Made by a program: the position numbers and the translations under genes. A model generated the notes under the pieces. The model was not told where the DNA came from and made no database searches. It saw only the letters and a list, made by a program, of their open reading frames with translations. Positions 1 through 64,000 of a stretch of 64,000 bases of DNA are shown here, piece after piece. Numbering within the stretch: the first letter of the stretch is position 1; each line of letters begins with the position of its first letter. The DNA is from Novosphingobium sp. RL4 (GTDB taxonomy: Bacteria > Pseudomonadota > Alphaproteobacteria > Sphingomonadales > Sphingomonadaceae): positions 3,394,501 to 3,458,500 of the forward strand of contig NZ_CP141944.1 in NCBI RefSeq assembly GCF_035658495.1, given 5' to 3'.

Positions 1-2022
1 GAAGGAACGGTCTATCTTGATGCGATCCACCGCAATGTCGCGGATGTGGCTGAGCGAGGAATAGCCCGTTCCGAAATCGTCGAGCGCACAGGCCACCCCG
101 ATCCGGCGCAGCGCCTTGAGAGACGCGGAGACCTCTTCCGAAGCAGACATCAGCGCGGTTTCCGTCAGCTCCAGTTCCAGACGGCGCGGATCGAGGCCGG
201 TCTCGTTCAGGACCGCCCGCACATTGTCCACGAAGGCCCTGCTGCGCATCTGCACCGGCGAGACGTTCACCGATATCCGCAGGTCGGGCCAGGCCATGGC
301 ATCGTCCACCGCCTTGCGCAGCACCCAGCCGCCAAGCACCTCGATGAGGCCGGACTCTTCGGCCTGCTGGATGAAGCCGGCAGGGTTGACGAGACCGTTC
401 ACCGGATGGTTCCAGCGCAGCAGCGCTTCCACCGCGACCATCCGGCCACTGACCGTCGAGTAGACCGGCTGGTAGAAGACCTTGAGCTGCTCGTCGCAAT
501 CCAGAAGCGCCTGGCGCAGCTCGCGATTGGTCGTCTCCCGCAGCCGCACCACTTCGTCCATGCTCGCCTCGAAGAAGGTGAAGCGGCTCCGCCCTTCCAT
601 CTTCGCCTTGTAGAGAGCGATGTCCGCACGCCGCGTCAGCTCGGTGCGGTCGGTGCCGTGGTCCGGCGCGACGGCAACGCCGATGCTGGCGCCGATGAAC
701 GCCTGCGCGCCGGCCACGTCGAACGGACGCTCGATCTCGGCTACGATGCGTTCGCAGATCTGCCCGATCGCCTCGCGGGATTCCGGCTCGACGACGAGCA
801 CGGCGAACTCGTCTCCTCCAAGGCGCGCGACCATGTCGTAGCCGCGCACTTCCGAGGTCAGCCGCCGGGCGACCTGACGGATCAGCGCATCGCCGGCGGG
901 ATGGCCCAGACTGTCGTTCACCTGCTTGAAGCGGTCGAGGTCGATGTAGAGCAGCCCGACAAGGCCGCCCTCCCGGCGGCAGCGGGACAGGGCAGCGTCC
1001 AGCCGCCCTTCGAACATGGCGCGATTGGCCAGTCCGGTCAGGGCGTCGTGCAGCGCCTGGTGGCGCGCCTCGCTCCGGCTTTCCTCTAGATCGAGCGTCC
1101 GGCTGGCGAGCCGGCCGGCCAGGAGGTAGATCACCACGGCCGAAAGCAGGAGGACCAGCAGCACGACCGGCCCGACCGACCGGGTCACCTCGCTCCCCGG
1201 CGCGAAGGGATGCCATACGAAGTAGCCGATGACATCGCCGTCGCGCGAGCGGAGCGGCACCGAGGCTTCGCCCCAGGCCCTGCTCGGCGATATCTCGTAG
1301 CGCGCCTGTGCGAGGCCGTAGTTGCTGCCGAGGCGGGCGAAGAAGTCGTTGTCGAGATAGACGACACCGATATGCACCGGCTCGCTTCCCGGCTTCTGGA
1401 CGATCGAGCCGCTGTCCGAAAGGATCGGCTTCGCGCTGACGATCGCCGGACGGCCGCGCAGGATCGCAAGGTCCGAGGCGCCGGGCGAGATCATGGGAAC
1501 GCCGCCGACACCCACTTTTCCGCTACCCCGCGTGCGGCGCAGCCGCATCACCAGCGGGTCGGCCACGTCTTCGATGGCGATGTAGGTTTCCGGCACCTTC
1601 CGCTTGCCGCCGCGCATGGCGTAGATCGGCACGCTCTCGGGGGAAAGGACATAGACCTCGTTGAACCCGGCATATTGATCGAACCAGATGCCGAGGTTGA
1701 GATCCATCCAGTCCTGATCGATCGGGCGCCTGCGCGCTTCACGCAAGGCATCGTCCCACACGGTCGACGATTCCTGCGCATGGCCGACCCGCTCGATGCT
1801 CTGGGCGAGGACGAGCGACACGATGGAACGGTCTCGCTCGCTTGCGATGCGGTCGATCTCGCGCCCGGACCAGATGAGGAAGCCGACGATCAGCATGACG
1901 ATGAAGAGCGCGGCCACGACGATATGCGGCGCAAATCTGGCCGCTTCCGACTTGCGAACCTTGCGCGTGTGGATCGGAGCGAACACGCGGAAATCCTTAG
2001 CCTTCGAGGGATACCAGAGCAT
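1..2022 (-). CDS. CHASE4-GGDEF-EAL membrane protein, 3' end outside window
   Basis: Likely cyclic-di-GMP synthesis/breakdown enzyme of the inner membrane. The frame is open to base 1 (674 codons seen), so the end of the EAL domain is missing. A first membrane helix lies at about residues 30-52, a periplasmic CHASE4-like sensor region at about 55-280 (VWDDALREARR, NLGIWFDQYAGFNEVYV), and a second helix at about 284-304. The GGDEF domain carries an intact GGDEF motif near residue 402 and an RGYD inhibitory site exactly five residues before it. The EAL domain has EALLRW near 532 and DDFGTGYSS near the window edge. All visible catalytic motifs are intact, so both activities are possible. The start ATG at 2022 precedes the first hydrophobic segment. 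It reads away from the neighbouring permease gene and is not obviously in an operon. Confidence 0.93.
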   Translation of the reverse strand, partial: MLWYPSKAKDFRVFAPIHTRKVRKSEAARFAPHIVVAALFIVMLIVGFLIWSGREIDRIASERDRSIVSLVLAQSIERVGHAQESSTVWDDALREARRRPIDQDWMDLNLGIWFDQYAGFNEVYVLSPESVPIYAMRGGKRKVPETYIAIEDVADPLVMRLRRTRGSGKVGVGGVPMISPGASDLAILRGRPAIVSAKPILSDSGSIVQKPGSEPVHIGVVYLDNDFFARLGSNYGLAQARYEISPSRAWGEASVPLRSRDGDVIGYFVWHPFAPGSEVTRSVGPVVLLVLLLSAVVIYLLAGRLASRTLDLEESRSEARHQALHDALTGLANRAMFEGRLDAALSRCRREGGLVGLLYIDLDRFKQVNDSLGHPAGDALIRQVARRLTSEVRGYDMVARLGGDEFAVLVVEPESREAIGQICERIVAEIERPFDVAGAQAFIGASIGVAVAPDHGTDRTELTRRADIALYKAKMEGRSRFTFFEASMDEVVRLRETTNRELRQALLDCDEQLKVFYQPVYSTVSGRMVAVEALLRWNHPVNGLVNPAGFIQQAEESGLIEVLGGWVLRKAVDDAMAWPDLRISVNVSPVQMRSRAFVDNVRAVLNETGLDPRRLELELTETALMSASEEVSASLKALRRIGVACALDDFGTGYSSLSHIRDIAVDRIKIDRSF

Positions 2023-2125
2023 TAGAAGGCAACAGCAGGCCGACCACAAGCGAAAGCGCGGCCATAAGCGTCACAATGCGTCAACCATGTGACAAGGGCC
2101 TTCACCTCCGCCTTCGCCACATGCG

Positions 2126-2158
2126 AAAACGCCCCGGCCGGATGTCCGAACGGGGCGT
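2126..2158 (-). terminator. Rho-independent terminator after the ABC-2 permease
   Basis: On the minus strand ACGCCCCG pairs with CGGGGCGT around a short inner CGG/CCG stem, and the second arm runs into TTTT. It lies 25 bp past the permease stop codon. Confidence 0.65.
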
Positions 2159-2183
2159 CTGCAACTGCGAAGGGGAAAGGATG

Positions 2184-3089
2184 TCAGCCCTTGAGCTTCC
2201 AGCCCGAACGCAGGACCAGATAGATGATGCCCGCCAGCACGGCATCCAGCAGACCCATCCCGATCGCGCTGTGGAGCACGGCCATGTTGGTATCGCCGAT
2301 ATCGCTGACACCCAGGAAACCGAACCGGAAGCCCGAGATCACGTAGAAGAACGGATTGAGGCGGCTGATCGCCTGGAAGGTGGGCGCCAGGTTGTCGATC
2401 ACATAGAACGTGCCGGAAAGCAGCGAGAGCGGCGCGATCACGAAGTTGGTGACGGCGGCGTTGTGATCGAACTTCTCGGCCCAGATCGACGACAGGAAGC
2501 CGAGCAGCGCGAGGAATACCGAACCTGTGAGGCCGAACCAGATCACGGCCCAGGGATGCGCCATCGAAAGGCTCACACCCGGCCACAGCAGCATCGCGCC
2601 CGACAGCGCGAGCCCGACCAGAACCGCGCGGGTCACCGCCGCGGCGACCATGGCCAGCATGAGTTCGCCTTCGCTCAGCGGCGGCATCAGGTAATCGATG
2701 ATCGTTCCCTGGATCTTGCCCGCCAGGAACGAGAAGCTGGAATTGGCGAACGCGTTCTGCATCATGCCCATGACGATCAGGCCGGGCGCCACGAAAGTCG
2801 CGAAGTTGACGCCGAGCACTTCACGGCCGCCGCGCCCCATCGCCACGGTGAAGATCACCAGAAACAGCAGGGTAGTGATCGCCGGTGCCCAGATCGTCTG
2901 GGTCTGGACCTTGAAGAAGCGGCGGACCTCCTTCATATAAAGGGTCTTGAGCCCCTCCCAGTTCACCTGGTGGATCAGGGGTTCTCCCTTCGCCGGGAAA
3001 TGGCGGGCCGGGATCGTCCGGGGCACGATGTGTTCTGACACGCTCCCGTCCTGTGTCGGCAGTTCGGTCGAATTCGTTTGATCGGGCAT
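2184..3089 (-). CDS. ABC-2 type transporter permease, no adjacent ATPase
   Basis: Inner-membrane permease of the ABC-2 family (polysaccharide/drug export type), 301 aa. A soluble N-terminal segment is followed by about six hydrophobic helices. The family signature region NPFFYVISGFRFGFLG lies near the C-terminus and GTIIDYLMPPLSEGE lies in the central cytoplasmic loop. I chose the ATG at 3089 because a longer upstream reading frame would run through gcrA on the other strand. No ATP-binding subunit lies in the window, although such permeases usually sit beside one, so it must pair with an ATPase encoded elsewhere. The substrate cannot be read from the sequence. Divergent from gcrA, with 96 bp between the starts. 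Confidence 0.85.
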   Translation of the reverse strand: MPDQTNSTELPTQDGSVSEHIVPRTIPARHFPAKGEPLIHQVNWEGLKTLYMKEVRRFFKVQTQTIWAPAITTLLFLVIFTVAMGRGGREVLGVNFATFVAPGLIVMGMMQNAFANSSFSFLAGKIQGTIIDYLMPPLSEGELMLAMVAAAVTRAVLVGLALSGAMLLWPGVSLSMAHPWAVIWFGLTGSVFLALLGFLSSIWAEKFDHNAAVTNFVIAPLSLLSGTFYVIDNLAPTFQAISRLNPFFYVISGFRFGFLGVSDIGDTNMAVLHSAIGMGLLDAVLAGIIYLVLRSGWKLKG

Positions 3090-3185
3090 GGACCGGCGAG
3101 TATCGGCTGCGGCTTTCCAAGGCAAGCCGCGCCACGGAATTTTGGGGCGATTCTTGGTTCGCCCGATGAAGAGATGGAACACCGA

Positions 3186-3887
3186 ATGAGCTGGACGGAC
3201 GAGCGGATCGAGAAGCTGACCAAGATGTGGGAGGGCGGAGCCACCGCCAGCCAGATCGCGGACGAGCTTGGCGGCGTCAGCCGCAATGCGGTGATCGGCA
3301 AGGCACACCGCCTCGGGCTCAAGGCACGCCCTTCCCCGGTCAAGGCCAACGAAAAGCCGGCCCGCCCGGCACCCGCCCCGAAGAAGCCCAAGCCCGTTGC
3401 CGAGGCCGCGCCAGCCGCGCCCGCGCCGCAGGTCGAAGCGCCCGTCGTGCGCGCCGCGCCGCAGCCGCCCGTGGCGCCGGCGCCCCGCAGCCCCGCTCCG
3501 GTGGCACCGCCGGTCGCCGCCAGCGAAGATGCCCCGGCCGCGCCGAAGGGCCCGCGCGTCGTCTCTGTCGGCCCCGGCGGCTTCCTGCGCCAGGGCCCCG
3601 GCGATCAGCAGCAGCCGATTCCGCCCGCGCCGCCCCGCCGCCTGGTGCCTGCCAAGCCGAGCGCGGAAATCGCCGACAAGACCAGCCTCCTCGACCTCAG
3701 CGACCGCGTGTGCCGCTGGCCGATGGGCCACCCCGGCGAACCGGACTTCCACTTCTGCGGAGAAAAGGTGAACCCCGGGTTCCCTTATTGCGTCGAGCAT
3801 TGCGGCCGGGCCTATCAGGCACAGCTGCCGCGCGGCGCGCGCCGTCCTCCTCCGCCGCTTCCCTTCGGCGGCCCGCGGGTTCGCTGA
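3186..3887 (+). CDS. gcrA: GcrA cell-cycle regulator
   Basis: GcrA-family transcription factor, 233 aa. In Caulobacter this protein binds GANTC sites methylated by CcrM and contacts sigma-70 to switch on cell-cycle genes. The N-terminal helix-turn-helix begins MSWTDERIEKLTKMW and contains SRNAVIGKAHRLGL. A long Ala/Pro-rich linker follows at about residues 55-175. The C-terminal sigma-interacting domain has a Cys/His-rich pattern (CRWPMGHPGEPDFHFCGEK, then YCVEHCGRAY). The start at 3186 is the one that begins the conserved MSWTDE block; the upstream ATG at 3078 would add 36 residues not typical of the family. A GATTC (GANTC) site lies at 3149-3153, in its own leader. Confidence 0.95.
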   Translation: MSWTDERIEKLTKMWEGGATASQIADELGGVSRNAVIGKAHRLGLKARPSPVKANEKPARPAPAPKKPKPVAEAAPAAPAPQVEAPVVRAAPQPPVAPAPRSPAPVAPPVAASEDAPAAPKGPRVVSVGPGGFLRQGPGDQQQPIPPAPPRRLVPAKPSAEIADKTSLLDLSDRVCRWPMGHPGEPDFHFCGEKVNPGFPYCVEHCGRAYQAQLPRGARRPPPPLPFGGPRVR

Positions 3888-3891
3888 TCCG

Positions 3892-4602
3892 ATGAAGACG
3901 ATGGTGCGGCGACGGGCCCTGAATGCCTGGCTCATCGCCGCACCGTTCGTTCTGGCGCTCGCCGCCCCTGCCCTCGCGCAGAACGCTCCGCCCTCCGGCG
4001 AAACCGCCGCACCGAAGCCTGCCGAGCCCAAACCTGCCGAGCCCAAGCCTGCAGAACATGTCTACGTTGCGCTGACGACCAGCGCCGGGACAATCACCCT
4101 CGATCTCGACAAGGCCCACGCCCCGCTCACGGTCGCGAACTTCCTCAAGTACGTCGACAGCCGCAGGTTCGACGGTGCCAACTTCTACCGCGCCATGCAT
4201 CTCGACTGGGGCGACCAGCCCAACGGATTGCTGCAAGGCGGCCTGCAGGGCATCAACGTGCTGCCGCCGGTGCCTCATGAGCCCACCAGCGTCACGGGGA
4301 TCACGCACAAGGCCGGCACCATCTCCATGGCCCGCTACGCGCCCGGCAGCGCCACGGCGGACTTCACGATCATGCTGAGTGACATCCCGTCCCTCAATGC
4401 GCAGCCCGCTTCGGACAATCCCGAAGCCCGCGCAGGCTTTGCCGCCTTCGGTCATGTCGTCTCGGGCATGGACGTGGTGCGCAGGATCTGGGACCAGCCC
4501 CGTTCGCCCACCAAGGGCGAAGGCGTCATGAAGGGCCAGATGCTCGAACCGCAGGTGAAGATCGTGAGCGCGCGCCGCGTTCCCCCGCCCGCCACACCCT
4601 GA
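3892..4602 (+). CDS. Secreted cyclophilin-type peptidyl-prolyl isomerase
   Basis: Periplasmic proline cis-trans isomerase of the cyclophilin family, 236 aa. A signal peptide ends at about residue 30 (ALAAPALAQ). A short linker repeats KPAEP three times. The cyclophilin fold runs from about residue 55 to the end, with VANFLKYVDSRRFDGANFYR holding the Phe and Arg of the active site, LQGGLQG, GTISMARYAPGSATADFTI and FAAFGHVVSGMDVVRRI. The tryptophan that binds cyclosporin in human cyclophilin A is not present, as is common in bacterial members. It starts 5 bp after gcrA and is probably co-transcribed with it. Confidence 0.88.
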   Translation: MKTMVRRRALNAWLIAAPFVLALAAPALAQNAPPSGETAAPKPAEPKPAEPKPAEHVYVALTTSAGTITLDLDKAHAPLTVANFLKYVDSRRFDGANFYRAMHLDWGDQPNGLLQGGLQGINVLPPVPHEPTSVTGITHKAGTISMARYAPGSATADFTIMLSDIPSLNAQPASDNPEARAGFAAFGHVVSGMDVVRRIWDQPRSPTKGEGVMKGQMLEPQVKIVSARRVPPPATP

Positions 4603-4999
4603 GACTTCCGGCGCCGGCCGCCATTTCCACAAAGACAATAGCGCTGTGCGTCGCCCTAGCGCGTAAAGCCGGCAGCCTGCCGAAGATTGTGGATTAAATT
4701 TCTGGCATCTCCCTGAACACAACCACATCGGCGTTAGCTTTGGGTAATGCCGCCGCCTGTCGATTCGCTCATAATCCGCGGGTTTCCGCCCTTATTCGGC
4801 GCTCCCGGTTTGCCAGACCAACTGTCTCGCCTTCCACGGTAAGAGAACATTTACCCAATCGCCAAATCGAATACGGGAAATCCCTTAGTTGGTCCCAGTG
4901 ACCACGGGAGCCATTGAACTTTCAGGGGTTGTGGGACTCCCTCTCAGGTCCGGGGGCACGGACTGCATCTATTCGGTTCGATGTACTTTTGAGAGTGCG
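4603..4999. other. 397-bp intergenic region
   Basis: No convincing reading frame. The stretch is more AT-rich than the flanks and holds a GACTC (GANTC, possible CcrM/GcrA site) at 4935-4939 and a small inverted repeat GGTC-N5-GACC near 4895. It probably contains the promoter of the small gene starting at 5000. Confidence 0.4.
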
Positions 5000-5347
5000 A
5001 TGATAGAAAATTTACCTTGGAATTGCGCCGGCGAGGCCGGTCCAACTGTCGTGTCGCACGAAGAGTTCTGGTTCTCGCTCAAGTTGAGAGTTGAATCAAC
5101 TTCTCAGCTTTGGCAGGCGGCCGCGCTTCGCTGCATGAGTCAATCGGACGTCTCCTATGAGGAGGTGGACGAACTGATCGGTCCGATCGACGATCCATCG
5201 ATCGCGGACTGCCTGATGATCCTGGCGTTGCCCGAACGTATTCCGGGCTGCACCAGGCTCGACGTCTCCCTCCAGTCGGCGGAGAGCGTGGAGCCGGCAA
5301 CGGGCATCGGAAATGCCAACCGTCACAGCACGGTCGGCCAGGCCTGA
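5000..5347 (+). CDS. Hypothetical protein, 115 aa
   Basis: Function not recognised. I use the ATG at 5000; a longer in-frame start at 4889 would add 37 residues of low coding character. The protein is acidic, soluble, with no signal peptide or membrane helix. The middle part (SHEEFWFSLKLRVEST, then SYEEVDELIGPIDDPSIADC) looks like a compact folded domain, while the last 25 residues look disordered. It converges on flgD and shares a strong bidirectional terminator with it. Its place at the border of the flagellar cluster suggests, but does not show, a motility or cell-cycle role. Confidence 0.6.
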   Translation: MIENLPWNCAGEAGPTVVSHEEFWFSLKLRVESTSQLWQAAALRCMSQSDVSYEEVDELIGPIDDPSIADCLMILALPERIPGCTRLDVSLQSAESVEPATGIGNANRHSTVGQA

Positions 5348-5394
5348 AACGAGAAAGGCCCCTGAACCAGCCGGTTCAGGGGCCTTTCTCGTTT
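5347..5394. terminator. Bidirectional terminator between the 5000 gene and flgD
   Basis: A perfect 22-bp inverted repeat (5347-5368 with 5373-5394) with a 4-base AGCC loop. It ends in T-runs on both strands (AAAC...GTTTT), so it can stop transcription from both converging genes. Confidence 0.9.
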
Positions 5395-5409
5395 TCGGGG
5401 CCGTTCCGG

Positions 5410-6081
5410 TCAGCTATCGGTGCTGGCGCCGGCAGCCGCGAGGGCGACGAGGCCGGAGGCGGACATGCGGATACCGTTGACGCCCAGCATGATGTTGGTG
5501 CCGTCGGTCACCACGTCATCCACGATCGCCACCGAGTTGATCGTCGTATCCAGCGCATTGCCGGCGGCATTGGTGGCCGTGATCGACAGGGTATAGGCGC
5601 CGTCCGCGGCCTTCGTGCCGTCAGCCTTGGTTCCGTCCCACTCGTAGGAGCCCTGCGTGGTGGGATCGAGCGTCACGGTGTTCACCACGGTGCCCGAGGA
5701 ATCCTTGATCGTGGCGGTGATGGTGGAAGGCGTGCCGTCCACGTAATAGGTCCAGTGGGCCGGTGCGTTGCCGAGCCCGGCAACCGGGGAATCGAAACGC
5801 GCCTCGCGCCCGATGTAGCTCGATGCCTGCGCCATCTGCTGCGAGGTGAGCTGGCTGAGGATGTCCTCCAGCTTGCCCGTCTGCTGGATCGACTGCTCCA
5901 CCTGCGAATACTGCACGAGCTGCTGCGTATATTCCGAGGTATCCATCGGATCGAGCGGATCCTGGTTCGTCATCTGCGTCGTCAGCAGCTTGAGGAACAG
6001 GTTGTAGTCGGTCAGCAGCCCCGAAGTGGAGGCCGCCGTGGTGTCGCTCGTGGTCGACGTCGTGCTTGAAACCGTGGTCAT
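5410..6081 (-). CDS. flgD: FlgD, hook-capping/scaffold protein
   Basis: Scaffold that caps the growing hook so that FlgE subunits can assemble; exported by the flagellar type III system. 223 aa, a typical length. The conserved N-terminal block (YNLFLKLLTTQMTNQDPLDPM and EYTQQLVQYSQVEQ) is followed by the two beta-domains typical of FlgD (GSYEWDGTKADGTKAADGAY). The Ser/Thr-rich first 20 residues are consistent with an export signal. It is the last gene of the fliG-to-flgD minus-strand series and starts 12 bp after the fliK stop. Confidence 0.96.
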   Translation of the reverse strand: MTTVSSTTSTTSDTTAASTSGLLTDYNLFLKLLTTQMTNQDPLDPMDTSEYTQQLVQYSQVEQSIQQTGKLEDILSQLTSQQMAQASSYIGREARFDSPVAGLGNAPAHWTYYVDGTPSTITATIKDSSGTVVNTVTLDPTTQGSYEWDGTKADGTKAADGAYTLSITATNAAGNALDTTINSVAIVDDVVTDGTNIMLGVNGIRMSASGLVALAAAGASTDS

Positions 6082-6093
6082 TGCTCTTGTGCC

Positions 6094-7500
6094 TTATGCC
6101 ATGAGATCGACATGACCGCTGCTCCTGAGCGGTCGGTAGATCGGGTCGTCGCTCCCGCCGAATGTGTCGGACAGGCTGCCCTGCGCCTGCCGCTGCCCTT
6201 GCTGGTCACCCTGCCAGCGCTGTCCGCCCTGCCCGCCTGAGCGGCTGTCGAAGCGCAGGGACTGGCCGTCGGCACGGATACCGGCGTCGGCCAGCGCGCG
6301 ATTGAGATCGGTGCTTTCGCGGCGCAGCATGTCGAGCGCGGAAGAACTGTCCGCCGACATGACCGCGCGCAGAACGCCCTCGTGGTCGAAGGATAGGCGC
6401 ACGTCGATCCGGCCCATGTGGCGCGGGTCGAGGCGGATGAGCAGGTCGTCGCTGCCCTTGTCGAGGGCGCGGGCGATCTCCACGCCGATATCGGCGCCGA
6501 ACTGGCCCTCCTGAACGGATACCGCTGCGCTCTGGGTCGCCGACTGCGTTGCCGGGTAAGGCAGCGCGGCCGGGCGCGCGGCCGTGCCGGTCAGCGTCTG
6601 CGACAGCAGCGGGGTCGAAAGATTGCCGTCGCCCTGCGCGGAGGACTGATCCGGTGTGAAATCGGCCTGCTGCATCGCCGCCGGGCCGGCGCCCTGTCCG
6701 CGCGTTGCCGCCGGCTCCGGGGCGAGGCGGTCGGCACTGCCCGCCGAACGATCGGCAGCGGATGCCCTGCTCGCCAGCTTGCTGCCGGACTTGCCGCCAA
6801 TTTCGCCGCTCTTGGCGCCACCTTCGGTTTTTTCGGCCTTCACGTCCGGGACCGCCTGCGGCGCCACCGCCAACGCAGGCTGCGTCGCAGCGGGCACGGG
6901 CATGTTCTGAACTTGCGCGGTCTGGACAAGGCTCGCCGGATCCACGTCCGCATCGCCGGCATCCGGCGCGCTGCCGTCCTCGGCAACCGGCGCATCGGCC
7001 GCCGCGCCATCGGCCGGTACTGCCGTGTCGGTGCCGGAGGGAACCTGCGAAGCGGCGGCCTGCGCCGCAAGCTGCGCCAGCGTGGTCTTTGCCGTCTCCG
7101 CCTGCGGAACGAGCTTGTCGGCCACCGTCTTGTGTGCGGCCACCGGCTTGGCGCCCTGTTCCGGCTTCCCGGCGAGCGCCGCGCCCGGTGTCGCTGCTGC
7201 CTCTTCAAGCGAAGTCGCCGCGGTCCACGGCTGCTGGACGAGCTTGCCGTTCTCGGCAGCGTCAGCGGGAGCGGGAGCGGCCAATGCCGGGTCGGCGGCG
7301 GGAACGGTTTCCGCTCCGGTCCCCGCCGCCTCGCCCGCGATCATGGCAGAAGCGGCAGGCGCGGTCTTGCGGGTCGCGCCGAGCAGGGTTCCGAACGCGA
7401 CCGGCGCCTTCTGTCCGCTTGCGGCCAGGCTGTCGGCGCTCGTTGCGGCGCCTGCCGCCGGTGCGGAGGTGGGAAACAGGGCATTCATGGAAACCGGCAT
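6094..7500 (-). CDS. fliK: FliK, hook-length control protein
   Basis: Molecular ruler that measures hook length and switches export specificity through FlhB. 468 aa. The first ~330 residues are low-complexity, rich in Ala/Pro/Gly, as in other FliK proteins. The conserved C-terminal core at about 335-430 contains LLIRLDPRHMGRIDVRLSF and LNRALADAGIRADGQ. The tail is Gln/Gly-rich. Two in-frame ATGs (7500, 7488) are possible; a GGAGG lies 10 nt before the first. It pairs with FlgD and FlhA in the same gene series. Confidence 0.93.
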   Translation of the reverse strand: MPVSMNALFPTSAPAAGAATSADSLAASGQKAPVAFGTLLGATRKTAPAASAMIAGEAAGTGAETVPAADPALAAPAPADAAENGKLVQQPWTAATSLEEAAATPGAALAGKPEQGAKPVAAHKTVADKLVPQAETAKTTLAQLAAQAAASQVPSGTDTAVPADGAAADAPVAEDGSAPDAGDADVDPASLVQTAQVQNMPVPAATQPALAVAPQAVPDVKAEKTEGGAKSGEIGGKSGSKLASRASAADRSAGSADRLAPEPAATRGQGAGPAAMQQADFTPDQSSAQGDGNLSTPLLSQTLTGTAARPAALPYPATQSATQSAAVSVQEGQFGADIGVEIARALDKGSDDLLIRLDPRHMGRIDVRLSFDHEGVLRAVMSADSSSALDMLRRESTDLNRALADAGIRADGQSLRFDSRSGGQGGQRWQGDQQGQRQAQGSLSDTFGGSDDPIYRPLRSSGHVDLMA

Positions 7501-7600
7501 TATGGAGCATCCTCCGGCCGGCGATACGCGGCCATGTTGTTATCATAGAGGGTTTGCACCGGTCCCGGTCGCACCCTCGCCTTCACGCGGGCCTGCCGCT

Positions 7601-9700
7601 TCAGCCGATCGTGCCGAGGCTGCGCAGGCGCGCGCGCGGATGGATTTCGTTCTGCGAGAGCACTACCGTTGCAGGGCGGACGCGCTCGATGATCGAACGC
7701 ACGAACGGCCGCAGCGGCGGGCTGGTGAGCAGGCAGGGAATTTCGCCCTGCGCGGCGAGGCGGTCGTAACCCTCGCGGACGGCGGTGATGAAGGCCTGGA
7801 GATGCGAGGGCGCCATGGCGAGGTGGCGGTCGTCGCCCAGGCCGACGATGGCCTCCCCGAAAACCTCGTCCCATTGCCCGCTGAGCGTGACGATGGGGAT
7901 CGTCCCGTCGAACGTCTGCTGGGCGGAGATCTGGCGCGAAAGGCGGGCACGGACGTGCTCGGTCACTTGCGTGAGGTTGCCCGACATCGCGGTTGCCTCG
8001 GCAATGCCTTCGAGGATCGTCGGCACGTCGCGGATCGACACGCCCTCGGACAGCAGGTTCTGGAGAACGCGCTGCACGCCCGAGATCGAGATCTTGCCGG
8101 GAATGATATCGGAGATGAGCTTCTCCGATTCCTTGTGGACCTCGTTCAGCAGCTTCTGCGTCTCGGTATAGGAGAGCAGGTCGGCGATGTTGTCCTTGAC
8201 GATCTCGGTCAGGTGCGTCGTCACCACGGTGCCGCAATCGACCACGGTAAGGCCGCGGAATCCGGCTTCCTCGCGCATGTCCCGGTCGATCCAGAGCGCC
8301 GGAAGCTGGAACACCGGCTCCTTGGTGGCCTCGCCCCGGATGCCCATGTCCTGGCCGGAAGCGTTGATCACCAGCAGCTTGCCGATGCGCAGTTCGCCGC
8401 GCGCGATCTCGGTCTCCTTGACGAAGACGATATATTCGTTCGGCTTGAGCGCCATGTTGTCGAGAATGCGGACCGAGGGCAGCACGAAGCCGTAGTCGAT
8501 CGCCATCTGCCGGCGCAGCGCGCGCACCTGGTCGTCCAGGCGCGGCTCGGCCTGCGAATCGTTGATGAGCGGCAGCAGGCCGTAGCCCAGCTCGATGCGC
8601 AGCGAATCGATGGCAAGCGTGCGCGAGATCGGCTCCTCGGCCTGCGCCTCCATCTGCTGCTGGTGCGTGAGCGCTTCCTGCATCCGCTCCTGCGCGGCCT
8701 TTGCCTCGGCCTTGCGCGACATCGACCAGGCCAGCCAGCCACAGGCCGCGCCAAGCGATGCGAACGGGAAGAACGGCAGGCCGGGCATGAGCGCCAGCAC
8801 GCCCATCAGCACGCCGACGATGCCGAATGCCTTGGGATAGCGGCCGAGCTGCTCGCCGAGCGCGGCGCCGGTCTTGCCGACCACGCCGCCCTTCGAGACC
8901 AGCAGGCCCGCCGCCGTCGAGACGATCAGCGCCGGAATCTGGCTGACCAGACCGTCGCCGACGGTCAGGATCGTGTAAGTGGTGAAGGCCTCGCCGAAGG
9001 GCACGCCGTGAATGGCCACGCCGATGATGAGGCCGACGACGATGTTGATCGCGGTGATGAGCAGGCCGGCAACGGCATCGCCCTTAACGAACTTCGAGGC
9101 ACCGTCCATCGCGCCGTAGAAGCCGCTTTCCGCCTCGATCTCGGCGCGGCGTTCGCGGGCCTGCGCCTCGGTGATGGTGCCCGCATTGAGATCGGCGTCG
9201 ATCGCCATCTGCTTGCCGGGCATGGCATCGAGGCTGAAGCGCGCCGCCACTTCGGCGATGCGCCCCGCGCCCTTGGTGATGACCACGAAGTTGATGACGA
9301 TCAGGATCGCGAAGATGGTGAGGCCGATGACGGTCTCGCCGCCCATCAGGAACTCGCCGAAGGCCGCGATAACGCCGCCCGCCGCGTGATGGCCTTCGTG
9401 CCCGTGCCCCAAGATCAGGCGCGTCGAGGCAAGGTTCAGGCCCAGCCGCAGCATCGTCACGATCAGCAGGATCGTCGGGAAGCTGGAAAGCTGGAGCGGC
9501 TTTTCGATGAACAGCGCCGTCATCAGGATCAGGACCGAGGCCGTGATCGAAAGCGCCAGACCCATGTCGAGCATCCAGCCCGGCATCGGCAGGATCAGCA
9601 TGGCGATAATCGCGCTGACGCCCAGCGCCAGCGCCAGGTCGCGGCTGGGGCCGAGGCGCGTCAGGAACTGGTCGAGCCTTGCAGAGACGAGTGCGTTCAT
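7601..9700 (-). CDS. flhA: FlhA, flagellar type III export gate
   Basis: Large inner-membrane component of the flagellar export gate that couples proton flow and substrate docking. 699 aa, normal length. About eight membrane helices occupy residues 20-320. The FHIPEP cytoplasmic loop is recognisable by EVAARFSLDAMPGKQMAIDADLN written here in parts: RFSLDAMPGKQ and ADLNAGTITEAQARERR. A soluble docking domain follows from about 340. It begins 23 bp after the flbD-like gene and precedes fliK with a 100-bp gap. Confidence 0.97.
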   Translation of the reverse strand: MNALVSARLDQFLTRLGPSRDLALALGVSAIIAMLILPMPGWMLDMGLALSITASVLILMTALFIEKPLQLSSFPTILLIVTMLRLGLNLASTRLILGHGHEGHHAAGGVIAAFGEFLMGGETVIGLTIFAILIVINFVVITKGAGRIAEVAARFSLDAMPGKQMAIDADLNAGTITEAQARERRAEIEAESGFYGAMDGASKFVKGDAVAGLLITAINIVVGLIIGVAIHGVPFGEAFTTYTILTVGDGLVSQIPALIVSTAAGLLVSKGGVVGKTGAALGEQLGRYPKAFGIVGVLMGVLALMPGLPFFPFASLGAACGWLAWSMSRKAEAKAAQERMQEALTHQQQMEAQAEEPISRTLAIDSLRIELGYGLLPLINDSQAEPRLDDQVRALRRQMAIDYGFVLPSVRILDNMALKPNEYIVFVKETEIARGELRIGKLLVINASGQDMGIRGEATKEPVFQLPALWIDRDMREEAGFRGLTVVDCGTVVTTHLTEIVKDNIADLLSYTETQKLLNEVHKESEKLISDIIPGKISISGVQRVLQNLLSEGVSIRDVPTILEGIAEATAMSGNLTQVTEHVRARLSRQISAQQTFDGTIPIVTLSGQWDEVFGEAIVGLGDDRHLAMAPSHLQAFITAVREGYDRLAAQGEIPCLLTSPPLRPFVRSIIERVRPATVVLSQNEIHPRARLRSLGTIG

Positions 9701-9723
9701 CGCTTCACCGGGTTCCGAAAGCT

Positions 9724-10167
9724 TCAGTGGCGGATCAGGCCCGGCGGCACCACGAGGCCGTCGGACAGGAAGGTTCGCAGCTTGTTGCGCATGGTCCGCA
9801 CCGAGATGCCGAGCATCGACGCTGCGGTCGTGCGGTTGCCGCGGCAGCGTTCGAGCGTCTGCAGGATCAGCTCGCGCTCCACTTCGGCGATGTTCTGGCC
9901 CACCAGTTCCGACACCGCCATGGTGACGGACTGATTACCGGCCCGTTCACCACGCAGGCGCGCCATGACATCCTGAAGGTTCACCGCGATATCCACCACG
10001 ACGATATCGCCGTTGGCACGGTGCCACGCTTCGAGCACGGCCGGGTTCGCGGTTCCCACCGCGATGCTCGCGGCCGACCCGCGCACCATCTCGACCGCGA
10101 GGCCCATGGCGTTGCCAAGGTCGCCGACCAGCATCAGACGGGTCGGATCGTGATCGGACACGGGCAT
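9724..10167 (-). CDS. FlbD-like regulator lacking the AAA+ domain
   Basis: Short DNA-binding protein, 147 aa, related to Caulobacter FlbD, the sigma-54 activator of late flagellar genes. The N-terminal ~80 residues look like a degenerate receiver (RLMLVGDLGNAMGLAVEMV, then GDIVVVDIAV). The C-terminal ~45 residues are a clear Fis-type helix-turn-helix (GNRTTAASMLGISVRTMRNK) preceded by LVGQNIAEVERELILQTLER, as in FlbD. The central ~230-residue AAA+ ATPase (GAFTGA loop, Walker A) is completely absent, and the frame is continuous, so this is not a frameshift. The start at 10167 is 4-5 nt behind AGGAGG. It overlaps the fliN stop codon. Without AAA+ it cannot activate sigma-54; it may act as a simple DNA binder. 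Confidence 0.85.
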   Translation of the reverse strand: MPVSDHDPTRLMLVGDLGNAMGLAVEMVRGSAASIAVGTANPAVLEAWHRANGDIVVVDIAVNLQDVMARLRGERAGNQSVTMAVSELVGQNIAEVERELILQTLERCRGNRTTAASMLGISVRTMRNKLRTFLSDGLVVPPGLIRH

Positions 10168-10529
10168 CATGCCTCCTGCCGCACGATTTCGGTCAGCGTG
10201 ATGCCCAGCGTGCTGTCGATCAGGACAACTTCGCCGCGAGCGATCAGGCGATTGTTGACGAAGATGTCCACCGGCTCACCCACCCGGCGGTCGAGTTCGA
10301 CGACCATGCCGGGCTTGAGGCGCAACAGTTCGCCGATGTCCATGCGCGAACGGCCAAGCACGGCCTGGACCTTCACCGGCACGTCGAACACGGCGTGCAG
10401 GTCGTCGGGCGTGGGCGGCGTGGTCGGGCGCGGGGACCGTTCGGTCGTTCCTTCGCCGCCCATGTCAGCGGGGTTCTCTTCGGTCAGGTGAGCAGGCGCC
10501 AGCTGGCGCGGCTCGAGCTCGTCGCTCAT
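10167..10529 (-). CDS. fliN: FliN, C-ring switch protein
   Basis: Forms the lower part of the C ring with FliM and binds FliH/CheY-P. About 120 aa. A disordered acidic/Pro-rich N-terminus of about 45 residues is followed by a complete SpoA domain (FDVPVKVQAVLGRSRMDIGE, LDRRVGEPVDIFVNN, IARGEVV). I choose ATG 10529 because GAAAGG lies 7 nt upstream; a start at 10556 would overlap fliF. The order fliF-fliN-flbD agrees with the Caulobacter fliF operon. A second, shorter SpoA protein is encoded at 25665. Confidence 0.93.
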   Translation of the reverse strand: MSDELEPRQLAPAHLTEENPADMGGEGTTERSPRPTTPPTPDDLHAVFDVPVKVQAVLGRSRMDIGELLRLKPGMVVELDRRVGEPVDIFVNNRLIARGEVVLIDSTLGITLTEIVRQEA

Positions 10530-10540
10530 GGTCATACCTT

Positions 10541-12154
10541 TCAACTGTTCATCCACTGACGGATTACGGATGCGGATTCTGCGGGACTGGCCGAGATGGC
10601 GTCACCGATGCGGCGCAGGGCGGAAAGCTTGATGCGGCCATCGACCTGAGCAAGCGCGATCTCCTGGTCGAGCAGGGGTTCGCCCTCTCCAGCCCGCATT
10701 TCCTCGAGCTGCCGCATGGCGTCCTCGTCGCCGTCGGCCGCCCGTTCGCTCAGCGAGATCATCTCGGCATCCGGAGCGGGCAGGCGCTGTTCCACCACGC
10801 CTTCCACCAGCGGCGGTTCGCCGAGCTTGGGCTTCAGCATGCGGATGGCGAAGAGGATAATGCCGCCCACCAGCAGGATCTTCAGGACGTCGAAGATGCG
10901 GTCGGTGGTGATGCCGAAGGGCAGGCCGGAATCGGCGCCATCGAGATCGGTCGGCGCGTTGAACGCCATGTTCTCGACCACCACGCTGTCGCCGCGATCG
11001 GCATCGAAGCCCACGGCGTTCTCGACCAGCCGCTGCAGGCGCTGGACCTGCGCGGCAGGAAGGCCCTGCGGACCGCCGTCGACCATGACCGCAACGGTCA
11101 GGCGCTTGACCTGCCCGGGCGTGCGGACCGCGACCTTCTGGGTCCGGCTGTTCTGGTAGGTCGTGTCTTCAGACGTCTCGTTCTGCGCCGAACGGCGGTT
11201 TTCGCCGCCGTTGCCGGCCACGTTGCCCTGGTTGTCCGGCAACTGCGCGCCCACGGTCACGCCTTGCGCGCCGGCGGAGTTCTCGTCGTTCTGGTTGTTG
11301 GATTCCACCGTCACCTGATGGGCGACGACCTGGGTATCGGGATCGAAGACTTCCGATTCCTCGCGTACCTGATCGCGTTCGAGCACGGCGGCCACTTCGG
11401 CGCGCACCTTGCCCTGGCCCACGATCGGCTCGATCATCGATTCGATCTCGTTGCGCAGGCGCGCCTCGACGGCGTTCTGGCGATCCTCGAGATTGCCCGC
11501 GCCCGCATCGCCGCCCTCACCCGCACGCGCCAGAAGCGCGCCGGTCTGGTCGACGATCGACACAGCCTCGGGATTGAGATCGGGCACGGCGGAAGACACG
11601 AGATAGCGGATCGCCTGGACCTGCTCGCCGGAAAGACGGCCATTGGTCTTTACCGTGACGGAAGCGCTGGCCTTGCGCGGTTCGGTCTCGAACATCGCGC
11701 GGTCGGGCATTACGACATGGACGCGTGCCTTGGCCACTTTCTCAAGGCTCTCGATCGAACGGACCAGTTCGCCTTCGATGGCGCGGGTCTCGTTGAGCTT
11801 GGCGCGCGAGGACGAGATGCCGAAAGGCTCCTCGGCATCGAGCACCTCATAGCCGATCTTGCCGCCGAGCTGCTCGGACGCCATCGACATGCGCAGTTCG
11901 GCCAGCTTGTCGACCGGCGCCATGACCGACGTGCCGTCCGCCGAAAGCTGGAAGGGCACGTTCTGCCCCTTCAGCTTCTCGGTGATCGACTGCGCGGCCG
12001 AAGGATCGAGATCGGTATAGAGGTAGCCCATCTCGGTCGTGGGGCTGCGAAAGGCCATCCACCCGAGACCCGCCAGCATGGCAAGGGCCACGCCCCCCAT
12101 CAGCAGGGCCCGGCGCGGACCGATCTGCTCGATAAAGTTCCGCAACGCGTTCAA
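10541..12154 (-). CDS. fliF: FliF, MS-ring protein
   Basis: Builds the MS ring of the basal body in the inner membrane. 537 aa, normal length. First helix at about 15-35, YscJ/FliF domains at about 40-300 (LYTDLDPSAAQSITEKLKGQ, RVHVVMPDRAMF), second helix near 435-455, and the conserved FliG-binding C-terminus (LRRIGDAISASPAESASVIR, then QWMN). The start appears to be TTG at 12154: there is an in-frame stop at 12172-12170 and no ATG before residue 19, and AGAGG lies 5 nt upstream. A TCCTATAAT promoter box lies 50 nt upstream. Confidence 0.95.
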   Translation of the reverse strand: MNALRNFIEQIGPRRALLMGGVALAMLAGLGWMAFRSPTTEMGYLYTDLDPSAAQSITEKLKGQNVPFQLSADGTSVMAPVDKLAELRMSMASEQLGGKIGYEVLDAEEPFGISSSRAKLNETRAIEGELVRSIESLEKVAKARVHVVMPDRAMFETEPRKASASVTVKTNGRLSGEQVQAIRYLVSSAVPDLNPEAVSIVDQTGALLARAGEGGDAGAGNLEDRQNAVEARLRNEIESMIEPIVGQGKVRAEVAAVLERDQVREESEVFDPDTQVVAHQVTVESNNQNDENSAGAQGVTVGAQLPDNQGNVAGNGGENRRSAQNETSEDTTYQNSRTQKVAVRTPGQVKRLTVAVMVDGGPQGLPAAQVQRLQRLVENAVGFDADRGDSVVVENMAFNAPTDLDGADSGLPFGITTDRIFDVLKILLVGGIILFAIRMLKPKLGEPPLVEGVVEQRLPAPDAEMISLSERAADGDEDAMRQLEEMRAGEGEPLLDQEIALAQVDGRIKLSALRRIGDAISASPAESASVIRQWMNS

Positions 12155-12203
12155 AAGTCGCCTCTTACATCAGCAGCGGCACCCCCCTGGCGTCGCTGCT
12201 GAC

Positions 12204-12235
12204 ATTATAGGATAATCGGCTAGGCAACTCTTGCC
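12204..12235 (-). promoter_or_regulatory. Candidate fliF promoter with inverted repeat
   Basis: Minus strand: GTTGCC (12228-12223), 10 nt, then TCCTATAAT (12212-12204). The upstream element is half of a perfect inverted repeat GGCAA-CTC-TTGCC at 12223-12235. Distance to the fliF start is about 50 nt. Confidence 0.6.
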
Positions 12236-12250
12236 GGTAACAGGAAAAGT

Positions 12251-12910
12251 TTACGCAGCGCCTTCCGGCGCGAGGACGCCCGCGAGTTCGCCCATGACGG
12301 CGGCGCGGCGGGAAGCGGAATCGACGTTGAGGCCGCCCTCGGCCCAGCCGATATGGGCATCGTTCATCGGCAGCGTCTCGTCGTCGATCACGACGATCGC
12401 AAGCGCGCGGCGTTCACGGCTGCGGCGCTCCTCCACCAGGCGCTCGATATCCTCGCGCATGGCGGGATTGGCCCGGATCGAAAGCGCGGTATCGCGGGAA
12501 ACCTGATCGAGGGCGCGGGTCAGCGCTTCATCGATGGCGCGCGCGGGCTCGGCGGCGATGGCATGACCGGCGAGCAGTTCGGCGGCCTGGAGCGCAATCG
12601 CCCCGGCCTCGGAAATGACCTGGTCCATCACGGCATCGAAGCGTCGTTCCACTTCGTCCACCGAAGCGTGAAGCGCGTCGGTCGCCGCCAGCATCGCCTC
12701 CGCACGCTCGCCCCGCGCCTGCTCCAGCCCGGCGTCGAAGCCGTCGGACCTGGCCCTTGCGAGTTCGGCGACATGGTCCTCGTGAAGACGTTCGATGCGC
12801 GCCTGAAGCTCCGCGACATGCTCGCGCAGTTCCTCGTGCCGCCGTTCGTCCACGGGCTCATTGGTCGGGAATCGAAACACCCTGTCGAAACCGAATGGCT
12901 GAATGGTCAT
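12251..12910 (-). CDS. fliH: FliH, regulator of the export ATPase
   Basis: Stator-like partner of the FliI ATPase, linking it to FliN. 219 aa from the ATG at 12910. This start is preferred because GGAGG lies 5 nt upstream; further in-frame ATGs at 12958 and 12925 are less well placed. The N-terminal half is a charged coiled coil (about residues 20-85, REHVAELQARIERLHEDHVA). The C-terminal half resembles the FliH/V-ATPase E-subunit type domain (IEGLVEERR-like segment DIERLVEERRSRERRALAIV). Known as flbE in Caulobacter, where it also sits in the fliF operon. Confidence 0.85.
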   Translation of the reverse strand: MTIQPFGFDRVFRFPTNEPVDERRHEELREHVAELQARIERLHEDHVAELARARSDGFDAGLEQARGERAEAMLAATDALHASVDEVERRFDAVMDQVISEAGAIALQAAELLAGHAIAAEPARAIDEALTRALDQVSRDTALSIRANPAMREDIERLVEERRSRERRALAIVVIDDETLPMNDAHIGWAEGGLNVDSASRRAAVMGELAGVLAPEGAA

Positions 12911-13140
12911 GGGATCCTCCATCATCGCCGCACCCTCGGAATCTCTATACGTCTTCATCAGGTCGTAAACTCATTAATGACGCCAGCGAGGCTTGCGCTG
13001 ATCCGTTCTGCCCCAAACCTCGACGGCCTCTTGGCGAGTTTACGACATCGCCCGGACTTCCCCGCGGCGGAACAGGCAAGCACCTGTTTCCGCGAAGAAC
13101 TCTTCAGGAATATGACGCGCGTACAAAATCGGACATTTCA
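12911..13140. other. Structured 230-bp spacer between fliG and fliH
   Basis: No gene seen. A perfect 11-bp inverted repeat GTCGTAAACTC (12962-12972) / GAGTTTACGAC (13036-13046) encloses a further nested CGAGG/CCTCG pair and a partial CGCC..GGCG pair, so the mRNA could fold into one long branched hairpin. This is unusually long for a spacer within a flagellar operon and may be a processing or attenuation site. Confidence 0.5.
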
Positions 13141-14175
13141 TCAATAGATCATCGCATCGTCGCTCTTGGGATCGACCAGCATGATTTCGCCGCGATCGCC
13201 GAGCGACTTGGCAAGGCGGACCAGCGCGGTCTGTGCCTCCTCGCATTCGCGTGCGCGCACGGGGCCCATCGCCGACATGTCGTCGCGCATCAGCTTGGCG
13301 GCGCGTTCGGTCATGCCGTTGAAGAAGATCTTCTTCATCTCGTCCGGCGCGCCCTTCAGCGCCAGCGCCAGCTCGCGCTTGTTGCAATTGCGCACGATCG
13401 TCTGGATCGCACCCGGCAGCAGATTCGCCAGATCCTCGAAAGTGAACATCAGCGCGCGAATGCGCTCGGCCGATTCGGGGGCCTTCTCGTCCAGCGCGCC
13501 GAGCATCGCTTCCTCGGTGGAGCGGTCGAGCGCGTTGAACATTTCGGCCATGGTCTCGTGCGGATCGCGGCGCTGCGCGCGTGAGAGGTTGGTCATGAAC
13601 TCGCTCTTCAGAGTCTGTTCGACCTGGACGATCACGTCCTTCTGCACCGTATCCATGCGCAGCATGCGCATGACGACATCGGTGGCGAATTCGCGCGGCA
13701 GCTCGGACAGGACGCGCGCGGCGTGATCCGGCCGCAGCTTGTGGAGGATAACCGCCACCGTCTGCGGATATTCGTTCTTGAGATACCCCGCGAGCACCGC
13801 CTCGCTGACGTTGGACAGCTTGTCCCACATCGTGCGGCCGGAAGGACCACGGATGTCCTCCATGATTTCCTTGACCCGGTCCGCCGAAAGGATGCCTTCG
13901 AGCAGCCTTTCGGTGGTCTCGTAGGAACCGTGAAGCGTCGCCATGCTCGAGACTTCGCCCGAGAACTGGACGAGCAGATGCTCGACGACGACCGACGGCA
14001 CCCGGCCGAGCTGGGCGATCGTGGAGGACAGCTCCTTGATCTCCTCGGTGGTGAGCTGCTCCCAGATCGGACCGCCATGATCGCGGCCGAGCGCGAGCAT
14101 CAGCGCGGCAGCGCGCTGCATGCCCGAATACTTCTTGAGCTCCGGCGGCTCACCCACCGCGGCCATCATCGTCAC
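13141..14175 (-). CDS. fliG: FliG, motor switch protein
   Basis: C-ring protein that meets the MotA stator and sets rotation direction. 344 aa, normal length. N-terminal FliF-binding domain (SGMQRAAALMLALGRDHGG), middle domain with the EHPQ-like ENEYPQ segment (LKNEYPQTVAVILHKL), and the C-terminal torque helix with alternating charges (NKRELALALKGAPDEMKKIF). The first codon is GTG at 14175, 8 nt behind GGGG; ATGs at 14169 and 14166 are alternatives. It is the first gene of the minus-strand series and has its own TCCTATAA box 55 nt upstream. Confidence 0.96.
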   Translation of the reverse strand: MTMMAAVGEPPELKKYSGMQRAAALMLALGRDHGGPIWEQLTTEEIKELSSTIAQLGRVPSVVVEHLLVQFSGEVSSMATLHGSYETTERLLEGILSADRVKEIMEDIRGPSGRTMWDKLSNVSEAVLAGYLKNEYPQTVAVILHKLRPDHAARVLSELPREFATDVVMRMLRMDTVQKDVIVQVEQTLKSEFMTNLSRAQRRDPHETMAEMFNALDRSTEEAMLGALDEKAPESAERIRALMFTFEDLANLLPGAIQTIVRNCNKRELALALKGAPDEMKKIFFNGMTERAAKLMRDDMSAMGPVRARECEEAQTALVRLAKSLGDRGEIMLVDPKSDDAMIY

Positions 14176-14230
14176 TTCGATACCCCCGAAAAATTGCTCG
14201 GTCCCGTACGGTCAGGGCCTCGTTCCTTCT

Positions 14231-14256
14231 ATTTATAGGAGCAAGGTCAGCGCAAC
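14231..14256 (-). promoter_or_regulatory. Candidate fliG promoter
   Basis: Minus strand: GTTGCG (14256-14251), exactly 10 nt, then TCCTATAAAT (14240-14231). The core CTATTTATAG is almost palindromic and could also serve the divergent gene at 14263. Confidence 0.55.
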
Positions 14257-14262
14257 CGCCCG

Positions 14263-16980
14263 ATGGAGACACAATTGGCGATAAATTTAAACAATGGGTT
14301 GATAGGCCTGTCGGTTCTCGGCGGATCGAGCGCCTATTCCGCCCTGTCGTCGTCCCTCGCCTCCATGGACAGTGCGGCGGTTATGGCTGCGAAAAAGAAC
14401 TTCACGCTGGAGGTGCCCGATACCACGCCTCCCTGGCAGGAGGACGCGGACACCAGTTCCGTCAGTTCGCAAATCCTCGCGATCAAGAAGATGCTGTCGA
14501 TCGTGGACACCACCAAGGACAGCTCGCTGGAGGACCTGCCGGACGTCCAGACCGCCTTCACCACCTACAAGGCACTCGACAAACTGCGCATCCTTGCCGA
14601 AAGCGCGGCCAAGACCACCACCTCCTCGACCGAGCGCGCCTCGCTCCAGAAGGCCTTCGCGAAAGGCCTGGCCGATCTCCAGACCTACCTGGGTTCGGCT
14701 GACACCGACCTTGTCACGCTCAACTTCGGCACGCCGTCCAGCAATGCGACCTCGGTGGCGATCAAGGCCGCCAATTCCAGCGGCGCGGTGATCGGCGAAG
14801 GGGTGTCCACCTCGCGCGATGCCGCCATCGCCGGGATGACCGGCAGCGAAGTGCTCGAAATCAAGCTGACCAAGGGCAGCGCCGCACAGACGGTCACGGT
14901 GGACCTGTCGCAGACGACGCAGCCGCCCACGCTCGATTCCGTGGCCGCCGCGATCAACGCCGCGATCGGCGCCAGCCAGGCGACAGATACCAGCGGCAAT
15001 CCGGTCGTCGATGCCGACGGCAATCCGGTCAGCAAGTGGAAGTCCAATTTCACGGTCGAGAAGAACGACGGCAAATGGGGCCTCGTCTTCAATCCGGCGG
15101 GAAGCGAAAAGGTCGCGATCGACCAGATCGGCGGCAGTGACGCGCTGATGGTCGCCAGCGGCGAAACCGCATCCTCCGCGGTGACCGCCGCGCGGGTATA
15201 CCGCATCGACGACCTCGACGCGTCGCTGTCCTGGCAGCGCCTCAGCAAGATCAACGCCGTGGACGGCGCCGCCACCGCAACCGCAGTGGCTTCCGCCTCG
15301 GCCGACGATTACGAGGACAAGGACTACACCGTCTCCTCGGCGACCCAGGCCAAGGCCATCGCCACTGACGCCGAAGGCTTCAGCTATGTCGTCGGCACGA
15401 CCGCCGGCGACGTGGGCACGCATCTCACTGACGGTTCCGACGACCTGTTCCTCACCAAGGTCGACAGCGAGGGCAACGTCGTCTGGCAGCGCAGCCTCGG
15501 CGCCGCCGGCAGCGCGCAGGGCGCGGCGGTGACGATTGCAGCCAATGGCGATATCGTCGTGGCCGGCACCGTCAGCGGCGCCTTCAACGGCGGCGACGAC
15601 AGCCAGACCGACATGCTCGTCGCGCGATACAACGTGAAGGGCGAGGAACTCTCGGCCACAGTCATCCGCCAGGTCGGCAATGAAACGGCCAGCGCGGTCA
15701 CCGTAGGCGACGACGGCAGCATCTATGTCGCGGGCAAGGCCTCCACCGGCGGCGGCGATGCCTTCATCGCCAAGCTGGACGCCACCGGCAAGTTCGTGGA
15801 ACGTCGCACGATCGACAGCGGCGGCGCCGATTCCGTCACATCGCTGGCCATCGACGAATCCGGCAACCTGCTGGCCCTGACCAGCGAAAACGGCGTGGCC
15901 ACGATCCGGCGGATCGATTCCTCGTCCCTGTCCTCGGACCTTGGCTCGATCTCGCTCGGCAATGTCACCGCCCGCGCCATCGCGGTCTCGGACACCGGCG
16001 AAATCGCGGTCGTCGGCACCACCGCCAACGCGGTCAACGGCGCGCAGGTCAACAGTATCAACGGCGGTCAGGACGCCTTCGTCACGCGCATCGACGCGGC
16101 GATGTCCTCTGCCACCACGACCTATATCGGCACCTCGGCCACCGATCAGGCCGACAGCGTCACGTACCTGAACGGCACGCTCTACGTCGGCGGCCGCACG
16201 GCCGGCGACCTGTCAGGCGCGAAGACCGGTTCCGTCGACGGCTTCGTCGCCCGCATCGACGCTACGACCGGAGAGATCGAAAAGATCTCGCAATGGGGCA
16301 TGCGCACCTCGACCACCGAGCCGGTGAAGATCTCGGCCGTTTCGGGCGGCTCCACCGTGCTGGGCGCGCTCGGCCTCAGCCGGGGGACGCTCAACCAGCA
16401 GGAATCGACCACCCTCACCTCGCAGACCAGCCTTCGCGCCGGGGACCAGTTCACCCTGCGCGTGGACGGCGGCGCAACGCGCACGATCACCATCGACAAG
16501 GACGAGACGATGGCGTCGCTGTCGCTGAAGATCCAGCGGATCACCGGCACCAAGGCGACCATCACCACACCCAAGATCGATGGCCAGACCACGCTCAAGA
16601 TCCAGGTCAAATCGGGCTACAAGATCGAACTCGGCGCCGGAGCCGAGGGCAAGGATGCCCTTTCCAAGCTCGGTATCGATCCCGTCCGCCTCGTGGCCTC
16701 CAAGGCGGCCGATCCCGACGCGCCCAAGGTCACCCCGGGCGGCACTTACAGCCTCGCGCTTTCGGACACCCTCAACCTGTCCGATGCCAAGACCGCCGCG
16801 GTCGCGCTCTCCAAGATCAAGTCCGCGCTCTCGATGACGCAGACCGCCTATCGCTCGCTCTACTGGGACTCCACGAAGGCCTCGCTGGTGGACGGCACCG
16901 TAACCGGGGGCGGTACCGCCTACCAGCAGAAGCAACTCGCCAATTACCAGGCCGCCCTGTCGCGCCTGACCGGCTCGTAA
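14263..16980 (+). CDS. FlaEY-like beta-propeller flagellar protein
   Basis: Large protein, 905 aa, upstream of flgB. Residues about 355-690 form SBBP-type repeats (DDLFLTKVDSEGNVVWQRSL, IYVAGKASTGGGDAFIAKLD, LYVGGRTAGDLSG), predicted to fold as a beta-propeller. Two segments (about 195-240 and 730-790; GDQFTLRVDGGATRTITIDK) resemble the hook-associated FlgK/FliD-type insert, suggesting export by the flagellar system. No Sec signal peptide is seen. By size, repeats and place beside flgB it resembles Caulobacter FlaEY, which affects flagellin assembly; that assignment is from memory of the family and is moderate. Divergent from fliG; 12 bp before flgB. Confidence 0.7.
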   Translation: METQLAINLNNGLIGLSVLGGSSAYSALSSSLASMDSAAVMAAKKNFTLEVPDTTPPWQEDADTSSVSSQILAIKKMLSIVDTTKDSSLEDLPDVQTAFTTYKALDKLRILAESAAKTTTSSTERASLQKAFAKGLADLQTYLGSADTDLVTLNFGTPSSNATSVAIKAANSSGAVIGEGVSTSRDAAIAGMTGSEVLEIKLTKGSAAQTVTVDLSQTTQPPTLDSVAAAINAAIGASQATDTSGNPVVDADGNPVSKWKSNFTVEKNDGKWGLVFNPAGSEKVAIDQIGGSDALMVASGETASSAVTAARVYRIDDLDASLSWQRLSKINAVDGAATATAVASASADDYEDKDYTVSSATQAKAIATDAEGFSYVVGTTAGDVGTHLTDGSDDLFLTKVDSEGNVVWQRSLGAAGSAQGAAVTIAANGDIVVAGTVSGAFNGGDDSQTDMLVARYNVKGEELSATVIRQVGNETASAVTVGDDGSIYVAGKASTGGGDAFIAKLDATGKFVERRTIDSGGADSVTSLAIDESGNLLALTSENGVATIRRIDSSSLSSDLGSISLGNVTARAIAVSDTGEIAVVGTTANAVNGAQVNSINGGQDAFVTRIDAAMSSATTTYIGTSATDQADSVTYLNGTLYVGGRTAGDLSGAKTGSVDGFVARIDATTGEIEKISQWGMRTSTTEPVKISAVSGGSTVLGALGLSRGTLNQQESTTLTSQTSLRAGDQFTLRVDGGATRTITIDKDETMASLSLKIQRITGTKATITTPKIDGQTTLKIQVKSGYKIELGAGAEGKDALSKLGIDPVRLVASKAADPDAPKVTPGGTYSLALSDTLNLSDAKTAAVALSKIKSALSMTQTAYRSLYWDSTKASLVDGTVTGGGTAYQQKQLANYQAALSRLTGS

Positions 16981-16992
16981 AGGATCGCAAGC

Positions 16993-17418
16993 ATGTCCTC
17001 TCTTCCCCCGATCTTCGACGGCATGGGACAGGCGATGAAGTTCATGGCCGAGCACCAGCGCGTGATCGCCGAGAACATCGCCAATAACGAGACGCCGGGC
17101 TTCAAGGCCCGCACCGTCGAGGCGCCCGACTTCTCCTCCCTCGTCGCGCAATATGGCGAGGCGGGCGGCGCCCCGCGCGTGTCCCGACCCAAAGTCGAAC
17201 TGTCGGGCGGCATGACCGCGCTCGGCGCCCGTCCACCGCAGGCCGGCAGCCACATCGTGCTGGACAGCGACACCAGCGAGACCAAGCCCGACGGCAACAA
17301 CGTCACGCTGGAAGACCAGCTTCTCAACCTCGGCGAAGTCCAGGCGGACTTCGCGGCCATGACCAATCTCTATCGCAAGCAGATCGGATTGATGAAGGCC
17401 GCCCTCGGCCGGGGCTGA
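16993..17418 (+). CDS. flgB: FlgB, proximal rod protein
   Basis: Rod subunit nearest to the MS ring, exported by the flagellar apparatus. 141 aa. The signature of rod/hook proteins is visible (HQRVIAENIANNETPGFKAR). The C-terminal helix has NLYRKQIGLMKAAL. It is separated from flgC and fliE, which lie at 24.8-25.5 kb on the other strand; in many bacteria these three form one operon. Confidence 0.96.
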   Translation: MSSLPPIFDGMGQAMKFMAEHQRVIAENIANNETPGFKARTVEAPDFSSLVAQYGEAGGAPRVSRPKVELSGGMTALGARPPQAGSHIVLDSDTSETKPDGNNVTLEDQLLNLGEVQADFAAMTNLYRKQIGLMKAALGRG

Positions 17419-17441
17419 TCGCGCTTTCAGCCCGGCTCGAC

Positions 17442-17479
17442 AAGGGGGGCGCGCTCCAAGGCGGGGCGTGCCCCCCTTT
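17442..17479 (+). terminator. Terminator after flgB
   Basis: AAGGGGGGC (17442-17450) pairs with GCCCCCCTT (17470-17478), followed by a short T-run. Confidence 0.65.
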
Positions 17480-17709
17480 CGTTGAAGGATGCCTGGCGGC
17501 AGGCTAAATTATTGGACTGATTTACAGGAACGAAATCGCCGCATCGTCGTTCAAGGATAAACGGGAGGATCCAAAGGTGAAAAGCACAGCCGTTCCATGC
17601 TCAACGGCATGATGAAAAGCCTCTTTCCGGGCTCTTTACCCGAAAAGCCGTTCATCCTCGCTTCAAACACATCCTGCTTCATCCCGAAAAATGCTCCGAT
17701 CCCGAGGCA

Positions 17710-17739
17710 ATTGCCCCGTGATCGCGATCACAGGGCAAT
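17710..17739. promoter_or_regulatory. CRP/FNR-type binding site candidate
   Basis: A 30-bp inverted repeat with a single mismatch: ATTGCCC, C, GTGATCG | CGATCAC, A, GGGCAAT. The core CGTGA-N6-TCACA matches nine of ten positions of the CRP consensus TGTGA-N6-TCACA. It lies about 290 bp upstream of the XRE-family gene. Confidence 0.55.
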
Positions 17740-17961
17740 GGGAAATACAAAACTATATGTATTTCAAAAATTTAACTCCGCTCCTTTTAGAGCAGCAGCG
17801 AGGCGAGTTGCATGGCCGAAGTGGGAAAAATTTGCCTGCAATGAAGCTGAAATTCGCTGGAAACATGACAAGCTTAACCGTTCCGGCGTAAAAGTAGGAG
17901 CAATAACATCGGAATTTATTGCCGCATGCATTATTCCGACCCACTTTGGTACGACATGGAT

Positions 17962-17995
17962 CATGGAATATTGACCAAATGGCAATTCCATGGAA
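17962..17995. promoter_or_regulatory. Operator-like inverted repeats before the XRE gene
   Basis: CATGGAAT (17962-17969) and ATTCCATG (17985-17992) form an 8-bp inverted repeat; its right arm is also the palindrome TTCCATGGAA (17986-17995). Located 35-68 bp before the start codon of the XRE-family regulator, a usual place for autoregulation. Confidence 0.4.
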
Positions 17996-18029
17996 CAAAT
18001 TCGCCAACCTTAGCTAAACAAGAGCTTCA

Positions 18030-19211
18030 ATGACCCAAAAACCGCTTAGATCGCAAAAGCGGACTGGGAAGGGCCCTGCCGCGGCAGAGACCATGATCGA
18101 GATCGATGCTTACCGCACGCTGGTCTTTCCCAACCGGATCAGGAAATATCGCAAGCAGCTGAATATCGGATCGCTGCTGGAATTGTCGGAACAGCTTCCG
18201 ACAATAACCTATATTCGCCTCTCGAAGATCGAGCGGGGCGAGATTTTCGCGCGGGCCGGTGAGCTTCGCGAAATCGCGCGGGCGCTGGGTATCGATCCGC
18301 AGGACCTGCTGATCGATGTCGACGACCCCGAGTTCGATATTGCCGCCTGGGCCGAACCGCTGCACGGCGCCGACCGCTCCGATCCCGAGGCGGAGCGCTT
18401 TGCCGTCCTGCTCGCCGCGGCCCTGCGCGTGCGCCGCGCGGGCGATCCTGCCCTGACGATCGCCACCCTCGAACACGAGCATGGGCTTGCGCCCGTGATC
18501 CTTTCGCGGATCGAAAACGCGCTGAAGCCCTACAACCGCTGGAACGACGATGTGCGCGCAACCTTGCGCCGCCTGTTCGATGTGTCCAACGACAGGCAGC
18601 TCGCCGAACACATTGCCGCCGTGCATTCGCGCGGCGAACTCGACGCCGTCCTGCCGATGATCGCCAATCCCGAACTGCGGATCGGCAAGACCCGCGTGCG
18701 GGTCGCCTCGCTGCGCGATGAACTGGATGCCGGTTCGGGTTCCATCATCGCCCGGCCGCGCAGGCTCAACATTCCTCACCCCTTGGGCGAACGCCTCATA
18801 CCGGTCCAGGACGCCGCGCCGGCCGTTCTTGCCGACGATGCTGCCGGACATCGCATGGTCGCCGTTTTCGGCACGCCGCTTCCCGATGGCCTGATCGCCA
18901 GGACGCCCGTCGATGCCCATGTCGAAGCGCCCCGCAATGCCGGCCCGAGGGCCTACGGGCTGCGCATGGGCCGGCCGACGCTGGGCGCGGGCCTGCCGGG
19001 GCGGGCCACGCTGATCGTCGATCCAGACCGGTTCCCGTCAGCCGGTGGGCTGGCCGTCATCACGAACGAACAGGGCCTGCGGGTACTGTCCGTCACGTTC
19101 GACCGCCATGGCCGGATGCTCGGCTACAGCGAAAATCCCGATCTCGAAATCGAGATCGACGGACTGGACCCTGCCAATGTCGCCACAGTACTGGCCGCCG
19201 TATTCGAATGA
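18030..19211 (+). CDS. XRE-family regulator with S24-like C-terminus
   Basis: Cytoplasmic DNA-binding regulator, 393 aa; exact role unknown. An XRE-like helix-turn-helix lies at about residues 33-90 (RIRKYRKQLNIGSLLELSEQ, YIRLSKIERGEIFARAGEL), followed by a second, weaker one at about 130-190 (HGLAPVILSRIENALKPYNR). The C-terminal ~120 residues resemble the LexA/S24 peptidase fold (YGLRMGRPTLGAGLPGRATL, then IVDPDRFP), but the Ser-Met active-site motif reads RMG, so self-cleavage is unlikely. It is preceded by the AT-rich spacer and its palindromes, and followed by a c-di-GMP gene. It may control motility genes, but nothing shows this directly. Confidence 0.75.
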   Translation: MTQKPLRSQKRTGKGPAAAETMIEIDAYRTLVFPNRIRKYRKQLNIGSLLELSEQLPTITYIRLSKIERGEIFARAGELREIARALGIDPQDLLIDVDDPEFDIAAWAEPLHGADRSDPEAERFAVLLAAALRVRRAGDPALTIATLEHEHGLAPVILSRIENALKPYNRWNDDVRATLRRLFDVSNDRQLAEHIAAVHSRGELDAVLPMIANPELRIGKTRVRVASLRDELDAGSGSIIARPRRLNIPHPLGERLIPVQDAAPAVLADDAAGHRMVAVFGTPLPDGLIARTPVDAHVEAPRNAGPRAYGLRMGRPTLGAGLPGRATLIVDPDRFPSAGGLAVITNEQGLRVLSVTFDRHGRMLGYSENPDLEIEIDGLDPANVATVLAAVFE

Positions 19212-19228
19212 CGTAAAAATACAAATAG

Positions 19229-19268
19229 TGTGACAGTCGGGCCGTTCGCCCGATTATCCCGATATAAT
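19229..19268 (+). promoter_or_regulatory. Hairpin and TATAAT box before the GGDEF/EAL gene
   Basis: TCGGGC...GCCCGA (about 19238-19254) can form a hairpin, possibly ending the XRE transcript. TATAAT at 19263-19268, 28 nt before the ATG, fits a -10 box. No good -35 box is seen. Confidence 0.4.
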
Positions 19269-19296
19269 GGTATGAGTAATATGCCCGGAAGGCAGG

Positions 19297-20640
19297 ATGC
19301 TCATACCCAGCCTTGTGAAATCGATCGGAAAGCGAGCGGGCCCGTCCCGCGCAGCCTCCATGCGCGTCCCCCCGTTGCGTCTCATCGAGCATGCAATCGC
19401 GCATCTTCGGGCACAGGCCGGCCGCGACCGTGCCTTGCCGATCTCCTTGCTGATCGTGAACGTCGATCGCTTCAAGCTGGTCAACGACTTGTGCGGACAT
19501 GCCGCAGGTGATCGCCTGATCGAGCACATCCGCGATCGCTGCGCGCGGTCTTCCCGGAACCTTCAGGTCATTCATATCGGCGCGGACGAATTCGCCTGCC
19601 TGCTCCCCGTCACCGCATTCGATTCCGGCGAGGGAGACCGCATCGCTGACAGGATCGCCGAGCGACTTCAGGAAGCGGTCGGCGATCCGGTCAGCCTTGG
19701 CCGCCACATCGTCCACCCCACAGCGTCCGTCGGCATCGCCACCGACCGTTTCGGAACGCTTTCGCCCGAGGAACTGCTGCGCGGCGCGTCGATCGCACTG
19801 TCCCACGCCAAGCAGGCGGGCGGCGGCACGGTGCAGCGCTTCTGTCCGGCCATGTTCGCAGACCTGAGCGACCGGGCGACGCTGGAAGACGACTTGCGCG
19901 GCGGATTGCTGCGCGGAGAGCTGCTTCCCTATTACCAGCCCATCGTGTCGCTCGGCTCGCGGAAGATCGCGCGGTTCGAGGCGCTCGTGCGGTGGCACCA
20001 CCCCCATCGCGGCCTGCTGGGACCGGACCAGTTCCTGACGATCGCCGAGGAAGCCGGGCTGGACGACGATCTCCTGTTCTCGATGGTCCGCCAGGCCTGC
20101 CGCAACGCGGGCGAATGGGAGGGCCGGCTGGGCCTGTCGATCAACATGACGCCCCGTCAGGTCTGCGACCCCACCGTGGCCTTGCGCCTGCTGCGGATCG
20201 TCTTTGCCAGCGGCATGCGACCGGATCGCTTCACGGTGGAGATCACCGAGGATGCGATGATGCACAATGTCGTCGCCGCGCAGGAGACCGTATCCACCTT
20301 GCGCGAAGCGGGCATCCGCATCGCACTGGACGATTTCGGCACCGGCTACACCAGCCTCAGCCGCATCTGCCAGCTACCGCTCGACATGATAAAGATCGAC
20401 CGTTCGCTGATCCAGTCGCTGGATACCGACGCCGGGCGCAAGCTGGTCAAGGTGGTCGTGGACCTCGGGCAGAGCCTTTCCATGCCGGTCACCGCCGAAG
20501 GCATCGAGACCCCGCGGCAGGCGCGCCTGCTGAACGAGATCGGCTGCATCTTCGGTCAGGGCTACCTGTTCGGCCGCGCCGCACCGGCATCGCTGGCCGC
20601 GCGTCTGGCCGGGGCAGCCCCGCTCGCCATAGCGTCCTGA
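19297..20640 (+). CDS. Soluble GGDEF-EAL protein, degenerate GGDEF
   Basis: Cyclic-di-GMP phosphodiesterase candidate, 447 aa, cytoplasmic (no membrane helix). The GGDEF domain at about 25-175 carries GADEF instead of GGDEF (HIGADEFACLL), and there is no RxxD five residues before it, so cyclase activity is doubtful. The EAL domain at about 195-440 is intact: FEALVRWHHP, SINMTPRQVC, EITEDAMM, ALDDFGTGYTSLSRI, KIDRSLIQSL, AEGIET. The degenerate GGDEF may act as a GTP sensor, as in other hybrid proteins. It lies inside the flagellar cluster together with a tandem PilZ protein, consistent with c-di-GMP control of motility. Confidence 0.9.
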   Translation: MLIPSLVKSIGKRAGPSRAASMRVPPLRLIEHAIAHLRAQAGRDRALPISLLIVNVDRFKLVNDLCGHAAGDRLIEHIRDRCARSSRNLQVIHIGADEFACLLPVTAFDSGEGDRIADRIAERLQEAVGDPVSLGRHIVHPTASVGIATDRFGTLSPEELLRGASIALSHAKQAGGGTVQRFCPAMFADLSDRATLEDDLRGGLLRGELLPYYQPIVSLGSRKIARFEALVRWHHPHRGLLGPDQFLTIAEEAGLDDDLLFSMVRQACRNAGEWEGRLGLSINMTPRQVCDPTVALRLLRIVFASGMRPDRFTVEITEDAMMHNVVAAQETVSTLREAGIRIALDDFGTGYTSLSRICQLPLDMIKIDRSLIQSLDTDAGRKLVKVVVDLGQSLSMPVTAEGIETPRQARLLNEIGCIFGQGYLFGRAAPASLAARLAGAAPLAIAS

Positions 20641-20724
20641 ATTCGCTTTCCGCCCCTGCGGCGGGCATGGAAAAGGGGGCAGGAGCGCATGGCCCCTCCC
20701 CCCCTCTTTTTCGATCTCGGCCGA

Positions 20725-21147
20725 TCAGTATTCGGTGTTGAACGAGATCGGCGTCGTCAGGTCGATCCGCGCGAGATCGCCCTTGGCGCCGTAAGTGTAG
20801 GCACGGTTGCCCGAGAGCCGCTTGGCCTCGTTGGCGATGGCCCCCATCATTTCCATCGAAAGTTCGATCTGACGTTCGAGCAGGGCCGAATTGACCAGCG
20901 ACGCGGCGCGCAGTTCGCCCAGCGCTTCTGCGAAACGCTCCCGCGTCTCGTCGTCCATCTGATCCGTCCATTCGGGTTCTAGCCGGTTCCGGCGCGCCAG
21001 AACTTCCTCCAGCGAGCCGACCAGACGGGCCTTGGCCGCCGCCAGTTCAGCAAGGTCAAGCGCCCGCTCGCGCCCTTCCAGCCGTTCCGTCTCCTCGCGC
21101 ATCACCATCGAGAGCGAGGTCATGATCTCGATCATTTCATTCGGCAC
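20725..21147 (-). CDS. FlgN-like export chaperone
   Basis: Small helical protein, 140 aa, downstream of flgJ. In other bacteria FlgN escorts the hook-junction proteins FlgK and FlgL. Two long amphipathic helices (REETERLEGRERALDLAELA and QMDDETRERFAEALGEL) and the C-terminal signature TYGAKGDLA fit the FlgN family. The start is GTG at 21147, eight bases behind a perfect GGAGG; it overlaps flgJ by 11 bp. Longer frames on this strand are shadows of flgJ. The name is inferred from structure and context and is not certain. Confidence 0.7.
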   Translation of the reverse strand: MPNEMIEIMTSLSMVMREETERLEGRERALDLAELAAAKARLVGSLEEVLARRNRLEPEWTDQMDDETRERFAEALGELRAASLVNSALLERQIELSMEMMGAIANEAKRLSGNRAYTYGAKGDLARIDLTTPISFNTEY

Positions 21148-21448
21148 GGCCGCTACCTCCCTGCAGGCGGATGATCTGCGCCTCGACGGCGGATGCGATG
21201 CCGAGGCCCTTTCCATTGGCGATCTGGTTGCCGATCTGTTCGGCCAGCACGCCGCGGAACATCTCCTCACCGTGGCCGCCGGAGAACTCTTCCCCCTGCT
21301 CCACGGTTTCGAGCATGATTTTGGTGACCTGCCCGGCGAAGACACCCTCGAACTGGCGTGCGACAGCAGCCGGGCTGCGATCGGGTGTCTGGACCGTCGT
21401 TCGCGCCGGCAGCGAGGCCGGGCCCTTGGGAAGAACGGAATCTGCCAT
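21137..21448 (-). CDS. flgJ: FlgJ rod-cap protein, N-terminal domain only
   Basis: Rod scaffold, 103 aa. Only the rod-binding domain is present (AVARQFEGVFAGQVTKIMLE, GGHGEEMFRGVLAEQIGNQ). The peptidoglycan-hydrolase domain of enterobacterial FlgJ is absent, as is usual in alphaproteobacteria; a separate lytic transglycosylase is encoded at 43368. ATG 21448 directly follows the flgI stop codon; GTG 21454 overlapping that stop is an alternative. Confidence 0.9.
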   Translation of the reverse strand: MADSVLPKGPASLPARTTVQTPDRSPAAVARQFEGVFAGQVTKIMLETVEQGEEFSGGHGEEMFRGVLAEQIGNQIANGKGLGIASAVEAQIIRLQGGSGRAE

Positions 21449-21450
21449 CG

Positions 21451-22587
21451 TCACTGTACCGCTATTTCCGCCTGGAGCGCACCCGCCGTGCGGAGCGCCT
21501 GGAGGATGGTGATGAGATCGCGCGGGCTGACGCCCAGCGCGTTGAGGCCGGCAACCAGCGTTTGCAGCGAGGTGCCGCCGGTGAGCAGGGCCAGCGAGGC
21601 GCCGCTGCCGTCGTCCGCCTCGATGCGGGTGCGCGGCACGGTCGTCGTCTGGCCGTTGGAAAGCGGAGCGGGCTGCGAAACCACGGGCGTTTCGGTGACG
21701 CTGATGGTCAGCCCGCCCTGTGCGATGGCCACCGGGCTGACGCGCACGTCCGCCCCCATGACCACGGTGCCCGCCGCCTCGTTGATGACGATCCGCGCGG
21801 GCTGATCCACCTGCACGGGGAGGTTCTCCACTCGGGTGACGAGATCGATCACCGTACCGCCGTTCGGGGTGAGTTCGACGGTGCCGGGATCGAGCACTTG
21901 CGCCGAGCCGGGCGCCTCGCGGTTGATGGTCGCCGCGATCTGCCGGGCGGTGGTGAAATCCGGGTTCTTCAGCGCCAGCTTGAGGCTTTGCGCCGAGCGC
22001 AGGTCATAGGCCACCTCGCGTTCGACGATGGCCCCGCCCGCGATCCGCGCCGTCGTCATCACGCCCCGGCTGAGCTTCGCCGCCGCGCCCTGCGCCTTGA
22101 AGCCGGAAACCGCGACGGGGCCCTGCGCCACCGCATAGATCTCGCCGTCTAGCGCGCGCAGCGAGGAAACCAGCAGGATGCCGCCCTGAAGGCTGGAGGC
22201 GTCTCCCAGGGCCGAAACCTGCACGTCGATGGTGGAGCCCGCGCGCGCGAAAGGAGGCATCGTCGCCGTCACCGTTACCGCCGCGACGTTCTGGGTCAGC
22301 ATCTGGGTGCCGCGAATGTTCACGCCCATGCGCTCCAGCATCGCCTGAAGCGTTTCCTCCGTGAAGGGGATGTTGCGGATACGGTCGCCCGTGCCTTGAA
22401 GGCCCACGACCAGACCGTAGCCGACCAGCTGGTTGGTCCGCACGTTCTCGACATCGACGATGTCCTTGATGCGCGGCTGCGGCCCGGCGAGCGCCGCCGT
22501 GGGCGACAGCAGGACCAGCCCCGCCGCGAAAGCGAGCGCGGAGGCGAAAATCGGACCTTGCATCCTCGATTTCAAAGGCTTGGGCAT
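21451..22587 (-). CDS. flgI: FlgI, P-ring protein
   Basis: Forms the periplasmic P ring around the rod. 378 aa from ATG 22587, with a Sec signal peptide (ALAFAAGLVLLSPTAALAG) cut at about residue 35. Family motifs: RIKDIVDVENVRTNQLVGYG, LVVGLQGTGD, and VSVTETPVV-like SVTETPVVSQPAPLS. AAGGA lies 5 nt before ATG 22587. A second ATG at 22563 still leaves a complete signal peptide. A TCCTATAAGG box directly upstream either is a promoter (then 22563 would be favoured) or simply contains this Shine-Dalgarno sequence. Confidence 0.96.
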   Translation of the reverse strand: MPKPLKSRMQGPIFASALAFAAGLVLLSPTAALAGPQPRIKDIVDVENVRTNQLVGYGLVVGLQGTGDRIRNIPFTEETLQAMLERMGVNIRGTQMLTQNVAAVTVTATMPPFARAGSTIDVQVSALGDASSLQGGILLVSSLRALDGEIYAVAQGPVAVSGFKAQGAAAKLSRGVMTTARIAGGAIVEREVAYDLRSAQSLKLALKNPDFTTARQIAATINREAPGSAQVLDPGTVELTPNGGTVIDLVTRVENLPVQVDQPARIVINEAAGTVVMGADVRVSPVAIAQGGLTISVTETPVVSQPAPLSNGQTTTVPRTRIEADDGSGASLALLTGGTSLQTLVAGLNALGVSPRDLITILQALRTAGALQAEIAVQ

Positions 22588-22645
22588 CACTGTCCTTATA
22601 GGAAGAAAGAGGCTGCGGGCGGCGGTGCGGGCAGGCATTTTCGCG

Positions 22646-23716
22646 CTACTTCCGGGCGCCGCGCGCCAGGCGCATGACGTAGCCGATGATCTCGGCGACG
22701 GCGGCGTAATGCTCGATCGGGATCGGGCGGTCGATCTCCACGGCGGCGAACAGCGCACGCGCCAGCGGCGGGCTCTCCACGATCGGCACGTTGGATTCGG
22801 TGGCGATCGCGCGGATGCGCAGCGCGATAGCATCCACCCCCTTGGCCACCACGACCGGCGCGGCCATGGCGCCGTGGTCGTACTTGAGCGCGACGGCATA
22901 GTGCGTGGGGTTGGTGATGATGACGCTGGCCTCGGGAACCGCCGCCATCATGCGCTTGCGGGAGCGCTGCATCTGGATCTGGCGGATCTTCGCCTTGATC
23001 TTGGGATCGCCGTCGCTCTGCTTGTGCTCGTCCTTCACCTCCTGAAGCGTCATGCGCATGCGCTGGAGGAAGGCTCGCCGCTGGTAGATGAAGTCGAACA
23101 GCGCCAGCGCGACCACCAGCAGCACGACGGCGCGGATCGCCTCGTAGGCCATCTGCCCCGCCGCCGCCCCCACCGCCCCCGGCGCATAGCCGACAAGCTG
23201 GTCGAACCCGGTGAGGCGCGGTTTCAGGACCATGAAGACCACGATGCCGATGGCGCTGAACTTGGCGAGCGTCTTGGCGAATTCCACCAGGGCGCGCTGC
23301 CCGAACATTCGCTTGAGCCCGCTTGCCGGCGACAGCTTCGACCACTTGGGCGCCAGGCGCGACCAGCTCAGCGTGGCGCGGCTCTGCAGGAAGATCGTGG
23401 CCAGCGCGCAGAGCAGGAGCACGCCGAAGATCGGCAGCAACGAAAAGGCGGCATGGCGCATCACGCCGGTAATCAGGTTCTGCGCGCCGCCGGAATCGAG
23501 CGGATAGTCCTCGGCACTGCCCCAGAGCCGCATGAGCATGGTGCCGAGATGACGGATCGCGGTAATGCCGAGCCAGCCGGTGACAATCAGCGCGCCGGTC
23601 ATCATCGTGGCGTGGCGCACCTCCGGCGCCATCGCCACTTCGCCGCGCTTGCGGGCATCTTCCAGCTTCTTCTGGGTGGGCTCTTCGGTCCGCTGGTCCT
23701 TGTCGCTCTCGGCCAT
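22646..23716 (-). CDS. flhB: FlhB, export specificity switch
   Basis: Inner-membrane export-gate protein with autocleaved cytoplasmic domain. 356 aa, normal length. N-terminus TEEPTQKKLEDARKRGEVA is typical. Four membrane helices lie at about 35-215. The cleavage motif NPTH is intact at about residue 268 (IITNPTHYAVALKYD). It starts 3 bp after the fliR stop. Confidence 0.97.
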   Translation of the reverse strand: MAESDKDQRTEEPTQKKLEDARKRGEVAMAPEVRHATMMTGALIVTGWLGITAIRHLGTMLMRLWGSAEDYPLDSGGAQNLITGVMRHAAFSLLPIFGVLLLCALATIFLQSRATLSWSRLAPKWSKLSPASGLKRMFGQRALVEFAKTLAKFSAIGIVVFMVLKPRLTGFDQLVGYAPGAVGAAAGQMAYEAIRAVVLLVVALALFDFIYQRRAFLQRMRMTLQEVKDEHKQSDGDPKIKAKIRQIQMQRSRKRMMAAVPEASVIITNPTHYAVALKYDHGAMAAPVVVAKGVDAIALRIRAIATESNVPIVESPPLARALFAAVEIDRPIPIEHYAAVAEIIGYVMRLARGARK

Positions 23717-23719
23717 GGC

Positions 23720-24505
23720 TCAGAAGCTCCATCCGTTCTGCATGAAGGTGCCCATGGCGGTGGCGAAGGCCGTCAGCATCGTGCCGAGCGTCATCGCCAG
23801 CACCGAGAGGCCGAGCAGCAGGTTGAGCGGCTGGGTAATGAAGAAGACCTGGATCGAAGGCGCCACGCGGGCGGCAAGGCCGAGCCCGACGTTGAACAGC
23901 GCTCCGTAAAGGATCAGCGGCGCAGCAAGGCTGACGCCCAGCGACATCGCCTGACTGGTCACCTTCACGGCAAGATCCGCGAACTGGGCGGAGGGCGGAA
24001 GCCCGCCCACCGGGAACACCCCATAGGACTGGAAGATCGAGGCGATCCACAAGTGATGCACGCCCAGGCTCATGCAGACGATCACCGCGACGATGCCGAA
24101 CAGGCGCGACAGCAGCGGGGCCTGCCCGCCCATCGACGGGTCGGAAACGAGGGCGGATGCAAGGCCGACCTGCTGGCTGGCGATCGAGCCGGCAATGGCA
24201 GCCGCGCTGAACAGGATCTTCACGATCATGCCCATGGCGATGCCCACCAGCGTTTCGCCGATCACCAGCAACGGCAGGGAAACGTCGGACTTCACCGCCG
24301 GTGCGACGTGGCCCTGCAACATGCCGTAAAGCCCCGCGGTGAAGCCCAGCGACATCACCAGCCGGATCTGCGGCGGCACCGAATCCTCGGAGAAGGCCGG
24401 CAGCAGCATGATGACCGCCCCGACCCGGCAGAACAGGATCAGGAACGTCGCCGCATCGATCGGCAGTGCGGCCAGGGCAGCCATGTCCAGAGCGGCGGCG
24501 TTCAT
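23720..24505 (-). CDS. fliR: FliR, export gate protein
   Basis: Part of the FliPQR core channel. 261 aa with about six membrane helices. Conserved features: RVGAVIMLLPAFSEDSVPPQ near the N-terminus and FITQPLNLLLGLSVLAMTLG near the C-terminus. The ATG at 24505 follows the fliQ stop by 4 bp; a longer frame upstream is a shadow of fliQ. Confidence 0.96.
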   Translation of the reverse strand: MNAAALDMAALAALPIDAATFLILFCRVGAVIMLLPAFSEDSVPPQIRLVMSLGFTAGLYGMLQGHVAPAVKSDVSLPLLVIGETLVGIAMGMIVKILFSAAAIAGSIASQQVGLASALVSDPSMGGQAPLLSRLFGIVAVIVCMSLGVHHLWIASIFQSYGVFPVGGLPPSAQFADLAVKVTSQAMSLGVSLAAPLILYGALFNVGLGLAARVAPSIQVFFITQPLNLLLGLSVLAMTLGTMLTAFATAMGTFMQNGWSF

Positions 24506-24509
24506 GACG

Positions 24510-24773
24510 CTATCCGGAAACGATGGCGTCGGCGATGCGGTCCATGAAGGCACCGAGGGCATGGCCGATCATCGGCAGGGACAACAGCATGACCACGCCG
24601 AGAACCAGGATCTTGGGCACGAAAGTCAGCGTCATTTCCTGCACTTGCGTAAGCGCCTGGAACAGGCCGATGACGACGCCGACGATCAGCGCCGCCATCA
24701 GCATCGGGCCGGCGATGGTCAGAACCAGTACCAGCGCGGCGCGCGCGATCTCGATGGCTTCGGAGGAGGTCAT
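24510..24773 (-). CDS. fliQ: FliQ, export gate protein
   Basis: Small two-helix subunit of the FliPQR channel, 87 aa. Signature ALIVGVVIGLFQALTQVQE followed by LTFVPKILVLGVVMLLSLP. Standard size and operon position before fliR. Confidence 0.96.
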   Translation of the reverse strand: MTSSEAIEIARAALVLVLTIAGPMLMAALIVGVVIGLFQALTQVQEMTLTFVPKILVLGVVMLLSLPMIGHALGAFMDRIADAIVSG

Positions 24774-24788
24774 GACGCGCGGCTCCCG

Positions 24789-25127
24789 TCAGATCTGCAT
24801 GCGCATGATTTCGGAGTAGGCGCTCACCACCCGGTCACGCACGGCAACGACCGTATCGAGCGCGGTCTCGGCGGCGCCCATCGCGGTGACCACGTCGATC
24901 AGGTCGCCCTTGCCGGCCACCTGCTTGGCGCTTTCGGCTTCCGCCGTGCGCAGCGAGGACGAGGCATCGGTCACCATGGATTCCACCATGCTGCCGAAGC
25001 TGCCGCCAGCGCCGCCAGCCGCGCCCGAACCGGCGCTCGCCATGTCGCCCAGACCGCCCATCGAGGGGCCAGCCGTCTTCATCGCGCGGCCATAGGCGGC
25101 CGCGGCGTCGAGTGCTCCGATTGCCAT
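24789..25127 (-). CDS. fliE: FliE, MS-ring/rod junction protein
   Basis: Connects the MS ring to the rod and is the first exported rod component. 112 aa. The N-terminal half is Gly/Ala-rich; the conserved part has DLIDVVTAMGAAETALDTVV and VRDRVVSAYSEIMRMQI. It lies 11 bp behind flgC. Confidence 0.94.
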   Translation of the reverse strand: MAIGALDAAAAYGRAMKTAGPSMGGLGDMASAGSGAAGGAGGSFGSMVESMVTDASSSLRTAEAESAKQVAGKGDLIDVVTAMGAAETALDTVVAVRDRVVSAYSEIMRMQI

Positions 25128-25138
25128 GAAGTGTTTCC

Positions 25139-25546
25139 TTACTTGAGCAGGTCGATGGTGCGCATGGTCATGCCGCGCGCGGATTCGATGGCGTTGAGGT
25201 TGGCTTCGTAGGAGCGCTGCGCCGCCTTCATGTCGGCCGCCTCGATCAGCGGATTGACGTTGGGTTGGTCGACATAGCCCTGCGCGTCGGCAGCGGGGCT
25301 TCCCGGCTGGTAGATGCGCGGGAACTGGCTCTTGTCGCCTTCGATGGACTTGACCGCCACTTGCGTCGCGCCCGATGCGCGGTCGACTTCGGCGGTGAAA
25401 GTGGCGACGCGGCGGCGATAGGGATCACCTTCCGGCGTGGTCGCCACGGAATCGGAGTTCGCGAGGTTTTCCGCGATCACGCGCATCCTCAGCGACTGGG
25501 CGCGAAGGCCCGAGGCCGAGACGCCGATCGAATTCTGAAGTTCCAT
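25139..25546 (-). CDS. flgC: FlgC, proximal rod protein
   Basis: Rod subunit, 135 aa. Signature IGVSASGLRAQSLRMRVIAE followed by NLANSDS, and the C-terminal ANLNAIESARGMTMRTIDLL. AGGAG lies 8 nt before ATG 25546. First gene of the operon flgC-fliE-fliQ-fliR-flhB-flgI-flgJ-flgN-like. Confidence 0.96.
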   Translation of the reverse strand: MELQNSIGVSASGLRAQSLRMRVIAENLANSDSVATTPEGDPYRRRVATFTAEVDRASGATQVAVKSIEGDKSQFPRIYQPGSPAADAQGYVDQPNVNPLIEAADMKAAQRSYEANLNAIESARGMTMRTIDLLK

Positions 25547-25586
25547 CAAGTCTGCTCCTGCCCCGCCTCTGCGGGGGACAGCATCC

Positions 25587-25641
25587 TTATAGGCATTTTT
25601 TGCCTAGCGGCGGCATGATCCTATAAATTTAATTCCTATAA
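25587..25641. promoter_or_regulatory. Divergent promoter region flgC / fliN-like
   Basis: Minus strand: GCCTATAAGG box (25594-25587) about 40 nt before flgC. Plus strand: two boxes, TCCTATAAA (25619-25627) and TCCTATAA (25634-25641), before the gene at 25665. Between them lies the inverted repeat GGCA-TTTTT-TGCC at 25592-25604. Confidence 0.55.
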
Positions 25642-25664
25642 GCAGGCTTGAAAGGAGACGCGCC

Positions 25665-25898
25665 ATGTCCGTCCTCGAAGGCATTCCCATCGAGCTGTCG
25701 ATCGTTCTCGGATCGACCAGCATCCCCATCCGGCAGGTCCTCAAGATGAGCCGCGGCGCGATGATCCCGCTCGACACCGGGCACAGCGATCCCACCCGCA
25801 TCTACGTCAACGACCAGCTCGTTGCCGAAGGCAAGATCCTGGTGGACGGCGAGATCATGTCGCTGGAAATCACCCGGGTCGTCGAGCGAGAGCGCTGA
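25665..25898 (+). CDS. Second FliN-type SpoA protein
   Basis: A protein of only 77 aa consisting of one SpoA domain (LEGIPIELSIVLGSTSIPIR, QVLKMSRGAMIPLD, YVNDQLVAEGKILV). It precedes fliO and fliP, the place where fliN is found in many bacteria, and could be a second C-ring subunit beside FliN (10167) and FliM. AAAGGAG lies 7 nt upstream of the ATG. Confidence 0.85.
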   Translation: MSVLEGIPIELSIVLGSTSIPIRQVLKMSRGAMIPLDTGHSDPTRIYVNDQLVAEGKILVDGEIMSLEITRVVERER

Positions 25899-25902
25899 GG
25901 CC

Positions 25903-26232
25903 ATGGACCTGCTTTCCCTCCTGCGCACGATCGGCGCGCTGGGCTTGGTGCTCGGCATGCTGGTCGGCGCGCTCTGGGTCGTGCGCCGCTACGATCTCCG
26001 GCTTCCGCAGAAGTGGCTGAACGGCCAGCTTTTCGCAGGGCTTGGCCAATCGGGTTCGGAGCGCCGCCTCGAACTGGTGGAACGCCTCGCCATCGATCCG
26101 CGCCGCTCCGTCGTCCTGATCCGGCGTGACTACCGCGAGTTCAGCCTGCTCATCTCGCCCGAAGGCGTGGTCCTGCTCGATTCAGCGCCCTGCATCGCCC
26201 CCGCAAACCCGAAAGCTCCCACTGATGCCTAA
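25903..26232 (+). CDS. fliO: FliO, export gate assembly protein
   Basis: Helps to assemble FliP. 109 aa. One membrane helix at residues 8-28 (TIGALGLVLGMLVGALWVV) is followed by a small cytoplasmic domain (RRLELVERLAIDPRRSVVLI). It starts 4 bp after the SpoA gene and overlaps fliP by 8 bp. Confidence 0.88.
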   Translation: MDLLSLLRTIGALGLVLGMLVGALWVVRRYDLRLPQKWLNGQLFAGLGQSGSERRLELVERLAIDPRRSVVLIRRDYREFSLLISPEGVVLLDSAPCIAPANPKAPTDA

Positions 26233-26971
26233 GCGTTATGCAGTCCTCGCCGCACTGGCCGGGGCGGCAATTCTTGCCGTGTTGCCCGAAGCGGCCATGG
26301 CGCAAAAGGCCGCCGCCGGCCCGCTTGGCGAAGGCGCGATGTCGGGCCGGGTGATCCAGCTCGTCCTGCTGATGACGGTGCTCAGCCTCGCGCCGGGTAT
26401 CCTGATGACGATCACCTCGTTCACGCGCATCATCGTCGCCCTTTCGCTGCTGCGCTCGGGCCTCGGCGTGCAGGGCGTGCCGCCGAACCCGGTGGTCATC
26501 AGCCTTGCGCTGTTCCTTTCCTTCTTCGTCATGGCGCCGACCTTCGACGCCGCCTGGAAGGACGGGATGGTTCCTTACAACCAGGGCCGCATCAACGAGA
26601 CGCAGGCGCTGGAGCGGGCCAGCAAGCCGTTCCACACCTTCATGCTCAAGCAGGTCCGCGACGACGACGTGAAGCTGTTCGTCCAGCTTTCCGGCAAAGT
26701 TCCCGCCTCGCGCGCGGAACTGCCGATGACCACGCTGATGCCGGCCTTCATGATCTCGGAACTGCGCCGCGCCTTCGAGATCGGCTTCCTCTTGCTGCTT
26801 CCGTTCCTGGTGATCGACCTGGCCGTGGCGGCAGTGCTGATGGCCATGGGCATGATGATGCTGCCACCGGCGACGATCTCGCTGCCGATGAAGATCATCT
26901 TCTTCGTTCTGGTGGATGGCTGGGCGCTGATCGCCGGATCGCTGGTGAAGAGTTTCGGCGGGCCGGGGTAA
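26225..26971 (+). CDS. fliP: FliP, export gate protein
   Basis: Core of the FliPQR channel, 248 aa. Cleavable signal peptide (residues 1-26, ending AAMAQ), then four membrane helices. Signatures: SFTRIIVALSLLRSGLGVQG, PPNPVVISLALFLSFFVM, FMISELRRAFEIGFLLLLPF. Last gene of this plus-strand unit. Confidence 0.97.
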   Translation: MPKRYAVLAALAGAAILAVLPEAAMAQKAAAGPLGEGAMSGRVIQLVLLMTVLSLAPGILMTITSFTRIIVALSLLRSGLGVQGVPPNPVVISLALFLSFFVMAPTFDAAWKDGMVPYNQGRINETQALERASKPFHTFMLKQVRDDDVKLFVQLSGKVPASRAELPMTTLMPAFMISELRRAFEIGFLLLLPFLVIDLAVAAVLMAMGMMMLPPATISLPMKIIFFVLVDGWALIAGSLVKSFGGPG

Positions 26972-26996
26972 TTCCTTCTTCCCCCGGCAACGCTGG

Positions 26997-27029
26997 AAGG
27001 GCGCGTCCGAAACCGGGCGCGCCCTTTTT
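26997..27029. terminator. Terminator between fliP and the pilZ gene
   Basis: AAGGGCGCG (26997-27005) pairs with CGCGCCCTT (27018-27026) and runs into a T-run on the plus strand. It can also serve the converging chemotaxis operon, whose last stop codon is at 27034. Confidence 0.8.
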
Positions 27030-27033
27030 CGTG

Positions 27034-27666
27034 TCACGCGCGGTAGCGTTGACGATGGTCGATCAGCCACGGGCCGAATTCGGCGAAGGACAGCGGCTCC
27101 AGAAACGAAAGGCCGTGGGCGCCCTCGCCTACCCAGCGCACCGCGGCCTTGCGTTCGCCCAGTCCCGGCACGGCAAGGGCGATCAGGCTGTCTCGCTCCA
27201 TCGGCGCGGCGCAGGAAAGGCGTGCACCGCCCTGCGAAAGGTCTTGCAGGCGGGCCTCGTGCCACTGGTGCCGGGCAAAGACTTCCGCGCCGCAATCGAC
27301 ATCGAAGCGCGGGCCACGGGCCACGCCTTCCGGCCCCATGCGGTTGGCGACATGGGCAAGAAGCGCGCTGACATGGACCACTTCGCCGAACTCCACGCCG
27401 ATCCGTCCGTTCAGCGACCAGCGCACCTCACCGCGCAGCACGTCGCCCGCCTTGAGAGTGATGGCCACGGCCTGGCCTGCCGCGTAGACTCCATGAACCT
27501 CGGCCATGAGGCCGTTGTCCGAAATGTTGCGGATACGGCAGATCGTCTCGCCGTTCTCGCTGGCGAGCTTGCCGATCAGCAGGATCGTGGTGACGCGTGG
27601 TCCACGTGGAACAATCGGGTTCGCCGCGCCCGCCGATGGCGACAGCGCGAAGGACGAATTCGGCAT
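27034..27666 (-). CDS. Tandem PilZ-domain protein
   Basis: Candidate c-di-GMP receptor, 210 aa, last gene of the motility/chemotaxis operon. Two PilZ domains: the first at about 25-110 with RNISDNG, the second at about 115-205 with QDLSQGGARLS, each matching the [D/N]xSxxG motif; RGPR sequences before each could supply the Arg residues of the ligand loop. No membrane helix. By analogy with YcgR it may act on the motor when c-di-GMP is high (inference). The ATG at 27666 is 13 bp after the upstream stop. Confidence 0.85.
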   Translation of the reverse strand: MPNSSFALSPSAGAANPIVPRGPRVTTILLIGKLASENGETICRIRNISDNGLMAEVHGVYAAGQAVAITLKAGDVLRGEVRWSLNGRIGVEFGEVVHVSALLAHVANRMGPEGVARGPRFDVDCGAEVFARHQWHEARLQDLSQGGARLSCAAPMERDSLIALAVPGLGERKAAVRWVGEGAHGLSFLEPLSFAEFGPWLIDHRQRYRA

Positions 27667-27679
27667 TTCCGCTTCCCCC

Positions 27680-28117
27680 TCAGACCGGCGCGGCCTGCGT
27701 GACGACGACGCGCCGCACCAGATCCTTGCCATAGACCTCGACGGCGGCATCCATCACCACCCGGCGGAAAGCGTCGACGCTCGGGATCATGCCGTCCGGC
27801 CCGCTGGCGAGCGGCGTGCGGTAGGTCCGCATGTTGACCGCGTTGAGCAGGAGCGGAAGCTGGCCCGTCACATCCTCGGCCTTGCCCTTGACGACTTCCA
27901 CCTGGCACTCGAACGAGACATAGCCGGCGAGCCGGCCATCCGGGAAAGTGAGCGGCGCAAGCATGGTGCCGGTGGGCACGAATTCGGTCTCCACCTTCAC
28001 CGGGCCGAGATCGGGCATGACCTGCGGGAGGAACTGTCTGGCGGCATAGGCGCCGCCCACGCCGACCCCGGTGCCCACGACAAGGGCGACGAGGCCGATC
28101 ACGATCCGCTTGATCAC
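27680..28117 (-). CDS. FliL-like membrane protein next to motB
   Basis: 145 aa; N-terminal membrane helix (IVIGLVALVVGTGVGVGGAYA) and a periplasmic domain. The domain (GYVSFECQVEVV, DAFRRVVMDAAVEVYGKD, VVVTQA) has the layout of the FliL family. A true FliL is encoded at 56304. Sinorhizobium also carries a FliL paralogue, MotF, that affects the stator; a similar role is plausible here because the gene follows motB. Assignment is moderate. Confidence 0.6.
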   Translation of the reverse strand: MIKRIVIGLVALVVGTGVGVGGAYAARQFLPQVMPDLGPVKVETEFVPTGTMLAPLTFPDGRLAGYVSFECQVEVVKGKAEDVTGQLPLLLNAVNMRTYRTPLASGPDGMIPSVDAFRRVVMDAAVEVYGKDLVRRVVVTQAAPV

Positions 28118-28144
28118 GGTAATCTCCAGTCTTTGCCCATCACG

Positions 28145-29011
28145 TCAGAACTTGAAGCTCGCATCGCGCGGAAGCGCGGAAGGCTCGGCCATGACGACGA
28201 TGGTGATGCGGCGGTTTTCGGGGCGGTCCGGACGGTCGGGATAGACCGGCTCGGTCCCCGCCTTGGCGACCACTTCGGCGAAGCGATCCGCCGGCAGTCC
28301 CGAGGCGACCATCGCCGCGCGCGCCGATAGCGCGCGCTGGGCGGAAAGGGTCCAGTTGGCCTCGCTCTGGCCGCCGGTGCTGTCGGTATGGCCCTCGATC
28401 GCGACCTGAGCGCCGGTTCCGGCGAGCTTGCGGGCGATCCGGCCAAGCAGGTTGCGGGCATAGTCGTTGAGCTCGGCAGTGCCGCCCTTGAACATGGAGC
28501 GGTTGGCATTGTCCATGAGGTGGATGCGGAAACCGTCGCGATCAGGCTCGACGTCGATGTTGCGCTTGCCCTGCGAAGGATCGACCGGCGGGTCGAGCGA
28601 GAGCTGCATTTCCTGGGCCATGACGCGCAGCGCCGCCTCGGGAATGTCGGCGGTGCCGCCGCGGGCCGCGCCCTTGGTGCCCGCTTCGGCCGAGGGTTCG
28701 CCCAAGGCCTCGCTGTCGGAGGACTGGTTGCGGCGGCTGTGCCCGCCCAGCCCGGCCTGCGAACCGGGAAGGCTGGTCAGCGTCGTGGCCGGGGAGGATT
28801 TTTCGGCATTGGGCGAGAAATATTCCGCCAGCCCCTTGAGCTGCTCCTTGTCCGGGTTGGCCAGCAGCCAGAGCAGCATGAAGAAGGCCATCATCGCGGT
28901 CACGAAGTCGGCATAGGCGACTTTCCACGCACCGCCGTGATGGCCGGCATGCGCGTGTTTCTTGACCTTGCGGATGACGATAGTGGGATGTTCGTCGTTG
29001 CCCCGTGCCAC
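28145..29011 (-). CDS. motB: MotB, stator protein
   Basis: Proton-channel stator subunit anchored to peptidoglycan. 288 aa. Membrane helix with the essential Asp at residue 35 (WKVAYADFVTAMMAFFMLLW). C-terminal OmpA-like domain with GHTDSTGG and LSAQRALSARAAMV. The partner motA opens the same operon about 7 kb upstream, an unusual distance. Confidence 0.95.
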   Translation of the reverse strand: MARGNDEHPTIVIRKVKKHAHAGHHGGAWKVAYADFVTAMMAFFMLLWLLANPDKEQLKGLAEYFSPNAEKSSPATTLTSLPGSQAGLGGHSRRNQSSDSEALGEPSAEAGTKGAARGGTADIPEAALRVMAQEMQLSLDPPVDPSQGKRNIDVEPDRDGFRIHLMDNANRSMFKGGTAELNDYARNLLGRIARKLAGTGAQVAIEGHTDSTGGQSEANWTLSAQRALSARAAMVASGLPADRFAEVVAKAGTEPVYPDRPDRPENRRITIVVMAEPSALPRDASFKF

Positions 29012-29023
29012 GCTCCGAATTCC

Positions 29024-29335
29024 TCAGTCGAGAGCGGCGCGAAGCCGGTCCTGCATCACGCTCAGGCGTACCTGGCCAACCGCGTCGCCCACGCTCTGCC
29101 CGCCCGCCACGCGGTCGAGCAGCGCGGCGCTCTCGTCCACGTGCTGGGCGATCAGGTCGAAGGCCTGCAGCTGGTCGATATAGTCGAGGACGAAACGCTC
29201 ATCGGTCACGAGCACCCCGGCCAGTTGCTCCAGCAGTTCGCGGGCCACGCGCATCTCGCGCGCCACGGCCTGCCAGAGCGGCGCGGCCGGCCCTTCGACC
29301 GATCCTGCCGCCAGCCCCTGATTATCCATTGTCAT
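29024..29335 (-). CDS. CheT-like chemotaxis protein, putative CheY phosphatase
   Basis: Small helical protein, 103 aa. It lies straight after cheD in a cluster ordered cheY-cheA-cheW-cheR-cheB-cheY-cheD, the order known from Sinorhizobium meliloti, where the gene behind cheD is cheT. CheT there is described as a CheY1-P phosphatase with a DxxxQ motif as in CheZ. Here the motif is D60-Q64 (LQAFDLIAQHVD). ATG 29335 is 5 nt behind GGGGGA; ATG 29368, three bases from the cheD stop, is an alternative (114 aa). No CheZ or CheC is seen in the window, so this could be the missing phosphatase. Confidence 0.6.
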   Translation of the reverse strand: MTMDNQGLAAGSVEGPAAPLWQAVAREMRVARELLEQLAGVLVTDERFVLDYIDQLQAFDLIAQHVDESAALLDRVAGGQSVGDAVGQVRLSVMQDRLRAALD

Positions 29336-29370
29336 TGCTTCCCCCTGAATTTCCGTCCGCTGTGCCATGG

Positions 29371-29901
29371 TCAGAACAGCTCCAGTTCGCCGGTCGGCTG
29401 GAAGACCGGCATGGGCTTGGGACGGACGACCGGCGGCAGCGGCTGGTCCTTCACCAGCGTCGCGCGTACGCGGCCCTCGTAAGGCATGAATTCCACCTTG
29501 CGCGCCTGCGTGCCGCCAAGATCGCAGTGATCGAGCGCGATCCCTTCGGTCTGCATGAAGTTCCGCGCGAACTGCCCGTTCTTGGTGCCGATCCCGCCCA
29601 GTCCGGCCACGATGTTGGCGCCGCCGTAAAGGTGGCCCCGCAGGCGCGAACGCTGTGCGCCGCGCTTCATCAGGGCATTGATCAGCAGTTCCATCGCATG
29701 AACGCCATAGCGCTGCATGTCCGCCGGATTCACCGGCGCATCGGCGCCCGGCTCCCCCAGCAGGAAGTGGTTCATGCCGCCCACCCGCGCGACCGGGTCT
29801 TGCAGGCAAGCCGATACGCACGATCCCAGCAGCGTCGAGATGACGACGCCGGGCTGGTTGACGACATGATATTCACCCTGGACGATGGCAACGCGGCGCA
29901 T
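29371..29901 (-). CDS. cheD: CheD, receptor glutamine deamidase
   Basis: Deamidates glutamines of chemoreceptors. 176 aa. Catalytic Cys28 (TLLGSCVSACLQD) and His45 (GGMNHFLLG) are present, and LYGGANIVAGLGGIGTKNG is conserved. The C-terminal ~25 residues are Pro-rich. 5 bp after the preceding cheY. Confidence 0.95.
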   Translation of the reverse strand: MRRVAIVQGEYHVVNQPGVVISTLLGSCVSACLQDPVARVGGMNHFLLGEPGADAPVNPADMQRYGVHAMELLINALMKRGAQRSRLRGHLYGGANIVAGLGGIGTKNGQFARNFMQTEGIALDHCDLGGTQARKVEFMPYEGRVRATLVKDQPLPPVVRPKPMPVFQPTGELELF

Positions 29902-29906
29902 GTCGG

Positions 29907-30296
29907 TCAGACCAGTTCACCAAAGACGCGTTCGATCTTTTCCTTCAGCGCGGCAGGCGCGAAAGGCTTCACGACGTAGTTGTTCACGCCCAGCGCCGCG
30001 GCTTTCTGGACGACTTCCTTGTCCGCCGAGCCGGTGAGCATGATGAACACCGTCTTGCCGATCACCGGGTCCTGACGAACCGCTTCCAGGAACTCCAGCC
30101 CGTCCATGTCGGGCATGTTGTAGTCCGAGATGATGAGGTGAACCCGGTCGGACTTGATCGCGGCCAGCGCTTCCGCCGGCCCCGCCTTGTCGCGAATATC
30201 CTTGAAACCCAGATCCTGAAGCGTGCGACGGATCATCGCGCGCATACTCGTCTGATCGTCGACCACCATTACTTTTATTGCAGACGCTGCCGGCAT
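29907..30296 (-). CDS. cheY: CheY-type response regulator (second)
   Basis: Single-domain receiver, 129 aa. Acid pocket VVDDQ, phosphorylation site Asp58 (HLIISDYNMPDMDG), Thr in MLTGSA, and Lys in YVVKPF. Likely the CheY that binds the motor switch, with the other CheY as phosphate sink, as in rhizobia, but the sequence alone cannot decide. ATG 30296 has GGAG 6 nt upstream; an ATG directly after the cheB stop (30308) is less likely. Confidence 0.93.
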   Translation of the reverse strand: MPAASAIKVMVVDDQTSMRAMIRRTLQDLGFKDIRDKAGPAEALAAIKSDRVHLIISDYNMPDMDGLEFLEAVRQDPVIGKTVFIMLTGSADKEVVQKAAALGVNNYVVKPFAPAALKEKIERVFGELV

Positions 30297-30308
30297 GAAC
30301 CGCTCCAT

Positions 30309-31340
30309 TTACCGCCGACACGCGCCGAGGATAGCCTCGGGCATGGCGGACAAACTGAATTCCTTCTCGACCGCGCCCGCCTCGAAGGCGGCGCGCGGCA
30401 TTCCGTAGACCACGCAGGTTTCCCGGCTCTGGCCGAGCGTGCGGGCCCCGGCGTCGCGCATGGCCTTGAGGCCAAGGGCGCCGTCCGATCCCATTCCGGT
30501 GAGGATCACCCCGACCGCGCGCGAACCGAGCCGCGAAACCGACCGGAACAGCACGTCGACCGAAGGCCGGTGACCGCTGACGGTATCCCCCGCGACCAGC
30601 TTGACCTGGCCGCTGGTGCCGCCAAGCAGTTCCATGTGCTGACCGCCGCCCGGGGCGAGGTAGACCGTGCCCCGGCGCAGGTTCATGCCGTTCTGGGCCT
30701 CGACGACCTGCACGCGCGCTGCCTTGTCCAGGCGCACGGCGAAGCTGCCGGTGAAGATCGCGGGCATGTGCTGGACCACCAGCACCGGCGGGCAATCCGG
30801 CGGCAGGGCGCCGATGATCGAGAACAGCGCTTCCACGCCGCCGGTGGAGGCACCCACCGCGATCACCACATCGCGCAAGCTGCCCTGCGCCGCGTTGACA
30901 GGCGTGGGCGGGCTCGCCGTGCGGCGCACCGAGGAGCGCGCCGCGGCCTTGACGATCTTGCGCAGCAGCGCACCGTCCTGCGCGATTTCCAGCGGATTGC
31001 CGGAAGGCTTGGCGATGCAGTCCACCGCACCGAGACGCATGGCCTCGATGGTCGCTTCCGTCCCGCGCGCGGTCAGCGTCGAACACATGACCACCGGCAT
31101 CGGGCGCAGGCGCATGATGCGTTCGAGGAAGGACAGGCCGTCCATCCCCGGCATCTCGATATCGAGCGTGACCACGTCGGGATTGAGCGACTTGATCATC
31201 TCGCGCGCGGCATGGGGCTCGGGCGCCATGCCCACGACCTCGATGCCCGGATCCTGGCTCAGCAGCTTGTTCAGCAGCGCGCGCATCGCGGCGCTGTCGT
31301 CGACGATGAGGACACGGGTCTTTTCGGGCGCAACCGTCAT
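30309..31340 (-). CDS. cheB: CheB, receptor methylesterase
   Basis: Removes methyl groups from receptors when phosphorylated. 343 aa. Receiver with Asp60 (VVTLDIEMPGMDG); catalytic domain with Ser in AVGASTGG, His in VVQHMP and Asp in GMGSDGA. Overlaps cheR by 4 bp (ATGA). Confidence 0.97.
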   Translation of the reverse strand: MTVAPEKTRVLIVDDSAAMRALLNKLLSQDPGIEVVGMAPEPHAAREMIKSLNPDVVTLDIEMPGMDGLSFLERIMRLRPMPVVMCSTLTARGTEATIEAMRLGAVDCIAKPSGNPLEIAQDGALLRKIVKAAARSSVRRTASPPTPVNAAQGSLRDVVIAVGASTGGVEALFSIIGALPPDCPPVLVVQHMPAIFTGSFAVRLDKAARVQVVEAQNGMNLRRGTVYLAPGGGQHMELLGGTSGQVKLVAGDTVSGHRPSVDVLFRSVSRLGSRAVGVILTGMGSDGALGLKAMRDAGARTLGQSRETCVVYGMPRAAFEAGAVEKEFSLSAMPEAILGACRR

Positions 31341-32224
31341 GCGGCGCCTCCGTCGTTGCGGGCGTAGATCGTCTGGCCGACAGGCTTCATCAGCCGCGCG
31401 GCGGGACCGATCAGGCGTTCCGAATGGCCGATATAGAGATAGCCGCCGGGCGCCAGCATCTCGACGAAGCGCGCCTCCAGCTCGGCCTTGGCGGTATCGT
31501 CGAAATAGATCATCACGTTACGGCAGAAGATCACGTCGTACTTGCGCCGCATCGGCCAGGGCTCGAACAGATTGAGCACGCGGGCCGCCACCAGCTCGCG
31601 CAGCGGCTCGACCACGACGTGCTCGCCGCCGGCTTCCTCGCGCATCCAGCGCTTGCGATAGGTTTCCGGGATCGGCTCGACCGTGGCGGCGGGATAGCGC
31701 GCCTCCTGCACGGACTGCACGACATGCGGGGCAATATCGGTGGCCAGCAGGCGCACATCGCCCTGCCGCAGCCATGCCGCGCTGGTCGGGCCGTCTCCGG
31801 CGAGGCACATGGCGATGGAATAGACTTCCTCACCGCTGGAGCAGCCGGCCGACCAGATGCGCACCTTTTCGCCCCGGCGCGCGCGGTCCTGCAGCATCGG
31901 CAGGACTTCGCGGCGCAAGTGGTCGAAGTGGTGGTTCTCGCGGAAGAAATGCGTGTGGTTGGTGGTCAGCGCCACCACCATGGCATGACGTTCCACGGCA
32001 TCGCGCTGGACCAGCGCGACGTAGTCCACGAAGCTGGACAACCCATGCTCGCGCAGGCGGCGGCTCAGGCGCGAGTGGACGAGCGTCATCTTGGCCTCGA
32101 CCAGATGGATGCGCGCCTCCCGCTGCATGATCGCGGCGATGTCGCGGAACTGCGCGGGACGCAGTTCGGCCGTGCCGGACAGTGCGCTCCCGCTCATTCC
32201 TTCAGGGGCAGCCAGCGTGCTCAT
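31337..32224 (-). CDS. cheR: CheR, receptor methyltransferase
   Basis: SAM-dependent methylation of receptor glutamates. 295 aa. N-terminal helical domain, then the SAM-binding motif RIWSAGCSSGEEVYSIAM, and FCRNVMIYFD. The start at 32224 overlaps the cheW stop as TGATG; a longer frame upstream is a cheW shadow. The beta-subdomain that binds receptor pentapeptides seems present (AARYPA region), which matters because the receptor at 61213 ends in DWMDF. Confidence 0.96.
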   Translation of the reverse strand: MSTLAAPEGMSGSALSGTAELRPAQFRDIAAIMQREARIHLVEAKMTLVHSRLSRRLREHGLSSFVDYVALVQRDAVERHAMVVALTTNHTHFFRENHHFDHLRREVLPMLQDRARRGEKVRIWSAGCSSGEEVYSIAMCLAGDGPTSAAWLRQGDVRLLATDIAPHVVQSVQEARYPAATVEPIPETYRKRWMREEAGGEHVVVEPLRELVAARVLNLFEPWPMRRKYDVIFCRNVMIYFDDTAKAELEARFVEMLAPGGYLYIGHSERLIGPAARLMKPVGQTIYARNDGGAA

Positions 32225-32715
32225 CAGGCCACGAAGTCCGGGACCTGGCGGGTCAGGCTCAGCGCGTCGAGGTCGAGCAGCAGGCACATGGCTTCGGCAT
32301 TGGCCGCGTCATGCGTGCGGCGCTCGATCTTGACGAGACCGGCGATGGCGCCCTGCTCGTTGATCTCGACATCCGGCGCAGGCTGGATCTCGCTGCCCTG
32401 GATCACGACGATGTCCTGCACTTCGTCCACCAGGAAGCCGGCGTGACGACCGGCAATGGTGACGACGAGGATGCACGAGCGCGAATGCAGTTCGCTCGGC
32501 GCCCAGCCCAGGCGCTCGGACAGGCCGACCACGGGAACCACCGAACCACGCAGGTTGGTCACGCCCTTCACGTAAGGCGGGACGCTCGGCAGCGGGGTCG
32601 GTTCTTCCCACTCGCGGATTTCCAGCAGCGAACGCATGTCGATGCCGAACAGGCGGCTGCCCAGCGTGAAGGTGACGATCTTGCGTTCGTCGAGTTCGGT
32701 GTCTTCGGTGCTCAT
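32224..32715 (-). CDS. cheW: CheW, coupling protein
   Basis: Links chemoreceptors to CheA. 163 aa. Typical features: TFTLGSRLFGIDMRSLLEIR, VKGVTNLRGSVVPVVGLSER, FLVDEVQDIV. 4-bp overlap with cheA. Confidence 0.96.
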   Translation of the reverse strand: MSTEDTELDERKIVTFTLGSRLFGIDMRSLLEIREWEEPTPLPSVPPYVKGVTNLRGSVVPVVGLSERLGWAPSELHSRSCILVVTIAGRHAGFLVDEVQDIVVIQGSEIQPAPDVEINEQGAIAGLVKIERRTHDAANAEAMCLLLDLDALSLTRQVPDFVA

Positions 32716-34931
32716 GCTGCCATTCCTTTCAGCGCATACTTGGAAGAGCCGCCGGTCGGCGCGACCAGGGCATCGATGTCGAGGATCAGCGCGATCGAGC
32801 CGTCGCCGAGGATGGTGGCGCCGCCGAGGCCGCGGATCGGGTGGAGGTTGTCCTCCAGGCTCTTGATCACGACTTCGCGGCGGTTATCGATCGTGTCGAC
32901 CATGAGGCCGACGTTCCCGGCCGTCTCGCTTTCGACGATGATGACGAGCGATTCCTCGGGCGGTCGGTTCGAACCGACGCCGAACATCTCTCCGACCCGG
33001 CGCACCGGCAGGTACTGGCCGCGCAGTTCGATGACCTCCGAGGTCGGCGAGGTCGCCTGCACCTGTCCCGGTTCGGGCTGGACGGTTTCCACCACGTTGG
33101 CGAGCGGCAGCACGAAGCGCTGGTCGCTCAGGCGCACGATCATGCCGTCGAGGATCGCCAGCGTCAGCGGCAGGCCCATCGAGAAGGTCGTCCCCTCTCC
33201 CGGCACCGAGTGGATTTCCAGACGGCCGCCCAGCGCCTCGACGTTCGAGCGGACCACGTCCATGCCGACGCCGCGACCCGAGATGTTCGAGATCGTCTCC
33301 GCCGTTGAGAACCCCGGCGCGCAGATCAGGCCGTCGATCTCCTCGTCGGAGATCTGGGCGTCCGCCGCGATGATGCCGCGCTCGATCGCCTTGGCGCGCA
33401 CCCGTTCGCGGTTGATGCCGCGCCCGTCGTCACGCACGCGCACGATGATGCGCGCGCCTTTCTGCTCGGCCGAAAGGTGGATGGTGCCTTCGGCGGGCTT
33501 GCCGGCCGCGATCCGCTCCTCGGCGCTTTCGATGCCGTGGTCCACCGCGTTGCGGATCATGTGAGTCAGCGGATCGCCGATCTTCTCGATCACACCCTTG
33601 TCCACCTCGGTCATCTCGCCGATGGTTTCGAGCACGACCTTCTTGCCAGTTTCGGCCGAAAGGTCGCGCAGCATGCGGGGCACGCGCGAGAACGCCTGCT
33701 TGATCGGCTGCGCGCGCAGCGACATGACGTTGTCCTGGATCTGGCGCGTCAGGCGCGACAGTTCGGGAAGCTCGACACGTTCCTGGTCGGCGGGCGAAAG
33801 CCGGTCCGACAGGATCGATCCCCGGATCACCAGCTCGCCCACGAGGTTCAGCAACTGGTCGAGCTTGGACAGATCGACGCGGATGGACTGCGCCACTTCG
33901 ACGCTGGCCTGCCGCGCTTCCGCCTTCGGCTTCCCCGGCGCTGCCGCCGGCGAAACCGCCGCCGCCGGAGACACCGCAGCAGCCACCACGGGGGCCGGTT
34001 CGACCGGCACGAGCGTCAGCAGCTCTTCCGGAGCGGGCAGCGGTTCGAACACGCCGAAGCCGTCGAATTCAGCGGCGACGGATTGTTCCACCACCACCAT
34101 GGTAACGACCGCTTCCTCGCGCTCGATCTCGATCAGCGAGTCCGGTGCCACGAAGTCGAAACAGTCGCGAATGTCCTGTTCGCCCACGGTACCGGGAACG
34201 TGCAGGGTCCAGACGAAATAGCTGTCCTCGGGGTCGAGGTCGCGCAGGCCGGGCAGCGTGTCCATCTCGACACCGGTAACGGCGGCGCCCATGTCCTCCA
34301 GTTCGCGGATCACCAGCATCGGCTCGCCGCCATTGGCCAGCGCGCCGCGCGACGGGCCGAAGCGAACCGTCCATCCGGCGGGTTCGGCGGGCTCGGCCGG
34401 GGCGAAGTCCTCAAGGTCGACCGCCACCGGCTCGAAGCCGAAGGGATCGAAGTCCTCGATCACCGCGGCAACCGGAGTGAAGCCGAAATCATCCGCCTCC
34501 GCGGCGGGAACGGGTGCCGCGACCGGCTCTGCCGCCGCGACCGCACCCTTGCTTTCCAGCACCGCGTCGAGCTGCTCGAGCATCGCGGCGTCCGCCGGCG
34601 GCTCGGTGCCGCTCTGCGCGGCGGTAACGTGGTCCGACAGGATATCGAAAGCGCCCAGCATGATCTGGGTCACTTCGGCGCTGGCCGGAATGCGCCCACC
34701 GCGCACTTCGTCGAGCACGTTTTCGAACCGGTGCGAGAAGGCGAGCAGCGCGGCATGGCCGAAGGCGCCCGAACCGCCCTTGATGGAGTGGACCGCGCGG
34801 AACACGCCGGCGATCGTCTCAGACGAGACATCGCCCTCGGCCATGGCCGAAAGACCCTGCTCGGCCACGGCGAGACCTTCGACACACTCCTCGAAGAAGA
34901 TGCCCTGGATTTCGTCGAGTTCGTCGCTCAC
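32712..34931 (-). CDS. cheA: CheA, chemotaxis histidine kinase
   Basis: Central kinase, 739 aa. P1 HPt domain with phospho-His48 (FRAVHSIKGGSGAFG). A Glu/Asp/Phe/Pro-rich linker at about 140-205 with repeated DFxPFGFEPV units. A P2-like domain at about 205-290. P3 dimerisation at about 355-420 (LSKLDQLLNLVGELVIR), P4 ATPase with N and G boxes (DPLTHMIRNAVDHGIES, ISGRGVGMDVVR), and the P5 CheW-like domain at about 600-735. Complete. Confidence 0.97.
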   Translation of the reverse strand: MSDELDEIQGIFFEECVEGLAVAEQGLSAMAEGDVSSETIAGVFRAVHSIKGGSGAFGHAALLAFSHRFENVLDEVRGGRIPASAEVTQIMLGAFDILSDHVTAAQSGTEPPADAAMLEQLDAVLESKGAVAAAEPVAAPVPAAEADDFGFTPVAAVIEDFDPFGFEPVAVDLEDFAPAEPAEPAGWTVRFGPSRGALANGGEPMLVIRELEDMGAAVTGVEMDTLPGLRDLDPEDSYFVWTLHVPGTVGEQDIRDCFDFVAPDSLIEIEREEAVVTMVVVEQSVAAEFDGFGVFEPLPAPEELLTLVPVEPAPVVAAAVSPAAAVSPAAAPGKPKAEARQASVEVAQSIRVDLSKLDQLLNLVGELVIRGSILSDRLSPADQERVELPELSRLTRQIQDNVMSLRAQPIKQAFSRVPRMLRDLSAETGKKVVLETIGEMTEVDKGVIEKIGDPLTHMIRNAVDHGIESAEERIAAGKPAEGTIHLSAEQKGARIIVRVRDDGRGINRERVRAKAIERGIIAADAQISDEEIDGLICAPGFSTAETISNISGRGVGMDVVRSNVEALGGRLEIHSVPGEGTTFSMGLPLTLAILDGMIVRLSDQRFVLPLANVVETVQPEPGQVQATSPTSEVIELRGQYLPVRRVGEMFGVGSNRPPEESLVIIVESETAGNVGLMVDTIDNRREVVIKSLEDNLHPIRGLGGATILGDGSIALILDIDALVAPTGGSSKYALKGMAA

Positions 34932-35293
34932 GGGCAGACGCGGCGCACCGCCGCCCCCAGTTTGGCCGCTTCGAACGGCTTGGTGATCCAGCCGGTGGCC
35001 CCTGCTTCGCGCGCACGGGTCTTCTTCTCGTCCGAGAATTCGGTGGACAGCACCAGGATCGGGGTGCCCCGGAATTCCGGCACCGCGCGCACCGCCTCGA
35101 TCAGTTCGAAGCCGTCCATCCTGGGCATGTTGATATCGGTGATGAGCAGGTCCGGCTTCACTTCATGCATGCGCTCGAGGCCGTGCTCGCCGTCATCGGC
35201 GACTTCGACCTGGAAGCCCTGCGCAGCCAGCGAGGCCTTTAGAAGCATCCGCATCGAGGCGGAGTCATCGACGGTCAGGATGAGTTTGCTCAC
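34928..35293 (-). CDS. cheY: CheY-type response regulator (first)
   Basis: Single-domain receiver, 121 aa. TVDDSASMRM, Asp53 (LLITDINMPRMDG), Ser/Thr in VLSTEF, Lys in WITKPF. It overlaps cheA and the STAS gene by 4 bp on each side, so its expression is linked to both. Confidence 0.94.
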   Translation of the reverse strand: MSKLILTVDDSASMRMLLKASLAAQGFQVEVADDGEHGLERMHEVKPDLLITDINMPRMDGFELIEAVRAVPEFRGTPILVLSTEFSDEKKTRAREAGATGWITKPFEAAKLGAAVRRVCP

Positions 35294-35628
35294 GACGGAA
35301 ATTCCTCTTCAGAAAGGCCGACGGCTTCTGCCAGTCCGCAGGCCTGCACGCGCTCGACGAAGGCCGTGCTGGGATTGACGATCTCGAATTCATGGCCGGC
35401 CTCGCGCGCTTCGGCGCGGGCGGCGACAAGCAGTTGAAGCACCGCCTGTCCCACGGTCTCGACCTGGCTCGCATCGATGTGCATCGCGCCATCGAAGTCG
35501 CAGGCAAGGACCATGCGGACCCGCAGGTCCTCCGCGGTCACGGTGGACCCATGGACAGGCAGTTGCAGCGAGCGATCCTCGCTGGCCAGCCCGGCTTCGG
35601 GGCTGACGGTTTCAGGCAGGCTTGGCAT
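35290..35628 (-). CDS. STAS-domain protein
   Basis: Small STAS (anti-sigma-antagonist-like) protein, 112 aa, between motA and cheY. Family pattern: LACDFDGAMHIDASQVETVG, FEIVNPSTAFVERVQACGL. The phosphorylatable residue of SpoIIAA-type proteins would be Ser in HIDASQV. STAS proteins occur at this place in several alphaproteobacterial chemotaxis operons; function unknown. It overlaps the motA end by 17 bp. Confidence 0.8.
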   Translation of the reverse strand: MPSLPETVSPEAGLASEDRSLQLPVHGSTVTAEDLRVRMVLACDFDGAMHIDASQVETVGQAVLQLLVAARAEAREAGHEFEIVNPSTAFVERVQACGLAEAVGLSEEEFPS

Positions 35629-36496
35629 TGAGCTGATCCTTCACTTCGTCGAGCGCGGTCTCGAGCTGCGTGAACGAGGGCGCGTAAGGCGAAGGGGTCA
35701 TGCGGCGCGCCAGTTCGATGGCGACTTCCGTAGGCTGGCCCTGCGCGTGCCCGACGATGGCGGTCTTGACGATGAGATATGGCTTGAAATCGGAATCGAT
35801 GATCTGCTGCAGCTTCTGCGCGATCGGGCCGACGAGACAGTAGGCCAGAAGAACGCCCAGGAAGGTGCCGACCAGGGCGCCGCCGATCATCGCGCCGAGG
35901 ATCTCGGTGGGCTGGTCGATCGAGCTCATGGTCTTGATGACGCCGAGAACGGCGGCCACGATGCCCAGCGCGGGCAGGCCGTCGGCCATCATCTGGAGCG
36001 CGTGCTGCGGCGCCATTTCCTCGGCGTGGTGACGTTCGATATCGCCTTCCATCGCTTCGGCAAGCTGGTGCGGGTCCTCGAAGTTGACCGTCATCATGCG
36101 CAGGTAGTCGCATGTGAATTCAATGAGGCCCCGGTCGTCCAGCAGACGGGGATAGCGCATGAAGATCGGGCTTTCCTCCGGCGCGTCGAGATGCTTCTCG
36201 ATCGAGTTCGCGCCTTCCTTGCGGAAGGTGGCAAGCAGCGCGAACAGCAGCGCCAGCAGGTCGCGGAAGTCCACTTCGGTCCAGCGACCGCCCTGGAACA
36301 CGCGCTTCACGCCGGCCCAGGTCTTCTTCACCGTGGTCATCGAATTGCCCAGGATGAAGGCGCCGACCGCCGCGCCGGCGATCGCCAGCATTTCGTGCGG
36401 CAAGGCATGGAAGATGACCATGATATTGCCGCCCGACATCAGGAAGCTGCCGAATACGCACAGCAGGATGACGACGAGGCCGATGGCGTTGAGCAT
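35612..36496 (-). CDS. motA: MotA, stator protein
   Basis: Proton-channel stator subunit, 294 aa, four membrane helices. Typical features: SGGNIMVIFHALPHEMLAIA, the cytoplasmic loop, ADGLPALGIVAAVLGVIKTM and GALVGTFLGVLLAYCLVGPI. First gene of the long operon down to pilZ, preceded by a TCCTATAAC box. Confidence 0.96.
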   Translation of the reverse strand: MLNAIGLVVILLCVFGSFLMSGGNIMVIFHALPHEMLAIAGAAVGAFILGNSMTTVKKTWAGVKRVFQGGRWTEVDFRDLLALLFALLATFRKEGANSIEKHLDAPEESPIFMRYPRLLDDRGLIEFTCDYLRMMTVNFEDPHQLAEAMEGDIERHHAEEMAPQHALQMMADGLPALGIVAAVLGVIKTMSSIDQPTEILGAMIGGALVGTFLGVLLAYCLVGPIAQKLQQIIDSDFKPYLIVKTAIVGHAQGQPTEVAIELARRMTPSPYAPSFTQLETALDEVKDQLNAKPA

Positions 36497-36552
36497 GAAA
36501 AAGGTCCGCGAATGGTGGCCGCAAAAGGTTAGGAGGCTCTCGCCTTGCGTTA

Positions 36553-36561
36553 GTTATAGGA
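36553..36561 (-). promoter_or_regulatory. Candidate motA/che operon promoter box
   Basis: TCCTATAAC on the minus strand, 57 nt before the motA ATG. No GTTGCC-like element is seen upstream. Confidence 0.5.
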
Positions 36562-36635
36562 TGCTTGCGCCGGGGCCGGTGCCACACCACCGGATTTTCC
36601 CGAGGCCATGCGGCTCACCGCAAACCCGCGACCGT

Positions 36636-36657
36636 TTTGCCCCGCTTCGTCCTATAT
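36636..36657 (+). promoter_or_regulatory. Candidate flaF promoter
   Basis: TTTGCC (36636-36641), 8 nt, then TCCTATAT (36650-36657), 31 nt before the flaF ATG. The position supports the start at 36689. Confidence 0.45.
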
Positions 36658-36688
36658 GGAGAAGGCAGTCGTCCTCGCGGGAGCCAAC

Positions 36689-37051
36689 ATGTCACTCAAT
36701 GCCTATCAGCGCGTGCAGCAGATCGCGGCCACGCCACGCCGGAACGAATACCGGCTGATGAGCCAGATCACCGGCGAGATGATCGCCGCGCGCGATGCCG
36801 GCCTTCGCGGCGCGGCGCTCGCGCCGTCCCTGCACCGCAACCGTCAGGCGTGGACCACGTTTTCGACGATGTGTGCAACCGAAGGCAATCAACTTCCCGA
36901 TGACTTGCGCGCCCGGATCATTTCTATCGGAATGTGGGTAGAGAAGTACACATCGCAGGTCATTACCGGCCGCGATACCATCGACGATCTCATTGTCGTT
37001 AATCGCGCGATTATCGAAGGACTTGCAAACGAGAACGGGACCGGCAACTAA
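36689..37051 (+). CDS. flaF: FlaF, flagellin regulator
   Basis: Alphaproteobacterial regulator of flagellin synthesis/secretion that works with FlbT. 120 aa. Family pattern: MSLNAYQRVQQIAATPRRNE at the start, and WTTFSTMCATEGNQLPDDLR followed by ARIISIGMWVEKYT. The ATG has GGAG 6 nt upstream. In many species flaF and flbT are neighbours; here flbT lies 9 kb away. Confidence 0.94.
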   Translation: MSLNAYQRVQQIAATPRRNEYRLMSQITGEMIAARDAGLRGAALAPSLHRNRQAWTTFSTMCATEGNQLPDDLRARIISIGMWVEKYTSQVITGRDTIDDLIVVNRAIIEGLANENGTGN

Positions 37052-37227
37052 GGAATCATACTTATCCGCGGTTAGTAATTTTTTCGAAAAGATTATCAAT
37101 CGCTTACTGCCTGCCCCGGGGAGATTGGCCGAGGACCGTCTACCCCGTCTATTTACAAACACGTCCAAACCCTTAATGGCCCGAACGTCCTGATACTGGA
37201 AAGTCAGGGCGCAATAAGCGGGTCGGA

Positions 37228-39936
37228 ATGCAGGAATTGAATCCTCCGCCACAGCGCATGGGCGGGTCGCTTCCTGTAAGGATGGTTCCGGCCGTTCCCG
37301 TCTTCGTCGCCGTGGCGCACCTTGTTTGCGTGATCGTCCTGTCCGGCTGGTATCTCGGGAAACCGGGCCTTGCCGGATTGGGCGGAAGCGACTTCCTGAT
37401 GCAGCCGCAGACGGCGGTTTCCTGCCTTGTCATCGGCATATCCGTTATTCTCGCCGGCCTGGGCAGGCGCGACGCCAGCCGCTGGGTTCTGGTGCTTCCC
37501 CTGCTTATAGGATCGGCGGCCCTCGTACAGGAATTGTCAGGGTACTCCTTCGGGACCGACCCCTTGCTCTTCCCGGAGAGCATCCGCCACCAGCTGCGCC
37601 CCTTCCCCGGCCGCCCCGGCATGCTGCCCGCCATCACGATCGTGCTGGTCTGCCTGGCCGCCATGGCAGTGGCCTCCCGCAGCGGCATGTTCCGCCGGAT
37701 GACCGTCACGTTCGCCTGCGTGGCGATCGCCATCGCCGCTATCGCCGGAAGCCTGGTCCCGCTGGGCATCAGCAACCTCGCGCCCGCCACCCGCCATGCG
37801 CTCATGTCGATCCCGACTGCTCTTGCCCTCAGCATGCTGGCCATCGGCATCATCGCGCTGCGGCGCCAGTACGCCTGGCCCCGCAACCCCGCCTGCGGGT
37901 TCGGTTCGGGCACGCTCCAGTGGTGCCTGATCCTGTGCGTCTCGGTGCCGGTAATTTCCGCGCTGCTCCGCTTCTTGGGGGAACGCTCGGGCCAGATCGG
38001 GCCGGAGCTTGCCCAGATCGTCCAGGTCGTGGCGCAAGTCACGCTGTCCTGCGCGCTGATCGCCTGGGCCTGGATGCGGATCGCGCGCGAAAGCGGAGCG
38101 CGCTGGGCCGTCAATCTCGCGCTGGACGAAGCCCCGATCGCGATCACCGATCCTGACGGCAAGATCCTGCGCTGGTCGCGCGGCTGCGAGCGTCTCTACG
38201 GCTGGTCGTCCGAACAGGCGCTCGGCCGTTTCGAACACGAGCTGACCGGCGCGCCCCCGCTTTCGCCCGGGGAAGAGGAGAGCCTGCTCGGCGGCCAGCG
38301 GCAGGAGTGCGAAATCAACGCCTTCCACGCGGACGGCACATCCCTGCGCATCCTGCTGGGGCGTCAGGCCGTGCAGCCCCGCTCGGACCTGCCGGCAATG
38401 GTGGTCCTGTCGATGACCGACATCACCGCCCGCCAGCAGGCCGAGGATGCCATGCTGGCCAGCGATGCCCGCCTTTCTCTGGCGGTGGACCTGCATGAGC
38501 TGGGCATCTTCGAATGGTCCAGCAAATCCGATTCCTTCGTCTTCCACGGCCATGCGGAGCGCCTGTTCGGAGTGGAGCCCGGCGCCTTCCAGGGCGGCAT
38601 GTCGGACTGGATCGGCCACCTCGCCACCACGTTCGACACGACATTCCTGCCGCCCGCCACGCCCGAGCACTGGCAACCGGGACGCCACGCCTTCCGCTTC
38701 CGCTCGATCCGGCCGGACATGCCCGACATCGTGGAGGGCACTGTCCACATCCACCGGGGCGAAGCGGCATGGGACGTTTCGATGATCGGCATCGTGATGG
38801 ATGCCAGCGAGCGAGAGCGGCATGCGGAAATGCTCCGCTCCCGCGAATCCGAGCTGCGCTCGATCCTGGAGACCGTGCCGGAAGCGATGATCACCATCGA
38901 CGGGAACGGGCAGATCCGCTCCTTCTCGGCCACGGCGGAAACACTTTTCGGCTATGCCGCGCATGAGGTGCTGGGCAAGGATGTGCGGATGCTGCTGCCG
39001 CAATATGTCCGTCCTTCGCCCGAACCGGCGCTGCGCAGCCTCACGCCCCCGACGCCGCCCCGGATCACCGCGGGGCTGGACCGCGAAGGCAACGAACTTC
39101 CGATCGAGATCGCGGTCGGCGCCGCGAACATCGGCAACGAGCGCATCGCCATCGCCTTCATCCGCAACCTGCGTGAGCAGCTGGCGACACAGGCGCGCCT
39201 GAACGAACTGCGCGAACAGTTCCTCCACGCCTCGCGGGTCAGTGCGATGGGCGAGATGGGGGCCGGCCTTGCGCATGAGCTCAACCAGCCGCTGACCGCG
39301 ACGTCTAACCTGCTGGGCGCCGTGGACCTCCTGATGGAGCGTGACGGCGATCCCCGGCAGCTTCGCTACATGCTCGACCTCGCACGGCAGGAGGTGCTGC
39401 GCGCCGGCGCGATCATCCGCCGCATGCGCGCCTTCGTCACGCGGGGAGAACTGGATATCCGCGCCGAACCGCTGGAGGACGTGATAGCCGAGACGCTCCA
39501 GCTCGCCCGGGCCCGTAGCCGTGCGCCGGGCGTTCGCCTGCACTACCTTCCTCTCGGCGCGGCACCTTGCATCCTTGCCGATCGCATCCAGATTCAGCAG
39601 GTTCTGGTCAACGTCATCAACAATGCCTTCGACGCCCTCGAAGGCCATAACAACGAGTCGCCCGAAATCACCATATCCACCCGCCAACTGCATGATGGCC
39701 ACATCATGGTCAGTGTAGCCGACAACGGCCCCGGAATGCCCGAGGCCATCATCAGCCGCCCCTTCGAAGCCTTTGCCTCCACCAAGGCCAACGGCATGGG
39801 ACTGGGGCTTTCGATCTGCCGACGTATCGTGGAAGCGCATGGCGGGCGCTTTTCGGTGCGCAATGTCGCGGGCGGCGGCGCGGCGGTCGACGTCACCCTG
39901 CCCACTTATTCAGAGCTGGAGCTGAAGACCGGATGA
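37228..39936 (+). CDS. FixL-like membrane PAS histidine kinase without heme ligand
   Basis: Sensor kinase, 902 aa. About six membrane helices at 20-285, then PAS-like regions at about 290-405, 415-535 and 545-655, HisKA with phospho-His near 683 (GAGLAHELNQPLTAT) and HATPase at 770-895 (VINNAFDALEG, DNGPGMP, GMGLGLSICRRIVEAHGG). The last PAS-HisKA part closely follows the FixL pattern (ILETVPEAMITIDGNG, AFIRNLREQ, SRVSAMGEMGAGLAHELNQP), but the loop that carries the heme-binding His in FixL reads LPQYVRPSPEP, without His. Heme oxygen sensing by this PAS is therefore unlikely. Overlaps the next gene by 4 bp. Confidence 0.9.
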   Translation: MQELNPPPQRMGGSLPVRMVPAVPVFVAVAHLVCVIVLSGWYLGKPGLAGLGGSDFLMQPQTAVSCLVIGISVILAGLGRRDASRWVLVLPLLIGSAALVQELSGYSFGTDPLLFPESIRHQLRPFPGRPGMLPAITIVLVCLAAMAVASRSGMFRRMTVTFACVAIAIAAIAGSLVPLGISNLAPATRHALMSIPTALALSMLAIGIIALRRQYAWPRNPACGFGSGTLQWCLILCVSVPVISALLRFLGERSGQIGPELAQIVQVVAQVTLSCALIAWAWMRIARESGARWAVNLALDEAPIAITDPDGKILRWSRGCERLYGWSSEQALGRFEHELTGAPPLSPGEEESLLGGQRQECEINAFHADGTSLRILLGRQAVQPRSDLPAMVVLSMTDITARQQAEDAMLASDARLSLAVDLHELGIFEWSSKSDSFVFHGHAERLFGVEPGAFQGGMSDWIGHLATTFDTTFLPPATPEHWQPGRHAFRFRSIRPDMPDIVEGTVHIHRGEAAWDVSMIGIVMDASERERHAEMLRSRESELRSILETVPEAMITIDGNGQIRSFSATAETLFGYAAHEVLGKDVRMLLPQYVRPSPEPALRSLTPPTPPRITAGLDREGNELPIEIAVGAANIGNERIAIAFIRNLREQLATQARLNELREQFLHASRVSAMGEMGAGLAHELNQPLTATSNLLGAVDLLMERDGDPRQLRYMLDLARQEVLRAGAIIRRMRAFVTRGELDIRAEPLEDVIAETLQLARARSRAPGVRLHYLPLGAAPCILADRIQIQQVLVNVINNAFDALEGHNNESPEITISTRQLHDGHIMVSVADNGPGMPEAIISRPFEAFASTKANGMGLGLSICRRIVEAHGGRFSVRNVAGGGAAVDVTLPTYSELELKTG

Positions 39937-40553
39937 CGTCGCGACGCATCTACATCGTCGACGACGATCTCGCCGTAAGGACCTCGCTCGAATACCTGCT
40001 GTCGATGATCGGCAACAGCCGGATCACCAGCTTCGATTCCGGCGACGCCTTTCTGGAGGCGGCGGCCACGCTCGAACCGGGGTGCCTGCTGCTGGACCTG
40101 CACATGCCGGGCACCACCGGCATCCAGGTCCTGAGCACCGTGGGCGGGCGCCCCACGCGCTTCGTGCCGATCGTGCTCACCGGGGAAGGCGACGTCTCGG
40201 TGGCGGTCCAGGCCATGAAGCTGGGTGCGGTCGACTTCATCGAGAAGCCCTGTGACCATCTCAAGTTGATGGGGGCGGTGGAATCGGCATTCTCCCAGCA
40301 GGCGGCCTCCACTGTGGAGGAGCGCCGCAAGGAAAAGGCGATCTCCCTGCTGGAGCAGCTTTCACCGCGCGAACTGGACGTGCTCAAGGGGTTGATCGAC
40401 GGTCAGTCGAACAAGGTCATCGCCCACGATCTCGACATCAGTCCGCGCACGGTGGAAATCTACCGCGCCAAGCTGATGGAAAAGCTCCAGGTGCGCAGCC
40501 TGTCCGAAGTGCTCCGTATCGCTTTCGCGGCCGGGCTCGTACCGATGGACTGA
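39933..40553 (+). CDS. FixJ-like response regulator
   Basis: Two-domain response regulator, 206 aa: receiver (IVDDDLAVRTSLEYLL, phosphorylation site in LLLDLHMPGTTG, Lys in FIEKPC) and LuxR/FixJ-type helix-turn-helix (LSPRELDVLKGLIDGQSNKV, ISPRTVEIYRAKLMEK). Partner of the kinase encoded just upstream (ATGA overlap). Target genes unknown; the porin encoded next door is one candidate. Confidence 0.93.
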   Translation: MTSRRIYIVDDDLAVRTSLEYLLSMIGNSRITSFDSGDAFLEAAATLEPGCLLLDLHMPGTTGIQVLSTVGGRPTRFVPIVLTGEGDVSVAVQAMKLGAVDFIEKPCDHLKLMGAVESAFSQQAASTVEERRKEKAISLLEQLSPRELDVLKGLIDGQSNKVIAHDLDISPRTVEIYRAKLMEKLQVRSLSEVLRIAFAAGLVPMD

Positions 40554-40591
40554 GGCGGCAGCGCCGGCTCAAGAGGAACCGCGGAAGCGCC

Positions 40592-40627
40592 TGCTCCGCC
40601 CGGCTCAGGAGAGTGACGGGCGGAGCA
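40592..40627. terminator. Hairpin between the FixJ-like gene and the porin
   Basis: TGCTCCGCCCG (40592-40602) pairs with CGGGCGGAGCA (40617-40627). No T-run follows, so termination may need Rho. Confidence 0.45.
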
Positions 40628-40654
40628 ATGCTCGGGGTACGGTTCTATTATAGG

Positions 40655-42085
40655 TCAAAAATCGAAGTAGAGATCGACGTAGCCATATTTCGTGTCGCCG
40701 CTCTTCGGTGCATTGGGCGCCTCCTTCAGGAAACGCCCCTTGGCGAGATAGGCCACACCGGTATCCACACGCAGCACATCGGGGATCAGGGTGCGGCGAT
40801 AGCGCGCCTCGATCTGATGCCCGCCGAAGCGACCGCTCTCTCCCGCCGCGTCACGCACGCCTGTCGAGGAAAAGCTGTCCGTCTTCGAATCCAGCCAGAG
40901 CGCACGATACATGACCATGATATCGGAAACCTTGTCCGGCTTCACTTCGCCGCGCACGCCGCCCGACATCAGGTTGAAGCGGCCGATCGCGCCATAGAGG
41001 CTGGTGGGGCCGAAATCGAAGCGACGCGCGCCGAACAGGGTGTCGAAGCGGTTGTAGCTTTTCGATCCCGCCTTGTCGCCGCTGCCCAGGTCAAAGTCCG
41101 CCGAAAGGCGCGGCTGCCAGCCGCCGCCGAAGGTGCGCCCGAACTCGGCATGGATCAGGTAGGCGGAAACGTCGAGGTCGGTCACGTCGGCGCCGGAGGT
41201 CGTCAGGCGGGTGGAGCCGAACTGGTAGGCGCCTTCCAGGTCGTAGTCGAACTTGCCGGCGGTCGGCTTGCGCCATGCCCGCAGACCGGGCGTGTAGAGA
41301 TGGCGGTTGCGGGTCGGCCGGTCGGCTCCGTCGCGCTCGTCGAGGCCATAGGCGTAGACTTCAAGAGTACCGCCCAGAACCCCGCCCTTGGTGAAGCTGG
41401 CGCCGTAGAACTGGAGGCCGGTGGTCTCCTTGTCCCACTTGACCGAATTTTCGTGGATGCCTTCGCGATCATCGGGCAGGCGCAGTTGCGGCATCGCCCA
41501 GAATGCAGTGAACTGATCGCCGCCGTGGCCCTTCCACTGGAAGTTCGCCCCGGTGAAAGCATTTGTGGTGTTGCGGAAGGCCTGCCGCGCAACCAGCCGG
41601 CGCGAACCCACGTTCATGGTGAAGCGCCCGGCAGTCAACTGTCCCTTGGTGCCGCCCGCCATATCGAAGTCCAGCCCGACATAGGCCTGAACCAGTTCCA
41701 TCGCATCGACTTCGTTGGTGCCCGCCGAAGAGTTCGACTTTTCGCCATAGGCGCGCGCATCCCACAGTTCCCCGCCAACACGCCATGGGCCGCCGTCATA
41801 TTCCACCTGGAGCGTGGTCTTGAGCGCGAGCAGCGCATCGTCCTGCGCCGCGTTGGGGCGGAACTGCCCGTCGATCCCTTCGACGCGGGCGCGCACTTCG
41901 CCCTTGACCGTCAGCCCTTCGGGCGCACCGAGCGCCGTTTCCAGCCACCCCTGCGCCAGCGCGGCACCGGCGTTCCCGGCCAGCAGCACACCGCCGCCGA
42001 CCACCGCCAGCGCAGTGCGGCCGGCCCCGGACAGCAGAAAGGAAACCCGGCCCTTGCGGACCGGGTCGGGGAAACCGAAAATCAT
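40655..42085 (-). CDS. Alginate-export family outer-membrane porin
   Basis: Outer-membrane beta-barrel, 476 aa. Signal peptide up to about residue 45 (VGGGVLLAGNAGAALAQG), many amphipathic strands, and a C-terminal Phe (YGYVDLYFDF), as usual for barrel proteins. Family features: GRFTMNVGSRRLVARQAFRN, NAFTGANFQWKG, AYLIHAEFGRTF. The substrate is unknown; the family includes AlgE but also many porins of other specificity. A TATAAT box (CTCTATAATGG) lies about 25 nt before the ATG. It is not an obvious part of the flagellar system. Confidence 0.82.
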   Translation of the reverse strand: MIFGFPDPVRKGRVSFLLSGAGRTALAVVGGGVLLAGNAGAALAQGWLETALGAPEGLTVKGEVRARVEGIDGQFRPNAAQDDALLALKTTLQVEYDGGPWRVGGELWDARAYGEKSNSSAGTNEVDAMELVQAYVGLDFDMAGGTKGQLTAGRFTMNVGSRRLVARQAFRNTTNAFTGANFQWKGHGGDQFTAFWAMPQLRLPDDREGIHENSVKWDKETTGLQFYGASFTKGGVLGGTLEVYAYGLDERDGADRPTRNRHLYTPGLRAWRKPTAGKFDYDLEGAYQFGSTRLTTSGADVTDLDVSAYLIHAEFGRTFGGGWQPRLSADFDLGSGDKAGSKSYNRFDTLFGARRFDFGPTSLYGAIGRFNLMSGGVRGEVKPDKVSDIMVMYRALWLDSKTDSFSSTGVRDAAGESGRFGGHQIEARYRRTLIPDVLRVDTGVAYLAKGRFLKEAPNAPKSGDTKYGYVDLYFDF

Positions 42086-42319
42086 GAAAAACCTCCCGAT
42101 ACTTGCGGTCCATTATAGAGAATGGACGATCATCTACCGGGCTGGAAAGCGCAATTTTGTCCCGATCCATGGAAGGTCTGAGTATAGAACCGAAATTCCG
42201 GCCTGATCCCAGTTACTTGCATGGAACCAATAGTTTGCAGGCGGCGTAAGCGCCCCGTACAAGGCCGCACTTCTGCGCGGCGGCGAGATCCGGCCTTGCC
42301 GGATCTCGCGGGAAATCCA
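42086..42319. other. Spacer between the porin and the sigma-factor gene
   Basis: 234 bp with no gene seen. It holds the porin promoter (CTATAAT on the minus strand near 42112-42118) and a GC-rich stretch just downstream of the sigma-factor stop (42245-42310) with partial complementarity. Confidence 0.4.
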
Positions 42320-43198
42320 TCAGTGCGCGGAAGCCGGTGCCACCATGGACTGGCGGTATTCCGCCATCATCAGGAAGCGCGGATCAGCGCCGGCAAGGTC
42401 GCTCATGGTCTTGGCCGCGCGCTTGGCGATCTGGCGGACACGCTCCTTGGCAACGCCGGTCTCGTCCTCGATCATGTCCAGCGTGGCGATGTCGAACAGG
42501 CGCCCTTCCACGACCTTGCGGTTGTGCTCCAGACGTTCCTCGAGTTCGGCCAGTTCCACCGGATCGATCGCCGCCTTGCCCGTGCGCCAGACCGAACGCC
42601 GGGTGCCAGCTTCTGCCCGCACCGCCTTCTTCGGCTGGGCGCGGCGCTGGATGCGCTCGATGCCGATATTGCGCAGATGCTCGACGTAGCTTTCCGTCAG
42701 CGAGGCCATGGCCGAGCGCGCGAGATAGTCCGACGCACCGGCTTCGGTGCGGTTCAGCGCGTCCTCATCCTCGATCGAGGCGACGATCGACTGGCCTTCG
42801 CCGTCCTCGCCCACGCTGATCGCGTCGAGAGAAACCGTGGTCGCCTCCACCTTCCGAGCCGAAGGGCGCTGGTCGGTCATCAGGCGGAAGCGCAGGCTCT
42901 GGAGTTCGCCCCGGATCTGCCAGTTCACGAAAGTGGTGAATTGCGCCTTTTCCGGTTCATAGGCCTGGATCGCGCGGTGAACGGCGATCGCACAGACCTG
43001 TTCGGCATCGTCCCAGTGAGCGACGAGGCCGTACTGGCGGATGAAGTGGCGGATGCGCGGTGCGATCAGCTTGATGATCCGCCCGAAGGCGCGATCGACG
43101 ACGACCCGCTGGCGCGGTGACTGCGCCTCGCCCTCGGCCGGCATATTGTCCCGGACGGTCGCAACCGCGGCTTCCAGAGCAACAGTGATCTTCGACAT
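42320..43198 (-). CDS. Divergent sigma-70 family factor of the flagellar cluster
   Basis: RNA polymerase sigma factor, 292 aa. Region 2 at about residues 38-112 (AFGRIIKLIAPRIRHFIRQY, DDAEQVCAIAVHRAIQAYEP, FTTFVNWQIRGELQSLR). Region 4 helix-turn-helix at about 238-265 (IEDETGVAKERVRQIAKRAA). Between them lies a long, atypical segment (about 115-230). It has neither the RpoH box nor a clear FliA region 3. It closes the flbT-fliI-fliJ-transglycosylase series after a 169-bp gap. ATG 43198 follows GGGGG; an upstream in-frame start at 43237 is possible. A role in transcribing the flagellar genes is inferred from location and from the shared TCCTATAAT boxes. Confidence 0.85.
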   Translation of the reverse strand: MSKITVALEAAVATVRDNMPAEGEAQSPRQRVVVDRAFGRIIKLIAPRIRHFIRQYGLVAHWDDAEQVCAIAVHRAIQAYEPEKAQFTTFVNWQIRGELQSLRFRLMTDQRPSARKVEATTVSLDAISVGEDGEGQSIVASIEDEDALNRTEAGASDYLARSAMASLTESYVEHLRNIGIERIQRRAQPKKAVRAEAGTRRSVWRTGKAAIDPVELAELEERLEHNRKVVEGRLFDIATLDMIEDETGVAKERVRQIAKRAAKTMSDLAGADPRFLMMAEYRQSMVAPASAH

Positions 43199-43256
43199 GG
43201 TGAACCCCCGGTCAGTCGGGAAGCGCCGGGCGCCCATCGCCGCCGCTGCCCCTTCA

Positions 43257-43327
43257 ACGAGACCGTTGTCTCGTGAATTTCTGAACGAGAGGTTAATCCT
43301 ATATCAGTTTTCCTATATTTCCTATAT
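43257..43327. promoter_or_regulatory. Leader of the sigma-factor gene: hairpin and three repeats
   Basis: ACGAGAC-CGTT-GTCTCGT hairpin at 43257-43274, then three direct repeats TCCTATAT at 43297-43304, 43311-43318 and 43320-43327 (plus-strand reading). The repeats resemble the flagellar promoter box but point away from the sigma gene. Confidence 0.45.
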
Positions 43328-43367
43328 TTTCTGCCGCAACCGGAGCACGGCGCAGCCGGGAAAGGCG

Positions 43368-44384
43368 TCAACCGGCAAACTTTTCCGGCCTGATGTTGCG
43401 CCCTACATAATCCATTAACCACGAGCGGTGCGCGGCAACCGCGCTTCCGGCCATCTCGATTCGGTGAGTCGCGCTGGTCGTGCCGACCTGGGCATTGAGC
43501 AGCTTGCGCGCACGCTCGGGATCGAGGCCGCCCTTGAGGAAACGAACCGCGTCGCCCAGCCCCAGGTGGTGGCCGAGATAGGCCGACTGTGCGAGTTCCA
43601 CGACGCTGCCGCCGATGCGCACGCCCGAGCCGCGCAGGGCATCCAGGTTGGCCCGCGCATAGTCCGCCGTCGTCTCGATCGCGGCCTGCGGATCGTAACG
43701 CAGCGCCAGCAGCGCGCCGCGACTTTCGCCGCGCACATGGCCCCGCTCGTTGAGCCAGCCGTTCTGCTGCGCCATGGCGTGGAGCCAGGTCCCTTCGCGT
43801 TCGGCCTGCCCCTCCCAGGTACCATTCAGGAATTGCCCGAGACCGGCCGCGCTGGAGCGGGGATTGCGGGAATAGGGCAACCAGCGCCCGTCCGCGCCCT
43901 TGGCCGCTTCGGCGTTGACGATCGTGGCGAGCGCCGCCGCCGGTATGCCGGTGCGCGATGCCGCCGCCCCGAGAATACCGGAATATCGGGCGTTCGGTCC
44001 GCCCTGCATCGCCAGCGGGCCGCCGCCGTCGGAACCCGCATCCGCGCCGTCCCCGCCGCCATCGCGGCGCGGGCCGCGCTCCCCGTCCTGCCAGTCTTCG
44101 GAAGCGCCGGAACAGGAAGGCTGCCGCTCCGCAGCAGGCACGGCCACAGGCTGCGTCGCCGCTTTCGTGCGTTCGTCCAGCAGGGCCAGAAGCCCGTCGA
44201 GACCCAATGGATCGGAGCGCTTGTCGACCAGGCCGGCGGCCTTCTCGTCGTCGCCGCCGCCCAGCGCCGCACGCCAGAGCCGGCCGGACAGTTCGCTGCG
44301 GGCCTGGGTATAGATCACTTGCGCCTTCTGCGCGGGCGTAAGCCCCTGAAGCGCCGCGCCCTGAAGCGCCATACCTTCGATCAT
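43368..44384 (-). CDS. Flagellar lytic transglycosylase-like protein
   Basis: 338 aa; likely opens peptidoglycan for the rod, replacing the enzyme domain missing from FlgJ. The N-terminal ~130 residues are helical and then Asp/Gly-rich. The SLT-like domain starts at about 140 (ARYSGILGAAASRTGIPAAA), with a candidate catalytic Glu in ATIVNAEAAKG and the family motif SSAAGLGQFLNGTWEG. No signal peptide is visible, so export through the flagellar system or as partner of a rod protein is possible. It overlaps fliJ by 4 bp. Rhodobacter SltF is a functional parallel. Confidence 0.75.
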   Translation of the reverse strand: MIEGMALQGAALQGLTPAQKAQVIYTQARSELSGRLWRAALGGGDDEKAAGLVDKRSDPLGLDGLLALLDERTKAATQPVAVPAAERQPSCSGASEDWQDGERGPRRDGGGDGADAGSDGGGPLAMQGGPNARYSGILGAAASRTGIPAAALATIVNAEAAKGADGRWLPYSRNPRSSAAGLGQFLNGTWEGQAEREGTWLHAMAQQNGWLNERGHVRGESRGALLALRYDPQAAIETTADYARANLDALRGSGVRIGGSVVELAQSAYLGHHLGLGDAVRFLKGGLDPERARKLLNAQVGTTSATHRIEMAGSAVAAHRSWLMDYVGRNIRPEKFAG

Positions 44385-44809
44385 GCCGGACGCCCGCGCC
44401 GCCGGGCCTTGATGAACGAAATCGCGGAGAAATCGTCGATCCCGGCCTGTTCGGCATTGGCGATCACGCGCTCGGCATCCTGACGATAGCCGTCCGCCGC
44501 CGTCTCGATGGCGCGGAACGTGCCATAGGCATCCACCGCCATGTCGCGCAATTGTTCGAGCCGGGCCTTCAGTTCGGCCTGCCTGACGGAAAGCTGCCGC
44601 CGCTCGCCGCGCATGCGCTGGAGATAGGCGTGCGAACAGACGCCAAGGTCACCCGCCGCCAGATCGGCCTCGCGCCGCATCGACACCGAGACCCGCTCGC
44701 GCGCCTGTTCGACTTCGCCGAGCGCGCCGGCCTGGGTGCTGATCGCCCTGCTCATCTCGTCGATCTCGCGCTGCTGCACGCGCAGCGCGGCGTCGTAAGG
44801 GGTCTTCAT
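44381..44809 (-). CDS. fliJ: FliJ, export chaperone/ATPase stalk
   Basis: Coiled-coil protein of the FliI ATPase, 142 aa. Nearly all helical with long heptad stretches (AALRVQQREIDEMSRAI, RRQLSVRQAELKARLEQLRD). Position directly behind fliI (ATGA overlap) supports the call; FliJ sequences are poorly conserved. Confidence 0.85.
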   Translation of the reverse strand: MKTPYDAALRVQQREIDEMSRAISTQAGALGEVEQARERVSVSMRREADLAAGDLGVCSHAYLQRMRGERRQLSVRQAELKARLEQLRDMAVDAYGTFRAIETAADGYRQDAERVIANAEQAGIDDFSAISFIKARRRGRPA

Positions 44810-46167
44810 GCGATTTCTTCCTCGGGCGCGTCTTCGGAGGCTTCACCGGGCGGGACCATGAGCGATGCCAGCATCTCGAAGCTCTCCTGCGCGAAGCCCC
44901 GCTCTCCCTTGCCCTGCTTGAGCAGTTCCTCGATCATCGGGGCAACCGCGACGGCGCGGTCCACCTCGGCGCTCGATCCGGCGCGGTAAGCGCCCAGCCG
45001 GACCATTTCCTCCATGTCGTTGTACGTCGCCATTTCGCGCCGCGCGGCAAGGCGGATGCGATTTTCCTCATCGCCCAGCGCGTGCGGCAAGGTGCGCGAG
45101 ACCGACTTGAGCACGTCGATCGCCGGATAGCGACCGCGCTCCGCGATCTTGCGGGTAATGACGATATGCCCGTCGAGAATGCCGCGAACGGCATCGGCGA
45201 CCGGCTCGTTATGATCGTCGCCGTCTACCAGCACAGTGAACAGGCCGGTGATCGCGCCCTGCCCCGGCAGTCCGGGCCCGGCGCGCTCCAGCAGGCGCGG
45301 CAGTTCGGCGAAGACGGTAGGCGTATAGCCCTTGGTGGCGGGCGGCTCGCCGCTGGCCAGGCCGATCTCGCGCTGCGCCATGGCGAAGCGGGTGACCGAG
45401 TCCATCAGGCACAGCACGTTGAGCCCCTGATCGCGGAAATGCTCGGCCACGGTCAGCGTGGTCCACGCAGCCTGGCGGCGCATCAGCGCAGGCTCGTCCG
45501 AAGTGGCGACGACGACGACGCTGCGGGCAAGGCCTTCCTCGCCGAGATCGTCCTGCACGAATTCCTGGACCTCGCGGCCGCGCTCGCCGATCAGGCCGAT
45601 CACCGCGACATCGCATTCCGTCCAGCGCGCCAGCATCGAGAGCAGCACCGACTTGCCGACGCCGGAACCGGCGAAAAGTCCGAGGCGCTGGCCCCGGCAC
45701 AGCGGCGCGAACAGATCGAGCGCGCGAACGCCGGTGGAAAGGCGCGAGCCCACGCGCGCGCGCGCGGAGGCGGGGGGCGGCGAGGCCTTGATCTTGCGCA
45801 GCATCGCCCCTTGTTCCAGCGGCCCCTTGCCGTCGATCGGCCGGCCGAGCCCGTCCACCATGCGGCCGAGCCACTGGCTGGAGGGACGCAGGGCGAACTG
45901 GCTGGCGGAAAGGTCCGCGCGGGAACCGGACGCGATGCCCTGCGGCTCGCTGAAAGGCATGCAATGGGCGATCCCGCGGTCGAGCCCGGTCACTTCCGCC
46001 TCGACCGTGCCGGTGGGCGAATTCAGAGTGACGCGCGAACCGATCTGGGCGGCGCCGGAAAGCCCCTCCACCTCGATCAGCGCCCCGCGCACGGCAACCA
46101 CGCGGCCATAGCGCTGGTCAGGCGTGAGCAGGCGCAAACCGGCGGCGGCGGCGGCAAGACTGGCCAT
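44806..46167 (-). CDS. fliI: FliI, flagellar export ATPase
   Basis: ATPase that drives substrate entry to the export gate. 453 aa. Walker A GSGVGKS near residue 168, Walker B VLCLMDSVTRFAMAQREIGL, and the family segment GEPPATKGYTPTVFAELPRL. The C-terminal tail is acidic. Confidence 0.97.
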   Translation of the reverse strand: MASLAAAAAGLRLLTPDQRYGRVVAVRGALIEVEGLSGAAQIGSRVTLNSPTGTVEAEVTGLDRGIAHCMPFSEPQGIASGSRADLSASQFALRPSSQWLGRMVDGLGRPIDGKGPLEQGAMLRKIKASPPPASARARVGSRLSTGVRALDLFAPLCRGQRLGLFAGSGVGKSVLLSMLARWTECDVAVIGLIGERGREVQEFVQDDLGEEGLARSVVVVATSDEPALMRRQAAWTTLTVAEHFRDQGLNVLCLMDSVTRFAMAQREIGLASGEPPATKGYTPTVFAELPRLLERAGPGLPGQGAITGLFTVLVDGDDHNEPVADAVRGILDGHIVITRKIAERGRYPAIDVLKSVSRTLPHALGDEENRIRLAARREMATYNDMEEMVRLGAYRAGSSAEVDRAVAVAPMIEELLKQGKGERGFAQESFEMLASLMVPPGEASEDAPEEEIA

Positions 46168-46186
46168 GGGGCGGGTCCTGCGCCGG

Positions 46187-46624
46187 TCAGGCGGCGGAAA
46201 CGGAAACGGGCTCGGCGGCGGCCTGCGCCGTCGATTCGAGCCGCGCCAGGGCGTCGGTCTCGTAGCCGATCAGCCAACGGCAGTCGGCCAGCGCCGCATA
46301 GAACTGCCCGGTCGCCACTTTCTGCGCGAAACGGATGCACACCGCTTTCGCCTCGTGCGACTGCAAGGCGTCCATCAGCGTCTCCAGCCGCTCCAGCAGC
46401 GCCTGCTGGTGGCGCGGCAGGTCGGCCTGGTCGATATAGGCCATCATGCAGGCGAAGTAGAGCTGGCGCGCCGGGGTGTCTGCCTCCTCGGGCTTCATCA
46501 CGTCGCGCCCGCGCAGGATCGTCGCCCCGTTCTCGACCATGAGATCGGTACGGCCAACCGCGCGCAGAACCGCACCGTTGACGATAACCGGCTCGCCATT
46601 GCGAAGCGAAATGCGAAGAGTCAT
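46187..46624 (-). CDS. flbT: FlbT, flagellin mRNA regulator
   Basis: Alphaproteobacterial post-transcriptional regulator; in Caulobacter FlbT binds the flagellin 5' leader and promotes its decay. 145 aa. Family pattern: LRISLRNGEPVIVNGAVLRA, LQSHEAKAVCIRFAQKVATG, YYALK-like FYAALADCRWLI. ATG 46624; a longer frame upstream has no family support. First gene of the fliI/fliJ series. Confidence 0.94.
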   Translation of the reverse strand: MTLRISLRNGEPVIVNGAVLRAVGRTDLMVENGATILRGRDVMKPEEADTPARQLYFACMMAYIDQADLPRHQQALLERLETLMDALQSHEAKAVCIRFAQKVATGQFYAALADCRWLIGYETDALARLESTAQAAAEPVSVSAA

Positions 46625-46653
46625 GCCGAAAGCCCCCGTGACATCTTTCTCCG

Positions 46654-46661
46654 TTATAGGA
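46654..46661 (-). promoter_or_regulatory. Candidate flbT operon promoter box
   Basis: TCCTATAA on the minus strand, 30 nt before the flbT ATG. Confidence 0.5.
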
Positions 46662-46715
46662 TGACCTGCGACAGTACGGCGGCAGTCGGCACAATTTTTC
46701 ACGCCATCACGCACG

Positions 46716-46741
46716 GTTGCCCCTCCGTTTCTTCCTACAAT
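46716..46741 (+). promoter_or_regulatory. Candidate flgE promoter
   Basis: GTTGCC (46716-46721), 11 nt, then TCCTACAAT (46733-46741), 62 nt before the flgE ATG. Confidence 0.55.
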
Positions 46742-46803
46742 GGCACTGTTCGGTGGCCGGTCCAATGCGTTGACCTCCCGGCCGACACGCACAGGAGAAT
46801 GAC

Positions 46804-48120
46804 ATGAGCCTTTATTCCGCTCTCTATGCAGGCGTATCGGGCCTCGGCGCGCAGGCGAGCGCGATGGCGACCGTTGCGGACAATATCACCAACGTGAACA
46901 CCATCGGCTACAAGGGCGTCTCGGCACAGTTCCAGACCCTCGTCACCGACGGCAACATCAAGAGCAGCTATTCGGCGGGCGGCGTCACCGCGGCCCCCAA
47001 GGCTCTCATTTCCAAGCAGGGCCTGCTCCAGGCTTCGAGCAGCCTCACCGACATCGGCATCGACGGCGCCGGCTTCTTCGTCGTGCGTTCGAGCGCCGAC
47101 GCCAGCGGCGCCATCGCCTATACCCGCGCCGGTTCGTTCACGCCGGACTCGGACGGCTACCTGCGCAACACCGCAGGCTACTACCTGATGGGCTGGCCGC
47201 TCGATTCCGACGGCAACTACGTCAACAACGGCGGCACCGGCGCGATGGAGGCAATCCGTCCCGGCGCGCTGACCGGCGCGGCGCAGGCCACCACCAAGAT
47301 CCAGCTGCGCGCCAACCTGCAGTCGACCGCGGAACCGATCACCGGCACCTATGTCGCCGGTTCGATGACCTCGGGCGCGCTTTCGCCGCAGTTCTCGCGC
47401 TCGGTCGAAGTCTTCGACGCGCAGGGCACCTCGCACACCCTGACGTTCAACTTCGTCAAGACCGCCGCCAACGAATGGGCCGCCGAAATCTCGGGCGATC
47501 CGTCCGAGATCTCCACCATCGGCGGCGCCGCCGTCACTGACGGCCTGCTGGCCAGCGGCACGGTGAAGTTCAACGCCGACGGCAGCCTCGACCTTGCCGG
47601 TTCGGACGCCTCGCTGTTCTCCAACCTCGATATCGGCTGGACCAACGGCGCGGGTTCGAGCCCGATCCGCCTCAACCTCGGCTCGGATGACGGGCTTGAC
47701 GGCCTGACCCAGTTCGGCAGCGATTCCGCCCTGCTCTCGTCCAGCGTGGACGGCGGCATGCTGGGCACGGTGGCCTCGGTGAACATCTCGGACACCGGCA
47801 TCGTCAGCGCCGTCTTCGATGACGGCACCACGCGCGCGATCTACCAGCTTCCGATCGCCACCTTCCAGAACCCGGACGGCCTGACCCGCGTCAGCGGCAA
47901 TGCCTACGTCGCCTCGCAGCAGTCGGGCAACGTGGCCATCAACGAGCCCGGCGCATTCGGCGGCGGCAACATCTCCTCGGGCGTGCTCGAAGCTTCCAAC
48001 GTCGACCTGGCGCAGGAATTCTCGAACATGATCCTGTTCCAGCGCGCCTACAGCGCCTCGTCGAAGATCATCACCACGGTCGACGACATGCTCCAGGAAG
48101 TCAGCAACCTGAAGCGCTGA
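46804..48120 (+). CDS. flgE: FlgE, hook protein
   Basis: Main hook subunit, 438 aa. N-terminal MSLYSALYAGVSGLGAQASA and NITNVNTIGYKG; DIGIDGAGFFVV; C-terminal EASNVDLAQEFSNMILFQRA followed by YSASSKII. AGGAG lies 7-9 nt before the ATG. The middle part is rich in Gly, Ser, Ala and Thr. Confidence 0.97.
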   Translation: MSLYSALYAGVSGLGAQASAMATVADNITNVNTIGYKGVSAQFQTLVTDGNIKSSYSAGGVTAAPKALISKQGLLQASSSLTDIGIDGAGFFVVRSSADASGAIAYTRAGSFTPDSDGYLRNTAGYYLMGWPLDSDGNYVNNGGTGAMEAIRPGALTGAAQATTKIQLRANLQSTAEPITGTYVAGSMTSGALSPQFSRSVEVFDAQGTSHTLTFNFVKTAANEWAAEISGDPSEISTIGGAAVTDGLLASGTVKFNADGSLDLAGSDASLFSNLDIGWTNGAGSSPIRLNLGSDDGLDGLTQFGSDSALLSSSVDGGMLGTVASVNISDTGIVSAVFDDGTTRAIYQLPIATFQNPDGLTRVSGNAYVASQQSGNVAINEPGAFGGGNISSGVLEASNVDLAQEFSNMILFQRAYSASSKIITTVDDMLQEVSNLKR

Positions 48121-48184
48121 CCGGGCGCGCCGGGTTCCGGCGCCCCATAATCCCAGAACGACGACTTGATAGGAAACCGAGCCA

Positions 48185-50281
48185 GTGTCCCTGAATGAAA
48201 TCCTCAATTCCGCCATGTCCGGTCTTGCGGCCTCTCAGGCGGGGATGCGCTCGGTTTCGAACAACGTCGCCAACGTCGGCACGGCCGGTTATGCCCGCGA
48301 GGCGGTTTCGCTCAGCACCGGCGTGGCCGGCGGCCGTGTCAGCGGCGTCATCATCGGCGAGCCTTCGCGCGTGGCGGACAAGTTCCTGGAGAACGCGGTC
48401 TACCAGCGCGCGGGCAATGCCGGTCGCACCGAAGCGGTGTCCGGCTATCTCGACCGCCTGCAGGCGCTGCTCGGCTCCTCCGATTCCTCGTCCGGACTTT
48501 CCGCCCGCCTCAGCGCCATCACGTCCTCGGTGAACGAGATCGCCGGCCTCCAGGGCTCGGCGCAATCGGTCGCGCTGTTCACCGGCAATGTCGCCGACAC
48601 GATCGACACCCTCAACCAGTTGCAGGACGATGTCTCGAACCTGCGCGGCGATGTCGAGACCGAAGTCGGCTACACCGTCGACCGCGTGAACGTGCTGCTC
48701 CAGAGCATTCACGACCTCAACAACGAAGTCGCCAGCCTTCAGGGCCTGGGGCGCAGCACCGCGGGTCCGGCGGACCAGCGCATGTCGGCGCTGGAAGAAC
48801 TCAGCGGGCTGATGAACGTCACCGTGCGCGAGCAGTCGGACGGACGCGTCACCATCGATACCGCATCCGGCCAGGTGCTGCTCGACAAGCGGCTGCGCCA
48901 GCTCAGCTATCCGTCCGGCGCAGGCGCGTCGCAGGCGACTTACCCCGCGATCGACATCCGCTTCGCCTCCGACAACGGCACCATGGGCGCCTCCACCGGC
49001 GAAAAGATCGATTCCACCGCGATCGGCGGCAAGCTGGGCGGCCTCATCGACATGCGCGACCGCGCGCTTCCCAATTTCTCCGAACAGCTCGGACAGCTGT
49101 TCTCCGGCCTCGCCGAAACGCTGAACAAGGCCTCGAACGAAGGCACGACGATGCCGCCGCCGCAGACGCTGACCGGCGAGAAAAACGGCCTGATCGGCAG
49201 CGACCGGCTCGGCTTCACCGGCAAGGCGACCTTCGCGGTTGTCGCCAAGGACGGCACGCTCGTTTCCAAGACGACGATCGATTTCGACGCGCTCGGCCCC
49301 ACTGCCACCGTCGATGACGCGGTTGCCGCCATCAACGCCCAGCTTTCGCCCGATGCCACCGCCAGCTTCGTGAACGGCGTCCTTTCGTTCAGCGCCACAT
49401 CGAGCGCCAACGGCGTGGCGGTGGCGCAGGATGCCGACACCCCCAGCGACCGTGCGGGCGTGGGATTCTCCCAGTTCTTCGGGCTCAACAACCTGGTCCG
49501 CTCGGACAGCAGCGCACTGGCGCCTTCGGGCTTCACCGAAAGCGATCCCCACGGCTTCGGCACCGGCGAAACCGCGCAGATCGTGCTGCGCGACCCGACC
49601 GGCAAGATCCTCGCCAACTATACCATGACCGGATCGGTCGGCTCGACGTTCGGCGACCTCGTCACCGAACTCAATGCCAGCCCGCTCGCGGCATTCGGCA
49701 GCTTCGCGCTCGACGACAAGGGCCGCATGGCCTTCACGCCGACCGCCAGCGCTTCGGGCTCGACGATCTCGATCCCCTCGGATTCGACCAACCGCAACGG
49801 CACCGGCCTGTCCTTCTCGGCGCTGTCCGGGCTGACCGGCGCGGCCAGCGGCCTCAACAAGGCCGAAGTCAGCCCCGGCGTCCTGTCCGACACCACCAAG
49901 CTGCCGCTGGCGCGCCTGCAACTCGATGCGGCCGTTGGCGAAAAGGCGATCGGTTCGGGCGATATCCGCGGCGCCACCGCGTTCGTCGACGCGCTTTCCG
50001 GCCTTGTCGATTTCGGCAAGAACGGCACTGCGACGATCGACACTTTCGCCAATCGCCTGCTGGGCAGCGCGGGCTCCGAAGCCTCGCTGGCCAAGACCGC
50101 CGCAACCGATGCCTCCGCGCGCCTGAGCGACGCGCTCGACCGCCGCGACAGCTACTCCGGCGTCAACGTCGATGAGGAACTGGCGCAGATGGTCATCCTC
50201 CAGAACAGCTATTCTGCTGCGGCGCGCGTGATGACCACCGCCTCGGAAATGTACGATACCCTGATCGGTATGCTGAGATAA
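48185..50281 (+). CDS. flgK: FlgK, hook-filament junction protein
   Basis: First junction protein between hook and filament, 698 aa. N-terminal LNSAMSGLAASQAGMRSVSN and NNVANVGTAGYAREAV; C-terminal VDEELAQMVILQNSYSAAAR followed by VMTTASEMYDTLIGMLR. The start codon is GTG at 48185. A GC hairpin without T-run (about 48122-48145) lies between flgE and flgK. Confidence 0.96.
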   Translation: MSLNEILNSAMSGLAASQAGMRSVSNNVANVGTAGYAREAVSLSTGVAGGRVSGVIIGEPSRVADKFLENAVYQRAGNAGRTEAVSGYLDRLQALLGSSDSSSGLSARLSAITSSVNEIAGLQGSAQSVALFTGNVADTIDTLNQLQDDVSNLRGDVETEVGYTVDRVNVLLQSIHDLNNEVASLQGLGRSTAGPADQRMSALEELSGLMNVTVREQSDGRVTIDTASGQVLLDKRLRQLSYPSGAGASQATYPAIDIRFASDNGTMGASTGEKIDSTAIGGKLGGLIDMRDRALPNFSEQLGQLFSGLAETLNKASNEGTTMPPPQTLTGEKNGLIGSDRLGFTGKATFAVVAKDGTLVSKTTIDFDALGPTATVDDAVAAINAQLSPDATASFVNGVLSFSATSSANGVAVAQDADTPSDRAGVGFSQFFGLNNLVRSDSSALAPSGFTESDPHGFGTGETAQIVLRDPTGKILANYTMTGSVGSTFGDLVTELNASPLAAFGSFALDDKGRMAFTPTASASGSTISIPSDSTNRNGTGLSFSALSGLTGAASGLNKAEVSPGVLSDTTKLPLARLQLDAAVGEKAIGSGDIRGATAFVDALSGLVDFGKNGTATIDTFANRLLGSAGSEASLAKTAATDASARLSDALDRRDSYSGVNVDEELAQMVILQNSYSAAARVMTTASEMYDTLIGMLR

Positions 50282-50291
50282 GGACCTCCAG

Positions 50292-51200
50292 ATGACCCGC
50301 GTTGCGACCATCCCCCTGCAGAGAACGCTTTCGGGCGCGATCCAGCGCTCGCAGGCGAGCCTTGCAAACAGCCAGCTCCAGCTCGCATCGACCAAGAAGG
50401 CCACCGACTACGCCGGCCTCGGCCTCGACGCGGTGCGCACGCTCTCGGCGCGCTCGATGCTGGCGCAGCAACAGTCCTACAAGAACATCTCCAGCCGCGT
50501 GACCACCACGCTGCAGATGTACGATGCCAACCTCAACCAGATCGACAGCTCGCTTTCCGACCTTCAGGAACAGCTGATGACGGCGATCGGCACCGGCGAT
50601 TCCCCCGGCATCCAGTCGATGATCGAAGGCGCCTTCAACGACGTGCGCACCGCGCTCAACGCCAAGGAGGCAGGCGTGCCCCTGTTCGCCGGGTCGCAGA
50701 CCTCGGACGAGCCCTTCGCGCCCAAGACGCTGAACGACACCATCGGCCTCGACGCGGCCGACGCCTTCACCAACGACCAGGTCCGCCAGTCCAGCCGCAT
50801 GGGTGACGGCGTGGACGTGGAATACGGCATCGTCGCCAGCGACGTAGGCACCGGCCTGATCCCCGCCTTCCGCACGCTCGCCGAAGCAGGGCCTTATGGC
50901 GACAAGCTCACCGATGCGCAGAAAGTGGCGATCCAGCAGGCGATCGACCAGCTCGACACCGGGCTTGTCAGCGTGCGCGCGGTGAATGCCGAGAACGGCC
51001 GCAAGCAGAACCAGGTGGAAACCCTCAACGACCGCGCCGTCGACCGCGCCAACCTCCTGACCGAAGTGATCGGCTCGGTGGAAGACGCCGACCTCGGCCA
51101 GGTGGCGATCGACATCACCCAGCGCCAGACGATCCTGGAAGCGAGCTACTCGGTCTTCGCGCAGCTCTCCAGCATGTCCCTGGCGAAATTCCTGACCTGA
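50292..51200 (+). CDS. flgL: FlgL, hook-filament junction protein
   Basis: Second junction protein, 302 aa, flagellin-like. N-terminal LQRTLSGAIQRSQASLANSQ, C-terminal DLGQVAIDITQRQTILEASY followed by SVFAQLSSMSLAKFL. AAGGA lies 7 nt before the ATG. The next step, filament capping by FliD, has no recognisable gene here. Confidence 0.95.
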   Translation: MTRVATIPLQRTLSGAIQRSQASLANSQLQLASTKKATDYAGLGLDAVRTLSARSMLAQQQSYKNISSRVTTTLQMYDANLNQIDSSLSDLQEQLMTAIGTGDSPGIQSMIEGAFNDVRTALNAKEAGVPLFAGSQTSDEPFAPKTLNDTIGLDAADAFTNDQVRQSSRMGDGVDVEYGIVASDVGTGLIPAFRTLAEAGPYGDKLTDAQKVAIQQAIDQLDTGLVSVRAVNAENGRKQNQVETLNDRAVDRANLLTEVIGSVEDADLGQVAIDITQRQTILEASYSVFAQLSSMSLAKFLT

Positions 51201-51221
51201 TCGGGCAGGAACGCGGACAGC

Positions 51222-51259
51222 AAAAAGGGCGCCGGGATTTCGATCCCGGCGCCCTTTTT
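51222..51259. terminator. Strong terminator after flgL
   Basis: A perfect 17-bp stem (51222-51238 with 51243-51259), closed by a TTCG tetraloop and flanked by A5/T5, active on both strands. Confidence 0.9.
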
Positions 51260-51308
51260 CGTTTGCCCGTCCTGCGCGATCAACGTCACGCGGAAAGACC
51301 GGCGCGCC

Positions 51309-53129
51309 CTATCCCTTGGTCGCGCTTCCCGGCGCGCGTTCGAGCAGGTCGGCGAACTCGCCTGCCGGACTGGCCGAAGGCATGGCGGCCATGGCCCGCG
51401 CGAGGTTCGGCCCGGTTGCCTCCTCCGGGCGCCCTGTCAGCATCTCGAAGACCGGCGCGGCGGGCAGGCCCCGGAACGCCGCCGCATAGCGTGCATGAAG
51501 CCCGGCAAGCCCTTCCTCGCGGCCGAGCATGGCCAGCGAGATCGCATGACGCAGCACCACCGCCTGGCCCACTGTGTCCAGCGCCCGGCCGCTTGGCAGG
51601 GAGCCCGCCGAAGCCTCGGCATAACGGGCCCAGTCCCGCTGCTTCCAGAGGATCTCGGCACGCAGGGTATCGGCGGAAGGCACGTCCTGAAGCACCGCCA
51701 TGGCCTCGTCGATGCGGCCGATCTGGCTGAGCGCCGCAGCCTCCACGCGCTTGCGGGCGGCGATCATGGCATCCGGCAGCGAAGGATCCTCGGACTTGCG
51801 CAGGGTATCGAGCGCACGGTCGGGCCGTCCGGCAAGGATGAACAGCGTCGCCACGCGGGCCGAGAGCGGGCCGCGCGCCAGATCGCCGGCACGGACGAAG
51901 AGCTGGTAGGACAGCAGGTCCGCCGCGCGCTCGTAAAGCCCTGCCTGCTGGAGCCGCTCGGCCAGGTGGCTGGCCATGAGGTCGCCCTCGGCCCCGCCCG
52001 GCGCGATGTCGCGATAGTCCCAGTAAAGCCCGGCCGCCTTGTCGAGCGGGAGCTTGCGCGCAGGGTCCAGCGCGGTCGCCAGCTTGGCGCGCAGGCCGGG
52101 AAGGAAGTCCGCGCCCTGCTGCCCTGCATCATGATAGCGGAACAGGGCCGAACCCGCCGCCAGCGCCCCGGTAAGGTCTCCGCGCGCATCGTAGAGCTTG
52201 TAGGTGAGCCGCAGCGCCCGCTCCTCGATGGCATCGCCGCGCCAGGCGTAGCGGATCGCATCGAGCCGCTTGAGCGCCGCCTCGGGGCCGACGGTGTGGT
52301 GCGCCACTTCGGCTTCCACCTCGCTCAGCCGCGCATCCATGCGCTGCTCCATCGTGCCCGATTTCTCGACACGGGCGAAGCGCAGCCGCGCCTCGTCGGC
52401 ATGGCCCTGCGCCAGTTCGGCACGGCCACGGTAGAGGTTCGCCGCCGGATCGCGATCCGGCAGCGGGGCGAGCCACTGCATCGCCTTGGCCGGTGCCCCG
52501 CCCTCGACAGCGGCACGGGCGGCGGCAAGCACGAAAGCCTTGGGCCGGGGCGTGGTCAGCGCGCCCCGCGCGCAGTCGAGCTGCCCCAGCGCCTGATCGG
52601 CCAGCGCGCTCTGCGCCAGCGCCCTCAGGCGCCAGGCGCAGGCTTCGGGATTGGTGCCGAGCCCCGCCGCGCCGAGCGAGGCGAGCGCATCGGGATAACG
52701 GCCGAGCAGGGTCAGCGCCGCCCCTTGCGCCAGCCGGTAGGTATCGACCATCTCCAGGTCGGGATCGTCCTGCCGCATGACTTCCAGCACGCCGAACGCC
52801 TCTGCCCCGCGCTCCTGCCCGATCAGGCTTCGGGCATAGTTCCAGCGCGCCTGCTGCCGCTCGGGCTGCGGCGCGCGGGAGAGGCGCATCCACGCATCGT
52901 CTTGCGAAATCCTGCCCCAGGCGGCGGGACCGACGATGGCGGGCTGCTGCGCGAGGTCGGCGGCGAAGCCCGGCAGACGCGGCGGGCGCGGCAGTGCCGG
53001 CCGCGCGGGCTCGGGCACGCGCATGGGTGCGGCCGTGGCGCTGGTAACGGGCGCGTTCACGGTGGGCGCGGCCACGAGCGCCGCGCCCGGGATGAGCGCG
53101 GCAGACGCCAGCAGGCGAGTAAGAATCAC
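51309..53129 (-). CDS. Secreted TPR-rich protein of unknown function
   Basis: 606 aa. A signal-like N-terminus (LLASAALIPGAALVAAP) is followed by a Pro-rich segment and then helical TPR-like repeats through most of the protein (GAALTLLGRYPDALASLGAA, AMQWLAPLPDRDPAANLYRG, RVATLFILAGRPDRALDTLR). The start is probably GTG at 53129, overlapping the stop of the small membrane gene as GTGA with GGAG 7-8 nt upstream. Its place between flgL and the fliLM genes suggests a periplasmic scaffold for the motor, but no characterised family is recognised. Confidence 0.7.
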   Translation of the reverse strand: MILTRLLASAALIPGAALVAAPTVNAPVTSATAAPMRVPEPARPALPRPPRLPGFAADLAQQPAIVGPAAWGRISQDDAWMRLSRAPQPERQQARWNYARSLIGQERGAEAFGVLEVMRQDDPDLEMVDTYRLAQGAALTLLGRYPDALASLGAAGLGTNPEACAWRLRALAQSALADQALGQLDCARGALTTPRPKAFVLAAARAAVEGGAPAKAMQWLAPLPDRDPAANLYRGRAELAQGHADEARLRFARVEKSGTMEQRMDARLSEVEAEVAHHTVGPEAALKRLDAIRYAWRGDAIEERALRLTYKLYDARGDLTGALAAGSALFRYHDAGQQGADFLPGLRAKLATALDPARKLPLDKAAGLYWDYRDIAPGGAEGDLMASHLAERLQQAGLYERAADLLSYQLFVRAGDLARGPLSARVATLFILAGRPDRALDTLRKSEDPSLPDAMIAARKRVEAAALSQIGRIDEAMAVLQDVPSADTLRAEILWKQRDWARYAEASAGSLPSGRALDTVGQAVVLRHAISLAMLGREEGLAGLHARYAAAFRGLPAAPVFEMLTGRPEEATGPNLARAMAAMPSASPAGEFADLLERAPGSATKG

Positions 53130-53401
53130 ATCAAGGCTCCGGGAAACATGACCGACATCGTGAACAGGGCCCCGCCCAGCAGGCAGCCGAGCAGGAACAG
53201 CAGGGCCGCGCCGGCCGCCCAGAGCAGCCCGCCGCCCTCGCGCGGCCTGGCCGCCGTGCCGCTGTCTACTCCGGCAAGCTGGACATTGTCCGTCCGACGG
53301 CGCGCAGGCGAGGCGCCCGGCGCGTTCGCAGCCGCAGGATTGCGCTCCGGAACGCCGGAAGAGAACACCCTGACCTTGGCCGGACGCTGATCGCTGCTCA
53401 T
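53126..53401 (-). CDS. Small single-helix membrane protein
   Basis: 91 aa, not recognised. A hydrophilic N-terminal half (MSSDQRPAKVRVFSSGVPER) precedes a membrane segment at about 58-88 (LLWAAGAALLFLLGCLLGGA). It is coupled to the TPR gene by a 4-bp overlap and probably works with it. A CTATAAT box lies 29 nt upstream. Confidence 0.65.
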   Translation of the reverse strand: MSSDQRPAKVRVFSSGVPERNPAAANAPGASPARRRTDNVQLAGVDSGTAARPREGGGLLWAAGAALLFLLGCLLGGALFTMSVMFPGALM

Positions 53402-53425
53402 CTGGACCTGACTCCTGAGGTTTCA

Positions 53426-53440
53426 TCCTATTATAGAAGG
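53426..53440. promoter_or_regulatory. Shared divergent promoter box
   Basis: TCCTATTATAGAAGG. The core CTATTATAG reads TATTAT on the plus strand and TATAAT on the minus strand, so it can serve as -10 for both the gene at 53491 (+) and the pair starting at 53401 (-). Confidence 0.45.
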
Positions 53441-53490
53441 ACAAACCGCAAGGCGGTCCGCGCGCGCCGGACCCGATCTGGAGTTGCCGA

Positions 53491-53922
53491 ATGCCCCGTC
53501 CCGCCTCCTGCCGCAGTGCAACGACCCTCGCGGCACTGCTTGCGGTGACGCTCGGCCTTGCCGCCTCCGCTCATGCAGAGGACAAGAAGGCCGATCCTCT
53601 CCCCCCACCGGACCCCTCGTTTCTTCCGATGGACGACATCGACGCCCCGATCATCGACAGCGGCCGCATCGACGGCGTGCTGCACGTCTCGATCGTGGTG
53701 AAGACCAAATCGGCGGAAAGCGCCGCCGAACTGGCGAAGCGAATGCCGGAACTGCGTGCGGCCTCGCTGGCGGCGGCGATCGAATTCGCGCGGCTCCATG
53801 CCTCGCCGTTCACGCCCGTCAACGTCGCGCGGCTCTCGGCGATGATGTCCCCCCCGATCAAGCGGCTCGACGCGGGGATCGAGAAGGTCCTGATCGTGAA
53901 GGTTTCAGCCACCGAATCCTGA
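53491..53922 (+). CDS. Secreted FliL-like small protein
   Basis: 143 aa. Signal peptide ends near residue 29 (AVTLGLAASAHAED). The remainder (DSGRIDGVLHVSIVVKTKSA, AKRMPELRAASLAAAIEFAR, IEKVLIVKV) resembles the periplasmic part of FliL-type proteins in strand-helix-strand order. This is a weak, pattern-based assignment. It stands alone on the plus strand and converges on motE. Confidence 0.55.
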   Translation: MPRPASCRSATTLAALLAVTLGLAASAHAEDKKADPLPPPDPSFLPMDDIDAPIIDSGRIDGVLHVSIVVKTKSAESAAELAKRMPELRAASLAAAIEFARLHASPFTPVNVARLSAMMSPPIKRLDAGIEKVLIVKVSATES

Positions 53923-53956
53923 AGCCCGCCCCCGGCCGCACCGCCTGACCCACAAA

Positions 53957-53999
53957 CGAAAGCCCCCGCCCGGTCAGACCGGACGGGGGCTTTCGTGTT
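53957..53999. terminator. Bidirectional terminator between the 53491 gene and motE
   Basis: CGAAAGCCCCCG (53957-53968) pairs with CGGGGGCTTTCG (53984-53995), with an inner CCGGTC/GACCGG stem. Confidence 0.8.
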
Positions 54000-54032
54000 T
54001 CGGAGCGGCTTTCGAAAAAGGGAGGAGCCGTC

Positions 54033-54683
54033 CTACTGTGCGGCTGGTCCCGCCCCTTGCGGCTTCCCGCCCGAAGCAAGCGCCTGCGGACGCGGCTTTC
54101 CGCGCATCGGCGCGGCGGCGGCGGCCGGTGCCTTGATGACCTTGCGCCCCGCCATCGCCATGGAAAGCTCCACGGCCGCGCTGGGGGTCATGTAAGCCAT
54201 GATCTGCGCGGTGGCGCGTTCGCGCATGCGCTTTGCCACCTGCGTCTGGACCTCGATGTCCAGCTTCTCGAGGATCGGCGCGGCGCGCTGGGGCTTCATC
54301 GTCTGGTAGATGCGCGCCAGATTGTCGTAAGGCACATCGGGCTCGGCCGCGCCGTTACGCCCGGCGGGTTGCTGCCCGGCCTGCGCGGCCTGGTTCTGCT
54401 GCATCTGGCCGGCAAGGCGCGTCTCGCCCGCCTTGACCGCCTGCTCCCGCATTTCGAGCTTGCGGCGTTCGGCCGCCAGCACGCGGTCGCGCTGCGAGGT
54501 CGCGTCCTGAAGCGAGGCGCCGAGACGCCCGGAATCGCCCTTCCCCGCATCGGCCGGCGGCGCGGCAAGGGCGATGGCATTGGCCACCGCCGCCGCCCCG
54601 GCGACCGCGAAGATCAGCCGCGATGGCTGGGTGAGCGAGCGAAGAGGCGACAGCGCGCCTCCAAGCCGGGCGGAAAGCGTCAT
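54033..54683 (-). CDS. motE: MotE-family flagellar protein
   Basis: 216 aa; MotE is known from rhizobia as a chaperone-like motility protein with an MgtE-N-like domain. Membrane helix near 22-42, coiled coil at about 55-95 (RDRVLAAERRKLEMREQAVK), then the MgtE-N-like domain (NLARIYQTMKPQRAAPILEK, RERATAQIMAYMTPSAAVEL). The C-terminus is Ala/Pro/Gly-rich. It overlaps the preceding gene by 4 bp. Confidence 0.75.
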   Translation of the reverse strand: MTLSARLGGALSPLRSLTQPSRLIFAVAGAAAVANAIALAAPPADAGKGDSGRLGASLQDATSQRDRVLAAERRKLEMREQAVKAGETRLAGQMQQNQAAQAGQQPAGRNGAAEPDVPYDNLARIYQTMKPQRAAPILEKLDIEVQTQVAKRMRERATAQIMAYMTPSAAVELSMAMAGRKVIKAPAAAAAPMRGKPRPQALASGGKPQGAGPAAQ

Positions 54684-55291
54684 GCAACCGCGCTTTCACG
54701 CGAAGCGCGCGCCGTGGCGATGTCGCGGACCACGCCGGTGGTGTCGCCGCGAACCGCATCGTTGGCGGCCGCTGCGACCTTGCGGCGCGAACGCGTGCGG
54801 GCCGGAGCGGGCGCCGCGATCTTCTCGGCCTCGAGGATGCCGGCAACGACCTTCTCGGCATCGGTCTTGACGGTGCGACCGGCGGCCTTGGCGCGGCTGG
54901 CCGGCTTGGCGGCGGTCTTGGCGGCCGTGCGCGGCTTGGCGGGCGCACGCTTCTTCGGCGCCTTTTCCTCGACCCTGGGGGTCTGCGCGGCGGCATCCAT
55001 GATACGGTCGGCCACGGCATTGCCGATACCCACCATCAGCGAGAGTTCGTCGCGAATTTCCTCGGCGGCGGCGATGGCGCTGGCCTGGGCCTTGCCGTCG
55101 GTCGCCAGCACGCGCTTGAGATCGCCCAGCACGATGCGGGCCTGGTTGGTCGCACGGTCGATCTGGGTCACGCTGTCGGCAAGCTGGGTATCGCGCATGA
55201 TCCGCAGGCGGCGGCTCATGCGGGCGCTCTGCACCAGCACGGAGACGCAGAGCAGGATCAGCGCGACGTTGATCACGGTGGTGAAGGTCAT
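54680..55291 (-). CDS. PflI-like membrane protein behind fliM
   Basis: 203 aa. Membrane anchor at residues 5-22 (VINVALILLCVSVLVQSA), a helical cytoplasmic part (RRLRIMRDTQLADSVTQIDR), then a long Lys/Ala/Pro-rich tail. The gene order fliL-fliM-this gene matches Caulobacter, where the gene after fliM is pflI, needed to place the flagellum at the pole. The tail resembles its proline-rich character only loosely, so the name is by position. It overlaps fliM by 4 bp. Confidence 0.65.
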   Translation of the reverse strand: MTFTTVINVALILLCVSVLVQSARMSRRLRIMRDTQLADSVTQIDRATNQARIVLGDLKRVLATDGKAQASAIAAAEEIRDELSLMVGIGNAVADRIMDAAAQTPRVEEKAPKKRAPAKPRTAAKTAAKPASRAKAAGRTVKTDAEKVVAGILEAEKIAAPAPARTRSRRKVAAAANDAVRGDTTGVVRDIATARASRESAVA

Positions 55292-56307
55292 TTCGGATAC
55301 CCCTTGGAAATGTCGGTGGCCATGCGGATGGCGATATTGCTCGAACGCTGGCCGATGTGAGCGCGGCCCAGCGGCACGCCGCCGCAATGGACCTGGAGCG
55401 CGTCGTTCGGGCTGTGGCTGAGGGCGATCGTCTGCCCCACCTTGAGGTTCATCACGTCGCGCAGGCTCATCAGCTTTTCGCCCAGCACGACATCGACGGT
55501 GACTTCGGTATTATAGAGCTCGCTGGCCATATGCGTGGCCCACATGCGATCGCGGCCGAGTTTTTCGCCCATGAAGCGCTGGAGCAGCTTGTTGCGGACC
55601 GGCTCGATCGTGGCATAGGGCAGCAGGACCGAGAACTTGCCCCCGCGCCCTTCCATGTCGACACGGAAAGTGGCGACAGCGGCAATGTTGCTGGGTCCGG
55701 CGATGGCGGCGAAGCGCGGGCTCGATTCCATGCGCTCGACCACCATGTTCACCTGCTCGATCGCCTCGAACGCCTGCGACAGGTCGTCAAGCGCGAGCTG
55801 CACCATCTTCGAGACCAGCATGGTCTCGATGGTGGTGAAGGCGCGGCCTTCCACCCGCATCGGGCGCGTACCCTTGCGCCCGCCCAGCAGGGCATCGACG
55901 ACCGCGTAGATCAGGCCGGAATCGACCGTGACGACGCCGTAGTTCTCCCACTCCGTCACCTGGAACACGCCGAACATGGCGGGCAGCGGCACGTGGTTCA
56001 TGAACTCGCCGAAGCGGGTGGAGGTGATTTCCTCCAGGCTGACGTCGATCGCATCCGAGGTGAGGTTGCGCATGCTGGTGGCGAAAGCGCGCACCATGCG
56101 TTCGCAGACCACTTCCAGCATCGGCAGCCGTTCATGGCTGATGACGTTGGATTCGATCACCGCCTTCAGCCCGCTCTTGGGCTGGACCGGCGCGTCACCG
56201 TCGAACCCGAACAGGGCGTCGATGCCGGCCTGATCGAAAGTATCGTCGTTGATCGCGCCCATCTTGGGCGGATCGGGCAGGATGAAGTCGTCGAAATCGT
56301 CCATCAT
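55288..56307 (-). CDS. fliM: FliM, motor switch protein
   Basis: C-ring protein that receives CheY-P. 339 aa. The N-terminus has an acidic stretch (MMDDFDDFILPDPPKMGAIN) and FDQAGIDALFGFDG. The middle CheC-like domain (GLIYAVVDALLGGRKGTRP) and the C-terminal SpoA domain (VTVDVVLGEKLMSLRDVMNL) are complete. Overlaps fliL by 4 bp. Confidence 0.95.
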   Translation of the reverse strand: MMDDFDDFILPDPPKMGAINDDTFDQAGIDALFGFDGDAPVQPKSGLKAVIESNVISHERLPMLEVVCERMVRAFATSMRNLTSDAIDVSLEEITSTRFGEFMNHVPLPAMFGVFQVTEWENYGVVTVDSGLIYAVVDALLGGRKGTRPMRVEGRAFTTIETMLVSKMVQLALDDLSQAFEAIEQVNMVVERMESSPRFAAIAGPSNIAAVATFRVDMEGRGGKFSVLLPYATIEPVRNKLLQRFMGEKLGRDRMWATHMASELYNTEVTVDVVLGEKLMSLRDVMNLKVGQTIALSHSPNDALQVHCGGVPLGRAHIGQRSSNIAIRMATDISKGYPK

Positions 56308-56813
56308 TGCTGAACGAGGTCCTGGATCAGCACGTCCTTGACCATGCCGGCGCCAAGCGCCTGGGTCGAACGCGTCATCATCTCTTCCTTGATGCGGAAC
56401 ACCGCGGCGGAACCGTTGAGATCGTCAGGCCGCAGTTCGCGCAGGAACGGTTGCAGCGCATCGAGCACGACCGGCAGCTTTTCCTTGACCTTGTCGGCCT
56501 TGCCCTCGGCGGCGACGATGATGAAGCGCAGCTTGAGGAAGCGCGCCTGGCTGTCTCCGCCGCGCAGGTTCACGATCATCGGCGGCACTTCGATATAGGA
56601 TGAAGCACCGCCTTCACCCGCCGGCGCCTCTGCGGCGGCCTCATGTTCGGCGCCGTCGTCGCCGCCGCGCATGAACCACCAGGCCCCGCCGCCACCGGCC
56701 AGCAGGGCCAGGACCGCGGCTCCGCCGATCACCAGCATTTTCCGCCCGGGCTTCCTGGGCTCCGGCACATCGACCGGCGTCACGTCGATCACGTCGTCGC
56801 TGGACACTTTCAT
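56304..56813 (-). CDS. fliL: FliL, stator-associated protein
   Basis: Inner-membrane protein that surrounds the stator. 169 aa from ATG 56813 (a GTG at 56843 is possible). Membrane helix at about 27-47 (MLVIGGAAVLALLAGGGGAW), a linker, and the SPFH-like domain (SYIEVPPMIVNLRG, FLKLRFIIVAAEGKADKVKE, IKEEMMTRSTQALG). Confidence 0.93.
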   Translation of the reverse strand: MKVSSDDVIDVTPVDVPEPRKPGRKMLVIGGAAVLALLAGGGGAWWFMRGGDDGAEHEAAAEAPAGEGGASSYIEVPPMIVNLRGGDSQARFLKLRFIIVAAEGKADKVKEKLPVVLDALQPFLRELRPDDLNGSAAVFRIKEEMMTRSTQALGAGMVKDVLIQDLVQQ

Positions 56814-56884
56814 CCCCTTGGCTGTCGGGATGCGCCCCCTCACCGAAATGGTGTCCGCGCATCCGCTTTCGCGATTTCGCCTCT

Positions 56885-56915
56885 ATTATAGGAAAGCCGC
56901 GCGGCAAAATCTGCC
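56885..56915. promoter_or_regulatory. Divergent fliL / flgF promoter with inverted repeat
   Basis: Minus strand: TTTGCC (56908-56903), 9 nt, TCCTATAAT (56893-56885) for fliL. Its upstream element belongs to the inverted repeat GGCA-AAATC-TGCC (56903-56915). The core CTATTATAG gives a plus-strand TATTAT box about 65 nt before flgF. Confidence 0.55.
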
Positions 56916-56954
56916 TAGCGCCGAATATCGAGAACTTTTTCGCAAGGTGCTGGA

Positions 56955-57698
56955 ATGGACGTATCCTCCTTCGTTCTGCTGAGCCACGAGCAGGCCTTGC
57001 GCCGGCAGCTCGACATCACCGCCAACAACATGGCGAACACCAATACCGTGGGCTACAAGCGTGAGCAGGCGCTGTTCCACGAATATGTCGAGACCGTGAA
57101 GGATGCGCCCGTCCAGGATGCGCGCAAGACTTCTTTCGTGCTCGACTTCGGCGCCGTGCACGACACCGCGCAAGGCGCGTTCCAGTCTACCGGCAACCCG
57201 CTCGACGTGATGATCGACGGGCCGGGCTACCTCAACGTGGAAACGCCCGAAGGCGGCGTCGCCTATACGCGGGCAGGCTTCGTGAAGATCCTGAGCACCG
57301 GTGAACTGGCCAGTTCCGGCGGCCAGCGCCTGCTGGACCAGAACGGCCAGCCGATCACCATCCCGGCCGACCAGATGAACCAGGTGTCGATCACCGAGGA
57401 CGGTTCGGTCATGGCCGCGGGCGCCCAGGTCGGCCGTCTCGCCGTCACCAGCTTCGCCGACGAGAACATGCTGGAACCGCGCGGCGACGGGATGCTTACC
57501 GGCACCGGCGGCCGCTTCCTCGCCGCCGCGCAGACCAAGCTCAAGACCGGCGGGGTCGAGGCATCCAACGTCGAGCCGATCAAGGAGACCACCAACATGG
57601 TTGAGATCCTCCGCTCGTACCAGACCAGCCAGCGCCTCTCCGCCGACCTCAACGACATGCGCAAGCGCGCGATCGACCGGCTCAGCCGCGTAAGCTGA
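56955..57698 (+). CDS. flgF: FlgF, proximal rod protein
   Basis: Rod protein, 247 aa. Features: LRRQLDITANNMANTNTVGY, PLDVMIDGPGYLNVETPEGG, VEASNVEPIKETTNMVEILR. First gene of flgF-flgG-flgA-flgH. Confidence 0.96.
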   Translation: MDVSSFVLLSHEQALRRQLDITANNMANTNTVGYKREQALFHEYVETVKDAPVQDARKTSFVLDFGAVHDTAQGAFQSTGNPLDVMIDGPGYLNVETPEGGVAYTRAGFVKILSTGELASSGGQRLLDQNGQPITIPADQMNQVSITEDGSVMAAGAQVGRLAVTSFADENMLEPRGDGMLTGTGGRFLAAAQTKLKTGGVEASNVEPIKETTNMVEILRSYQTSQRLSADLNDMRKRAIDRLSRVS

Positions 57699-57738
57699 CC
57701 CCCGCACAGTCCCACCTCATTTTCACGAAGGAGCCATC

Positions 57739-58524
57739 ATGCGTTCGCTCTCCATCGCTTCGACCGGCATGCTCGCGCAGCAGACCAACGTCGATGTCAT
57801 CTCGAACAACATCGCCAACATGAACACCACCGCGTTCAAGCGCCAGCGCGCGGAATTCCAGGACCTGCTCTACCAGCAGGTCTCGCGCCCCGGCGCGGCG
57901 ACCAGCGCCGACGGCACGCGGGTTCCCTCGGGCATCCAGATCGGCGCCGGCGTGAAGACCGGCGGCGTGTACCGCATCACCGAGCAGGGTGCCCTCACCA
58001 ACACCGGCAACAGCTACGACCTGGCGATCGACGGCCCGGGCTACTTCCAGGTCATGATGCCCTCGGGCGACCTGTCCTATACCCGCGCCGGCTCGTTCCA
58101 GCTTTCGGACCAGGGCGAACTCGTCACCACCGACGGCTACCGCGTCCAGCCCGATATCACGATCCCGCAGGGTGCGCTGGGCGTCACCGTCTCCAAGTCG
58201 GGCGAAGTGCAGGTGAAGATCGCCGGGCAGACCGAACTGCAGACCGTGGGCCAGCTCGAACTGGCGACCTTCATCAACGAGGCCGGCCTCGAAGCCATCG
58301 GCTCCAACCTCTACCTCGAAACCAGCGCTTCTGGCCAGCCGACCGTCTCGACGCCGGGCCAGCCCGCTTTCGGTACCCTGAGCCAGGGCTTCGTCGAAGC
58401 CTCGAACGTCAACCCGGTCTCGGAAATCACCTCGCTGATCACCGCGCAGCGCGCCTACGAGATGAACAGCCGCGTGCTCAAGACCGCCGACGAGATGCTC
58501 CAGACCTCCACGCAGATAAGCTGA
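57739..58524 (+). CDS. flgG: FlgG, distal rod protein
   Basis: Distal rod subunit, 261 aa, normal length. Features: MLAQQTNVDVISNNIANMNT, YDLAIDGPGYFQVMMPSGDL, FVEASNVNPVSEITSLITAQ and the C-terminal RVLKTADEMLQTSTQI. AAGGAG lies 6 nt before the ATG. Confidence 0.97.
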   Translation: MRSLSIASTGMLAQQTNVDVISNNIANMNTTAFKRQRAEFQDLLYQQVSRPGAATSADGTRVPSGIQIGAGVKTGGVYRITEQGALTNTGNSYDLAIDGPGYFQVMMPSGDLSYTRAGSFQLSDQGELVTTDGYRVQPDITIPQGALGVTVSKSGEVQVKIAGQTELQTVGQLELATFINEAGLEAIGSNLYLETSASGQPTVSTPGQPAFGTLSQGFVEASNVNPVSEITSLITAQRAYEMNSRVLKTADEMLQTSTQIS

Positions 58525-58528
58525 GACC

Positions 58529-58966
58529 ATGCTCACCGCTCTCCTCCTCGCCCCCGCGCTGGCCAGTGCCCCGGCGCTTCCGGCCGGCGAACCCGCGCCG
58601 GTTCTCGCCCGCACCGTAGAGCGCGGCGAAGTGCTCTCGAAGGCGGACTTCGTCACCGCGCCGGTACTGCCGGCGGTGGCCCGCAACGCGCTGAGCCCGG
58701 CCGAAGCGGCGGGGCAGGAAGCGGTGCGCCGTCTCAACGCCGGAGCGCCCGTGCGCGCCACCGATCTCACCGCCCCGCACCTCGTGCGGCGCGGCGAGGC
58801 GGTGACGATCTCGCTCATTTCCGGCGGCCTCAAGATCACCTCGGCGGGCCGCGCGCTCAGCGACGGCGCCAAGGGCGAACAGGTGCGCGTGCTCAACCTC
58901 GCCACCAACCGCACGCTGGATGCCGTGGCCGAAGGCAGCGGCGATGTCCGCATGTCGGTCCAATAA
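58529..58966 (+). CDS. flgA: FlgA, P-ring chaperone
   Basis: Periplasmic chaperone for FlgI, 145 aa, a short form. Signal peptide of about 18 residues (LLLAPALASAPALPAG). SAF-type domain: VERGEVLSKADFVTA, RRLNAGAPVRATDLTAP, VRRGEAVTISLISGGLKITS, GEQVRVLNLAT. Only the C-terminal conserved part of longer FlgA proteins is present. Confidence 0.92.
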   Translation: MLTALLLAPALASAPALPAGEPAPVLARTVERGEVLSKADFVTAPVLPAVARNALSPAEAAGQEAVRRLNAGAPVRATDLTAPHLVRRGEAVTISLISGGLKITSAGRALSDGAKGEQVRVLNLATNRTLDAVAEGSGDVRMSVQ

Positions 58967-59009
58967 GCGGCGCAGCGGCACCCAACCCCGCGCCCAAGGA
59001 GGCAAGCTC

Positions 59010-59786
59010 ATGAAATCGCGTTTCACGCCGTTCGTTTCCGCGCTGCTCGCCGCCAGCCTGCTGTCAGGCTGCGGTTCGATCGGACGGCTCAAGAACGTCG
59101 GCAAGGCGCCGAAGATGTCGGAAGCGGAAAGCCCGGTCGCCCCGCGCCTCCAGCCCTCGCTCGGCAATCACTCCGTCGATGACCGGGCGCTGGCGGGCGG
59201 CGATGCCCCGCAGGCGGACGCGGCGCGCGGCGCCTCGTTGTTCCGCACCGGTGGCGGCGCCTTCTTCCGCGACCAGCGCGCCTCCCGCGTGGGTGACATC
59301 GTGACGATCCGCATCAACATCGCGGACAACGCCCAGGTCGCCAATTCGACCACCCGCACCCGCAACGGCAGCGAGACCGGCGGGATTGCCGCGCTGCTGG
59401 GGCTCGAAAGCCAGATTCCCAAGATCCTGCCCGGCAGCCCCGATCCGGGGAACCTCGTCAGCACGGACTCGAAGTCCAGCGCCACCGGCATCGGCAACAC
59501 CACCCGGAGCGAACAGATCAACATGACGGTCGCCGCCACCGTCGTCGGCGTGCTGCCCAACGGCAATCTCCAGATTCGCGGCAAGCAGGAAGTGCGCGTC
59601 AATTACGAACTGCGCGAACTCGTCGTCACCGGCGTGATCCGGCCCGAGGACATCGCGCGCGACAATTCGATCAAGCACTCCCAGATCGCCGAGGCCCGCA
59701 TCAGCTACGGCGGACGCGGCCAGCTTACCGATGCACAGCAGGCACGCTGGGGCCAACAGATCTACGACGCGCTCTTCCCGTTCTGA
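59010..59786 (+). CDS. flgH: FlgH, L-ring lipoprotein
   Basis: Outer-membrane L-ring protein, 258 aa. Lipoprotein signal with LSGC (Cys21). Family features: GDIVTIRINIADNAQVANST, GNLQIRGKQEVRVNYELREL, VTGVIRPEDI. ATG 59010 has AAGGAGG 7 nt upstream. Confidence 0.97.
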   Translation: MKSRFTPFVSALLAASLLSGCGSIGRLKNVGKAPKMSEAESPVAPRLQPSLGNHSVDDRALAGGDAPQADAARGASLFRTGGGAFFRDQRASRVGDIVTIRINIADNAQVANSTTRTRNGSETGGIAALLGLESQIPKILPGSPDPGNLVSTDSKSSATGIGNTTRSEQINMTVAATVVGVLPNGNLQIRGKQEVRVNYELRELVVTGVIRPEDIARDNSIKHSQIAEARISYGGRGQLTDAQQARWGQQIYDALFPF

Positions 59787-59813
59787 GCGCAGTCCATTGC
59801 GAAAATACATGGC

Positions 59814-59840
59814 CTCTCCGGCGTTGGCCGGAGGGGTTTT
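59814..59840 (+). terminator. Terminator after flgH
   Basis: CTCCGGC (59816-59822) pairs with GCCGGAG (59827-59833), followed by GGGTTTT. Confidence 0.75.
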
Positions 59841-59919
59841 CGCACATCTGCAATAACGCTTTCAAACCGACCCTATATTCACTGTAAACTCCGAAAATAT
59901 TTTCGGCACATCGTCCGCA

Positions 59920-59942
59920 GTTGTTTTCGAACTTCCTAGAAT
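59920..59942 (+). promoter_or_regulatory. Candidate flagellin promoter
   Basis: GTTGTT (59920-59925), 8 nt, then TCCTAGAAT (59934-59942), about 97 nt before the flagellin ATG. It is the most diverged member of the box family in the window. Confidence 0.4.
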
Positions 59943-59948
59943 GAAATC

Positions 59949-60038
59949 GCAGCCGGAAGATTTCCTGCTGCACGCATGGCAGCGTGATCTGCCGTCTGGC
60001 CGCAGAACCGGCCTGTAATTCTAGAAGGAAATGATACA
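59949..60038 (+). promoter_or_regulatory. Structured flagellin mRNA leader
   Basis: Three successive hairpins: GCAG..CTGC with inner GGAA/TTCC (59949-59971), GGCAG/CTGCC (59978-59993) and GGCCG/CGGCC (59998-60013), then AGGAAA before the ATG. This is a plausible target of FlbT, which acts on flagellin leaders in Caulobacter. Confidence 0.45.
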
Positions 60039-60914
60039 ATGGCGTTTTCGGTTAACACCAATGCTGGCGCAATGGCGGCTCTGCAGAGCCTCAACTCGAC
60101 CAACCGCGGCATGGAAACCACGCAGAGCCGCATCAACACCGGCCTGAACGTTGCTTCGACCAAGGATGACTCGGCGAAGTACACCGTGGCCCAGACCCTT
60201 CGCGGCGACCTCGGCAAGCTGAGCGCGGTTACCTCCTCGCTCAACAACGCCAAGAGCGTCACGGACGTTGCGGTTGCCGGTGCAGAGCAGATCTCCGACC
60301 TGCTCAACGAGATGAAGTCGAAGACCCTCGAGGCTTCGGACACTGGTCTCGACGTCGAAAGCCGTACCGCGATCTCGAAGGACCTGGTTTCGCTGAAGAA
60401 CCAGATCGGCACGATCATCGACGGTTCGGACTTCAACGGCACCAACCTGCTGAAGGGCACTGCCGCAGCCACCGACGGCAACGTCAGCGCTCTCCAGTCG
60501 ATCGCTTCGGGTGCAGCTACCCTGACGGTTGCGAACCAGGGCTTCACCACCAAGGCCGACACGGCCTTCGGTGCGTCCGGTACCGACACCGACATCACTG
60601 CCCTGAACGATGCCGACTCGGCAACCGGCGCTGCCGCAGCCACCGCCCTTTCGACCAAGCTCGACACTTTCTTCGACGAAGTTAAGGACAGCCTGAGCGA
60701 TCTGGGTGCAGCTTCGCGCCAGCTCGAAGGTCAGCAGACCTTCAACAGCAAGCTGACCGACGTGGTCACGACCGGCGTGGGCAACCTCGTCGACGCCGAC
60801 CTCGCCAAGGAATCGGCGACCCTTCAGGCCCTTCAGGTCCAGCAGCAGCTGGGCGTGCAGGCTCTGTCGATCGCCAACCAGGCGCCGCAGACGATCCTGT
60901 CGCTCTTCCGTTAA
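60039..60914 (+). CDS. fliC: Flagellin
   Basis: Filament subunit, 291 aa, the only flagellin in the window. Conserved ends: [20 protein letters not shown] and [20 protein letters not shown] followed by TILSLFR. The variable outer domain is very short (about 150-215), as in many alphaproteobacteria. Codon use differs slightly from neighbours (more GTT/GCT), as expected for a highly expressed gene. Confidence 0.97.
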
Positions 60915-60930
60915 TCGGAGGATCGATGGT

Positions 60931-60992
60931 CTCCCGGTTCGCCGGGAGGCCAATCGTCAGGAAGGCCGGGATGGTTCACCATCCCGGCCTTC
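60931..60992 (+). terminator. Double hairpin terminator after flagellin
   Basis: CTCCCGG-TTCG-CCGGGAG (60931-60948), then a 14-bp stem with TTCA loop (60961-60974 with 60979-60992). A T-rich stretch follows. Confidence 0.85.
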
Positions 60993-61151
60993 TGTCGTTT
61001 CGGGGAGCATGAACCGGGGTGAGGTCGAAAGCGCAGGAGCCAGAATTCCTGAGATCGGCAAACACCATGGACAGGCAGCCAGGCGGACCCTGGAGATAGC
61101 CCGGAACCCGCAGTTTTCCGGGAATCCGGGACCAGCGATTCACCCGCCGAA

Positions 61152-61158
61152 CTATAAT
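61152..61158 (+). promoter_or_regulatory. TATAAT box before the chemoreceptor gene
   Basis: CTATAAT at 61152-61158, 55 nt before the ATG chosen for the receptor. It supports the downstream start rather than one at 61009. Confidence 0.4.
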
Positions 61159-61212
61159 GATAATGGCGCGCCCATGGCGGGACCGACCCCCCAAGCAGGA
61201 ACTGGAATACAA

Positions 61213-63081
61213 ATGCTTGATTTTCTGAACAATTGGCGGTTGCCCAAGAAGTTGTGGGCGGCCTTTTCGATCATCAACATCATCATTGCCGTGGTCGGCA
61301 TCAACGGGTTCTTCGCAACCCGTGAACTCAATTCCATCGCGCAGCAGCATGTCGAGCGCGGTCTTGCAGGCATGTCCCGCCTCGCCGATCTCATCAGCGA
61401 CGTGAAGGAACTGCGGATCGTCGTCTACAGCTACTACAACGCCAATTCCGCCGAGGACGCCGCCAAGCTGCGCGACCGCCTCAAGGAAGGCGAGGACAAG
61501 CTGATCGGCTCGGTGAACGCTTATGCCGAAGTGGCCGGAGACGATTTCAAGGCCGACGTCGACCAGATGCGCGAACGCGCCGTGGCGCTCAACAAGATCA
61601 ACGACCATATCTTCGAAACGCGCACCAAGGGTGATTTCGACGGTGCGATGGGCCTCATCAAGAACGAGGGCAAAGTCGCCTCGCACGACATGATCGCCCA
61701 GACCGAAGGCCTGATCGAGAAGTCGCGCCAGCGGTCCAAGATTGCCGCCGAGGCAGGCGCGCACACCGCGGACGTGGCGATCTACCTTTCGGCCACTCTT
61801 GCCATTGTCGGCATGGGCCTGATCGTGTTCATCTGGCTGCTCATCAACCGCACCGTCGCCGCGCCGATGAGCCGTATCGCGGATGTCACCACGACGCTGG
61901 CGGAAGGCGGGCGCGCCGATGTTCCCTATCGCGAGCGCCATGACGAGATCGGCGAGATCGCCGGCGCCGTCGAGCAGTTCCGCGCCGCCGCCGAGGCCCG
62001 CGCCGAGATCGACGCCAAGGCCGCCCGCGAACAGGAAGTCGTCACCTCCACCCTGCGCGGCAGCCTCCAGGCGATCAGCGAGGGCGACCTCACCCAGACC
62101 ATCTCCGCCGAGTTCCCCCCCGCTTACGGCGAACTCAAGAGCAACTTCAACTCCGCCCTCGGTGCCCTGCGCGACCTCATCGGCGCCGTCGCCGAAAGCG
62201 CCGTCGCCATCCGCACCGGCTCGAGCGAGATCGCCCAGGCATCCGAAGATCTCGCCCGCCGCACCGAGAGCAACGCCGCCAGCCTCGAAGAGACTTCGGC
62301 CGCGATCACCCAGATGGACGAGCGCCTGCGCGCCACCGCCGCCGCCGCCGGACGCACCGTGCAGCGCGCCGACGGGGCGATGACCGTGGTCGGTTCCGGC
62401 CGCGACATCGCCGACGAGGCGGTGCAGGCCATGGGCCGCGTCAGCGAAAGCGCCAAGGGCATCGATTCGGTGATCGAGGGGCTCGACAAGATCGCCTTCC
62501 AGACCCGCGTCCTTGCCATGAACGCCGCTGTAGAAGCGGGCCGCGCAGGCGATGCCGGTCGCGGTTTCGCGGTCGTGGCCGATCTCGTCTCGGCGCTCGC
62601 CATGCGCTCGGAAGAGGAAGCCAAGCGCGCCCGCGAACAGCTCACCGCGACCCAGACCGACATCGGCACCGCCGTGGAAGCGGTCCAGCGCGTGGACGGT
62701 GCCCTGCAGAACATCTCGGGCGATGTCACCGAAGTGCACTCGCTGCTGAGCAACATCGCCAGCGACAACCAGGCCCAGTCCTCGACGATCACCCAGATCA
62801 GCGCCACGATCGGCACGATGGACCAGGCCACCCAGCAGAACGCCGCGATGGTCGAGGAGACCTCCGCGGCGGCGCGCAACCTCAACAGCGAGGTCACCTC
62901 GCTGTCGGACCGCGCCGCGATGTTCCGCATCGGCAACGAACCGCAGGGCCTGCGCCCGGCGCTCCGCCCCGTGCCTGTCAGCAGCTCGGCCAACATCCCG
63001 GCCAGCGCGCCGATCCAGACGATGGCCTCGCGAAAGCCGCTGAAAGCGCTCGCCACCGCCGATGACTGGATGGACTTCTAA
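61213..63081 (+). CDS. Methyl-accepting chemotaxis protein with C-terminal DWMDF
   Basis: Inner-membrane chemoreceptor, 622 aa. First helix at 12-32 ([19 protein letters not shown]), four-helix-bundle-type periplasmic domain (about 33-185), second helix at 188-210, HAMP to about 265, and the signalling domain with the hairpin tip [20 protein letters not shown] followed by [16 protein letters not shown]. The last five residues DWMDF fit the xWxxF pentapeptide that tethers CheR/CheB in enteric receptors. ATG 61213 is preceded by GGA at 6 nt; starts at 61174 and 61009 are possible but would place residues before the promoter-like box. Confidence 0.93.
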
Positions 63082-63101
63082 AAAGCCTGCCTGAAAACCG
63101 G

Positions 63102-63130
63102 AAAGCCGCCCCCGAAAGGGGCGGCTTTTT
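63102..63130. terminator. Terminator between the receptor gene and cobU
   Basis: AAAGCCGCCCCC pairs with GGGGGCGGCTTT around a GAAA loop (63102-63113 / 63118-63129), with T-runs on both strands. Confidence 0.88.
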
Positions 63131-63139
63131 CCTTGCCGG

Positions 63140-63646
63140 CTACTTCAGCACCAGCGGCAGCCCCGCCGCGACCAGGACGGCATGATCCACGGTTGCCGCG
63201 ACCTGCTGGTTGAGCCGCCCCGCCTCGTCACGAAAACGCCGGCCCAGCGAGGTCTCGGGGACGATCCCCATCCCGACCTCGTTCGCCACCAGCACCAGCG
63301 GCTTGGGACAGTCGGCGATAGCCCGGCACAGCGCATCGAACCGCGGCTGCAATGCCGCTTCCGCCAGCATGAGGTTCGACAACCAGAGCGTCAGGCAATC
63401 GACCAGCACGGCGTCGGCTTCCCCTGCCGCCTTCCCGATCGCCTCGACAAGTTCCATCGGCGCCTCCAGCGTCGACCAGCGCGGACCGCGATCCTCGCGG
63501 TGCCGGGCGATCCGCGCCTCCATCTCGTCATCGAGCGCCTGCCCGGTGGCGATGTAGACCAGGCGGCCGGGAACCCCCTCGACCAGGGCCTGCCCGTGCC
63601 GGCTCTTGCCCGACCGCGCGCCCCCGAGAACGAATGTACTGGTCAT
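63140..63646 (-). CDS. cobU: CobU/CobP, adenosylcobinamide kinase/guanylyltransferase
   Basis: Bifunctional enzyme of late cobalamin synthesis, 168 aa. P-loop GGARSGKS at residues 8-15, VYIATGQALDDEMEARIARH, and VLVDCLTLWLSNLM; ANEVGMGIVPETSLGRRFRD is the typical C-terminal motif. It overlaps cobQ by 4 bp. It marks the end of the motility cluster. Confidence 0.95.
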   Translation of the reverse strand: MTSTFVLGGARSGKSRHGQALVEGVPGRLVYIATGQALDDEMEARIARHREDRGPRWSTLEAPMELVEAIGKAAGEADAVLVDCLTLWLSNLMLAEAALQPRFDALCRAIADCPKPLVLVANEVGMGIVPETSLGRRFRDEAGRLNQQVAATVDHAVLVAAGLPLVLK

Positions 63647-64000
63647 GCGCGATACTCCGTAAGGGCCAGCAGGCCGTCGATATCGAGATGGCGCTCCATC
63701 CCGGCTGCCAGTTCGTCGAGCGCGGCATCGACACCGGCTCCATGATCGCGCCGGTCGCTTTTCGCGCCGAGGCGCGCAAGCAGTTCGGCGCGCAGATCGG
63801 TGGAGGCGAGCAGGCCGTGGCAGTACGTTCCCATCACCATTCCGCTTGCATCGACAGCGCCGTCGGCCCGGTTGCCGCCCAGCATGGCGAAAGGTTCGGC
63901 CCGGTGTCGTTCAGTCACCCCCAGGTGCATTTCAAACCCGGTCAGCGGCTTGCCCAGCGCGGTGCCGGAAACCTCGCGCAGGGCCTTGCGATCCCCGAGC
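63643..64000 (-). CDS. cobQ: Cobyric acid synthase, C-terminal part
   Basis: Partial: the gene continues past the right window edge. The visible ~118 codons contain the end of the glutamine amidotransferase domain (PLTGFEMHLGVTERH, and VMGTYCHGLLASTDLRAELL with the catalytic His in GTYCHG). Amidates the corrin ring in cobalamin synthesis. The 4-bp overlap with cobU indicates one operon. Confidence 0.9.
   Translation of the reverse strand, partial: LGDRKALREVSGTALGKPLTGFEMHLGVTERHRAEPFAMLGGNRADGAVDASGMVMGTYCHGLLASTDLRAELLARLGAKSDRRDHGAGVDAALDELAAGMERHLDIDGLLALTEYRA

Follow-up and report, generated by a model that had tools for sequence, protein, structure and literature searches.

The flagellar genes of the 64-kb stretch of Novosphingobium sp. 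RL4 analysed here (the window, taken as a whole) are preceded repeatedly by one short sequence, the box TCCTATAA. This raises the question of which form of RNA polymerase reads these genes and which protein assists it. Enhancer-binding proteins such as FlbD are usually defined by ATP-driven work on sigma-54. The answer that we favour, with modest confidence, is that the boxes belong to sigma-70-type flagellar promoters without a -35 element, served by an operator-bound FlbD that is unable to drive sigma-54.

A Pfam scan of the window proteins identified a flagellar cluster that includes flaF, flbT and flbD; flgL, fliK and fliH were named from position only. An Rfam scan of the 64-kb window gave no family at threshold. 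The best segments of the window FliF are 90–100% identical to FliF of five Novosphingobium records. The host genome comprises 5.45 Mb in two contigs and carries a second flagellar system with its own FliF on contig 1 (approximately 652–669 and 815–834 kb). This second region also encodes RpoN and a FliA-like sigma factor (172 bits, below the curated 189.6); its remaining gene names were assigned from sequence starts. For comparison, cluster DNA was sampled from ten relatives, from G045 and from 23 of the 26 family genomes with a window-type FliF (among 397), many of these stretches covering part of the cluster only. The clusters of the G099, G103, G427, L014 and L021 genomes lie outside this sample. 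Twenty-nine genomes are counted as box genomes, with G239 and G280 excluded (the tree proteins of G280 are identical to those of G109). A 905-aa gene divergent from fliG (14263–16980, + strand) has no Pfam match and is present in the compared cluster stretches except those of G045, G152 and G155.

The window contains 11 exact copies of the pattern TCCTAYAA, whereas 0.24 are expected from shuffling. Of TCCTATAA there are 21 exact copies in the genome, nine of them inside the window (binomial P ~1e-12; this test is post hoc, because the motif was first noticed in the same window), and 8 of the 9 are located 16–65 nt before flagellar genes. As the initial annotation had listed, exact boxes stand before fliF, fliG, the fliN-like gene (twice), motA, flbT, flgE and fliL, and its sites at flgC, the flagellin gene and flaF carry the variants GCCTATAAG, TCCTAGAAT and TCCTATATG, respectively. 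A box before flgI was missing from that list. Only 7 nt separate the end of this box from the ATG, so there is no space for another -10 element downstream. Two further matches, at 37505 (antisense within a kinase gene) and at 50475 (within the gene that follows flgK), are probably fortuitous. For the coordinates of all features see Table 1.

Table 1. Promoter boxes, upstream elements and the FlbD gene in the window (positions within the 64-kb stretch).
Feature	Sequence	Position	Strand	Remark
fliF box	TCCTATAAT	12204..12212	-	58 nt before start codon; relaxed box in 27/29
fliG box	TCCTATAAA	14232..14240	-	exact match; relaxed box in 26/29
flgI box	TCCTATAAG	22595..22603	-	16 nt before ATG; flgI from Pfam
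flgC box	GCCTATAAG	25586..25594	-	variant; overlaps palindrome shared with fliN-like gene
fliN-like gene, first box	TCCTATAAA	25619..25627	+	exact match
fliN-like gene, second box	TCCTATAAG	25634..25642	+	exact match
motA box	TCCTATAAC	36553..36561	-	exact match
flaF box	TCCTATATG	36650..36658	+	weaker variant
flbT box	TCCTATAAC	46653..46661	-	exact match
flgE box	TCCTACAAT	46733..46741	+	exact match
fliL box	TCCTATAAT	56885..56893	-	exact match
flagellin box	TCCTAGAAT	59934..59942	+	weak variant
fliF palindrome	GGCAAGAGTTGCC	12223..12235	-	centre -18; right half GTTGCC; candidate FlbD operator
fliF A/T core		12246..12250	-	-38..-34 of box
flgC/fliN-like palindrome	GGCATTTTTTGCC	25592..25604	.	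between the divergent genes; near -36 for fliN-like, -4 for flgC
motA A/T core		36595..36599	-	-38..-34 of motA box
fliL palindrome	GGCAGATTTTGCC	56903..56915	-	centre -16; right half TTTGCC
short FlbD, 148 aa		9724..10170	-	N-terminus related to full-length FlbD; Fis-type HTH; no AAA+ domain; candidate regulator

In the relatives the box was found at up to ten operons, namely at fliF, fliG, flgI, flgC, the fliN-like gene, motA, flbT, flgE and fliL and, more weakly, at the flagellin gene. The shuffled background of the relaxed box is 1.8% for the fliF and fliG counts given in Table 1. At fliF, the relaxed box occurs in 0 of the 3 genomes whose FlbD retains the GAFTGA motif and at 0 of 27 order-level loci, and strict TCCTAYAAT occurs in 22 of the 29 box genomes and at none of the 27 order-level loci. 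The order-level fliF counts leave out L057 (the same genome as G045) and L059 (contig edge), and the 27 loci include mutually close relatives. The first box search reached 160 nt; the fliF box of G244 was found only with the relaxed-box search. Upstream of flaF the relatives show a box-like sequence at a similar distance with 0–2 mismatches to TCCTANAA. The flagellin gene is preceded by TCCTAGAAT, TCCTAAAAT or TCCTAGAAG in the window genome, G100, G101, G105, G106 and G110, and no flagellin box was found near the corresponding place in G107 and G109. No clear box precedes flgI in G106, G108, G343 and several others. Genomes with a full-length FlbD often have CTCTATAAT or TTCTATAAT as the box; G324 and G188 show degraded boxes only. 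Rows for a sequence logo were upstream regions with at most two mismatches to the box and at most 125 nt from the start, and the conservation of the box in these rows is inflated because they were selected by the box itself. A shared flagellar promoter box near start codons, enriched at motility genes, is supported.

The initial annotation had combined the box with a GTTGCC element into a two-part motif and had, in effect, read this element as the -35 region of the promoter. Its spacing is present in the window at fliF, fliG, fliL and flgE, and TTTGCC lies 8 nt before the flaF box. In the relatives the box part of the motif recurs, but its partner is little conserved beyond fliF and fliL: KTTGCS lies 8–11 nt above the box in 10/27 upstream regions of fliF, 10/17 of fliL, 5/29 of fliG and 2/10 of flgE, and in 0/89 for flgI, flgC, fliN2, motA, flbT and fliC (flaF is outside this count). 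GTTGCC was rejected as a -35 element on these grounds. At fliF and fliL it belongs to the palindrome GGCAANNNTTGCC, of which it makes up one half; what is conserved upstream is instead an A/T core 34–38 nt above the box.

This A/T core is located at -38 to -34 relative to the box. In 51 rows from seven representative genomes the A/T content reaches 96% at -35, and the pooled letters at the core read GGCAAAAWTTTYC. Ten window promoters have A or T at 44 of 50 core positions (permutation p 0.0002), and among 172 rows from the 29 genomes 149 show at least 4/5 A/T in the core slot, compared to 21% of places in window upstream regions. The core is weaker at fliG (19/29), fliC (15/22) and flgI (8/11). 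In the same 172 rows palindromes of at least 8/10 are found mainly at three places above the box, -37 to -31, -21 to -15 and -6 to -3; at fliF and fliL the palindrome at the middle place contains GTTGCC as its right half. The fliF palindrome scores at least 9/10 in 27 of the 29 box genomes (1.1% in shuffled sequence). At the -35 place, palindromes of at least 9/10 occur in 25 of the 172 rows against a background of 0.3%. They belong to fliN2 (14), fliF (8), flbT (2) and flgE (1), which puts 22 of the 25 at two promoters. In relatives the A/T core of fliF and fliN2 takes the form of a clear palindrome, with its centre about 35 nt above the box. Eight relatives, all with a full-length FlbD, have palindromes of at least 9/10 centred at the fliF A/T core, and the core at fliF is probably a decayed second palindrome.

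Since fliF and fliN2 account for nearly all intact palindromes at the -35 place, the A/T core elsewhere could be an UP element bound by the alpha subunit of RNA polymerase, with the action of FlbD confined to fliF, fliL and flgC/fliN2, where palindromes are intact. We take this possibility seriously while leaning against it; it can be combined with a sigma-70 reading of the box. Several window promoters indeed keep the A/T core only, with weak palindrome arms (operator scores at the -35 place are 5/10 for motA and fliL, 4/10 for flgC and 6/10 for fliG and fliC). However, the pooled letters at the core are those of GGCAAAAWTTTYC, and palindromes of at least 9/10 stand at the same place before flbT in G106 and G109 and before flgE in G109.

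The fixed distance between box and A/T core also bears on the nature of the box itself, which, rather than a -10 element, might be an operator that serves some other regulator, such as the LuxR-type response regulator encoded at 39933–40553. Doubled boxes (25619/25634) would suit such an operator, as would a tandem array of three TCCTATA copies at 43297–43328 (+ strand), which lies upstream of, and inverted to, a 305-aa gene (42320–43237, - strand). Some boxes extend into imperfect palindromes, such as TCCTATTATAGAAGGA at 53426–53441. This sequence is located at the start of a 711-aa gene (51309–53444, - strand; fliK by position) and also precedes a divergent 143-aa gene (53491, + strand). Nevertheless, an operator would account poorly for the fixed spacing to the core and for the 7-nt gap at flgI, and the logo shows no other conserved -10 element. 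We therefore consider this explanation quite improbable.

The candidate regulator encoded in the window is a short FlbD, assigned to the family by its fliN-flbD-flhA neighbourhood and its Fis-type HTH. Its N-terminus aligns with the N-terminus of full-length FlbD. A Pfam receiver match, weak and below the curated cut-off, was obtained for two of four short FlbDs and not for the window protein. The Pfam AAA+ domain is absent in 4/4 short FlbDs scanned and present in 9/9 full-length ones, and in none of 19 short FlbDs is a Walker A, GAFTGA-like or ESELFG motif found in the reading frame. All ten full-length FlbDs of box genomes are without GAFTGA, having GAFPGA, GDFPGA, GAFDGA or GAFAAA at this position or having lost the loop, and the acid of the Walker B motif is changed from D to R in 7/7 that were aligned. 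Every one of the 29 box genomes therefore has an FlbD either without GAFTGA (10) or without the AAA+ domain (19). In G045, G152 and G155, FlbD keeps both GAFTGA and the Walker B sequence LLLDE, and neither fliF nor fliG has a box. As fliG directly follows fliF in these three genomes, no fliG box is expected there and fliF is the informative gene. G142 gave no FlbD match in the 40 kb fetched, and neither its fliF nor its fliG is preceded by a box.

In a tree built from FliF, FliG and FlhA by a quick method (35 rows), the AAA+ domain is lost once, with a support of 99, inside the box clade; a separate loss in G108 was rejected on this basis. FliX is present in two of the three GAFTGA genomes, in 8 of 10 with a degenerate full-length FlbD and in 2 of 18 tested with a short FlbD. 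RpoN was found in 14/14 genomes tested, and the cause is therefore not a loss of sigma-54 itself. The box, the loss of GAFTGA and the loss of a CtrA-type site at fliF share one branch of the tree. Any link between them counts as one event, and the correlation of the box with FlbD decay likewise counts once.

The CtrA-type site was identified by a pair rule: a palindrome of at least 8/10 together with TTAAC-N6-TTTAC, with at most two mismatches, starting 10–30 nt after the start of the palindrome. For comparison, the CtrA consensus is given as TTAA-N7-TTAA (PMC4287350, in excerpt). Such pairs occur at fliF in 3/3 GAFTGA genomes and at 26 of the 27 order-level loci, side by side as in the FlbD/ftr and CtrA arrangement of Caulobacter, and in 0/29 box genomes; the rate in shuffled sequence is 0–0.1%. 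If three mismatches are allowed, 2 of the 29 box genomes also show a pair. For fliF of the box clade, a CtrA-type site was rejected on the basis of the count at two mismatches. Judged by its sequence, the site lost there is a candidate CtrA site.

The gene order also resembles Caulobacter: flbD lies between fliN and flhA, flaF and flbT are in the cluster, and FliX is found in many relatives. Caulobacter FlbD, which binds at ftr sites, is an activator of middle and late genes and a repressor of fliF (PMC3930126, in excerpt), and it retains GAFTGA (PMC10274813, in excerpt). In contrast, FlbD of the box clade is without GAFTGA or without the AAA+ domain, fliF is without the CtrA-type site, and the promoters have TCCTATAAN.

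We then asked which sigma factor would fit the box. The -10 consensus of FliA (sigma-28) is GCCGATAA. The initial annotation had compared the layout to FliA-type promoters, and both sequences are indeed eight-letter -10 elements that have CC and ATAA in the same places and agree at 6 of 8 letters. A FliA-grade gene is present in the host and in 23 of the 28 other box genomes. A FliA promoter in which TCCTATAA is a variant form of GCCGATAA and the -35 is GTTGCC-like is nonetheless highly improbable. No FliA-grade sigma was found in 5 of the 29 box genomes: G195 (one contig, 3.53 Mb), G254, G215, G188 (degraded boxes) and G108 (a Sphingomonas parva draft, completeness unstated). The FliA-like gene of the host, with its score below the curated cut-off, sits in the other flagellar region, and TCCTATAA is absent from the 108 kb read there. 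GTTGCC is not conserved, and neither the rows nor the logo contain any conserved element about 11 nt above the -10, where the -35 of FliA would be expected. The box also departs from GCCGATAA, its first letter being T in 42/51 and its fourth letter T in 50/51 of the box-selected rows. A search for the FliA consensus in the second flagellar region gave no result.

For sigma-54, the -24/-12 consensus is TGGCAC-N5-TTGC. Of 29 cluster stretches, five contain a relaxed site, in each case with TGGCG. Exceptions are a site with a single mismatch 37 nt before fliF of G254, and sites with two mismatches 234–236 nt before motB in the window genome, G100, G101 and G105. An FlbD with GAFTGA and an AAA+ domain, as expected of a sigma-54 activator, is present in 0/29 box genomes. 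Sigma-54 sites as promoters of this cluster were rejected; such sites had also been expected at late genes of box genomes with a full-length FlbD, which was not borne out. No strict sigma-54 site was detected in the stretches fetched from the GAFTGA genomes, so that a switch of late genes from sigma-54 to sigma-70 is at most a conjecture. Caulobacter NtrC mutants without GAFTGA still raise sigma-54 flagellar transcripts (PMC12421884, in excerpt), and loss of this motif may therefore not fully exclude sigma-54 effects. The argument from the protein is thus a strong one but falls short of proof; it carries most weight for the FlbDs that have no AAA+ domain left at all.

Activator-dependent promoters may be without a -35 element. 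The initial annotation had regarded the spacing between GTTGCC and box as too short for a sigma-70 promoter; this argument is not supported, as TATAAT within the box is itself a sigma-70 -10, and the promoter may simply be without a -35. A TATAAN -10 is present in the box-selected rows. A -35 TTG with a spacer of about 17 nt is not, the 51-row logo showing no clear signal at -20 to -15 of the box. More than 80% of the sigma-70 promoters of N. aromaticivorans are without -7T (PMC8407463, in excerpt), and the free ninth base of the box therefore fits sigma-70 in Novosphingobium. The box thus shares TATAA and a variable -7 base with alphaproteobacterial sigma-70 promoters, but differs from them in the TCC before TATAA, in the missing -35 TTG and in its bias to one flagellar cluster. 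Against this assignment, sigma-70 should not need the CC before TATAA to be as strongly conserved as it is. Our claim is that the box promoter works like a sigma-70 promoter; identity with one is not proven.

RpoH recognizes a -10 of the type CYTATNT. The strong conservation of TCC before TATAA might point to RpoH or to an uncharacterised alternative sigma factor as the reader of TCCTATAA, the upstream palindrome then being an activator site, and smaller sigma matches in RpoH-sized frames of about 300–390 aa were found in 25/25 genomes examined. We consider this unlikely, as the logo contains no conserved -35 of any kind, a Pfam scan of 52 window proteins found no sigma gene, and sigma-70 already accounts for TATAA with a free last base. 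Two sigma genes of the host, L026 (contig 1:2084200) and L027 (contig 2:591654), gave equal scores of 107.2 bits; with frames of 674 and 710 codons they are RpoD-type by size, one per contig.

Based on these comparisons we propose the following mechanism for the sigma-70-type reading. TCCTATAA(N) would form the -10 region, TATAAN preceded by the conserved TCC and without a -35, and its reader would probably be the housekeeping holoenzyme with sigma-70 (RpoD). The -35 would be replaced by operators of the type GGCAA-N3-TTGCC, in many cases reduced to the A/T core, about 35 nt above the box, with their centre at roughly -50 from the predicted start; fliF, fliL and flgC appear to have an additional copy nearer to the box. 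We take GGCAA-N3-TTGCC to resemble the Caulobacter ftr site. The most likely binder is the Fis-type HTH of FlbD, as suggested by position, conservation and this likeness. FlbD of the box clade lost GAFTGA and the Walker B acid and later the whole AAA+ domain, and without them should be a plain DNA-bound regulator. It would probably act as an activator from the -35 site and possibly as a repressor where a palindrome abuts the box, as at flgC. The CtrA-type site that relatives have beside the fliF palindrome is absent from the box clade.

More tentatively, and with slightly less than even confidence, we suppose that the regulon moved from control by CtrA and FlbD/sigma-54 to sigma-70-type promoters through the gutting of FlbD. 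Its HTH and operators would have been retained above a new, clade-specific -10 box, and FliX lost in most lineages. On this reading, the gene network of one flagellum would have switched to another form of RNA polymerase. Proteins of the NtrC family without the sigma-54 loop (Rhodobacter capsulatus NtrC, Caulobacter NtrC, VspR) have been reported at sigma-70 promoters (PMC10274813 and PMC12421884, both in excerpt). Caulobacter NtrC, however, keeps its AAA+ domain, and ATP has a role (PMC10274813, in excerpt), whereas within the box clade the deletion of this domain is clade-wide, and FlbD probably targets a flagellar regulon that has a -10-like box of its own. The combination of a clade-wide motor deletion with a regulon-wide promoter of its own would be new; no earlier description was found in the open-licence literature, most subscription papers being beyond that search. 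Living genomes seem to retain successive stages in the loss of the sigma-54 function of FlbD, together with the likely target promoters, so that the change of a regulon from one polymerase form to another becomes testable. The default annotation of sphingomonad FlbD as a sigma-54 activator calls for caution. A paper on Sphingomonas sp. WG treats FlbD in this way (PMC8921679, in excerpt), and the WG protein itself is outside our comparison.

Outside the window, TCCTATAA is rare in the host genome, as judged by 87 genome-wide occurrences of the reversed pattern versus 21 of the forward one. The initial annotation had held that equal frequency of the motif upstream of non-motility genes would count against it, and the 12 outside copies allow a partial check. 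Two precede chemoreceptor genes, in line with a motility box: a protoglobin chemoreceptor (L049, contig 2:151684, - strand; 5/5 A/T at -38 to -34 of the box) and a Cache chemoreceptor (L050, contig 2:262320, - strand; 3/5). At nine others no motility gene was recognised; the Pfam scan of one, L038, gave no match, and another of the nine, L039, has 4/5 A/T in the core slot. The remaining copy is metabolic, located 47 nt before the start of a pyruvate dehydrogenase E1 gene (L036, contig 1:2326127, - strand; 4/5). At this site GGCAAATTTCC lies approximately 35 nt upstream of the box, which reproduces the layout of the flagellar promoters.
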